Shown here: piece by piece, positions 1 through 30,608 of the stretch
How the letters are laid out: each line of letters opens with the position of its first letter
Numbering within the stretch: the stretch's first letter is position 1
Origin: a virus
Length of the DNA: 30,608 bases
Direction: 5' to 3' (one strand)
IMG/VR virus record: IMGVR_UViG_3300038701_002030
Location: 1 to 30,608 of that record
Program-made: the position numbers and the translations under genes
The notes under the pieces: generated by a model
The model's input: only the letters and a program-made list of their open reading frames with translations
Databases searched by the model: none
What the model was told of the DNA's origin: nothing

Positions 1-299
1 ATGGACACTGACCACCGTTCGCAGGAAGGACCCAACCGCGTCAGCTCTACGTTTCATCGATAGCAAGCACTCACTAACAGAACGATAGAACGCTGTTTCA
101 ACGGTCAATCAAATGACTAACCAGTCAAATGGTAGATCAACGTGAAAGGGTTAGACTGGGCGCGTGTTGTACGTTAGAAAATGACTGGTAGGTTAATATG
201 TATTGATGTTAGAACGTTGAATATAGGACGATAGAGGGAGGCTATCACATGGGGTGGTTAAGGTGTGTAACGGTGCCCGGGTAGGTGAATAACAGGCAT
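1..299. other. Mostly non-coding left edge
   Basis: No convincing complete gene. On the minus strand a frame is open from about 111 to the edge, with an ATG at 57 (MKRRADAVGSFLR...), so the first codons of a gene lying to the left are possible, but no good Shine-Dalgarno sequence precedes either start. On the plus strand a strong AGGGAGG precedes an ATG at 249 that opens only an 11-codon frame. CCAGTCA (121-127) and TGACTGG (182-188) form a loose inverted repeat. Nothing else is recognisable. Confidence 0.4.
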
Positions 300-323
300 A
301 AAAAAACCGCAATTAAGCGGTTT
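300..323 (-). terminator. Rho-independent terminator of the left operon
   Basis: Read on the minus strand the sequence is AAACCGC, a 6-base loop, GCGGTTT, then a run of T (301-306). The 7-bp stem is perfect and lies about 20 bases after the stop codon at 343. It is a textbook intrinsic terminator closing the leftward operon that starts near 2583. Confidence 0.88.
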
Positions 324-342
324 AGTTGGTTGGTCTGGTTTA

Positions 343-531
343 TCAGTAGTTTATATCATAAGCATAATATTGTGTTACAAGTGATATATGACTTTCTACC
401 TCATGAAGCACTAACCCATGCTTGACGTATATGGTCAACCTGTAGTGTTCGTGTTCTTCGACTGCTACGTTGACCGGTTTATCACCTTGCATTAGTGCAT
501 CAAAAGCCGGTTTACCTATCTCTATTTTCAT
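343..531 (-). CDS. Hypothetical protein, 62 aa
   Basis: Not recognised. A short soluble protein beginning MKIEIGKPAF, with charged and aromatic residues in alternation (for example EEHEHYRLTIYVKHG, residues 25-39) that suggest a small beta-sheet fold. It is the last gene of the leftward operon: its start overlaps the end of the previous gene by 20 bp, which implies translational coupling, and a terminator follows its stop directly. A G-rich stretch about 10 bases upstream of the ATG could serve as ribosome binding site. Position suggests an accessory early protein; no function can be assigned. Confidence 0.7.
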   Translation of the reverse strand: MKIEIGKPAFDALMQGDKPVNVAVEEHEHYRLTIYVKHGLVLHEVESHISLVTQYYAYDINY

Positions 532-859
532 AATTTAAAGCCCCCGCTTGGTAGTTAGCAACCTCTAAAAATAACCGTTTATCAATTGGTAGAAAATAAC
601 GACCATTGTCAACCTTAAAGCCTATAAATTGCCAATCTAAACCAGTTAGTACTTCACCGGCTGAATATACCCTATTAGACCGAGTAACCTTTACTTTTGG
701 CGCTTCACCTTCCACCAATGGCAACGGTTTGACGTTCGTTAATAAACCGTCGCAACCTTCTAAGTATATAGGCGCTATATCGCGTGCGCCGGAGCCGTGA
801 CAATCAGCACAACCTCGTTGTGCACAACCGTTTTGTAAACAATGACAATAACTTTTCAT
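512..859 (-). CDS. Cysteine-rich N-terminus hypothetical protein, 115 aa
   Basis: The N-terminus (MKSYCHCLQNGCAQRGC, then CHGSG) holds six cysteines within about 23 residues, in a pattern like the CxxC repeats of DnaJ-type or other treble-clef zinc modules. The remaining roughly 90 residues have no motif I recognise. A longer frame opens at a TTG at 874, but a GAGGT Shine-Dalgarno sits 8 bases before the ATG at 859 and downstream of that TTG, so 859 is chosen. The gene begins 1 base after the stop of the 47-aa gene upstream, so it is probably co-translated with it. Zinc binding is inferred from cysteine spacing; a protein- or nucleic-acid-binding role is guesswork. Confidence 0.75.
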   Translation of the reverse strand: MKSYCHCLQNGCAQRGCADCHGSGARDIAPIYLEGCDGLLTNVKPLPLVEGEAPKVKVTRSNRVYSAGEVLTGLDWQFIGFKVDNGRYFLPIDKRLFLEVANYQAGALNYENRDR

Positions 860-860
860 C

Positions 861-1004
861 TTAACGTACCTCAATTATTACATGGTTTGTGCGAGTGATA
901 ACATTAACGTTAAAACCCGCCTCTTTAGCTGATTTAATAATGTTTAAAGCCTGTTTAGCTTGACCCTTGTTTAAACGGTAGTCTGATCGTGTAATGGTGT
1001 TCAT
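861..1004 (-). CDS. Small hypothetical protein, 47 aa
   Basis: Frame beginning MNTITRSDYRLNKGQAKQAL and ending ...HVIIEVR. Composition is that of a real small protein: a basic amphipathic helix (residues 12-30), then a predicted beta hairpin. The start lies directly after the T-run of an intrinsic terminator hairpin, and the only Shine-Dalgarno (AGGG, 7 bases before the ATG) is the 3' arm of that hairpin, so translation may be blocked when the hairpin forms. The stop is one base from the next start. Function unknown. Confidence 0.65.
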   Translation of the reverse strand: MNTITRSDYRLNKGQAKQALNIIKSAKEAGFNVNVITRTNHVIIEVR

Positions 1005-1036
1005 AAAAAAGCCCTATAAGTAATTAACTGATAGGG
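1005..1036 (-). terminator. Terminator hairpin overlapping the P1 start region
   Basis: On the minus strand CCCTATCAGT (1036-1027), a 5-base loop, and ACTTATAGGG (1021-1012) pair with one mismatch and are followed by C and six T (1010-1005). It lies 35 bases after the stop of the putative RHH gene. Promoter P1 has its -10 box just upstream, so initiation would fall inside the 5' arm: transcripts from P1 would lack most of that arm and escape, whereas read-through from upstream would terminate. Confidence 0.7.
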
Positions 1037-1038
1037 TA

Positions 1039-1075
1039 AGAATAGACCATGTAATAAATAAGTGCAACACTTATT
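1039..1075 (-). promoter_or_regulatory. Promoter P1 with palindromic operator
   Basis: Minus-strand TTGCAC (1067-1062), 17-bp spacer, TATTCT (1044-1039). The -35 box lies in a perfect 8-bp inverted repeat, AATAAGTG-CAA-CACTTATT (1057-1075), a typical repressor site. P2 near 2640 has the same boxes and a nearly identical palindrome. P1 would drive the three genes from 1004 to 343. The palindrome overlaps the stop codon of the putative RHH regulator gene. Confidence 0.65.
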
Positions 1076-1403
1076 TGGGTATAAAATCCTTTATTCCAAA
1101 ATAATCAGCAACGGCGCGTTGTATCAATAACCGGTTTAGACCGCCAGCCCCTTCAACCAGTTTCCATAATTCCGGTGGCATAGACACCGGTTTACGTATC
1201 AGTTTTTCATTAGGGTCCATTTTTGGTCGACCTGCTTTTGGTAGTTCACGCCAAACAGCTGGCGCAATGTTAACCGGTTCAAGTTGCTCAAAATCACTAT
1301 CACATGGTCGTGTGATTGATTCGACACAATGTAAGTAACCGTTTATTTTATCGCCACGTGTCCATAGTGGGCGACCGTTGTAAAATCTACGTTGTAATTT
1401 CAT
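1071..1403 (-). CDS. Putative ribbon-helix-helix-like DNA-binding protein, 110 aa
   Basis: The N-terminal 55 residues are unrecognised. The C-terminal half (from GRPKMDPNEKLIRKPVSMPP, about 58-77) looks like a ribbon-helix-helix unit: a basic linker, a short strand with alternating residues (IRKPVSMP), then two helices (ELWKLVEGAGG and LNRLLIQRAVADYFG). GRPK...VSLPPELW-like stretches are common in plasmid and phage RHH regulators. The gene overlaps its upstream neighbour by 4 bp (ATGA). Operator-like palindromes lie at both P1 and P2, the two promoters around it, so autoregulation through them is plausible. The DNA-binding assignment is inference from pattern; the N-terminal function is unknown. 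Confidence 0.55.
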   Translation of the reverse strand: MKLQRRFYNGRPLWTRGDKINGYLHCVESITRPCDSDFEQLEPVNIAPAVWRELPKAGRPKMDPNEKLIRKPVSMPPELWKLVEGAGGLNRLLIQRAVADYFGIKDFIPK

Positions 1404-1675
1404 TGTGTTACCACCTTGAATTTGTTCACGATGTCTTTTTCATTACTTTCTAGAAATGATTTAGCTGCTTGTGTCGGGTTTTTACCGTAAGCGGCACTCC
1501 ATGGAAAAGGATAAAAGCCGCAATTGCCTAACGAACCAGCTGGGCGCGTAATGTATTTATTTCGCAGTGGTTCAACGCTTATTTTGCAAACTTCAACCCA
1601 CTGATCATTGACCGGTAGATCATCCATGTAACCTAATACCACTTTTTCACTTTTTCGGCTAAAATATATTTTCAT
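1400..1675 (-). CDS. Hypothetical protein, 91 aa
   Basis: Not recognised. Begins MKIYFSRKSEKVVLGYMDDL; has an aromatic/glycine-rich middle (GSLGNCGFYPFPWSAAYGKN, about 48-67) and a charged helical C-terminus. No signal peptide or membrane segment. It overlaps both neighbours by 4 bp through ATGA junctions, so it is tightly coupled within the P2 operon. Small size and absence of known domains are typical of accessory host-takeover or anti-defence genes, but that is only context. Confidence 0.68.
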   Translation of the reverse strand: MKIYFSRKSEKVVLGYMDDLPVNDQWVEVCKISVEPLRNKYITRPAGSLGNCGFYPFPWSAAYGKNPTQAAKSFLESNEKDIVNKFKVVTQ

Positions 1676-2181
1676 AGTTCTGTCACCTCAAATTGTGAGT
1701 GTGTTTCAAAATTAAACGGTTCAATAGTTGCGCCGGTTAGTTTACTTTTTGAATGGTAAACTTCGTTTGTAATGTAAGCGCGAAAATTTAAACCAGTGTA
1801 TTTTGCAAGTTTAGTAATTGCGCCGCGTTCACTTTTTGCGTATATCTTGAATCGCGTTAAATTTGAATAATTTAATTCACCGTTAAATAAATCAGTTACT
1901 TCAACAAAAAAAGCATCTTGTTCATTATCAATCGTTTCTATTTTGTATTCAGTCGCGCCATTGCGGTCTAGTGTTTTTTTGTCGGTTATTAGGTTAAAAC
2001 CCAATTTTGACAATTGCCATTTTGCAGCTTCATTGATGCGCCCATCGTAACCAATTTGTTCACGTTGACCGTTTTGATTGGTTGCCAAAATTGCGCCGTT
2101 ATACCATGCAATATAATGCGCGGTAGGGTTACCATATAAATCATGTGACGCGTTAAAAGTCTCAATAGTAATAGTATTCAT
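1672..2181 (-). CDS. Hypothetical protein, 169 aa
   Basis: Not recognised. A soluble, asparagine- and threonine-rich protein with a likely mixed alpha/beta fold; N-terminus MNTITIETFNASHDLYGNPT. A GGTGAG Shine-Dalgarno lies 6 bases before the start, and the start is 3 bases after the stop of the previous gene. The 3' end overlaps the next gene by 4 bp. The gene is AT-rich even by window standards, which fits recently acquired accessory DNA. No catalytic motif is evident. Confidence 0.7.
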   Translation of the reverse strand: MNTITIETFNASHDLYGNPTAHYIAWYNGAILATNQNGQREQIGYDGRINEAAKWQLSKLGFNLITDKKTLDRNGATEYKIETIDNEQDAFFVEVTDLFNGELNYSNLTRFKIYAKSERGAITKLAKYTGLNFRAYITNEVYHSKSKLTGATIEPFNFETHSQFEVTEL

Positions 2182-2184
2182 TGT

Positions 2185-2583
2185 TTACTCACCCCAATCT
2201 AAATTAATTTCAATTTGTTTTTTAGGCAATGCGCGGCCTTCAATTAAAGCGTCAAAATGTAACGCCATTCCGCGCCAGTATTGTTCTACCAAGTCGGTTT
2301 CTTGTCGTTCTGTATTCGCTTTAAAACCGTACTTTTCAAATACTTCTAAAATATGAGCGTTATAGAATGGAAAAGAACAACACGACGGTAAACCGCGTAA
2401 ATACTCCTCTATCGCTTTCACTTGTGAACCATAGTGATCGTTAGCCCAGTTGCCGTGTTCGCTCATGTACGTACTACGTAAAAAGGCGGCCTTTTCTAAT
2501 ATAGTTAAGGGTTCAGCACTTTCATAACCAGTAGCGTCAACACCATTTAAAATAATTTGCTTTAATAGTTGACCTTTATTCAT
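2185..2583 (-). CDS. Hypothetical protein, 132 aa
   Basis: First gene of the leftward accessory operon, preceded by promoter P2 (2648-2621) and a 35-base leader. It begins MNKGQLLKQIILNGVDATGY and is largely helical, with a YWRGMALHFDALIEGR helix near residues 100-117 and a C-terminal IEINLDWGE. No family recognised. As the promoter-proximal gene it should be made most strongly in this operon. Confidence 0.7.
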   Translation of the reverse strand: MNKGQLLKQIILNGVDATGYESAEPLTILEKAAFLRSTYMSEHGNWANDHYGSQVKAIEEYLRGLPSCCSFPFYNAHILEVFEKYGFKANTERQETDLVEQYWRGMALHFDALIEGRALPKKQIEINLDWGE

Positions 2584-2620
2584 TTTTTATTCCGTCCTAT
2601 TTATGTATTGGATAACCGCA

Positions 2621-2656
2621 AGAATAGAGCATTTTTAAATAAGTGCAACACTTTTT
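2621..2656 (-). promoter_or_regulatory. Promoter P2 with operator like P1
   Basis: Minus-strand TTGCAC (2648-2643), 16-bp spacer, TATTCT (2626-2621). It shares the block AGAATAGA...AAATAAGTGCAACACTT (plus sense) with P1. The inverted repeat AAGTG-CAA-CACTT is conserved, while the outer arm is slightly degenerate. It is positioned to transcribe the gene starting at 2583. Confidence 0.65.
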
Positions 2657-2661
2657 TATTC

Positions 2662-3239
2662 TAATTTATGTAACAGCTATTAACTTCCTGTTTTTTCCTC
2701 TTTTCGTACCCTTACAACCATCTATTTAAACAACCTAACCGCACCAACCGTTAGTAAGTGCTCACTTACTCCGAAAACCGCATGATACAAGACCCTCTCT
2801 GAAAGCCGCATGTCACTGTCCGGTACCAGTTTTGATTTTTTGACTCAAAAATACCCCCCATGGGATAGCCGTTCCTAAAAACAGTTCGACTTTTTGAAAA
2901 GCGTGTCTACCTTGCGGGTTTTAACCATAGTGACTACTAACTTTCCCCCAGCAGCAAAAAACCGGAAGTGTTACGGTTGACAGTGGTTAAATTATTTAGT
3001 AGTTGCGCGTTTGCGCGTGAGGGAAATCAAGATTTAGCGCTTAACCAGAATGACCGTTTAATCACTTTGTGTTTGAATGGTGATTCTAAGACGTTCTGAG
3101 GTGGTTGAAGGGGTGACCTAGTAGTAGGGTACAGGGTGGGGTGGTGATCGTTGAATGGTGAGCTGATTTAGTGGGTATTTACCGTATTTAAACAGGGTAT
3201 CCGACCCCCTTACCGATCAAATACCCCTGACCCCTCCCC
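2662..3239. other. Long non-coding stretch with repeats and G-tracts
   Basis: No open frame of more than about 31 codons looks like a gene. It contains a perfect palindrome AGTAAGTG-CT-CACTTACT (2753-2770) that resembles the P1/P2 operators; an imperfect 16-bp direct repeat, CTCCGAAAACCGCATG at 2769-2784 and CTCTGAAAGCCGCATG at 2797-2812; a TTGCGCG/TTTGCGCG doublet near 3003; a weak minus-strand terminator-like hairpin at 2956-2978 (AACCG/CGGTT followed by T6); and two G-rich tracts. The role is unknown: regulatory region, origin or untranslated RNA are all possible. Confidence 0.5.
3110..3141 (+). other. G-rich tract, possible G-quadruplex (plus strand)
   Basis: Four runs of three or four G at 3110-3113, 3127-3129, 3134-3136 and 3138-3141, separated by 13, 4 and 1 bases. 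This meets a loose quadruplex pattern. It lies in the non-coding stretch and has no coding explanation. Confidence 0.35.
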
Positions 3240-3240
3240 C
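3205..3240 (-). other. G-rich tract after stop codon, possible G-quadruplex (minus strand)
   Basis: On the minus strand the TAG stop of the gene at 3240-3869 runs straight into G5-A-G4-TCA-G4, then, after 14 bases, G5. These four runs could fold as a quadruplex in DNA or in the 3' untranslated RNA. Confidence 0.42.
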
Positions 3241-3869
3241 TACCTTCTTGCAGAGGGTGCCTTTGCGCGAACGAGTGCTCTTGCGAACTGCCATTCAAAA
3301 TCTTTATAAAACTGAGACTTAGCGTACTTGTAGAATTTGAACTTGCGGTTGTACTTGACCGGTGTGTTCACAATCTGCATGTGCATCTTCAGACCCTTCT
3401 TGGTTCGCTGCCATACGCCGTATTGAGTTTTAGGATTTAAACCTTTCGGAGTTCCCACAAAATAATTATCGAACGATTTACGTTTGAGATAATTCGCTCG
3501 CATTTTTTTACTGACGTTACCGAACTTCGTTGTCCTAGAATTTTTAGTTCGTTGAATGATCCCTTTTCCACCTTTAGGTCGTCTGGTACCGCCATGAATT
3601 TGTAACGCAAGGTATTCGTTTTTCTCTCGTGTTCGAACGTAAGCGCTCAAATCTCGTTTGTGTGATTTGGTGTATTCAAAACCTTGCTTAGTCCAACGTG
3701 TTGCGCCCAAGTGAAAGTTACGATCAGCTTCCTTCGGTAATCTGTCTTTCGCAATCGTATACGCAACACGATTGATCGCTTGGCTGGCAGCGAACGGAAC
3801 TTGCTTCATGTACGTTTCGTCAAGCTCGTTAAATACTCTATCTACGTCGCTATCAATGGTTAATCTCAT
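3240..3869 (-). CDS. Basic phage protein, possible minor tail protein
   Basis: 209 aa and very rich in Lys/Arg. The N-terminal pattern FNELDETYMKQVPFAASQAI followed by NRVAYTIAK...FHLGATRWTKQGFEY resembles phage minor tail or head-tail proteins that begin with ...VPFA...AlN.tA..... and a FTLRN.WT-like motif; a later HGGTRRPKGGKG loop also fits. This is family resemblance by eye, not proof. A good AAGG Shine-Dalgarno lies 8 bases before the ATG. It stands alone: flanked by the CTGTCAT cluster upstream and a 575-bp non-coding stretch downstream, and separated from the tail operon by the whole replication region. An alternative is a nucleic-acid-binding protein, given its charge. Confidence 0.6.
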   Translation of the reverse strand: MRLTIDSDVDRVFNELDETYMKQVPFAASQAINRVAYTIAKDRLPKEADRNFHLGATRWTKQGFEYTKSHKRDLSAYVRTREKNEYLALQIHGGTRRPKGGKGIIQRTKNSRTTKFGNVSKKMRANYLKRKSFDNYFVGTPKGLNPKTQYGVWQRTKKGLKMHMQIVNTPVKYNRKFKFYKYAKSQFYKDFEWQFARALVRAKAPSARR

Positions 3870-3927
3870 AACAACCGCCTTCCCGTGATAATCACAATTG
3901 ATTTTACTCTAATCGCGTTGTTTTTCT

Positions 3928-4183
3928 AGTTCTGTCATCTGTCATGAGTTCTGTCATAGTTCTGTCATCGCTAAGTCCTTGATTCTATTACCTTTATTCT
4001 TCTTTATGACAGATGACAGAGAATATATAGTATATTGGTAACAGAATATGTAAATAAGAATGGTTATCATATATATAAATACTGGGGGAAAGTAGAAAAA
4101 GTTCTGTCATAATAAAAAAATGCCGCAAACCCACGTGGTTACTGGGCTGCGGCATGACAGAACGTTCCGGCATGTTTCTGTCA
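3928..4183. repeat. CTGTCAT repeat cluster, candidate replication origin
   Basis: Exact CTGTCAT heptamers occur at 3932, 3939, 3951, 3962 and 4104 on the plus strand and at 4006, 4013 and 4154 inverted, with a CTGTCA at 4178. Five of the longer units read GTTCTGTCAT. Between the two groups lies an AT-rich tract (about 4021-4080). Iterons beside an AT-rich unwinding tract, next to the primase-helicase gene, are the classical layout of a phage or plasmid origin. Spacing is irregular and units are short, so it is not CRISPR. An operator array is the main alternative. Confidence 0.55.
4101..4163 (-). terminator. Nested terminator after the primase-helicase gene
   Basis: On the minus strand ATGCCGCA (4155-4148) pairs perfectly with TGCGGCAT (4127-4120) and is followed by a T7 run (4120-4114); an inner CCCA/TGGG pairing extends it. 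Outside it, GTTCTGTCAT (4163-4154) can pair with ATGACAGAAC (4110-4101), itself followed by TTTTT. The two arms are members of the CTGTCAT repeat cluster. It closes the long leftward early operon 24 bases after the stop at 4187. Confidence 0.85.
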
Positions 4184-4186
4184 AAG

Positions 4187-6448
4187 TCACGTTATAGCGA
4201 ATAAATTAACCTTACTGTTCTGGTTATTGACGTAGAGGTCAGTAACTTTACTGATCGGTGAGTCATTATGTTCGCCAATTTTCACATAAAGTACAGGACG
4301 GGTATTACCATCAGTCTCTAAATTACGACTAACACGACCACTGTTGCTTTCTGTTCCTGTTAAATAGTCGTATCCCAACGACTGCATAATTGCCCGGCGC
4401 TTATTTCGTTTAACCTTTTTATCTAGCTTACGTTCAATCAGTAACCGGTCTAAGTGATATCCGCTAACGAACCCCCCTCTGAAACCATACAACCCTGCGT
4501 TAATCGCCTCTTGAATTTCCTGTTCGACTTCGCCTTGAGTATGTTCAATTGCTTCGTCTGTACTGGACGTTCTGGGGGCTTGCTGACACGACGTAGCGGG
4601 GTTGAGTTCATCGGCAATCACACAAGACGCTAAATAGTCGTGCACGATTGCATAGCCCCCCTCCTTCAGCCAAGCGTACAAGTTTTGAAAGTAGGTAGCG
4701 TTCCAACCGTCTCGCATCATGTCTTTTTTGGTTTGCTGGTTGCTGTATAAAATGGCGTAACGTCTTTGGTCCACATTGACCGGTATAGCGTCCTTATGAT
4801 TGGTCGCCATGATAATGTTCGCCCGGTTGTCACCGTTGTAAGTGTCCACACCTTTACGCTCAATCGCCAACTGTTCATTAGTAATGATCGGTTTGAGTGC
4901 TTCTAATACTTCGCCACGGTGCGACGGTATTTTAATTTCATCAATGAAGCAGAACAGTTTATTCTCAATCCAACCGTTAAACTTGCTAGCAATCTCAGTA
5001 CTGTTAGGAGTGATACAATAACGATCACCTAAACACTCTCTCATCACTCGATAGATAAGAGTCTTACCATTCCCTTCTACCCCTTGAACAACCGGTGACC
5101 ATTGGAACTTACTACCTTTATGCTGAACGCAAGCGGCCATGAACGACAACAAGATATCAGCGTCGCGCCCATGTGGAAGTAGCGTTTTTATATGGTTGAT
5201 GAATGGGCTCGGGTCACCTTTCATTCGTGGCGTATCAATCGGTACGTACGCATTAACGAAGTGATACCCCCCTTGCTTGTAAACAACCCCGCTCGGTTTC
5301 TCTGGTGCAAAACTTATCCGGTCTGCTTTTGGAAAAAACCATGCTTGGCTTTCGGTGAATACTTCAAAGGCGTTCTTACTGGTCTTGTCACCAATCGCAT
5401 CTAAAGCAAAAACATAACCGCCATAACTACTCTTAAACGCCATGGGTTTTAACATGGAACCATTCGGTGTAAGCACCGTCTGCAATTCTTTAATGTACGT
5501 GCAACCTTTAAAATAATCTTGTTGTGTTATGTGGTCCATAAATTGGTAACCGGACCGGACCGTCGCACCGTCTATGATTTCCGTAACGTCGTGCGCTTGC
5601 ACACTTTCCTTGTAGCATTTCTCAGTCATCAGCACCGCATTACTAATGGTACTTTTGCGGTACGCTTCACGCTTCACCCATTTGTCCCTGACCAAACCGG
5701 ACCGGTTAAACAATCGTTCCATTCGTACCGGGTTCTTTTGCGTCCAAAATGCAAGGTGCATGCACAGTGCTTGGTCAAGACTTGACTCATCACCGCCGTA
5801 CTGTACAACGGCTTGTTCTGTTTTATTCCACAGATCAGCTACGGTACATTTCCCAGTAAACGCATTAGCTACTCCGGTTGTACCCAACATCTTGGCAATC
5901 AGTGCATCATCATCGGGTATAGCCCCCAGTGGTTCATCCACCCATGGCACCGAACCGCTACCTACTACACCAACAGGGAAATACTTATCAGCAATAGTGG
6001 TGAGGTCGATTACTGTATCTTCATTACCACCGGCACCCACATTTCCTGTCCACGCTATAAAACGTTCAGTCGTGTAGAGTTCAATATGCAACTTAGTGTT
6101 TTTACACATTCTATCTTCAGGCACCGGACCAGTACCCCAAATGTGCAACCCCTTACCGGAACGCGACACCTCTACCAAACAACCAGCTGTAGCATTAACC
6201 AACTCCATAGCTAATGGGCTCCATGTACCGTCAGGCTGTAGAGCACCATCAATATCTAAGCACCAATACGGATTATCATCGGTAAGCACGAAACCAAGCT
6301 CGCAACCTATTAGTTGGGCTTGTATTTGAGCGGTTTTATGGTCGGTGTGAATAGATTGGTCGTGAGGGTCGTGAGGAGTTAAAAAAGCCGGATTAACCGG
6401 CACTTTGTTCTTATGTAAAATCCAATTATTGTACGCGGTTAATGGCAT
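4187..6448 (-). CDS. Primase-polymerase / SF3 helicase fusion
   Basis: 753 aa. The N-terminal third looks like an archaeo-eukaryotic primase (PrimPol) domain: motif I WCLDIDGA (D65, D67), motif II SRSGKGLHIWG (H102), motif III HIELYTTERFIAWTG (E123). The C-terminal half is an SF3/D5-like helicase: Walker A GVEGNGKT (about residue 452), Walker B LFCFIDEI (about 500), then IIMATNHKDAIPVNVDQRRY (sensor/arginine region). This is the layout of NrS-1-type and similar phage primase-helicases: the AEP half makes primers (or DNA) and the hexameric ring unwinds the fork. It is the last gene of the long leftward operon, overlapping the HTH gene by 23 bp, and abuts the candidate origin repeats it may recognise. 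Confidence 0.9.
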   Translation of the reverse strand: MPLTAYNNWILHKNKVPVNPAFLTPHDPHDQSIHTDHKTAQIQAQLIGCELGFVLTDDNPYWCLDIDGALQPDGTWSPLAMELVNATAGCLVEVSRSGKGLHIWGTGPVPEDRMCKNTKLHIELYTTERFIAWTGNVGAGGNEDTVIDLTTIADKYFPVGVVGSGSVPWVDEPLGAIPDDDALIAKMLGTTGVANAFTGKCTVADLWNKTEQAVVQYGGDESSLDQALCMHLAFWTQKNPVRMERLFNRSGLVRDKWVKREAYRKSTISNAVLMTEKCYKESVQAHDVTEIIDGATVRSGYQFMDHITQQDYFKGCTYIKELQTVLTPNGSMLKPMAFKSSYGGYVFALDAIGDKTSKNAFEVFTESQAWFFPKADRISFAPEKPSGVVYKQGGYHFVNAYVPIDTPRMKGDPSPFINHIKTLLPHGRDADILLSFMAACVQHKGSKFQWSPVVQGVEGNGKTLIYRVMRECLGDRYCITPNSTEIASKFNGWIENKLFCFIDEIKIPSHRGEVLEALKPIITNEQLAIERKGVDTYNGDNRANIIMATNHKDAIPVNVDQRRYAILYSNQQTKKDMMRDGWNATYFQNLYAWLKEGGYAIVHDYLASCVIADELNPATSCQQAPRTSSTDEAIEHTQGEVEQEIQEAINAGLYGFRGGFVSGYHLDRLLIERKLDKKVKRNKRRAIMQSLGYDYLTGTESNSGRVSRNLETDGNTRPVLYVKIGEHNDSPISKVTDLYVNNQNSKVNLFAIT

Positions 6449-6722
6449 GTGTAAGGGCTCGCTCTTTCAAGTCACGATCAATTTTACGGGTTACAACGTG
6501 GTTTGCTATCAAACCTTGAGCAATAACCGCAAGGTCTTCTTTCTCAACTGCAAAGCGTAACAGATCACGACGTAACTTATCCATATTTGTAAAATGGACC
6601 ACAATTGTACCGTTCACAACTTCGGCAGCTTCCGCAATTTCAGGCATCTTAATTTTGTCAAAGCCTTTCTTGCGAGCAAGCTTTAGGGCCTGTTTTAAAA
6701 TATTTGATTTAGTATAGTGCAT
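6426..6722 (-). CDS. Mini TetR-like helix-turn-helix protein, 98 aa
   Basis: Residues 5-55 look like a TetR N-terminal domain: a helix (ILKQALKLARKKGF), then MPEIAEAAEVVNGTIVVHFTN as the helix-turn-helix with the typical ...V..HF.N...L exit (canonical: ..tiY.hF.sKe.L). At 98 aa it lacks the roughly 130-residue ligand/dimerisation domain of ordinary TetR proteins. A frame opens at a TTG at 6737, but the GAAGG Shine-Dalgarno lies after it, so the ATG at 6722 is chosen. It begins 1 base after the upstream stop and overlaps the primase-helicase gene by 23 bp. A DNA-binding role (repressor or origin accessory factor) is inferred. Confidence 0.75.
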   Translation of the reverse strand: MHYTKSNILKQALKLARKKGFDKIKMPEIAEAAEVVNGTIVVHFTNMDKLRRDLLRFAVEKEDLAVIAQGLIANHVVTRKIDRDLKERALTHAINRVQ

Positions 6723-6723
6723 T

Positions 6724-6924
6724 TCATTTACCTTCAAGTTCGGCGGTCAATTTATCAAGTTGGTCGGACATTTCGTTAAACGTCTTGGTCGTGGCTTCCA
6801 TGCCATGTTCCGGTGAAATAACCGTATTCACATTTTCGAATTTCTTAATGGTGGTAACGTATCTTTGCATAGCACGATTGAAACGTATCTCTAACACTTC
6901 AAGTTCGGTTGGTTCATTAGGCAT
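6724..6924 (-). CDS. Small helical protein, 66 aa
   Basis: Not recognised. Nearly all predicted helix with heptad-like spacing (LEVLEIRFNRAMQRY, then FNEMSDQLDKLTAELEGK), suggesting a short coiled coil. AAGGA lies 9 bases before the ATG. It is followed 1 base later by the mini HTH gene, so the two are likely translated together and might interact. Confidence 0.68.
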   Translation of the reverse strand: MPNEPTELEVLEIRFNRAMQRYVTTIKKFENVNTVISPEHGMEATTKTFNEMSDQLDKLTAELEGK

Positions 6925-6969
6925 GGTGATTATCCTTCATTTAAAAACTGCATAGTGCGACGGAATGAC

Positions 6970-7434
6970 TTACAAGTCAACAGGATCATTTAAGAATTTG
7001 GCATACCCACCACGTTTGAGTACCCAAGTGCACCAACGTAATTGCGCCTCCTCGTGATCATTACCGCTGTAAGTCCAGCCTTGTTTTTTAACTTCAATAC
7101 TGGCAAATTGACCAATCATTGTACCTACCATTTCCGGCGTAATGGTCACAGGGCGTATACCTATCAAGTCGGCACTCTTAAACTCTTTGTTCATTTGCCG
7201 TGTATCATTTGCTAACCCAAAACGCAGCGGTACCCCCCTTTTATCTTCAAGCACCCCGACGTTATTCCTGAGTAATGAAATACCTTTACGACTGGCTTCC
7301 AAACGAACACGTTGTTGTACCGACGATTCAGACATTGACCCACCGGCACTAACGTCAGGTGTAACAATGTCGGTTAACTCTTGTACTGCCATTGGTGGAA
7401 CTTGCCAACGTAAAACCCATTCATAAAATGTCAT
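6970..7434 (-). CDS. VRR-NUC domain nuclease
   Basis: 154 aa. From residue 37 the protein matches the VRR-NUC branch of PD-(D/E)XK nucleases: SSVQQRVRLEASRKGISLLR (N-terminal helix and strand), then RFGL...KSADLIGI with D89, then SIEVKK (E114-V-K116), and a helix with Q131 (EEAQLRWCTWVLKRGG). Phage VRR-NUC proteins are structure-specific or Holliday-junction-type nucleases used in replication and recombination. It overlaps its upstream neighbour by 4 bp (ATGA) and sits between helicase and primase genes, as in many phages. The N-terminal 35 residues are an unassigned extension. Confidence 0.88.
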   Translation of the reverse strand: MTFYEWVLRWQVPPMAVQELTDIVTPDVSAGGSMSESSVQQRVRLEASRKGISLLRNNVGVLEDKRGVPLRFGLANDTRQMNKEFKSADLIGIRPVTITPEMVGTMIGQFASIEVKKQGWTYSGNDHEEAQLRWCTWVLKRGGYAKFLNDPVDL

Positions 7435-7757
7435 TGGTTACCATCCTTTGACCTTAGTGCGTCAATAACCGAGTGATTTGCGGCCACTTTTAAAATTGCG
7501 TCGTTTACAGATTTCTCCGTTCCGTGTTTTTCTTCATGATGACCGCCGTCTCGGTGAACTATAGCGAGTAAATCAGAAAGCTGTTTTTTCAGATTATCCT
7601 TGGGTTCGATTTCATTATAAGCCAACGTAAACAGCTCCCAACCTTCCTGCAGAAAATTATCGACGTAACGACCATCAAGCTCATTACGATCAAAACAGTA
7701 GCCTTTCTTAGTTGCTCCTTTTTCGAAAAAAAGTCTTAGTCTATCTGTGTTATTCAT
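7431..7757 (-). CDS. Hypothetical protein, 108 aa
   Basis: Not recognised. The start at the ATG at 7757 (MNNTDRLRLFFEKG) is preferred because AAGGA lies 8 bases upstream; a longer frame to 7805 has no such site. Charged, soluble, with a histidine cluster HRDGGHHEEKHG (about residues 68-79) that could bind metal. The 5' end overlaps the preceding gene by 8 bp and the 3' end overlaps the VRR-NUC gene by 4 bp. Confidence 0.65.
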   Translation of the reverse strand: MNNTDRLRLFFEKGATKKGYCFDRNELDGRYVDNFLQEGWELFTLAYNEIEPKDNLKKQLSDLLAIVHRDGGHHEEKHGTEKSVNDAILKVAANHSVIDALRSKDGNQ

Positions 7758-8046
7758 GATCACCATCCTTAAATAATGCATCATATTGCAGCTTGACCTC
7801 CTCAACTACAGACTTCAAATGTAAGACTCTTCGATCATCCACTTGCCTAACAACTGCATTTGCAGCCTGAATTAGCAGGTCAATATCAGCAGGCAGCCCA
7901 CGATGCTGATTATCATTCATATCCTTTACGGCTTGCTGGTAGCCCATATTGGCACCGCAATGGAATTCTGAATGGAAACCTCTGGATTCAGTTCTTATGG
8001 TGTCGAACCAAGCATCAAACTTTTCCTTTACCTCTTCTTTGTTCAT
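7750..8046 (-). CDS. Hypothetical protein, 98 aa
   Basis: Not recognised. Helical, beginning MNKEEVKEKFDAWFDTIRTE; the FDAWF start and a FHCGANMGYQQAV helix recall short phage proteins of the E.fe.W....f.....aW.a.. type, without certainty. GGAGG lies 7 bases before the ATG, in a 17-bp sequence identical to that preceding the 65-aa gene at 8480. It overlaps the upstream gene by 32 bp. Confidence 0.66.
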   Translation of the reverse strand: MNKEEVKEKFDAWFDTIRTESRGFHSEFHCGANMGYQQAVKDMNDNQHRGLPADIDLLIQAANAVVRQVDDRRVLHLKSVVEEVKLQYDALFKDGDHE

Positions 8047-8281
8047 ACCCTACCCTCCAATCTCTGTTGGCGTGATCAATACCAAGGTTAAAAGCCTTTG
8101 TTGCTATTGCATCAATTCTACTGTGAAGCTCATTTAGAATAGCTTCTGCTCCTTCGATATCCGACTGACTAGATTTTTCATTCACTTTGAAATAGTCAAA
8201 AACATATTCCCTTAACTTCCCGCAAAATCGTTCATCTGCATTAGCAGTATTTACTAAGTAGTAATTGGTTTTTATCTCCAT
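8015..8281 (-). CDS. Hypothetical protein, 88 aa
   Basis: Not recognised. Begins MEIKTNYYLVNTANADERFC and has a long central helix (AEAILNELHSRIDAIATKAF, about 45-64). AAGGA lies 8 bases before the ATG. It starts 1 base after the preceding stop. One of a run of tiny genes (7431-9184) that look like replaceable early cassettes. Confidence 0.65.
   Translation of the reverse strand: MEIKTNYYLVNTANADERFCGKLREYVFDYFKVNEKSSQSDIEGAEAILNELHSRIDAIATKAFNLGIDHANRDWRVGYEQRRGKGKV
8042..8058. repeat. 17-bp repeated translation start region, copy 1
   Basis: The sequence TTCATACCCTACCCTCC (minus-sense GGAGGGTAGGGTATGAA) contains the Shine-Dalgarno and start codon of the gene at 8046 and is identical to 8476-8492. 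Confidence 0.7.
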
Positions 8282-8282
8282 C

Positions 8283-8480
8283 TTAGCTTTCCTTCTTTAT
8301 GTGATCAGATGGGTACTCTATAACTTCTGATTCAGTGGTATAGCTAACACGTTGAGCATAATTATCTTTCTTTACTTCAGCCTCAGCTTTTTCCATTGCC
8401 CTAAGTTCAGATAAAGCCAACACTTCAATTTCGTGAGTCTCAACAACTTTCACTTCAACCTTGTATTTTCCGTATTTCAT
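8283..8480 (-). CDS. Hypothetical protein, 65 aa
   Basis: Not recognised. MKYGKYKVEVKVVETHEIEV suggests an N-terminal beta hairpin, followed by a charged helix (LSELRAMEKAEAEVKKDN) and a final strand. This beta-alpha-beta outline is seen in small phage proteins that modify host factors, but no assignment is justified. A very strong AGGAGG precedes the start. It overlaps the upstream gene by 4 bp. Confidence 0.66.
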   Translation of the reverse strand: MKYGKYKVEVKVVETHEIEVLALSELRAMEKAEAEVKKDNYAQRVSYTTESEVIEYPSDHIKKES

Positions 8481-8492
8481 ACCCTACCCTCC
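8476..8492. repeat. 17-bp repeated translation start region, copy 2
   Basis: Identical to 8042-8058 and placed in the same way, covering the Shine-Dalgarno and ATG of the 65-aa gene. Confidence 0.7.
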
Positions 8493-8785
8493 TGATTTAA
8501 CACCAAACGTGCAGCGTCTAATGCCTTGATCCACGGTTCGCTAGTGTAAACATCATTATCATCCAACCTAACCAACATCTTTAATATGCTACGTAGGTTA
8601 GCTATCTCAACGTCTTTCGATTCCTTACGAGGAGGTTTGACTTGAGGCATATATTGAATGCTGTTTACACCGCTTTCCATTCGTTCAAGTTCACTAATTC
8701 GGTTACGAGCTTTTTCATAAAACCCAACTAATACCGCATTAATAATGGTCAGTATGAAAATTACTATTAATGATAATTCGAACAT
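8477..8785 (-). CDS. Small membrane-anchored protein, 102 aa
   Basis: Begins MFELSLIVIFILTIINAVLV, a clear N-terminal membrane segment (residues 2-22), followed by a positive helix (FYEKARNRISELERM) and a cytoplasmic or periplasmic tail of about 60 residues. The ATG at 8785 is preferred over a GTG at 8794 because AAAGG lies 8 bases before the ATG and only 1-5 bases before the GTG. It overlaps the end of the preceding gene by 47 bp. Membrane location in the early operon suggests superinfection exclusion or host-envelope modulation; this is a guess from context. Confidence 0.68.
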   Translation of the reverse strand: MFELSLIVIFILTIINAVLVGFYEKARNRISELERMESGVNSIQYMPQVKPPRKESKDVEIANLRSILKMLVRLDDNDVYTSEPWIKALDAARLVLNQEGRV

Positions 8786-9023
8786 CTTGTTCACCTTTGT
8801 TGTTATTGTTGTTGCTGCTCACCACTTGCGCCGTAGCATCGTAATATTGTGACTGTCGTTTTATAGCTTCGACACGAGCGTTGTACGACCAAAATAAACC
8901 GATTGACTCAACACCCGCTTGAAAGGTGTCGCGTTCTTTTAGCAGCATTTTCATTAAAGCAATCTGATAGTCAATTTCAAGCATCATCAGCGCGACCATT
9001 TTTTTCTGTTCCCATTTAGTCAT
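8739..9023 (-). CDS. Hypothetical protein with Asn tract, 94 aa
   Basis: Not recognised. A methionine-rich helical N-terminus (MTKWEQKKMVALMMLEIDYQ) leads to an SSNNNNNKGE stretch encoded by GTT-type triplet repeats (about 8795-8820), then a short C-terminal tail. The tail and the Asn codons also contain the Shine-Dalgarno of the next gene, so its end may be shaped by that overlap. It starts in an ATGA overlap with the small membrane protein upstream. Confidence 0.6.
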   Translation of the reverse strand: MTKWEQKKMVALMMLEIDYQIALMKMLLKERDTFQAGVESIGLFWSYNARVEAIKRQSQYYDATAQVVSSNNNNNKGEQDVRIIINSNFHTDHY

Positions 9024-9184
9024 TGCTTTTCACTCTGAAAAAATTGAATAACCACGCCGATTACGACACCGACGAAAAACATAAACGCTTGTTCGCCGCC
9101 ACGGTCGAAGATGTCCACACCGCTGTACCACGTAATGAACATTAGGAGGATTATTGCCAACAAACCTAATAGTAGTTTTTTCAT
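9020..9184 (-). CDS. Small two-helix membrane protein, 54 aa
   Basis: Frame beginning MKKLLLGLLAIILLMFITWY, an obvious membrane segment (residues 4-20), a short loop (SGVDIFDRGGEQ), and a second segment AFMFFVGVVIGVVIQFF (about 33-49). AAAGGTGA precedes the ATG by 5 bases and the stop overlaps the next start as ATGA, both strong signs of a real gene. A longer frame in another register (9030-9215) has neither. It is the first gene after the 24-bp inverted repeat. Holin-like size and topology, but outside the lysis cassette; function unknown. Confidence 0.75.
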   Translation of the reverse strand: MKKLLLGLLAIILLMFITWYSGVDIFDRGGEQAFMFFVGVVIGVVIQFFQSEKQ

Positions 9185-9205
9185 GTAACTCACCTTTTAA
9201 GTAGT

Positions 9206-9306
9206 AAGTGTGCAAAGTGGATGGTTTAAATTACCGAGCCCCCGCAGGTCGGCAAAAGAACCGTGTAGATACGCTACACCCGTTAAACCATCCACTTTGC
9301 ACACTT
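9206..9306. repeat. Perfect 24-bp inverted repeat enclosing two hairpins
   Basis: Arm 9206-9229 (starting AAGTGTGCAAAG) is the exact reverse complement of 9283-9306. The 53-base interior has two further hairpins: CCGA/TCGG plus CC/GG at 9234-9252, and GTGTAG/CTACAC at 9263-9279 with a 5-base loop. The whole can fold as a three-way junction. No T-run follows on the minus strand, so it is not a simple terminator. It lies between the stop at 9314 and the Shine-Dalgarno of the gene at 9184. An RNase III processing site, a structured RNA, or a mobile miniature element are candidates. Confidence 0.8.
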
Positions 9307-9313
9307 GTTTGTT

Positions 9314-9664
9314 TTAATCGTTATCAATGTAACGAACTATTTCAGATGCGCTGTTGTCAGTTTTTAAAGAACTAAAACCAAACGGCGCAAAATTAAAACC
9401 ATCCCCTTTACCGTAAACCCAAATGTGACGACCTTTCATTTCTGAAAAATCATTAACTTGTAATTCTATCAGTATTTTACGTATTAATTCACAACCTTTC
9501 GCTGTACCTACACGTCCGTCACCGTTTGGTGCATCAAGTGCTACGCCACCCAACACCTGCGAACAACCTTCCTCATAGTCCACGGATATTTTGAACGATA
9601 AGATGCCGTTACTTTTTCCCATAGAAAGTGATGCGTTATTAATTTTTGCTAATTGTTTATTCAT
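9314..9664 (-). CDS. Conserved-looking phage hypothetical protein, 116 aa
   Basis: Residues 25-115 recall a family of short phage proteins with the outline ...DY....Q..GG.ALD......RVGTA.GCE.I..IL..L.V...S.MKG..I.V: here SQVLGGVALDAPNGDGRVGT and GCELIRKILIELQVNDFSEM. That family has no established function that I can name. AAAGGTG lies just before the ATG. It follows the helicase gene by 14 bases and is followed by the large inverted repeat. Confidence 0.7.
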   Translation of the reverse strand: MNKQLAKINNASLSMGKSNGILSFKISVDYEEGCSQVLGGVALDAPNGDGRVGTAKGCELIRKILIELQVNDFSEMKGRHIWVYGKGDGFNFAPFGFSSLKTDNSASEIVRYIDND

Positions 9665-9678
9665 ATCACACCTTTGTT

Positions 9679-11289
9679 TTAACTCTGGTCTACCACTTTA
9701 TCTAAAATGACTTCTAAGTCAACTGTTTTTTGACCTAATGCACTCACCGTATCAATACCGAAGTTACGGTAAAATTTCATATAGGCCGCTTTAATGCTTA
9801 ATCCACCGGCCACTTGTACACCAGCCCAATGATCAATTGCATCACTTAACCGATTAACCAGATCAGTACGGTTGGTGTGTTTCTTTTCTAAACTGGCTTT
9901 TATAATGGGCGTCGCACCGTATGGAATTTTCAGTTTGTTAACATGAGCAACGTCACCCCTTAACTTAGCTAACATTTCCTCATCCATTTCAGTTAGATCA
10001 CCTTCTACAAACTCGGGCGCGGTACGTTCAGGTGGTAGTTGTTTATATCCACAGAACGGGCAAACCTTTTCCCAACTCTCATACACTTCTAAACAATTAG
10101 TACATGCTCTAATTGGTATTTCGTCAGGATCTTTCTCTGCACGTTTCTCACGACGATCTAGTGTCCATTCCTTGTGAGCATCCGGTAAACCGTGTCGTAG
10201 CACATTACCCACATGGTCGATGATGATAGCGTGGGATTTCCCTTCGGCCGGTCGTAGCACACGCCCAAACTGTTGAGCATATAGGCTGTATGATTCGGTT
10301 TTACGAGCCATACTAGCAACGGAACAAGCCGGTAAGTCGAATCCTTCACCAAACAGATCAACGTTCACTAACTGCAGGTACTCACGACGACCAAACGCCT
10401 TAATTGCTCGCTTACGTTCCGTATCCGGGGTTTTGGCACTCAGTGCGATAGCTGGTACACCGCTCTTGTTAAACTGGTCAGCTACAAGGTGTGCGGTTTC
10501 AACGTCCGGTACGAACGTTATACCCAGTTGTCCTTTAGCAAACCGTAAGTAGTCACGCACGATGTCACCGATAATGTGCGATTCTTTGGTACGTTTGGCC
10601 AATTCTTTCTGGTTGTAATCACCGGTTGTACTGCTCACTTTTAAATTGGTCAAATCAATATCGCTTGGCGGGGCAAAAATTCGATACTCAGTTAAGAAAC
10701 CTTCGTCAATTAACTGTCTCATAGATTGTCCAACGATCATTTCGTCAAACAAACCGTCGTGATGACTACCTAACCCTCTACCGTCAGCACGTATTGGCGT
10801 AGCTGTCACACCAAGCCCACGAGCATTAGGGAACAGTTTGGCACCCTTACCCCACTTATTGTCTATAAGGACGTGGTGCGCCTCGTCAGTAACCCACAAT
10901 TTAACGGAATTAAACCATTGCATTAACGTCGGGTCACCTGCTCGCCTTATCAGAGTATCGACACCGGCCACAGCGACCGTTGAGTTAGGGTCATACCAAC
11001 TCTTACCCACTTCTGAGATATGATCCTGTATGCAATTCCGAATGACGGTATTTGGAGCAATTATACGGTGCTTAATACCGTTCCTAGCGAGTGCGATACT
11101 AATCTGGTTTACCAGTTCTTGCCGGTGAGCAATTGCACAACAAGGCTCGTGTTGATGTAACCGTATTATCTCGGAAAAGATAACTGTCTTACCACCACCG
11201 GTTGCAAGTACAGCAAGTGAATTTTTAACGCGGGTATGGGATTCAATAATTTGTGCGACTAATGTTTTTTGGTAGTTTCTTAACTGCAT
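9679..11289 (-). CDS. SF2 DEAH-box helicase with C-terminal zinc finger
   Basis: 536 aa. Motif Q/I: LRNYQ (3-7) and ATGGGKT (29-35); motif II DEAH (135-138); motif III VTATP (161-165); C-terminal RecA fold with VDLFGEGFDLP (310-320) and motif VI QQFGRVLRP (339-347). A four-cysteine zinc finger follows (C396, C399, C410, C413: CTNCL...CPFCG). This is the UvrB/RecG-like DEAD/DEAH group common in phage replication modules, and probably remodels forks or recombination intermediates together with the VRR-NUC and DUF2800 nucleases. Its ATG overlaps the upstream stop by one base (TAATG). Confidence 0.93.
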   Translation of the reverse strand: MQLRNYQKTLVAQIIESHTRVKNSLAVLATGGGKTVIFSEIIRLHQHEPCCAIAHRQELVNQISIALARNGIKHRIIAPNTVIRNCIQDHISEVGKSWYDPNSTVAVAGVDTLIRRAGDPTLMQWFNSVKLWVTDEAHHVLIDNKWGKGAKLFPNARGLGVTATPIRADGRGLGSHHDGLFDEMIVGQSMRQLIDEGFLTEYRIFAPPSDIDLTNLKVSSTTGDYNQKELAKRTKESHIIGDIVRDYLRFAKGQLGITFVPDVETAHLVADQFNKSGVPAIALSAKTPDTERKRAIKAFGRREYLQLVNVDLFGEGFDLPACSVASMARKTESYSLYAQQFGRVLRPAEGKSHAIIIDHVGNVLRHGLPDAHKEWTLDRREKRAEKDPDEIPIRACTNCLEVYESWEKVCPFCGYKQLPPERTAPEFVEGDLTEMDEEMLAKLRGDVAHVNKLKIPYGATPIIKASLEKKHTNRTDLVNRLSDAIDHWAGVQVAGGLSIKAAYMKFYRNFGIDTVSALGQKTVDLEVILDKVVDQS

Positions 11290-11597
11290 TACTCAATCCA
11301 CTCTACGATAGTGTTACCAATGTTACATTTATCAAACTTACCAACCGGTAAACTTATGGTAATGTTACCGACACGACAATGTTGACGGTTATTTACTGGC
11401 CACCCAACAGCCTTCACTTTGAGCAACACACCATCGACCCTTAAAACCTTGGGTATTCTTGCACCTCGTAACCGCTCCCTCGCCGTGTGAACGTCCATAG
11501 GATTACAGACCGGTTTGTCAGGATCGTTAACATCCCATTGTAAACCACAACTATCACAGATCATTTGATCACTATATTGTTTAGCTTTACAGATCAT
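11289..11597 (-). CDS. Zinc-binding phage protein, 102 aa
   Basis: The N-terminus MICKAKQYSDQMICDSCGLQ...C has cysteines at 3, 14, 17 and 31, a probable zinc knuckle of a type frequent in phage small proteins (M.C......QM.C..CGL.WD..D....C). The remaining 70 residues appear to be beta-rich and are unassigned. It overlaps the upstream gene by 11 bp and joins the helicase gene by a TAATG junction, so it is expressed with the helicase. Nucleic-acid binding is inferred from the knuckle. Confidence 0.75.
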   Translation of the reverse strand: MICKAKQYSDQMICDSCGLQWDVNDPDKPVCNPMDVHTARERLRGARIPKVLRVDGVLLKVKAVGWPVNNRQHCRVGNITISLPVGKFDKCNIGNTIVEWIE

Positions 11598-11916
11598 CTA
11601 AAACCTCCAACAACTTATCACATTGTTCGCTAGTAAGATGTTTACAGTCGCCTCTAAGGAAGTGATATGCTTTTGCTGCAACTTTCTTACGTTTTACGTT
11701 TAACTCAATCTGTAAACGCAACTCTGTACTGTATTCAACCAAGGTGGTCAGTGAATATCGATTACCGACCAAAGAACCGCTACTACGGTTGAACTTCATC
11801 CCCGCAACTATAACTTGGGTTTTGGTAATCCGGTCAACCGTTCTGATTTCACTACGATTTCGTCGACTGATTATAACTCGATCACCAACACCTAAGTTCT
11901 CTAACCAATTACTCAT
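11587..11916 (-). CDS. Phage protein with beta-barrel-like N-terminus, 109 aa
   Basis: Residues 1-55 (LGVGDRVIISRRNRSEIRTV, then ITKTQVIV...FNRSSGSLVG) show the alternating strands of a small SH3/KOW-like barrel, a pattern often seen in short phage proteins. The C-terminal half is helical and basic. AGAGG lies about 8 bases before the ATG. Possibly RNA- or protein-binding; no specific function known. Confidence 0.7.
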   Translation of the reverse strand: MSNWLENLGVGDRVIISRRNRSEIRTVDRITKTQVIVAGMKFNRSSGSLVGNRYSLTTLVEYSTELRLQIELNVKRKKVAAKAYHFLRGDCKHLTSEQCDKLLEVLDDL

Positions 11917-11925
11917 CTAGAACCT

Positions 11926-12399
11926 CTACTTACCCAAACAGATCATGTGACCACCATGTTTACGGGTGTATCGACAATTCTTACAGTTACACATAAGTTG
12001 TGACCGCTTATCCTCGCCTATGTTCCGTGGTGCCGGTGGAGTTGGCTCTGTTTTGAAAAACGATGTTGTACGCTTCCGGGCTAGTGAAATCGGATCACCT
12101 TCAGTACGACTCTTCTCACGTTTGTTACGTATTAACTCAGCGATTGTTTCAGCAAATATTAATTGTACCGTATCGCTACTTTCATTGTGAAATACAGCCT
12201 TAATTGCGTCTATCAACCGCTCGATATTAAGGTTACGGTTAACAGGTGTATGTTCTAATCGCTCAACTGTTAACATTCGCTCGTAATTTTCTATCAATTC
12301 TAAAAGGTCCGGTGATTTCACCTGAACCATTTCACGGCGACCTCGGTAATTACGATCATTTTCAAGTTGTCTTTTGATGTTTAATAGTACGTTCGGCAT
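11926..12399 (-). CDS. Hypothetical protein with C-terminal cysteines, 157 aa
   Basis: First gene of the long leftward early operon, directly behind its promoter (-10 at 12439-12434). The N-terminal 100 residues are helical (QLENDRNYRGRREMV, LLELIENYERMLTVERLEH). The C-terminus holds CNCKNCRYTRKHGGHMICLG: four cysteines and two histidines that may bind zinc. AGGAA lies 8 bases before the ATG. Family not recognised. Confidence 0.7.
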   Translation of the reverse strand: MPNVLLNIKRQLENDRNYRGRREMVQVKSPDLLELIENYERMLTVERLEHTPVNRNLNIERLIDAIKAVFHNESSDTVQLIFAETIAELIRNKREKSRTEGDPISLARKRTTSFFKTEPTPPAPRNIGEDKRSQLMCNCKNCRYTRKHGGHMICLGK

Positions 12400-12419
12400 A
12401 ATTTATTTCCTATTTGTTG

Positions 12420-12462
12420 TTGACTCGGAGGTCATTAAACACTAGGATGACTTCGCAGTCAA
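12420..12462. promoter_or_regulatory. Overlapping divergent promoters with dyad symmetry
   Basis: Rightward: TTGACT (12420-12425), 17 bp, TAGGAT (12443-12448). Leftward: TTGACT (12462-12457), 17 bp, TTTAAT (12439-12434). Both -35 boxes are arms of one dyad, with inner arms TCAT (12432-12435) and ATGA (12447-12450) symmetrically placed. The two RNA polymerase footprints overlap almost completely, so the two promoters should exclude each other. Together they supply the leftward early and rightward replication operons. Confidence 0.75.
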
Positions 12463-12493
12463 TTAAATTTAAACAAACGTAAGGTAATAAAAC

Positions 12494-13141
12494 ATGACAA
12501 TATCAATCACTTTAAACGATTTAACAGTTGAACAGCTACGTGCAATTACTGACGTACTAGGTGGTGACACACCTGTTCAGGTAGTACCAACCCCACCGAC
12601 TTTAAATGGTGAACCTGTAACTGACGCTGAAATAGCACAAGCGGTTGTTGAAACATTAGGTGCTACTGAAGAAGTACCAGCACCCCCTAGCTTGTTCGAC
12701 GCAAAACCTGCACCAACTGGTGAAGTAGATAAAGCGGGTATGCCTTGGGACAAACGTATTCATGCCAGCACTAAAACACAGACTCAGAAAGGTCTATGGA
12801 AAAAGAAAAAAGGCGTAGCGGCTGAACTGGTAGCGCAGGTTGAAGCTGAATTGCTGGGAAAGTCTGCATCAACCGAAACAACGGCACCTGTTGCCTCAAC
12901 TATCCCACCGGCACCGCCTATTGTTTCCACTCAAGAGGCGAATACCCAACAGCTACCGGACTTCAACCAAACAATGATGTTGATTACCGGAGCGTTGAGT
13001 AACGGCGATTTAGAAATGGATGAAGTGACTGAAATCGTCGCTAAGTTCGGTGGTGGTGATCAAGGTCTGCAATCATTGGTTAATGCACCACATGCAATAC
13101 CGATGGTTTACACTGAAGTTAACGGATTAATCAATGGCTGA
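12494..13141 (+). CDS. Conserved phage protein with GMPWDKRIHA motif
   Basis: 215 aa, first gene of the rightward operon. An acidic, proline-rich, probably disordered N-terminal 75 residues (with PTPP and APPSLF stretches) leads to the characteristic VDKAGMPWDKRIHASTKTQT followed by KGLWKKKKGV, a block widespread in replication regions of tailed phages. A second Pro/Ala linker and a helical C-terminus (about 160-215) complete it. The role of this family is not established; its constant place before nuclease and SSB genes suggests a recombination or replication accessory function. The 3' end overlaps the nuclease gene by 8 bp. Confidence 0.82.
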   Translation: MTISITLNDLTVEQLRAITDVLGGDTPVQVVPTPPTLNGEPVTDAEIAQAVVETLGATEEVPAPPSLFDAKPAPTGEVDKAGMPWDKRIHASTKTQTQKGLWKKKKGVAAELVAQVEAELLGKSASTETTAPVASTIPPAPPIVSTQEANTQQLPDFNQTMMLITGALSNGDLEMDEVTEIVAKFGGGDQGLQSLVNAPHAIPMVYTEVNGLING

Positions 13142-14264
13142 TCACTTTCACATTAGTCCGTCAATGCTCGGTACTATGGTGAAGTGTCACGGTTCTTATC
13201 AGGCTAGGCAGAAGTGGCCTGATATTGACCTAGAAAATGACGCGGCGGAGTATGGGACCGCCGCTCATTGGTATGCTGAACAATTGGGCAAAGTTGAAAT
13301 AGGTGATAAGGCACCTAACGGCGTACTCATTGATCAGGATATTGCGCTTTATACCAAACCGTACATTGAACGCATAAAACAACTAACCAGCATTAGCGAA
13401 TACTGTGGAGTTGAGACGAAAGTAAACCTTCCAATGTTGTTAGAAGGAATGTTTGGTACCGTCGACCTGTGGGCTTATGACATAGGTACGAAAACACTAC
13501 ACGTAGAAGATTTAAAGTTTGGTTTCAATGTTGTTGAAGCCGATGATAATTTTCAATTAGCAGCTTATGCAATTGGTTTGTTAGAGGCGTTAGGTTTCAA
13601 CGGGCACACCGAACAGGACGTAACTGTTGAAATGACAATCCACCAACCAAGGGCTTGGCACCCAATGGGTACAGTAAGAACGTGGCGTGTTAAAGCTACT
13701 GACTTACGGGCAACACGGAACATTATCATCAATACCATTAACGCAGTTCTTAGTGGTAGACCGTTAATGTTCAAGTCGGGTAATCATTGTAAGTATTGCA
13801 ATGGTAAGCTTTATTGCCCTGCTGCAATATCGGCTGGATACAATGCGGTCGATGTAATAACCACAGGTTCGTTACTTGACGACCAACCAATTGAAACTTT
13901 GGAAAGCATGTTCGTCACTTTAACTAATGCTAGACGAGCTTTAGAAAACTTATATAGCGCTGTTGAACTGACGTTACAGTCTGAAGTTGAAAAAGGTGCC
14001 TATGTTAACCGCGTAGGAATTGTAAAAGGTCAGTCACGCCGTAAGTGGTCCCGTGATGACAAAGAAATAATAACTCTGGGTAAATTGTTCGGCTTTGAAC
14101 TAACAGAAGAAAAAGTTTTAAGTCCTGCTAAAGCTGAACAATTAGGTATTGACCCCGAAGTCATTAAACCATATATTACCAAGACTCGCACAGCACCTAA
14201 GCTGAAAGTGACTAACGGTAAAACACTAACTGAGAAGGTTTTTCAAAATGCCAAAACTAAATGA
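13134..14264 (+). CDS. DUF2800 RecB/Cas4-like nuclease with probable Fe-S cluster
   Basis: 376 aa. PD-(D/E)XK core: LEGMFGTVD with D111, HVEDLKFG with E125 and K128, then DNFQLAAYA with Q141 and Y145. One N-terminal cysteine (C18, in SMLGTMVKCHGSY) and three C-terminal ones (C219, C222, C228 in HCKYCNGKLYC) match the 1+3 layout that holds a 4Fe-4S cluster in Cas4, AddB and AdnB nucleases. A likely single-strand-generating exonuclease for recombination-dependent replication. It overlaps both neighbours (8 and 17 bp); DUF2800 followed by a DUF2815 ssDNA-binding protein is a recurring phage pair. Catalysis and cluster are inferred from residues. Confidence 0.87.
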   Translation: MADHFHISPSMLGTMVKCHGSYQARQKWPDIDLENDAAEYGTAAHWYAEQLGKVEIGDKAPNGVLIDQDIALYTKPYIERIKQLTSISEYCGVETKVNLPMLLEGMFGTVDLWAYDIGTKTLHVEDLKFGFNVVEADDNFQLAAYAIGLLEALGFNGHTEQDVTVEMTIHQPRAWHPMGTVRTWRVKATDLRATRNIIINTINAVLSGRPLMFKSGNHCKYCNGKLYCPAAISAGYNAVDVITTGSLLDDQPIETLESMFVTLTNARRALENLYSAVELTLQSEVEKGAYVNRVGIVKGQSRRKWSRDDKEIITLGKLFGFELTEEKVLSPAKAEQLGIDPEVIKPYITKTRTAPKLKVTNGKTLTEKVFQNAKTK

Positions 14265-15048
14265 TTTACAAGTAGTAACAGACGACGTAATTGTAATTTG
14301 GGATGGTTTAACAAATCCTGAAACAAACCAGCAAGGTAAAGTCCAACATCATTTGTCTGTAGCTTTCCAAGCAAATTCACCTGTTCACGCAGAGCTAGAA
14401 CAACTTTTGCAATCCGAACTATTAACCGGTGATTTTAAAGGTAATTTACCGGCTGGTGCAAAATGGGGAATTGCCGATGTTGACACATCCAAAATTCCTG
14501 AATTAGCCGGTTGGAAAAAAGCCAACATCGGTACGTACACCGGGCAACCGACTTGTGTAGATGAAAACGGTCAGAAGATCAACCCTACAATGCTGGCAGG
14601 GCTATTACGTGCCGGTTCACGGGTCAAACTCATCGCACACGCCTATACGTACAACGCAATGGGTAATCAGGGCGTTAAGCTCGGTTTGGACGGCGTACAG
14701 TGTCTTGGTGCTGGTATGGAGCTGTCTGTCAGTGCCGGTATGTCAGCGGATCAAGTCGGTGCGGCATTCGGTGGACAACCAATGGGTACCGTAGCAGGTG
14801 TACAACCAATGCCTCAAGGTGTAGTTCAACAAGGCGCTGCACCAACACCAGCTGCACCAACACCAGCTGCACCAACACCAGCTGCACCAACACCGGTACA
14901 AGGTTTTGCTCAAGGTGCACCAGCTGTGCCAGCACCAACACCAGTTGAAAAATCTTACAATGTGAATGGTCAGGTATACACTGAATCAGCATTGCGTACC
15001 GGCGGTTATACCGACGCTCACTTTGCACAAATGACACCTGTTGCTTAG
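14248..15048 (+). CDS. DUF2815-type ssDNA-binding protein
   Basis: 266 aa. Residues 1-165 look like an OB-fold ssDNA-binding protein of the DUF2815 type ([20 protein letters not shown] at the start, [20 protein letters not shown] in the core, [12 protein letters not shown] at the end), the usual partner of DUF2800 nucleases. A linker rich in Gly, Gln, Pro and Ala follows, including four AAPTP units coded by a 15-bp tandem repeat, then a conserved-looking C-terminal tip ([20 protein letters not shown]) that may contact other replication proteins. It would coat single-stranded DNA at the fork. A terminator-like hairpin follows the stop. Confidence 0.85.
14836..14895 (+). repeat. Four tandem 15-bp repeats in the SSB linker
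   Basis: Unit GCTGCACCAACACCA, four copies in register with the last base changed in copy four, coding (Ala-Ala-Pro-Thr-Pro)4. The multiple-of-three length keeps frame if copy number changes by slippage. It encodes the flexible linker between the OB-fold core and the C-terminal tip. Confidence 0.93.
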
Positions 15049-15066
15049 TCGATAGGTGATTAATAA

Positions 15067-15126
15067 AACCGGACCTTTGCTTAGTTAATGGGAGTTGCTA
15101 AGAGTCGCACAGAGGTTCGGTTTTTT
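15067..15126 (+). terminator. Long-stem terminator / attenuator before the polymerase genes
   Basis: CCGGACCT (15069-15076) pairs with AGGTTCGG (15113-15120), one G-U pair included, and is followed directly by TTTTTT (15121-15126). An inner CTTAG/CTAAG stem (15080-15084 and 15098-15102) closes a 13-base loop. It lies 20 bases after the SSB stop and inside the rightward operon, so it probably reduces rather than abolishes expression of the downstream polymerase genes. Confidence 0.78.
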
Positions 15127-15140
15127 ACTTAGGATTAATT

Positions 15141-15317
15141 ATGCAAAATTTACCGTATGAGAATCAAGTTGTTATGTGCAGGGAGAAAAACAAAAAGACT
15201 TATCATCGTGCTGTTTATAAAAACGGTGTGTTCATTGCCGGTGGTGATTACCCAATTAAGGTATATGAAATCAAGCCTGTGGAATGGTTTGATTTTGATG
15301 AATTTCACAAGGAGTAG
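15141..15317 (+). CDS. Small hypothetical protein, 58 aa
   Basis: Begins MQNLPYENQVVMCREKNKKT and ends EWFDFDEFHKE. AGGA lies 6 bases before the ATG, and the stop is 2 bases before the polymerase ATG, whose own Shine-Dalgarno AAGGAG is in its last codons, so the two genes are tightly linked. Predicted beta-rich (YHRAVYKNGVFIAGGDYPIK) with an acidic, aromatic C-terminus. Not recognised; position suggests a polymerase-associated or regulatory small protein. Confidence 0.72.
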   Translation: MQNLPYENQVVMCREKNKKTYHRAVYKNGVFIAGGDYPIKVYEIKPVEWFDFDEFHKE

Positions 15318-15319
15318 CT

Positions 15320-17110
15320 ATGCAAACTTACGATATAGAAACTTACCCTAACGCCTTTACTTGTTGGTTCTATGACAGTGAGAATTGGTACTACTACGAA
15401 ATTTCTCAGTACCGGAACGATTTAGAGGCGTTCCGAAACCATTGCATGTGGTTAGCGTCCCATCAGATACCTATGGTTGGTTTCAACAATTTAGGATTTG
15501 ACTACCCTGTAGTTCATCATATTTTGACGACGCATCATTGTAACTACGCAACCATTTATGCAAAAGCTCAAGAAATCATAGATACACCATGGGATGATCG
15601 GTTTAGAAATATGATCCGTGATCCTCTGGTGCCTCAAATCGATCTGTACAAAATCAAGCACTACGATAACTTTTCTAAATCAACGCGGTTAAAATATTTA
15701 GAATTTGTAATGCGAATGCAAACCATACAAGACTTACCGATTGAAGTTGGTACATGGTTAACACAATCACAGATTCACGATCTCGCCGTGTACAATAAAC
15801 ACGACGTGCAGGCCACTCATGATTTCCTTGTTGATTACTGTTTACCGGACATAGAGTTACGAAAAGCTTTATCGGACGAGTACGGTATTAACATGATCAA
15901 CTTCAACGATTCTAAAATGGGTAGCGTTGTACTAGAACACGAACTGCAGAAAGCAGGTGTAAGTACCGGCGGTAAAACGTTCCGTGATCAGATTGAGCTA
16001 AAAGAAATCATACTACCTTATATTTCTTTTGCTCATCCTGAATTTATTAGGGTTCTAGATTATTTAAAAGGACAAACGTTGAAAGAAACCAAAGGTGCTT
16101 TTGATGATTTGTCAGCGCATTGTTTTGGTATTGAATTTATTTTTGGAACCGGTGGTATTCACGCTAGTATTGAATCAGGTCATGTCCATGCTGAAGAAGG
16201 TTATCAGATTGTTGATGTTGACGTAGCCAGTTATTACCCAAACTTAGCAATCAGTAACCGTTGGTACCCTGAACACCTTAGCGAAATTTTCTGTGACGTT
16301 TATCAAGCGCTCTACGAAAAACGTAAAACCTTCCCAAAAGGTAGCCCACAAAACGCAGCGTTAAAATTAGCATTGAACGGTACTTACGGTAATAGTAATA
16401 GTAAATACAGTACGTTCTATGACCCTAAGTTCACAATATCTATCACGGTGAATGGTCAGTTGTTATTGTGCATGTTGGCTGAACACCTTGCCGTTATACC
16501 GACGTGTAAGCTGATACAGGCTAACACTGACGGCGTGACCGTCTCCATACGTGACGATTACCGGCCTTACCTTGACGAAGTATGTCGATGGTGGGAAAAC
16601 CTCACAGGGTTGATCTTGGAGGCTGCAGAATACTCGGACATGTGGATACGTGACGTAAACAATTACATTGCCCGTTATACAAACGGTAAATTTAAGCGCA
16701 AAGGTGCTTATGAGTTCGACCGCCAACCTCACCAGAACCACAGTGGTCTAATTGTTCCTAAAATGGCTTTTGATCGTATCACCGGTTCTGTTACACCAGC
16801 TGATGAATTAGACTTTTTAATGTGCGCTAAGGTGCCTCGTAATTCTCGGTTGGAGCATGGTGAAACGGTGATACAACCGATCAGTCGTTACGCCGTTACG
16901 AAAACTGGTGAACCTTTAACGAAAGTCATGCCACCGATCAAAGGTAAGGGTACGACTGAACGACGTATCGGTATTGATAAAACATGGTTAACCACAGTAG
17001 TTAACGACTTGTCTGACGATAGTTGGATAGCTAATATTGACCAAGAATATTACGAACAATCAATTCAAAAATTGGTAGGTCCAGTATGTCGGCATGTACC
17101 CGTAAAATAA
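15320..17110 (+). CDS. Family B DNA polymerase with 3'-5' exonuclease
   Basis: 596 aa. Exonuclease: Exo I YDIETYP (D5, E7), Exo II GFNNLGFDYP (N56, D61), Exo III YNKHDVQATHDF (Y158, D162). Polymerase: motif A VDVASYYPNLA (D301), motif B KLALNGTYGN (K349, N353, Y356, G357), motif C QANTDGVTV (D404). Motif C reads NTDG instead of the usual DTDS; the second, metal-binding aspartate is kept. It is short for family B (often 750-900 aa) and has no evident TPR1/TPR2-like insertions. AAGGAG sits 5 bases before the ATG. It is the replicative polymerase of this phage, and its 3' end overlaps the zinc-ribbon gene by 25 bp. Confidence 0.92.
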   Translation: MQTYDIETYPNAFTCWFYDSENWYYYEISQYRNDLEAFRNHCMWLASHQIPMVGFNNLGFDYPVVHHILTTHHCNYATIYAKAQEIIDTPWDDRFRNMIRDPLVPQIDLYKIKHYDNFSKSTRLKYLEFVMRMQTIQDLPIEVGTWLTQSQIHDLAVYNKHDVQATHDFLVDYCLPDIELRKALSDEYGINMINFNDSKMGSVVLEHELQKAGVSTGGKTFRDQIELKEIILPYISFAHPEFIRVLDYLKGQTLKETKGAFDDLSAHCFGIEFIFGTGGIHASIESGHVHAEEGYQIVDVDVASYYPNLAISNRWYPEHLSEIFCDVYQALYEKRKTFPKGSPQNAALKLALNGTYGNSNSKYSTFYDPKFTISITVNGQLLLCMLAEHLAVIPTCKLIQANTDGVTVSIRDDYRPYLDEVCRWWENLTGLILEAAEYSDMWIRDVNNYIARYTNGKFKRKGAYEFDRQPHQNHSGLIVPKMAFDRITGSVTPADELDFLMCAKVPRNSRLEHGETVIQPISRYAVTKTGEPLTKVMPPIKGKGTTERRIGIDKTWLTTVVNDLSDDSWIANIDQEYYEQSIQKLVGPVCRHVPVK

Positions 17111-17274
17111 CTTACGTTACCAGAAAAGCGGCTAAGAAAGCGGTAAAGCGTATCAAGGCCAAAGGTAAAATACCCGCTGAAGAATATCACTGTCCTGAGT
17201 GCGGGTTTTACCACTTAACAAAAAAACGAAACATGAACTACAAGGTGATAATAAGAAATGAAAACACGATTTAG
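17086..17274 (+). CDS. Small zinc-ribbon-like basic protein, 62 aa
   Basis: Basic N-terminus (RKITYVTRKAAKKAVKRIKA) followed by YHCPECGFYHLTKKR, a half zinc ribbon (CPEC plus a following His, with C4 as a possible fourth ligand). The pattern ...A......C..CG.YHLT. is common among small phage and plasmid proteins, which presumably bind nucleic acid. The start overlaps the polymerase gene by 25 bp and the end overlaps the next gene by 17 bp. Confidence 0.75.
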   Translation: MSACTRKITYVTRKAAKKAVKRIKAKGKIPAEEYHCPECGFYHLTKKRNMNYKVIIRNENTI

Positions 17275-17425
17275 ACATTGGGAATGGTCAAGCTTAATAC
17301 CAATTTGGCTTGCCGTGGCGTTGCTCACTTTTGCCGGTATGTACTTCACTAACAAATATACCGAATACGAATCAAACAAGGTTTGCAATCAATCAACTTT
17401 AGTAAAAGGATGGTGTGAAAGATGA
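17258..17425 (+). CDS. Small single-span membrane protein, 55 aa
   Basis: Begins MKTRFRHWEWSSLIPIWLAV; a basic/aromatic N-terminus precedes one membrane segment (about 13-30: LIPIWLAVALLTFAGMYF), then a hydrophilic tail of 25 residues with two cysteines. It overlaps the zinc-ribbon gene upstream and joins the DUF3310 gene through an ATGA overlap. Not recognised. The most likely topology is N-in; function is unknown. Confidence 0.7.
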   Translation: MKTRFRHWEWSSLIPIWLAVALLTFAGMYFTNKYTEYESNKVCNQSTLVKGWCER

Positions 17426-17832
17426 AAGCGCTAGGAACCCAAATAGCAGGTAACCATTACAAGGATTTACCTTATCAACCAGTAGAACTCTGGGCGAAGT
17501 TAAAACTAAACGCCTTTGAAGGTGCAATGGTTAAATATATCACCCGGTACAAAGATAAAAACGGTAGTGAAGATTTAAACAAGGTTTTACATTTTTGGAA
17601 ACTATACCAAGAATTAAAACCATTGCCACGGTGGTACAGGTTCGTGCCGTGGTACATAGAACATGTTTGGTATTACAAAATGTCTAAAGAAGTAGACAGG
17701 TACTGTGACATGAACAACATGGAACCAACCCAAAAGAAAGCGTTAAAAATCGCACTTTCCAGAATAACGGAAAGACACGACATGGCGCTGTGGATAGGCT
17801 TTTTAAAAACAATGCGTAGAGGTACTGAATAA
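17422..17832 (+). CDS. DUF3310 (SaV-like) protein
   Basis: 136 aa. Residues 5-65 match DUF3310: QIAGNHYKDLPYQPVELWAK, then AFEGAMVKYITRYKDKNG and SEDLNKVLHFWKLYQEL. These proteins are frequent in phage replication regions and have been annotated as nucleotide-kinase-like; the biochemical role is unsettled. About 70 residues of C-terminal extension (rich in Trp/Tyr, WYRFVPWYIEHVWYYKM, then a helical part) are not part of the usual domain. It overlaps its neighbours at ATGA and TAATG junctions. Confidence 0.85.
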   Translation: MKALGTQIAGNHYKDLPYQPVELWAKLKLNAFEGAMVKYITRYKDKNGSEDLNKVLHFWKLYQELKPLPRWYRFVPWYIEHVWYYKMSKEVDRYCDMNNMEPTQKKALKIALSRITERHDMALWIGFLKTMRRGTE

Positions 17833-18239
17833 TGAACGAGTTACACCGGTTAACAGCATGGCATAACGCTTGCCGCCCTGATAAAACGAAAGAAGAAGTT
17901 ATCGAGTTGTACAAAGACTTGATCAAAGAAGAACACAAGGAGTTAATGGACGCACCTTCACAGGGTAATTTGATCAAAGAGGCTGCAGACTTAATTGTTG
18001 TAGCTAGTGGGTTAATTGAGGCATGTGGTTATAACACTAATGATGTACTGACCCTCGTTAATGATTCAAATATGTCCAAGTTTTTATTTGAAGAAGATTT
18101 AACAGACGAATTAGATTTGAACGGTAAGTATCTGCGCGAAGTTGAACTAGGTGTTTTTGCGTTACACCGTGGTTCAGATAGTAAAATGCTCAAATCACCA
18201 AAATATCAACCGGTTGATGAATCTCTGTTTGAAGATTAA
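17832..18239 (+). CDS. MazG-like nucleotide pyrophosphohydrolase
   Basis: 135 aa. Residues 10-65 are a MazG/PRA-PH type all-alpha fold: WHNACRPDKTKEEVIELYKD, then EEHKEL (E34, E37) and, after exactly 12 residues, EAADLIVVASG (E50, D53), fitting the ExxE(12-28)ExxD metal-binding signature. It would hydrolyse (d)NTPs or related nucleotides to monophosphates, adjusting pools or alarmones during replication. It is the last gene of the rightward operon; its stop overlaps the stop of the converging late operon. Confidence 0.83.
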   Translation: MNELHRLTAWHNACRPDKTKEEVIELYKDLIKEEHKELMDAPSQGNLIKEAADLIVVASGLIEACGYNTNDVLTLVNDSNMSKFLFEEDLTDELDLNGKYLREVELGVFALHRGSDSKMLKSPKYQPVDESLFED

Positions 18240-18652
18240 CCGCCTTCAAGGTGTTCTGCGACCGCTGTAGAACACCTTGCTCCCCATTGATACAATCTAG
18301 CCGTGTAAGTTATAAAGTCCGGTAGCGGCATTCCTGATACGTCAGGATCGAAGTCAAAACCGGCACATTCGGGTGTAGGTGGCATTACTTCAACAGGGTT
18401 ATCTCGGTAGATGTATTTAACGACTGGATCAACATCAGGGATAACAACCGGATCGTCGTCAAAGTTTAGAAAAATCCACGCTATCAGGAACCCGGCAAGT
18501 GCCGAAATCGATACGGTCCAAACGAACTTTAAGTTGATTGATTGCAGCGTCTTTGACTCTCTCAACGGCTTTGAAATCGTTGATTCGCTCCACCGTTTCA
18601 CTATAACGCTTATCACATTCGTTAAGAGCGTTTTCAAGATCAGTGACCACAT
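18236..18652 (-). CDS. Putative Rz1-like outer spanin subunit, overlapping Rz
   Basis: 138 aa, starting inside and out of frame with the Rz-like gene and running 220 bp past it. The ATG at 18652 is chosen because GAGG lies 8 bases upstream; an ATG 6 bases earlier is too close. One membrane segment (43-63: FVWTVSISALAGFLIAWIF), then a proline/aspartate-rich stretch (DDDPVVIPDVDPVV, NPVEVMPPTPEC) and a C-terminal helix (LYQWGARCSTAVAEH). The place and Pro-rich domain fit an outer spanin, but there is no lipobox cysteine after the hydrophobic segment, so it is not a normal Rz1 lipoprotein. It may act as a membrane-anchored partner or be something else. Confidence 0.6.
   Translation of the reverse strand: MWSLILKTLLTNVISVIVKRWSESTISKPLRESKTLQSINLKFVWTVSISALAGFLIAWIFLNFDDDPVVIPDVDPVVKYIYRDNPVEVMPPTPECAGFDFDPDVSGMPLPDFITYTARLYQWGARCSTAVAEHLEGG
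18247..18279. terminator. Hairpin at the operon convergence point
   Basis: CAAGGTGTTCT (18247-18257) and AGAACACCTTG (18269-18279) form a perfect 11-bp stem with an 11-base loop, 8 bases past the stop of the rightward operon and within the last codons of the leftward one. No T-run follows on either strand, so it may act as a pause or RNA-stability element, or as a weak bidirectional terminator. Confidence 0.5.
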
Positions 18653-18809
18653 CTTCATTACCTCGGTTTATCTCGACAATTTCTTGCCATTCATTGTAAT
18701 TTGACTGAGCGACTTCTTGCCAACGGTCTGCATCGGCCTGAGCATCGTTAAGGCGGTCAGTTTGAACGTAACCAAAAACGGTGAGTATAGCGACCAGTAA
18801 CCATTCCAT
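18459..18809 (-). CDS. Rz-like inner-membrane spanin (i-spanin)
   Basis: 116 aa. An N-terminal membrane anchor (MEWLLVAILTVFGYV, residues 1-15) followed by a long charged coiled-coil-like periplasmic domain (DRLNDAQADADRWQEVAQSN ... NALNECDKRYSETVERINDF), the standard Rz architecture. With its partner it would fuse inner and outer membranes at the last step of lysis in a Gram-negative host. It starts at a TAATG junction with the holin-like gene and contains the start of the overlapping Rz1-like frame. Confidence 0.82.
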   Translation of the reverse strand: MEWLLVAILTVFGYVQTDRLNDAQADADRWQEVAQSNYNEWQEIVEINRGNEDVVTDLENALNECDKRYSETVERINDFKAVERVKDAAINQLKVRLDRIDFGTCRVPDSVDFSKL

Positions 18810-19027
18810 TATTTAGACCTCCCAGCAAAAGCCCTAACAGCATCTACTATCGTTGCCCGGCCATTGCTACCAACAGCCCAACAGAAAATAATAAAGCCAT
18901 CAAATAGAGCTATGTTATCAGGTACAACACCATTCCAGTATGAGTATAAAACGAAATGGAAAAAGGCAAAGAATGCCATTAGTCGTGTCCACTTTAGCTG
19001 AGGCTCTGTGTGAATAGGATCATTCAT
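18809..19027 (-). CDS. Small holin-like membrane protein, 72 aa
   Basis: Two hydrophobic segments, about 14-32 (LMAFFAFFHFVLYSYWNGV) and 40-53 (ALFDGFIIFCWAVG), with a charged C-terminus (DAVRAFAGRSK). Size, topology and position between endolysin and spanin genes fit a class II-like holin, which permeabilises the inner membrane to time lysis. It overlaps the endolysin gene by 4 bp (ATGA) and the Rz gene by 1. The other small membrane protein at 19918-20118 could be the holin or antiholin instead. Confidence 0.7.
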   Translation of the reverse strand: MNDPIHTEPQLKWTRLMAFFAFFHFVLYSYWNGVVPDNIALFDGFIIFCWAVGSNGRATIVDAVRAFAGRSK

Positions 19028-19476
19028 AACTTTGAGAACTCCTTACCAAGCACATTTAAGAACCGCAGAGGCTCTTTGTGGTAGTAGATGTACTCACGGT
19101 CATCTTGGTCAGGACAAAGCCACAGTAACCGTTGTCTACGTACATCGCCATGGTACATGACACGCTTTTCACCACTTAACTTACAGTCGAAGTAGATACC
19201 GAAACCTCCGAGCCCCGGCAACCGTTGAGCACTCATCCAGAATTTGGTCGCTTGATCATTACGTCCGAACCAATCAGTAGCTGTTGCTTTCTTATTACCA
19301 TTAACACCTACAGCATGACGGCTTGTACTGTCTTCAAATCGTATATGCGCTGCTACAACGGGACTTGGGACCATGGTACAGCCGGTAAGCTCTCTCAGCC
19401 CAATAGACATGTTAAACACGCTGTCAGCCATGTACGGTATTACTTCGGTTGGCCATTCTTCTTTGACTAAGCTCAT
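19024..19476 (-). CDS. M15-type peptidoglycan peptidase (endolysin)
   Basis: 150 aa. Zinc-ligand pattern of M15 peptidases: SRHAVG (H54), KKATATDWF (D68) and GGFGIYFDC...VMYHGDVRRQR (H109, D111), corresponding to the family's SxHxxG...AxD and G.G.Y....HxDxR blocks. No signal peptide, so release through the holin is expected. It would cleave peptide cross-links in the murein. It overlaps its upstream and downstream neighbours by 4 bp each inside the lysis cassette. The insert VNGNKK between the first histidine and the aspartate is unusual compared with compact M15 proteins. Confidence 0.8.
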   Translation of the reverse strand: MSLVKEEWPTEVIPYMADSVFNMSIGLRELTGCTMVPSPVVAAHIRFEDSTSRHAVGVNGNKKATATDWFGRNDQATKFWMSAQRLPGLGGFGIYFDCKLSGEKRVMYHGDVRRQRLLWLCPDQDDREYIYYHKEPLRFLNVLGKEFSKL

Positions 19477-19916
19477 TCTACCACCTCGACTCTCACGGGT
19501 GGGGCGGGTTTGGCAATACGTCGGGAGTCTTCAGCTTGATAAATTAAGATGGGGCGGTATTCATACCAACCTAACGGTATTCTATCAGGTATGACTGCTG
19601 CAAATTGAATGTTCATGCAGCCATCTTCTGCATAAGCTCCGTAGCTGATACTTGGCATCATGAATTTGTTACCAGTATCAACCTTGTGGAACTCCTTGTG
19701 GACAGTGACAATAAGGTCAGACTTTATGCACACCGTACGGTCAAATGTGAATTCATCACCGTGTTTTAGCCCATCATATACTTCGACACCGTTCACTGAT
19801 TTGATAGTAAGAGGGTCAGTCTTTAGTAGCTTAATTGACGAATTGATTGAAATTGCCACCAATACGGCAACTATCGTCACCAGAAAAGCCGTGAAATGTC
19901 TCTGTATAAACCACAT
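19473..19916 (-). CDS. Membrane-anchored protein of the lysis cassette, 147 aa
   Basis: Starts MWFIQRHFTAFLVTIVAVLV; the hydrophobic segment (about 8-25) looks like an uncleaved anchor or signal sequence, leaving about 120 periplasmic residues with a beta-rich pattern (VEVYDGLKHGDEFTFDRTVC, CMNIQFAAVIPDRIPLGWYE) and a proline-rich end (KPAPPVRVEVVE). GGGAG lies 6 bases before the ATG at 19916; an in-frame ATG at 19961 would overlap the upstream gene further without such a site. Not recognised. Position between the holin-like and endolysin genes suggests a lysis-related role. Confidence 0.68.
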   Translation of the reverse strand: MWFIQRHFTAFLVTIVAVLVAISINSSIKLLKTDPLTIKSVNGVEVYDGLKHGDEFTFDRTVCIKSDLIVTVHKEFHKVDTGNKFMMPSISYGAYAEDGCMNIQFAAVIPDRIPLGWYEYRPILIYQAEDSRRIAKPAPPVRVEVVE

Positions 19917-19917
19917 A

Positions 19918-20118
19918 TCATGCTCCCAGTAGTTTAAGTATGATCGGTTGTGCTGTATCACTACCCACTAAAGTCACTATGATGAGTGCAATCAACAATC
20001 GGTTTTGATTCTTTGCTAAACTCGCAATTTCCTTTGTATGATATTCAAGCATTTTCTCCATCGCCTCAATTTGTAAGCCGTGAGCGATTAAACGCTCATC
20101 TGCCTCTGATTTATCCAT
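19918..20118 (-). CDS. XhlA/holin-like protein, 66 aa
   Basis: N-terminal coiled coil (DERLIAHGLQIEAMEKMLEY, HTKEIASLAKNQNRL) followed by one membrane segment (42-58: LLIALIIVTLVGSDTAQ) and a short tail. This resembles XhlA-type haemolysin/holin accessory proteins. AGGTGG and GGGA precede the ATG. First gene of the lysis cassette, 58 bases after the tail fibre gene. It probably cooperates with the 72-aa holin-like protein. Confidence 0.7.
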   Translation of the reverse strand: MDKSEADERLIAHGLQIEAMEKMLEYHTKEIASLAKNQNRLLIALIIVTLVGSDTAQPIILKLLGA

Positions 20119-20159
20119 TCCCGACCACCTGTAGTTTATTTTAGTATTATTTGGAGTAT

Positions 20160-20178
20160 AACCGATCTATCGCCGGTT
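20160..20178 (-). terminator. Weak hairpin at the tail fibre stop
   Basis: AACCG (20160-20164) and CGGTT (20174-20178) form a 5-bp stem overlapping the stop codon of the tail fibre gene on the minus strand. There is no T-run, so it may only stabilise or space the transcript between tail and lysis genes. Confidence 0.3.
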
Positions 20179-23100
20179 AGTTATCTTCTCCGGTCAAGAA
20201 AGGTAAAGCTACTCTCTGTTGAGTGACAATCACATTGTTTCCATTCAAATCTTCTTCTGCATCAGTACCATCTAGGACTGTGAATTTATTATCATCACCC
20301 CAGCCTGTACCGTCCCAAGGAGTGAAATACAAAGACCCTGAGTTACTTACTATTTCCCCATTGGTTGCCTCTGTTAAACTATCAACAGTGTAAGTTCCTG
20401 ATATTTCACACAAGTAAGCCTTCCTTGGGGCTTTATTAGTGAACCAATAGTATTCACCAATTGTATAAGTTGCACTAATTGAGCTATTGGCAGTTGTAAA
20501 ATCAGTCACTGCATCTTTGTTCACATCCCAGATTAATTCTTTAGCTAAGAATTGTAGGTAGTAACGACCATTCTCATGAGATAAATAACTGAGAACTTTT
20601 GCTGCCGGTGAGCCGTTTGGGTTGGGATACCCTAATGTTTCATGCGATAGGTTGTATGTGTCAATAAGTACATCATCCCCTATTGCGAAATCCTTCATTT
20701 TAGCATTACCAAATCGCTGTCCAGCATTAGTGCTAGTTGGGACTTTCTCAATCAAAGAATTCACAAAGGCTACACCGTATTGTTCTTGGTGGGACTGAGA
20801 AGCAAAAACATCACCCAACATATCCACAACAGAATTATTCGCTTCCTCAGTGAATCTCGCATCGGTGGTGTAGAAGAGTAAGTGCATTCTTCCAGTTGGG
20901 ATTGAAGTTGTTCTAGCATTATCACTTCCTTCTGGCCCTGCTGTCCATGAGCTAGTGTCTACAGTCCAAGTAATGCCGTTATCGTCTGAGTAAATTGCAA
21001 GTTGAGTCTCTTTAACTTTTCGACTCATCTTTTGTGTTTTACTCGTACCATCAGGAATTAAACTTTCCCCAGAATCTGCGTGAGTCAATAATGGAAATCC
21101 TGGAATTCCATCTTGCAACCATGATCCTGCTGCACGAGATTCATTCCAATCAGGTCCGAGGTCTGTGAAGTAATTAGCCTCATAGTCTAAGTTATTTATA
21201 TCGTATGAAGCAGCTACACCATTATCGTTGAACTTATAGAAGTTCCCAACAATTCCAGATCCATTGTTATTAGCTGCTCCTAGATGAATAATATCCCCTA
21301 TCACCAAACTAACAGTTTGAGCAATTCCATCATTAGTCCATTGTTGTCCACGATATTTTCTACCTAAATCTACCCAAGTAGAACTTGCATAATCTGTTGT
21401 GGAAAGATTTACAGAGCCTACCCCAGCAATGCGTCGATAGTAATGTCCGATAATTCCATTAGTAGATGAACCATTGTTATAGACAACCTCATCTATAACT
21501 ACAGTAACAATCTGACTCGTTCCATCATTTGTCCAATCCTGACCGTCATACGTTGTTCCGAGATCAGCCCAAAATGTTGAGTTAGTGTATGTTTGAGTGT
21601 TCAGATCAATATCGATATATGAGCCAATTGACCGATAATAATGTCCGATATTTCCTGCGGCACCTCCAGACTGTAGAAAAACTACATCGCCAGACTGCGT
21701 TGTAACAACCTGACTCGCACCAGTATTCGTATAATCCTGACCAGAATAATAATTTGCCGGATCACCAATCACATCACACTGCAACATTTCTTTGAACTTG
21801 AGCGTTTCTTTTACGCGATAGATGGTGGTGGTTGCGCCTTGGGTACGGCTGAATCCTACACCTGTCGATGTGTTAGCGTACGCCAGCTCGCGCGTAACTG
21901 ATAAGAATATTGAAGTTGTTGTCGTGTCTCGAATGTATCCATAAGCTGTATTGTCACCGTTTTTAACAACAACAAATGAACCTATATCGTCATCAGAAAA
22001 TGTACCGCTATCATATGCAAAAGTGGCAGTGGCAGCACTGTCTACGTTTACTTCTTCAGCAACACTTGCCACTTCCCAAAACGATTCAGATTCACTACCA
22101 CGAATCTCGTTCGAAATAGCTTTACGCTTGAACTCTTCTAACAAATCACCTTTGGATTTTCGTCGTGCAGAGATTCTTAAATCTTGAACATCACCTTCAT
22201 AAATTGCGTCGTAGAATTTACCGTCTGGTCTTCCTACAGTTCCAGAATCCGCAATTGCACCTGATGCAGGGTAATAACCAAAGTCGTCAAAATCTCCTGA
22301 AGTCAGGCATTGGGCAGTAGACACAATATCTACAACTGCTTCGTTATACCAAGGGGCATCAGCAATAACACCGGATTTAAGCCATGTAGCTGAACCATTT
22401 GGATTTAGCACAGGATGATAAGCGCCCTGATTTCTTCGTGACACTAAAGCGATTGGAATGAAATAACATTTTCCTTCGTGTGCGTAATAACCATTTGGAT
22501 CAGGATCACCACCACTAAATTTAGCAGGGGTAAATGTGCCTCTATCCCCATCAATCAGATTGTATGCAGCACCGCCTCCAGCAAAACCAACTCTATCATT
22601 TGAAGATGACGCCTCATAAGAATTATCAGTTGCATCAGTTGTTTGTCCTCTAACTCTAAGGACTAGTGATGTACCTTGACGAATAAAATTATTGTCAGAT
22701 TGTCCGTCTGTGTTTTCCCATTCCTCACCCAAACCAGCAATTGATCTTACACGGTAACGAACCTGAATTAATTTCCCAGTTTTGGCACTGCGATAAATAT
22801 TATTTTTAGGGTCATCAATAAAGATTGCACGAGCGGAATCAGATAAAGAATTCCAAGCAGCACCATAGCCTTTTGTCTCTGTATCCCATTCACCGAAAGC
22901 AGAATACCCTTGAGCAACAACTGTGTTACTTAACGAGATTCCTTCGTGAGTGGTAGCTCCATATTGAACATTACCAAACGGATAGACTGCACCATTCGTA
23001 TCAATTTCTTCGTGCCAAACTTCTAAGCCAAGCAAATCTGATCGATCAATTATTGAGGCATTTAAAGAAGTTCCACCGGCTGTAATTGCTGCTGCATGAT

Positions 23101-23806
23101 TATCGAATCGACCTGTACCATCTTTTTTGTCTAGTCCATCTGGTGCGGGTGGTAGAGTGATGTAGTTCTTTTTATCCCCTCTAGTAGTTCCGCGAATATC
23201 TACAATTACACCGTCGATATTAGATACAGGGTTAAAACTCAGACTATCTCCTTCATACGTGGAATCGTTTTCGTCTCTACCGAATGCTATAGTATTTACA
23301 ATGCTTTCTTTTAACGTCCAGAGGCCATTTTGTATTTGACCAGAAGGCCAAGACTTACCAAACTCAACATATCCACTTCCAGCAAATTTGCGGCGGTTAG
23401 ATTCTGCGATAGAATTGAATTCTGCTTCAGACATTCCAGTAACAATCTGAGAAGATAGTGCGTCAGCAATTGCCTGAATCTGTTCAACGGAACCTGTGGA
23501 TGCGACGAGCTGGTTGAACAACACTTCGGTTTCTAAATCGCCCTTGCTCATCAAAGGTTTACCGTCAAGGAAATCACGCTGTATAACGTAAGAAGCATTG
23601 GCGATAGTTGAACCACCATAAGGTGCGCTCAACCTTACAAAATGATCATTACCGAGTTGCCCAACCGTAGTAACTTCGTATTTGATCAGGTCCGGTCCAA
23701 TGAACCAATCGCCTGCATTGACGTTGTTTACAAAATCTACGCCATTACCGTAAACATTAGAATCATCTTTAGTGACATTCACAGTACCTGTTCTATATTG
23801 ACTCAT
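20177..23806 (-). CDS. Tail fibre / receptor-binding protein, 1209 aa
   Basis: The N-terminal 70 residues (SQYRTGTVNVTKDDSNVYGN, AGDWFIGPDLIKYEVTTVGQ) match the small beta domain that starts many phage tail fibres. The middle contains fibre-type signatures such as GNVQYGATTHEG and FIPIALVSRRNQGAYHPVLN. Residues about 685-885 are three tandem copies of a 65-residue unit (YxGQxWTNDGxxQxV...GxxGHYYR...WxDLG). The C-terminus is beta-rich and ends DLNGNNVIVTQQRVALPFLT. It should form a trimeric fibre that binds the host surface. AGGAG lies 7 bases before the ATG and the gene follows the tail tip gene by 10 bases. Confidence 0.85.
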   Translation of the reverse strand: MSQYRTGTVNVTKDDSNVYGNGVDFVNNVNAGDWFIGPDLIKYEVTTVGQLGNDHFVRLSAPYGGSTIANASYVIQRDFLDGKPLMSKGDLETEVLFNQLVASTGSVEQIQAIADALSSQIVTGMSEAEFNSIAESNRRKFAGSGYVEFGKSWPSGQIQNGLWTLKESIVNTIAFGRDENDSTYEGDSLSFNPVSNIDGVIVDIRGTTRGDKKNYITLPPAPDGLDKKDGTGRFDNHAAAITAGGTSLNASIIDRSDLLGLEVWHEEIDTNGAVYPFGNVQYGATTHEGISLSNTVVAQGYSAFGEWDTETKGYGAAWNSLSDSARAIFIDDPKNNIYRSAKTGKLIQVRYRVRSIAGLGEEWENTDGQSDNNFIRQGTSLVLRVRGQTTDATDNSYEASSSNDRVGFAGGGAAYNLIDGDRGTFTPAKFSGGDPDPNGYYAHEGKCYFIPIALVSRRNQGAYHPVLNPNGSATWLKSGVIADAPWYNEAVVDIVSTAQCLTSGDFDDFGYYPASGAIADSGTVGRPDGKFYDAIYEGDVQDLRISARRKSKGDLLEEFKRKAISNEIRGSESESFWEVASVAEEVNVDSAATATFAYDSGTFSDDDIGSFVVVKNGDNTAYGYIRDTTTTSIFLSVTRELAYANTSTGVGFSRTQGATTTIYRVKETLKFKEMLQCDVIGDPANYYSGQDYTNTGASQVVTTQSGDVVFLQSGGAAGNIGHYYRSIGSYIDIDLNTQTYTNSTFWADLGTTYDGQDWTNDGTSQIVTVVIDEVVYNNGSSTNGIIGHYYRRIAGVGSVNLSTTDYASSTWVDLGRKYRGQQWTNDGIAQTVSLVIGDIIHLGAANNNGSGIVGNFYKFNDNGVAASYDINNLDYEANYFTDLGPDWNESRAAGSWLQDGIPGFPLLTHADSGESLIPDGTSKTQKMSRKVKETQLAIYSDDNGITWTVDTSSWTAGPEGSDNARTTSIPTGRMHLLFYTTDARFTEEANNSVVDMLGDVFASQSHQEQYGVAFVNSLIEKVPTSTNAGQRFGNAKMKDFAIGDDVLIDTYNLSHETLGYPNPNGSPAAKVLSYLSHENGRYYLQFLAKELIWDVNKDAVTDFTTANSSISATYTIGEYYWFTNKAPRKAYLCEISGTYTVDSLTEATNGEIVSNSGSLYFTPWDGTGWGDDNKFTVLDGTDAEEDLNGNNVIVTQQRVALPFLTGEDN
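21150..21750 (-). repeat. Three tandem 65-aa repeats in the tail fibre
   Basis: Units start at YSGQDYTNTGASQ, YDGQDWTNDGTSQ and YRGQQWTNDGIAQ and end WADLG, WVDLG and FTDLG. DNA similarity is partly kept (for example a CGATA-TAATGTCCGATA-TTCC block near 21434 and 21633), which points to duplication of one binding or spacer module. The unit resembles carbohydrate-binding modules of chitin/cellulose-active enzymes only loosely. Confidence 0.85.
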
Positions 23807-23816
23807 TTGCTAGCTC

Positions 23817-26800
23817 CTAATCTGTGTAATTGACGATTTTAATATCACCAACTTTAATTCCGTACCCGCCGCCGCCGTTGACCATATTCTGAAATGTCAG
23901 AATTCCAGAGCCTACACCAGTCCATTGGGCTGAAGTTGGAAAATATAACGAGTTTGTTATTGATCCCAACAATGCCCCATCTGCAAATAATTTCACAGAT
24001 AGTAAATCGAAGACTACTTCGAATTCTATTCCTTCATCGGGATCAGATAACCATTCCTGAAGTATGGGGAAAAAGGAAGTGTCTGTACTATATGTGGCAT
24101 TGGAAGAATGTAGACTTGCTTTAAATGGGTAATTGCTAGAGTCAGAATAATCAAATAGCAGTCTGAATCCCATCGCGCCATCACCATATGATGAAATCTT
24201 AGTTCCAATGAAAATCATATTATCACCGTTGAATGACCCTGCCAAATCAGTACCATTTATTTTCATCTTGAAACTTGTTTTGTTGGTAGGAGTGAATTTA
24301 AACAAACTTTTCTCTGCTCTTGTTGGGAAATATGCAGCTCCACTACCCCACGGTGATACTGAAAATGAAGTCCAACCTTCTTCAGCATCATCAGTCACCA
24401 CAATGTTTGATCCTAAAGTTGGGTGTGGGGGAGGTGGTTTTATAAATCTCGCAAAATCTCCTCCGATCCAAGATTTATATGCAGTCTCATTTGAATACGC
24501 ATCAACCCCAGCCATTTGAGTTTTAGCACCTAGTTCAAACTTGTCAGTTTCGTAAAGAAGATAGCTATCCTCACCATCACCAATATATAACCTTGGGTTG
24601 TCATTGTTATTCTCTATCTGACAACCCGCTGATCCAAAAGTTACTGAACCTACAGCAATTGCAGCTAAAGCATTTATCAAATTTATTTTCATAACACCAT
24701 TCTCATCTATTGAAAATTGTTCAGAACTGATAGCACCGTTTGAAGCAACGTTAAACTTACCAAAATTTCCTGATCCATCAGCATTGATATTGAAGTTGTC
24801 AGAACTGATAGCACCGTTTGAAGCAACGTTAAACTTACCGATTTTTGACGTACCGTCAGGTTTTACCCAGATAGGCAGAGTCAATCCATCATACGTACTG
24901 AGAATATAATCAGTACCATCTATTTCATGGGCACCGAATGTAGCAACATAACCTGAGTTCGTAGTCTGAACATACCCACCACCGCTGATCAGTACACCTT
25001 TGCTGACCGTACCGGCTTGTAATGACTCTGTGGCTGCCAGCGTACCTGTGGCTACCTTACCAAACACTATCGCGTTGTCGTCTATGTGATCCTCAATGAA
25101 CGCCTGATCAGCTTCGCTAATTGTTGCCCAATCACCCAGTCCACTTACATCAGTTGCGTCCAAAGTGTTAGTTTGAAATACCACCGTTGTCGTGCCGCCC
25201 ACGCCCAACTTATCAACAGAGGCTAGTTCAATCTCAAATTCTGTCCCCTGTGATAATCCTTCGAGTAATATTTGGTTAGAATAGATAATTTTTGGTGAGG
25301 TGTACGAACCGCCTTGAACTTTATGTCGGTATTGCGTACCCACCAAATCAAAATCAATAGCCGGTACGAAACTTATTTTAGCAGAGGCAATACCGACCTC
25401 AGTAAAAATTCCAGTCGGTGTAGGTGGCGCAGGATTTTCAATCAGTTTAGTAGTCGAACTACCTTTACCAAACTGATCAACAGAAACTATGTTTAAAATT
25501 TCACTCCTTTTTGTTGAAGGATCAATGGTGATAGATGATCCTGTATACAGTACACCTCTTATTTCCACACCAATGAAATCTACGTCGTTAGGGGGCGTAT
25601 ACGTAATGAACACACCATCTTCGACTTGGGTCGCCACAACGTCAGTTACTACACTTGGTGCAGGGTTGCTCACCGTGAGTACTGCAACATTACTCTTGTA
25701 GGCAGTCGTCGCAATCGCTTGAACCTCGAAAATAAATTCACGTACAGGTGAACCATTTGTATCTTTTTTATTCTTTTCATACGTGTAAATGTAGTAAGTA
25801 TCTTCTACGGTTTCTTCACGTAAAATTTCACCAGTAGGGCGTAGTATTCGAACTTTGTAACCGTCAAGGTGTGCATCTAATGAACCGGACAGATTAGAAA
25901 AACCGCCACTGGCAATTGATACTTTCGCCCACTTGAATTCTGCGTCAGGTGATTTCCATTTATTCCAATTTTCATCATTATCTAAGCGGTTTATTAATTC
26001 CAATCGCTTTATATCAGGCAGGGTTATTTCGATAGGTGGTTCATCGCCTCCGCCTATACTGTCATCAGCATTATCGCTAATAATCGGTGTGACGTATTCA
26101 ATGTTCTCAACACCACCCGCTTGATCGTTTTTATTGTAAGCAGTACAACGTATTTCAATAGTACGACCGTCAGCCCTGACTTTAATGTTGCTAGTGGTAG
26201 AAAGATCGTACTCAATAGGTATCCATTGGGACTGACCTTGTATTCGCCAATCGAACCGTGCGTATCTGAAATAGGTATCACCTACAGCCGGTTCGACATT
26301 CAATTGCAACGTTATCTCATCAGCATAACCGGTCTTACCAGTATTGTACTGAGGTGTGATAGTCACGGTGGGTTTCTGTGCGTTAGGTATTTTATTCCCG
26401 CCGCCGGTGCTTACATCGTCGTCTAGTTTGGCAACTCGATACGTTCTAACACAGGACGCGGTATAGTCAGTGTTTGCACCATTGCCAATATAACCATTGC
26501 TAACTGTGACGTTATCGTAACCCTTTACCTGAACAACTCTTTCATCAGCACTAATATAGCGGTCTGCGGCGCTCAAATTAAAACTACCACTTCTAGCTTC
26601 AACATAATTCTGTAGCGGTGGTGGACTAATTAACCTATTAGTTCCGTAAAAAATAACAACACCGTTCCAACCGAAACCAGAATCACCGGCCTTGAATATG
26701 TTCCCTGCTTCAGTGTATGAATTCGTATTCACGGTGTTGTCGTCACCTGATACATCAATACAATTGTCGTCACCTGATAGGAAGTTTTCACCTATCATAA

Positions 26801-29003
26801 CAAGACCTGCACCGCCTTTTACGCTGGTCGAATTACTGGTAGCAACGATTATATCTTCATAAAAACCTGTCGATGAATTAAACACGCTTTTGACAACATC
26901 ACCACCTTTAGCACCGGCGTTACCGTACAGTTTTTGTGAGTAATCAAAACCTACAATTTGACCGTTTTCATCTAACTCATAAATGGAACCATCTAGTAAA
27001 TTACTACGACTCGTTGGTATTTTGGAGGGGGCACCTTGGTTTTCCAGTAAGGCCGATGCTGTCTGCGTAATAATGCTAGCATAAGCAAAGGTGGCCATAT
27101 AAACACCAGAAATACGTGAATCATCCCCACCGTTACCACCTTGGCTATCCACATAACCGCCACCCTTGCCGTCAAGCCTAGCACCAGATAACATCTGCCA
27201 AGTTTTATAACGCAGGTAAACGCTACCTTTAAATTTCACTACCACACCGGCATTCACAACGACGTCACCAGCCCAAAGGAACTTGTCATTATCTAAGGTA
27301 GAGTTACCGGTGATGGTCAAGGTATTACCGTCGATAGTGTGGGTTACGTGGTTCTCTAAAGGCTCCCAACTACCGTCGTTAACAATATTCGTTACGTCTT
27401 CACCACCTTGTAAAGTGATCGGTTGTGCTGTACCGGAAGTACCAAACAGTTCTAAGGCTACTGTACCGGCAAAGAAATCATAAGTAATTCCCTGTACTTC
27501 AAATGACGATGACGTAGTACCGGTTTCACTCGCGTAATCAGGATGGTTGTACAAATCTAAAGCTACAATGTCACCAATTTCTAAATCGAAAAGGTCAGAC
27601 ATAAAGCCGGTTACTTTAGGTAAAACTCTTGGTGCACTGAACCGAGCGCGTATACCTTCAGCAAGTTGGCTAATTACAAATTGGTTTGAATTTTCAGTAT
27701 TATAAATACCGCGCAGGTTTATTTCATAGACATCAGACCAACCGTTATTTAACGCACGACTACCGCCGTCAGCAAAAGTGTTTCTAAGTGGGTAATATCC
27801 CTCGGTTTGATCCCAAGACCAATTGATAGCGAAAACATTACGTACAGCTTTGGCGTTTCGCTCAAGGCCACTAATGCTGATAAGTTGGTCATACGTTAAC
27901 GTTTTGACGGGCGGCGTATTAGCAGGGACAGTGCTGAATCGGCGTACCGAGTAACGACCGTATTGGTCAATGACCGGTTGCAGGTTGTAAGGTAATAAAC
28001 ATTGTTCTGCAATAAATGTTTTAGCGTCTTCGTCTACTAAACCCCGGAATTGCGTTCTAAAATTCCACAGGTCGCTACTTAGGTTTTCGAATGATTCAAC
28101 ATCAATCAACGCAGGATCAACTCCAGCGTGATAAGGTTCCGGTAAACTAACACCAGCTTGACCGTACACTTCACCAGTAAGCAACGCGATTATCATCACA
28201 GGTACGGGTAGGTCTAGAAATGTGTTGTCAGTGATTTCAGAAGGTGATGCGTTTTCTTCATTATCGGTGCCGACTATCTCCACGATAGGTGTACCGAAGC
28301 AACCTCTTTCAACAATGTTTATCTCGTCGCCACTTGAACCGGAAACGGACCATCTAACAACTTCTGTGGTGTTGATGTTGTTAACCACGCCGTCTACTTT
28401 AAAGTAACCGTATGTACCGTTGTCGTTGCCGTTGTACCAGTTCTCATCATGTTTCACTGAAGTTAGGCCGGACGCATCCACTAATTCCAATAAACCAGTA
28501 GAGGTACCTAGGCTGGTGACACATTGCGTGGTAGCCAAATCACGCATAATAGTGCGTTTGATTATTCGTTGAAAGTCTTGAACACTCAACATGAAACTGT
28601 TTTCATTATTATCAATCTGAGTGACGTTTAAAGTTGAGTACAGAAGGTAATCCGCAAAAGCCATACCTTTGTAACCGGAATACAATTCGACTTTATTGTT
28701 AACTAACGAATCATTGTAATCATCTTTTAAAGTCTTTAACAAACCGGTAAAACCAACATCGAGGAATGCAATTTTACCGCCGCCAATGGATGACCAACCG
28801 CGTTCAGGTTGTACGCGTTGTGCACTACCAAAAGTCTCACTAATTACGCCGTCAAATATTTCGGCACCTACGTCACCTACGTCAATGTCATCATTACTTG
28901 TTAAATAAATCGTGTAATGATCGTTCAGTATTTTAACGACTGTCCTAGGTTCTCTAGATTCAGAACTATTTGCAGCAATAAAATTAGGTGATGCGTTACG
29001 CAT
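23817..29003 (-). CDS. Tail tip / central fibre protein, 1728 aa
   Basis: Residues 1-540 look like a tail hub/baseplate domain (SREPRTVVKILNDHYTIYLT, then KRTIMRDLATTQ, and ALDLYNHPDYAS near 490), as in siphophage tip proteins. Residues 540-870 are Gly/Asp-rich beta (NAGAKGGDVV). Fibronectin III-like domains follow at about 870-960, 1115-1185 and 1190-1260 (NPAPSVVTDVVATQ, NPAPPTPTGIFTEV). About 1380-1440 is a repeated GKFNVASNGAISS module, and 1545-1728 a lectin/LamG-like C-terminus (FEVVFDLLSVKLFADGALLG). It connects the tail tube to the fibre and contacts the host. It overlaps the minor tail gene by 8 bp. Confidence 0.82.
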   Translation of the reverse strand: MRNASPNFIAANSSESREPRTVVKILNDHYTIYLTSNDDIDVGDVGAEIFDGVISETFGSAQRVQPERGWSSIGGGKIAFLDVGFTGLLKTLKDDYNDSLVNNKVELYSGYKGMAFADYLLYSTLNVTQIDNNENSFMLSVQDFQRIIKRTIMRDLATTQCVTSLGTSTGLLELVDASGLTSVKHDENWYNGNDNGTYGYFKVDGVVNNINTTEVVRWSVSGSSGDEINIVERGCFGTPIVEIVGTDNEENASPSEITDNTFLDLPVPVMIIALLTGEVYGQAGVSLPEPYHAGVDPALIDVESFENLSSDLWNFRTQFRGLVDEDAKTFIAEQCLLPYNLQPVIDQYGRYSVRRFSTVPANTPPVKTLTYDQLISISGLERNAKAVRNVFAINWSWDQTEGYYPLRNTFADGGSRALNNGWSDVYEINLRGIYNTENSNQFVISQLAEGIRARFSAPRVLPKVTGFMSDLFDLEIGDIVALDLYNHPDYASETGTTSSSFEVQGITYDFFAGTVALELFGTSGTAQPITLQGGEDVTNIVNDGSWEPLENHVTHTIDGNTLTITGNSTLDNDKFLWAGDVVVNAGVVVKFKGSVYLRYKTWQMLSGARLDGKGGGYVDSQGGNGGDDSRISGVYMATFAYASIITQTASALLENQGAPSKIPTSRSNLLDGSIYELDENGQIVGFDYSQKLYGNAGAKGGDVVKSVFNSSTGFYEDIIVATSNSTSVKGGAGLVMIGENFLSGDDNCIDVSGDDNTVNTNSYTEAGNIFKAGDSGFGWNGVVIFYGTNRLISPPPLQNYVEARSGSFNLSAADRYISADERVVQVKGYDNVTVSNGYIGNGANTDYTASCVRTYRVAKLDDDVSTGGGNKIPNAQKPTVTITPQYNTGKTGYADEITLQLNVEPAVGDTYFRYARFDWRIQGQSQWIPIEYDLSTTSNIKVRADGRTIEIRCTAYNKNDQAGGVENIEYVTPIISDNADDSIGGGDEPPIEITLPDIKRLELINRLDNDENWNKWKSPDAEFKWAKVSIASGGFSNLSGSLDAHLDGYKVRILRPTGEILREETVEDTYYIYTYEKNKKDTNGSPVREFIFEVQAIATTAYKSNVAVLTVSNPAPSVVTDVVATQVEDGVFITYTPPNDVDFIGVEIRGVLYTGSSITIDPSTKRSEILNIVSVDQFGKGSSTTKLIENPAPPTPTGIFTEVGIASAKISFVPAIDFDLVGTQYRHKVQGGSYTSPKIIYSNQILLEGLSQGTEFEIELASVDKLGVGGTTTVVFQTNTLDATDVSGLGDWATISEADQAFIEDHIDDNAIVFGKVATGTLAATESLQAGTVSKGVLISGGGYVQTTNSGYVATFGAHEIDGTDYILSTYDGLTLPIWVKPDGTSKIGKFNVASNGAISSDNFNINADGSGNFGKFNVASNGAISSEQFSIDENGVMKINLINALAAIAVGSVTFGSAGCQIENNNDNPRLYIGDGEDSYLLYETDKFELGAKTQMAGVDAYSNETAYKSWIGGDFARFIKPPPPHPTLGSNIVVTDDAEEGWTSFSVSPWGSGAAYFPTRAEKSLFKFTPTNKTSFKMKINGTDLAGSFNGDNMIFIGTKISSYGDGAMGFRLLFDYSDSSNYPFKASLHSSNATYSTDTSFFPILQEWLSDPDEGIEFEVVFDLLSVKLFADGALLGSITNSLYFPTSAQWTGVGSGILTFQNMVNGGGGYGIKVGDIKIVNYTD
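24721..24839 (-). repeat. Direct repeat of 41 bp in the tail tip gene
   Basis: 24721-24761 and 24799-24839 are identical (beginning TCAGAACTGATAGCACCGTT), 78 bp apart, i.e. 26 codons. They encode two copies of KFNVASNGAISS. Perfect identity at DNA level implies a recent duplication or gene conversion in the C-terminal fibre part. Confidence 0.92.
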
Positions 29004-29409
29004 TAGTAGGAACCTTTCTAACAGTAAATTGGTATGTCCAAGTATCTAACATACTTGTGCTGAATCGCGTTCTTTTACCCCGACCGACGAGCTGTACCAG
29101 CATTATTTCGTCATCTTCATTAGGGTTGGTTATGGTGAACTTTTCCTTAACCATGTTGGACGCTAAAAACATTTCCATTTCAGCACGTCCGATACTCGCC
29201 GGAACTACGGAAATAGTGAACCGTGTTGTGTCGTAGTAGAGTGATGCTTGTTGTTTGCCTGACTTAGACATAGCTTCACTTGTACTGGTTTCATATTCTG
29301 GTTCAAAACCAGCAACATCTAGAACTAACTCAATCGGCGTACCCGCTGGTTCAGGTGCTGGATCGGTAAGTTGTCGAGTCGGTGTATAAACAATACTTAC
29401 ATTAGCCAT
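28996..29409 (-). CDS. Minor tail protein, 137 aa
   Basis: Not matched to a specific family. It starts MANVSIVYTPTRQLTDPAPE and is beta-rich (TSEAMSKSGKQQASLYYDTT, RFSTSMLDTWTYQFTVRK). Position directly between tape measure and tail tip genes, where siphophages put distal tail and minor tail proteins, and 8-bp overlaps on both sides, support a structural role at the tail tip. The exact function is inferred. Confidence 0.65.
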   Translation of the reverse strand: MANVSIVYTPTRQLTDPAPEPAGTPIELVLDVAGFEPEYETSTSEAMSKSGKQQASLYYDTTRFTISVVPASIGRAEMEMFLASNMVKEKFTITNPNEDDEIMLVQLVGRGKRTRFSTSMLDTWTYQFTVRKVPTNA

Positions 29410-30608
29410 TCATCAATGCCCTACCTTGTGCGCTACTGGGGTCGATAATCACATTATCATTATCGAACAATTCTTGCAGTTCCGCTATACCAAAACCAAC
29501 ACCACCTTGGACCGTTACATTGTTGGTTATCGATTGGTTGTTAGTCGTGTTGGATATCGGTTGAGACGTTGAGGCAGAGCTTGGGTTAAACGCACCGCTG
29601 TTAAACGTTCTACCTTCAATGGCTGCAGCCTGAGTCGCACCAGTGGCTAATACGGCGGCGAAGGAGGCCCATTTAGTGAAAGGGTCTTCTGTTGCCAAAG
29701 CTTTCATCGCCGCAACACCTGTATTCATCGCCACGCCAGCTAACGCCCATTTCTTTTCAGCTTCAAATGCTTTTTCAGCGGCCTTTTCCCGATTTTTTAT
29801 TTCTGCCTCGGACATGTTTTTAGAGTTGGCCACTTCTTCAGCGAGTGCGTTTTGTTTATTGCTTGCCAGTTGTTCAAAGTATCCGGCCACGGCACCGGCT
29901 GTTTGAAACCCTGCAGATGCTTGTTCACGCAGACGTTCCATCTGCTTGTCGTGTTGATCCTGCAACCGTGTATCCATATCATCAAGCGCGGTTTGTAGAG
30001 TCTCAGGGTCGACTAAGCCGATCATCCATGGTTCGTCTTTTGAGGCAAGGTATTCGCGCCGTAACGTCTCATTGCGTGTAGCTGCTACCCTAGTAAACCA
30101 TTCCTCTACCAACTTTTCATCGGGTACACCTATTTGCCACGGTTCAGCTTGAAAAGGTGTTAAACCAGCAATAGTACGAGGGTCCGGTTTCTTACCACCT
30201 TTTGGTTCGTCTATTTCAAACTCAGGTGTTTTCAAACCATCCAATAACGCTTGAATCTCGTCCAATGCTGTTTTGTGATCACCCCAAGAGTCGCTACTTG
30301 TTCGAATTTTGCTAGCGAACTCAGCCGTGACTACATTCATGTGGATCATGTCATCAATGGTGTTCTGAAAGCTATCAGGTGTTAACTTACCGTCTTTTAG
30401 TAGTCGGAAAGTATCGGCTAATTGGAGGGCTTGCCCTTGAGTTAATCCTAGTGCTTCTTCAGCTTCTTCAGCGGCTTTGACAAGTTTGTTACTGTAATAC
30501 TTAGAACTACGCGCCACCATGTCGGAACCGACGTTATTCATTTCTTCTTGTAGTTCCATAATGGCTTGTATTGAGCCTTTACTCGACTCGTCAACGGTAT
30601 CCATTATC
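29402..30608 (-). CDS. Tail tape measure protein, C-terminal part (5' end outside the window)
   Basis: At least 400 residues; the first ATG seen is at 30604 but the frame may extend past the edge, and usual tape measures are 700-2000 aa. The C-terminus is typical: Ala-rich helices (AEAEIKNREKAAEKAFEAEK-like coiled coil near 265-290), then ALAGVAMNTGVAAMKALATE, PFTKWASFAAVLATGATQAA, and a Gly/Ser/Asn-rich tail with SNTTNNQSITNNVTVQGG. It fixes tail length and is ejected with the DNA. The following minor tail gene overlaps it by 8 bp. Confidence 0.83.
   Translation of the reverse strand, partial: IMDTVDESSKGSIQAIMELQEEMNNVGSDMVARSSKYYSNKLVKAAEEAEEALGLTQGQALQLADTFRLLKDGKLTPDSFQNTIDDMIHMNVVTAEFASKIRTSSDSWGDHKTALDEIQALLDGLKTPEFEIDEPKGGKKPDPRTIAGLTPFQAEPWQIGVPDEKLVEEWFTRVAATRNETLRREYLASKDEPWMIGLVDPETLQTALDDMDTRLQDQHDKQMERLREQASAGFQTAGAVAGYFEQLASNKQNALAEEVANSKNMSEAEIKNREKAAEKAFEAEKKWALAGVAMNTGVAAMKALATEDPFTKWASFAAVLATGATQAAAIEGRTFNSGAFNPSSASTSQPISNTTNNQSITNNVTVQGGVGFGIAELQELFDNDNVIIDPSSAQGRALMNG

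Follow-up and report, generated by a model that had tools for sequence, protein, structure and literature searches.

A cluster of short repeats at positions 3928-4183 of a 30,608-bp stretch of viral DNA (the window, meaning the whole stretch that was analysed) is best explained as an origin of replication that would be bound and opened by the product of the adjacent gene, a primase-polymerase with an SF3 helicase domain (PrimPol). Judging from sequence and its comparison across relatives, we put the probability of this reading at roughly three in four. Taken separately, the proposition that the cluster is an origin is highly probable, and the proposition that PrimPol is the protein that reads its repeats is likely. 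The initial annotation had already pointed to a candidate origin with the primase-helicase as its reader, and that is the reading that now appears best supported, with family-wide comparative backing.

The CTGTCAT cluster

Eight exact copies of the heptamer CTGTCAT, in both orientations, lie within 229 bp (3932-4160): on the plus strand at 3932, 3939, 3951, 3962 and 4104, and on the minus strand at 4006, 4013 and 4154. The same count finds only two copies in the rest of the 30,608 bp, at 15372 (minus strand) and 26059 (plus strand); it covers a 30.6-kb linear viral fragment rather than an entire genome. The recount agrees with the number and orientations first reported, and so does the chance expectation then given as about 0.03 copies in a segment of this size: shuffled sequence yields 3.95 copies per whole window and ~0.03 per 256 bp. 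In Markov replicates of the same composition (n=20) the densest cluster of any heptamer has only 3 or 4 copies. Taking TCTGTCA as the unit gives nine non-overlapping copies between 3931 and 4183 (253 bp), and the longer core seen most often among the copies is GTTCTGTCAT.

The left iteron array (3928-3968, plus strand) holds the copies at 3932, 3939, 3951 and 3962, three of them within AGTTCTGTCAT, in the order AGTTCTGTCAT-CTGTCAT-GAGTTCTGTCAT-AGTTCTGTCAT. It is opposed by an inverted iteron pair (4006-4012 and 4013-4019, minus strand), of which the segment 4006-4020 forms a perfect 15-bp inverted repeat with 3931-3945 (TCTGTCATCTGTCAT / ATGACAGATGACAGA), so placed that four CTGTCAT copies are contained in it. 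Farther right are an iteron with the sequence AGTTCTGTCAT (4100-4110, plus strand), which includes a CTGTCAT copy, an inverted GTTCTGTCAT iteron (4154-4163, minus strand), and a ninth, imperfect iteron, TTCTGTCA, which lacks the final T and counts as a TCTGTCA copy (4176-4183, plus strand).

The AT-rich tract that the initial annotation had placed among the repeats can be located more sharply: of all 80-bp duplexes in the 30.6-kb window, 4001-4080 has the lowest stability by nearest-neighbour energy, and the opposing arrays adjoin this candidate unwinding tract. Between the arrays, 3 bp after the last left iteron, is a predicted IHF-consensus site (3972-3984, minus strand; TAAGTCCTTGATT as read on the plus strand), a perfect match to WATCAANNNNTTR. 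The free positions of this site are GTC in many relatives, and a protein other than IHF may therefore act there. A terminator-like hairpin with a U-run (~4112-4155, minus strand; z -4.8) stands behind the PrimPol gene and inside the cluster, framed by a pair of inverted iterons, with the iteron at 4154-4163 overlapping its stem. Neither the hairpin nor the IHF-consensus site figured in the initial annotation.

Genes around the cluster

The cluster is directly 3' of the PrimPol gene (4187-6448, minus strand, with the gene end at 4187). Its 753-aa product (PF22763, E 4e-19; PF19263, E 2.5e-21; phrog_1829, E 2e-115) joins an NrS-1-type helix bundle domain (HBD) to a DUF5906/VapE-type SF3 helicase, which refines its original assignment as a primase-polymerase/SF3 helicase; solved structures exist for relatives, namely the NrS-1 polymerase and a DNA primase (PDB entry 7ola). 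Overlapping the PrimPol start is the gene of a mini TetR-type DNA-binding protein of 103 aa (6426-6737, minus strand; PF00440, E 2e-10), probably a regulator. On the other side, the first late gene past the cluster is a minor tail/neck gene (3240-3869, minus strand; phrog_1924, E 1e-29). The window also encodes a DNA polymerase (15320-17110), a DEAD-type helicase, an exonuclease and a Gp2.5-like protein; integrase and terminase, including the small subunit TerS, have no match among the window proteins scanned. A separate repeat, of the GCACCAAC type at 14700-14950, encodes the Pro-Thr-Ala-rich tail of the Gp2.5-like single-strand DNA-binding protein.

In almost all relatives (L132-L211) PrimPol has a mini-TetR gene linked to it. 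The homologues are ~100 aa long and have a TetR DNA-binding domain without the usual ligand domain; they share a conserved tail, IIAQGL...A..KA...LK..AL, and some have two HTH copies.

The same layout beside other PrimPol and SF3 genes

A profile built from six PrimPols matched about 300 PrimPol contigs, of which 80 viral contigs were retrieved. In many of these relatives a short word is repeated 4-11 times, for the most part in both orientations, within a single long intergenic region that lies 0-6 kb downstream of PrimPol. In ~25 relatives the layout is alike and CTGTCAT is replaced by an own 6-8mer: GGGGTA/CGGGGTA in L199, L144, L185, L183, L139, L163 and phages MEW1, PEAT2, AAM22 and Scuro; GAGGTA in L190; GGGTA in L207, L169 and L175; GCCGGTA in L189; GTGGTA in L162; CGGTCAT in L166 and L170; and CTTAACA in L149. 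The cluster comes immediately after the PrimPol gene in L207 and ~0.6 kb behind it in L189. The weakest duplex of the locus falls inside the cluster in 18 of 27 clusters of relatives, and an exact IHF consensus is found in 11 of the 27 (0.7 expected in random segments, 3.4 in GC-matched ones). With at most one mismatch allowed, the longer sequence TAAGTCNTTGATT has 39 copies in 1.77 Mb of these phages versus 6 for the reversed control, and many of its copies come a short distance after an iteron. The clusters regularly precede late genes (TerS or neck).

These cluster calls are heuristic and limited to intergenic regions with both orientations. Unrestricted k-mer clusters (AGCAGC, CACCAG) turned up in many loci and are probably coding repeats, and four intergenic candidates that are AT-rich or one-sided (AACTAA in L135, AAATCA in L171, AGAGAT in L208, GCTGAC in L165) were set aside. 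Many relatives gave no clear cluster call, some of those contigs being incomplete. The window itself has no close DNA relative among phage records, and single-protein scans of viral contigs with its tail protein and DNA polymerase gave no match; a stricter DNA pattern of its own array matched no other contig, so that CTGTCAT is not traceable in near kin.

Two phages have GGGGTA in a pair of widely separated clusters, of which one precedes the terminase operon and the other the neck operon: Klebsiella phage MEW1 (L130) has GGGGTA clusters at ~3630-3930 and 38060-38360, which have a long, nearly identical core in common, and Pantoea phage AAM22 (L129) has them at 15220-15413 and 49478-49744. Such pairs may be two origins, or an origin and a second cis site as in P4, which requires a separate crr region. 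Another longer common element, TAAGTCATTGATTTTAAAAAGGTAC, is found away from the iterons (L124, 40638; L126, 44356; L162, 9973), close to the terminase genes in the two cases that are annotated or aligned, and is perhaps a cos site with IHF.

The association can also be approached from the motif. Among 119 contigs chosen only by having three CTGTCAT close together, an SF3/DUF5906 helicase gene was found in five, a number that may miss other SF3 genes since the SF3 profile was trained partly on these five loci; the Pfam matches at the SF3 genes are independent of that profile. Each of the five genes has the CTGTCAT cluster no more than 1.2 kb away, and for four of them the distance is within 150 bp (clusters at L014 140-295, L048 6218-6475, L053 6712-6736, L104 5534-5778 and L111 6221-6491); for bidirectional clusters compared with the rest, Fisher p is 0.0008. 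One of the five initiators has a RepB primase domain, which makes this an association with SF3 initiators and not with one lineage. A further contig, L009, has an AT-rich tract between opposing arrays (13309-13518) and no SF3 gene in the part examined. These six viral contigs are otherwise different from one another.

Which protein reads the iterons

The case for PrimPol comes in part from a natural switch. The Vibrio phages 367.14 and 97.13 have an almost identical core in which all eight iterons are changed at one base (TGTTGT versus TGTAGT). Their PrimPols are 96% identical, and 11 of the ~31 differences fall in the last ~100 residues, a stretch with which a weak Pfam match to Pox_D5 overlaps. 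In the AlphaFold2 model (mean pLDDT 85.6) residues 605-753 of the window's PrimPol form a winged helix, with the domain proper at ~residues 640-725 (4274-4531, minus strand) and residues 707-708 (4325-4330, minus strand) in the wing. Structural matches of the C-terminal model are weak (VIA-align Z <5, with mostly winged helices as neighbours; Foldseek without a significant match, best E 0.57), so that the call is based mainly on the topology of the model itself.

Iteron type and wing residue appear to vary together. Among dereplicated phages, PrimPol column 708 ranks first and column 707 fifth of 737 for association with iteron class (Fisher p ~5e-5 for 708, uncorrected, and with phylogenetic dependence only partly handled); in a stricter phage set column 708 is tied first with others. 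Phages with GGGGTA-like iterons have GRVNN, and those with CTGTCAT, CGGTCAT or CATGTCA have GR[VT][ST]R. L189 (GCCGGTA, GRMTR) and L149 (CTTAACA, RMNT) are outside this two-class rule, and L155, L138 and L168 count as weaker evidence because their motif class was read once the protein residue was known. Columns 541 and 542 follow iteron class almost as well as 708; residues 539-542 (4823-4834, minus strand) come just before the SF3 ATNHKD motif and are possibly part of a DNA-contacting hairpin. A more tentative proposition, to which we would give somewhat less than even odds, is that a large phage group has a single initiator architecture whose recognition code switches rapidly: the wing (707-708) would set the 6-8mer that is read, with all iterons of an origin swapped together when the code changes. 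If that is true, code switches create new replication specificities between close relatives.

Other functions for the cluster

Might the cluster instead be an operator, at which the mini-TetR protein binds CTGTCAT and controls the neck/tail operon promoter, and perhaps further promoters, with replication starting elsewhere? The near-constant linkage of the TetR gene to PrimPol speaks for it, as does the location of the cluster just upstream of a late gene here, in the Vibrio phages, in MEW1 and in AAM22. A cognate TetR should then accompany the sites wherever they occur, yet L166 and L170, with seven CGGTCAT-type iterons each, have no TetR_N match in their (incomplete) records. In the Vibrio pair the recognition helix of mini-TetR is identical although every iteron has changed, the best TetR column has p ~0.013 for association with iteron class, short of the 0.01 level and against 5e-5 for PrimPol 708, and the weakest duplex is inside the cluster. 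Mini-TetR is thus disfavoured as the iteron binder and an operator is unlikely. Somewhat different is the proposal that the cluster doubles as origin and late-gene switch, binding of PrimPol or mini-TetR also regulating late transcription. This fits the location of the cluster, which both here and in relatives marks the boundary between replication and late genes, and it also fits MEW1 and AAM22, where each of two late operons has a copy upstream; the regular placement of clusters just before late genes is the reason for keeping a late-promoter or dual role under consideration. The anatomy is nevertheless explained by an origin alone, and the dual element is to be regarded as improbable.

A packaging site, with cosB-like repeats read by the small terminase and IHF helping, would have a precedent in phage lambda, whose cosB consists of repeats plus IHF; some relatives' clusters are immediately before TerS and, in the Vibrio pair, the TerS N-termini also differ, so that from this pair alone TerS could be the reader. 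That role is made unlikely by the co-occurrence of GGGGTA iterons with packaging genes of different terminase families (phrog_38/51 in MEW1, phrog_2/51 in AAM22, phrog_15/13700 in Scuro). MEW1 and AAM22 moreover have two clusters each, the window proteins scanned include no TerS match, and L124 and L126 have TAAGTCATTGATTTTAAAAAGGTAC as a separate element immediately before the TerS gene (annotated or aligned cases). A packaging function must be considered very improbable. An attP site came into consideration because its arm sites and IHF look similar; the proteins scanned include no integrase match.

Proposed initiation at the cluster

For an origin opened by PrimPol, the following course of events can be envisaged. 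The C-terminal winged helix of PrimPol would bind the CTGTCAT iterons, and the opposing arrays would place two helicase rings over the weak tract, while an IHF-like protein might bend the DNA between the left array and that tract. The segment 4001-4080 would then melt and the primase part of PrimPol would start DNA there, to be extended by the phage DNA polymerase (15320-17110) and other fork proteins. What the analysis shows directly is the anatomy (opposing iterons, weakest duplex, IHF-consensus site), its recurrence next to PrimPol/SF3 genes and the association of iteron type with a wing residue; that the protein binds, loads rings, melts the tract and initiates is our inference. The iteron sequence, the proposed reading domain and the natural switches make the scheme amenable to gel-shift analysis, and initiator/origin pairs of different specificity are on offer. 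A route to phage origins also suggests itself: the neighbourhood of PrimPol genes can be searched for short repeats that oppose each other where the duplex is weakest.

Comparison with known origins

We know the CTGTCAT unit from no named repeat family, as the initial annotation had said; its kind, on the other hand, is familiar from the iteron origins of SaPI/PICI pri-rep and P4 alpha. In PICI origins two iteron sets flank an AT-rich region 3' of pri-rep (PMC6092414), and the SaPI Rep C-terminal domain recognises iterons immediately downstream of its own gene (PMC7581432, citing Ubeda et al. 2007). Here, too, an AT-rich tract lies between two sets of short iterons and the whole is directly 3' of a primase-helicase gene, the iteron type varies between elements, and the C-terminal domain of the initiator, as modelled, is the proposed reader. 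The PICI are satellites, whereas the layout discussed here occurs in genomes of tailed phages, which encode a DNA polymerase themselves; the NrS-1-type PrimPol/HBD, the IHF-consensus element and the linked mini-TetR are further differences. The window itself is not classed as a PICI because the satellite gene set, with integrase and Rpr/AlpA-type control, is absent (no integrase match in the proteins scanned; tail and DNA polymerase genes present).

In P4, as PMC4234260 describes it, alpha protein uses a winged helix to bind the repeats of the origin, and it also primes and, as an SF3 helicase, unwinds. PrimPol is proposed to be a single binder-helicase-primase of the same sort, but the primase of P4 belongs to the bacterial Toprim type; the PrimPol has an NrS-1-type HBD and AEP-type relatives in the PDB, and is not classed as P4-type because its primase is not Toprim. 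The orf56/orf904 pair of pRN1 provides a likeness in gene content, a small DNA-binding regulator with a PrimPol-helical domain-SF3-winged helix protein, and pRN1 needs a region 3' of its PrimPol gene, where a terminator also lies; it differs in having a long stem-loop without iterons, and specific binding was not found (PMC4234260). The NrS-1 polymerase shares family and PrimPol-HBD-helicase architecture and initiates sequence-specifically, but at a site, TTTGGTTA, that occurs only twice in the NrS-1 genome, on a single-stranded template and with no iteron array (PMC8718748, PMC7102993). TTTGGTTA and TTCTGTCA are alike at 5 of 8 positions, which is not significant. At ~800-920 in Bordetella phage BPP-1 (L212), ~0.5 kb behind the primase gene, an AT-rich stretch is bordered by four TTGCCTCGTTT-like words, two of them direct and two inverted; for BIP-1, the published iteron search proposed a stem-loop instead (PMC4234260). 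What is new relative to these systems is a PICI-like layout in tailed phages with NrS-1-type PrimPols, its iteron word turning over across the group; the PICI-like layout is in this way extended to a broad group of tailed phages that have polymerases of their own.

Follow-up and report, generated by a model that had tools for sequence, protein, structure and literature searches.

What role does a long, exact inverted repeat play in the midst of a packed phage operon? The question is raised by a 101-bp element in the window, by which we mean the whole stretch of DNA that was analysed, 30,608 bases; this is an entire IMG/VR entry, classified as linear and perhaps only a fragment. The element lies in a minus-strand block that runs from ~12.4 kb downwards and encodes a helicase, very small proteins, a nuclease-like protein, a TetR_N protein and a primase. 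An earlier note on this DNA called the operon early, a putative timing suggested by its gene content. Similar gene order was observed in Edwardsiella phage MSW-3, Jedunavirus BUCT_49532, Pectobacterium phage PEAT2, Shewanella phage SppYZU01 and Acinetobacter phage Scuro, with 38-52% protein identity to these five phages. Relatives of the helicase and the primase were sought with six-homologue alignments; single-sequence scans returned almost nothing. Since the distant matches of the protein encoded at 20177-23806 are nearly all in Vibrio phages, and the 116-aa gene adjoining the element has a match in a Shewanella phage, a gammaproteobacterial host is plausible. The features on which the argument depends, in operon direction, are as follows.

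9679-11289, minus strand: helicase gene (phrog_16), the next operon gene upstream of the 116-aa gene
9314-9664, minus strand: gene upstream of the element, 116 aa, phrog_30930 family, function unknown
9206-9306, minus strand (the operon sense strand): whole element, a 24-bp perfect inverted repeat with a 53-nt spacer
9283-9306, minus strand: 5' arm in the operon transcript, AAGTGTGCAAAGTGGATGGTTTAA
9206-9229, minus strand: 3' arm in the operon transcript, TTAAACCATCCACTTTGCACACTT
9020-9184, minus strand: gene downstream of the element, 54 aa, product small, hydrophobic and with no relatives; start codon ATG at 9184, with AAAAGGTGAG ahead of it
6970-7434, minus strand: nuclease-like gene, whose position matches that of a gene annotated 'nuclease' in BUCT_49532
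6426-6737, minus strand: gene for the TetR_N protein
4187-6448, minus strand: primase gene

The inverted repeat and its placement

The two 24-nt arms (9206-9229 and 9283-9306) are 100% complementary and stand 53 nt apart; the coordinates, arm length and perfection given in the earlier note were all reproduced. Each of the 24 pairs is Watson-Crick, with zero G-U pairs and zero mismatches, and the arm ends read AAGTGTG and CACACTT. The inverted repeat is real and rare, and lies far beyond chance: the number of perfect 24-nt arm pairs expected with a spacer of at most 200 nt is 3.6e-8 per window (analytic), and the longest perfect inverted repeat in 200 simulated windows (first-order Markov) measured 10-16 nt. 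The element is present as a single copy within the 30,608-base record.

The 129-nt gap that holds the element is the only gap of more than 45 nt in the minus-strand block between 4187 and 12399, the remaining junctions being either overlaps or 1 to 45 nt long, in a count that takes the 54-aa gene as starting at the ATG at 9184. Read in operon direction, a spacing of 7 nt separates the 116-aa stop codon from the start of the element, whose other end lies a few bases ahead of the Shine-Dalgarno-like AAAAGGTGAG of the 54-aa gene. Upstream of it lie four genes, including that of the helicase, plus the 116-aa gene, and downstream the small genes, the nuclease gene, the TetR-like gene and the primase gene. 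The claim that the element separates the helicase part of the operon from the tiny-gene part is thus correct locally, but the nuclease gene, the TetR-like gene and the primase gene (4187-6448) sit beyond the tiny genes, indicating that the element does not divide replication genes from accessory genes. The absence of a terminator T-run was confirmed for the operon direction, in which the minus strand continues ACTACTTAAAAGG after the long stem; no U-tract directly follows the stem, unlike in an intrinsic terminator. On the plus (antisense) strand, the long stem is followed by a T-rich stretch, GTTTGTTTTAA.

Predicted fold and search for relatives

The predicted RNA fold of the minus (operon sense) strand had an energy of -55.2 kcal/mol (z -9.8 vs shuffles), and that of the plus strand -50.0 kcal/mol (z -9.6). 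We considered the 5 kcal/mol advantage of the sense strand as a sign of an RNA role and rejected it, since the shuffle means differ by a similar amount and the asymmetry is therefore explained by composition. When the 53-nt interior was folded alone, the sense strand scored z -1.4, being matched or exceeded in stability by 26 of 200 shuffles, and the plus strand z -2.1 (9 of 200). Two inner stems were predicted within it.

9263-9279, minus strand: first inner stem, GTGTAG-CGTAT-CTACAC (predicted; not significant by itself)
9231-9255, minus strand: second inner stem, around the TTGCCGACC...GGGCTCGGTAA stretch (predicted; not significant by itself)

Either strand folds into the three-way junction described in the earlier note, but the inner stems are not clearly better than those of shuffled sequences. 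Because the interior scores near shuffles, the junction is a prediction unsupported beyond the arms; the long helix alone is significant, and the two inner stems may be incidental.

The exact 24-nt arm had no match in IMG/VR, and both arms together (16+16 nt) had none in GTDB genomes. Relaxed inner arms (10+10 nt, variable spacer) returned 11 GTDB loci and 1 viral locus, all of them coincidences or unrelated repeats and, by our own estimate, about the number expected by chance, while relaxed outer arms returned a single viral locus carrying unrelated short palindromes. No match was obtained with blastn against INPHARED phages and PLSDB plasmids, and 48 whole related-phage records yielded just 14-23 nt fragments with weak E-values. 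Across the whole window no Rfam 15 family reached its gathering score, and the sub-threshold matches were microRNA-type stems, reflecting only a long stem. Taken together, the search for the arms and the element in other genomes, which the earlier note had proposed, gave no credible copy in IMG/VR, GTDB, INPHARED, PLSDB or the 48 related records. The element looks like an orphan by sequence, and in kind like an ordinary control element.

We likewise asked whether the element travels with the 116-aa gene, an idea that was rejected: in 11 of 11 loci with homologues of this gene, from other phages and contigs, no inverted repeat of at least 13 follows it. MSW-3, BUCT_49532, PEAT2, SppYZU01 and Scuro contain no inverted repeat with arms longer than 16, and the function of the element is therefore not essential to such operons. 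For the small genes downstream of the element, the searched loci and phages yielded no relatives, and no empty site was found there. Related phage loci totalling 2.6 Mb, with some overlap among them, contained only one longer perfect repeat, of 28 bp. The other long inverted repeats of related phages are of unrelated sequence and occupy different places; two of them share a type.

Locus L027, 8581-8763: 28-bp perfect inverted repeat, spacer 127 nt, in a region devoid of long ORFs
Locus L032, 11991-12195: repeat of the L027 type, in which a one-sided mismatch and a duplicate of one arm set it apart from L027

In another pair of loci, L125 is without the partner arm of the L144 repeat, such that pairing was not conserved in either of the 2 comparisons available for covariation (L032 vs L027 and L125 vs L144). 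Long inverted repeats in these phages can be transient DNA events, and the pairing lost in the L032 and L125 repeats tempers any functional claim for the element studied here.

Processing or protection of the operon transcript, and its rivals

The best reading, to which we assign a probability of about one half, is that the element is an intercistronic hairpin for mRNA processing or stabilisation, serving as an RNase III-type substrate. Upon transcription of the operon, the arms would pair to form a 24-bp helix capped by a 53-nt loop in which two small stems are possible, and this helix would most likely constitute a boundary of mRNA processing or decay. Either a host RNase III-type enzyme would cut inside the helix, or the intact hairpin would block 3'-to-5' exonucleases, giving the helicase and 116-aa messages ends and stabilities separate from those of the small-gene, nuclease and primase messages. 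The hairpin probably also keeps translation of the 54-aa gene from being re-initiated by ribosomes that have just completed the 116-aa one. In proposing this, we infer transcription through the element, its cleavage, and its effects on stability and translation.

This reading is supported because both position and helix length fit. The minimum target of RNase III is given as 22 nt, and the enzyme recognises structure rather than conserved sequence (PMC5371410); the element presents 24 contiguous pairs, where a helix of at least ~22 bp is called for, and lies between same-strand, presumably co-transcribed genes in the 129-nt gap. Of the options raised in the earlier note, a putative RNase III-type site fits best, by its helix length and by its placement between stop codon and Shine-Dalgarno-like sequence. 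Intercistronic RNase III sites of the E. coli pflBA and ahpCF operons stabilise one part of the operon, and RNase III targets include RNAs of lambda, T7 and T3 (PMC5371410). The element resembles these sites in combining a long intercistronic helix with a replication-type phage operon and no terminator tract, and differs from them in that its 24-bp helix is perfect, has no internal loop and has no homologue, and its cleavage is presumed. Protective hairpins of programmed operon decay (malEFG, menBCE, puf and papBA type) are likewise stable, intercistronic and without a U-tract; those hairpins were mapped by RNA ends, whereas the element is known by position and predicted stability alone. In 26 of 34 E. 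coli operons whose upstream segment is stabilised, the stable 3' end was located just past a stable hairpin lacking a U-tract (PMC5927463). The lack of G-U pairs is slightly unusual for an old RNA helix and counts against a processing hairpin, and with no homologue found, an RNA function has no support from conservation or covariation.

If the element does act as a processing or stabilising hairpin, one hairpin would split a packed phage operon post-transcriptionally into differently expressed units, without a second promoter. Long inverted repeats are sporadic in this phage group, and the value of the element is mainly that of a clear, readily testable example and of a reminder of this. We consider it unlikely that it is the first one seen of a novel kind, be it a phage RNA or a terminal-repeat element, namely an operon-junction hairpin module that uncouples its flanking genes; were this so, the other repeats of related phages, unrelated in sequence, would be independent instances of one recurrent class.

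The main rival, with a real, albeit minority, chance of being correct, is that the element is a DNA-level remnant with little or no function, either a small non-autonomous element with 24-bp terminal repeats or a palindrome that template switching created as the phage replicated or recombined, which landed or arose harmlessly in the intergenic gap. Perfect arms without G-U pairs or mismatches would suggest a recent origin, a mild point in favor of a remnant. The one-sided change (L032) and the missing partner arm (L125) seen among the other long, unrelated repeats of related phages are a further point for it. The location is also suitable: in 152 related loci, the genes at the helicase-nuclease junction lie anywhere from overlapping to 3,572 nt apart, with 2,245 nt here (7435-9678), and the junction reads as an accessory-gene insertion site of the phage group. 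The miniature mobile element put forward in the earlier note retains its terminal repeats, and is like MITEs and other non-autonomous terminal-inverted-repeat elements in being short with exact arms. Nevertheless, judged by copy number (one in the record, and nothing credible in IMG/VR, GTDB, phages or plasmids) and by target duplication (no direct repeat abuts the arms, TTTTAA standing just 5-6 nt off on either side), it has no positive support as a MITE; it is without relatives, and no partner transposase was found among the window proteins tested.

A discrete regulatory RNA, either a processed 101-nt small RNA acting in trans or a cis-acting three-way-junction switch that senses a ligand or protein, would profit from the very stable fold and from a two-sided cut of the helix that would free the interior, and the weak ProQ C-terminal-like protein of the operon (PF24203, below cut-off) makes RNA binding conceivable. 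Given that the interior structure is no better than shuffles, that no Rfam family matched and that no relatives show conserved loops, such an RNA seems distinctly unlikely. We regard as very improbable a DNA site, be it a replication origin, a single-strand priming hairpin or a recombination site: although the element is close to the helicase gene in a non-coding gap, no iterons lie alongside, the repeated GTTCTGTCAT cluster at 3929-4163, by the primase gene, is a much better candidate, and GC skew does not switch at 9.2 kb, changing instead near 12-13 kb, where gene direction changes. Integron attC sites share with the element a ~100-nt folded inverted repeat directly after a short gene; this assignment was rejected because the RYYYAAC and GTTRRRY core sites are absent from the arm ends, and the element further differs in its perfect arms and lack of extrahelical bases. 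That the element is an operon terminator or attenuator, or a bidirectional terminator that stops antisense transcripts, would agree with GGTTCTTTT after the first inner stem in the sense direction and with the T-rich antisense stretch after the long stem. It is highly improbable in light of the sense strand lacking a T-run after the long stem, of terminator-like sites being no commoner than in shuffles (12 found vs 11.8 expected), and of the downstream primase and nuclease genes needing expression with no strong promoter in the gap.

Other features of the window and of related loci

Exact sites of the 10-mer GTTCTGTCAT occur at 3929, 3948, 3959 and 4101 (plus strand) and at 4154 (minus strand), and nowhere else in the window. 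The cluster sits just downstream of the primase gene and includes a second inverted repeat, with 15-bp arms (3931-3945 and 4006-4020) and a 60-nt spacer; it looks like a set of replication-origin iterons or regulator binding sites. Two identical 18-nt minus-strand sites, AAGTGTTGCACTTATTTA, are found at 1055-1072 and 2636-2653 as part of a palindrome, compared to a chance expectation of 0.06 matches at up to 3 mismatches. Each displays TTGCAC followed by TATTCT 16-17 nt on, which makes the two sites candidates for promoters under shared regulation, in which an operator would cover the -35 box. An intrinsic-terminator-like hairpin followed by six T's, at 6387-6401 on the minus strand, falls within the first primase codons and could be an attenuator or a product of chance. 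The small operon protein encoded at 11587-11916 gave the weak match to the phage ProQ C-terminal-like family (PF24203, 23.4 bits vs a cut-off of 27) and is a possible RNA-binding protein.

Outside the window, a 3,025-bp fold-back palindrome at 1-6054 of L180, a Rhodanobacter genome contig, is probably an assembly artefact. Relatives of the 116-aa gene in L172, L173 and L174 are bordered by stretches similar to integron attC sites, with TTGTTATAAACC before and TTATAACGC after the gene in both L172 and L173; a strict core-site scan did not recover the flanks of these three loci. Members of the 116-aa gene family may also occur as integron cassettes. Within the window, the 10-mer TTAAAACAAA has only 2 minus-strand sites, 9308-9317 and 9673-9682, which fall at the stop codons flanking the 116-aa gene, as if a short duplication had accompanied the insertion of this gene.
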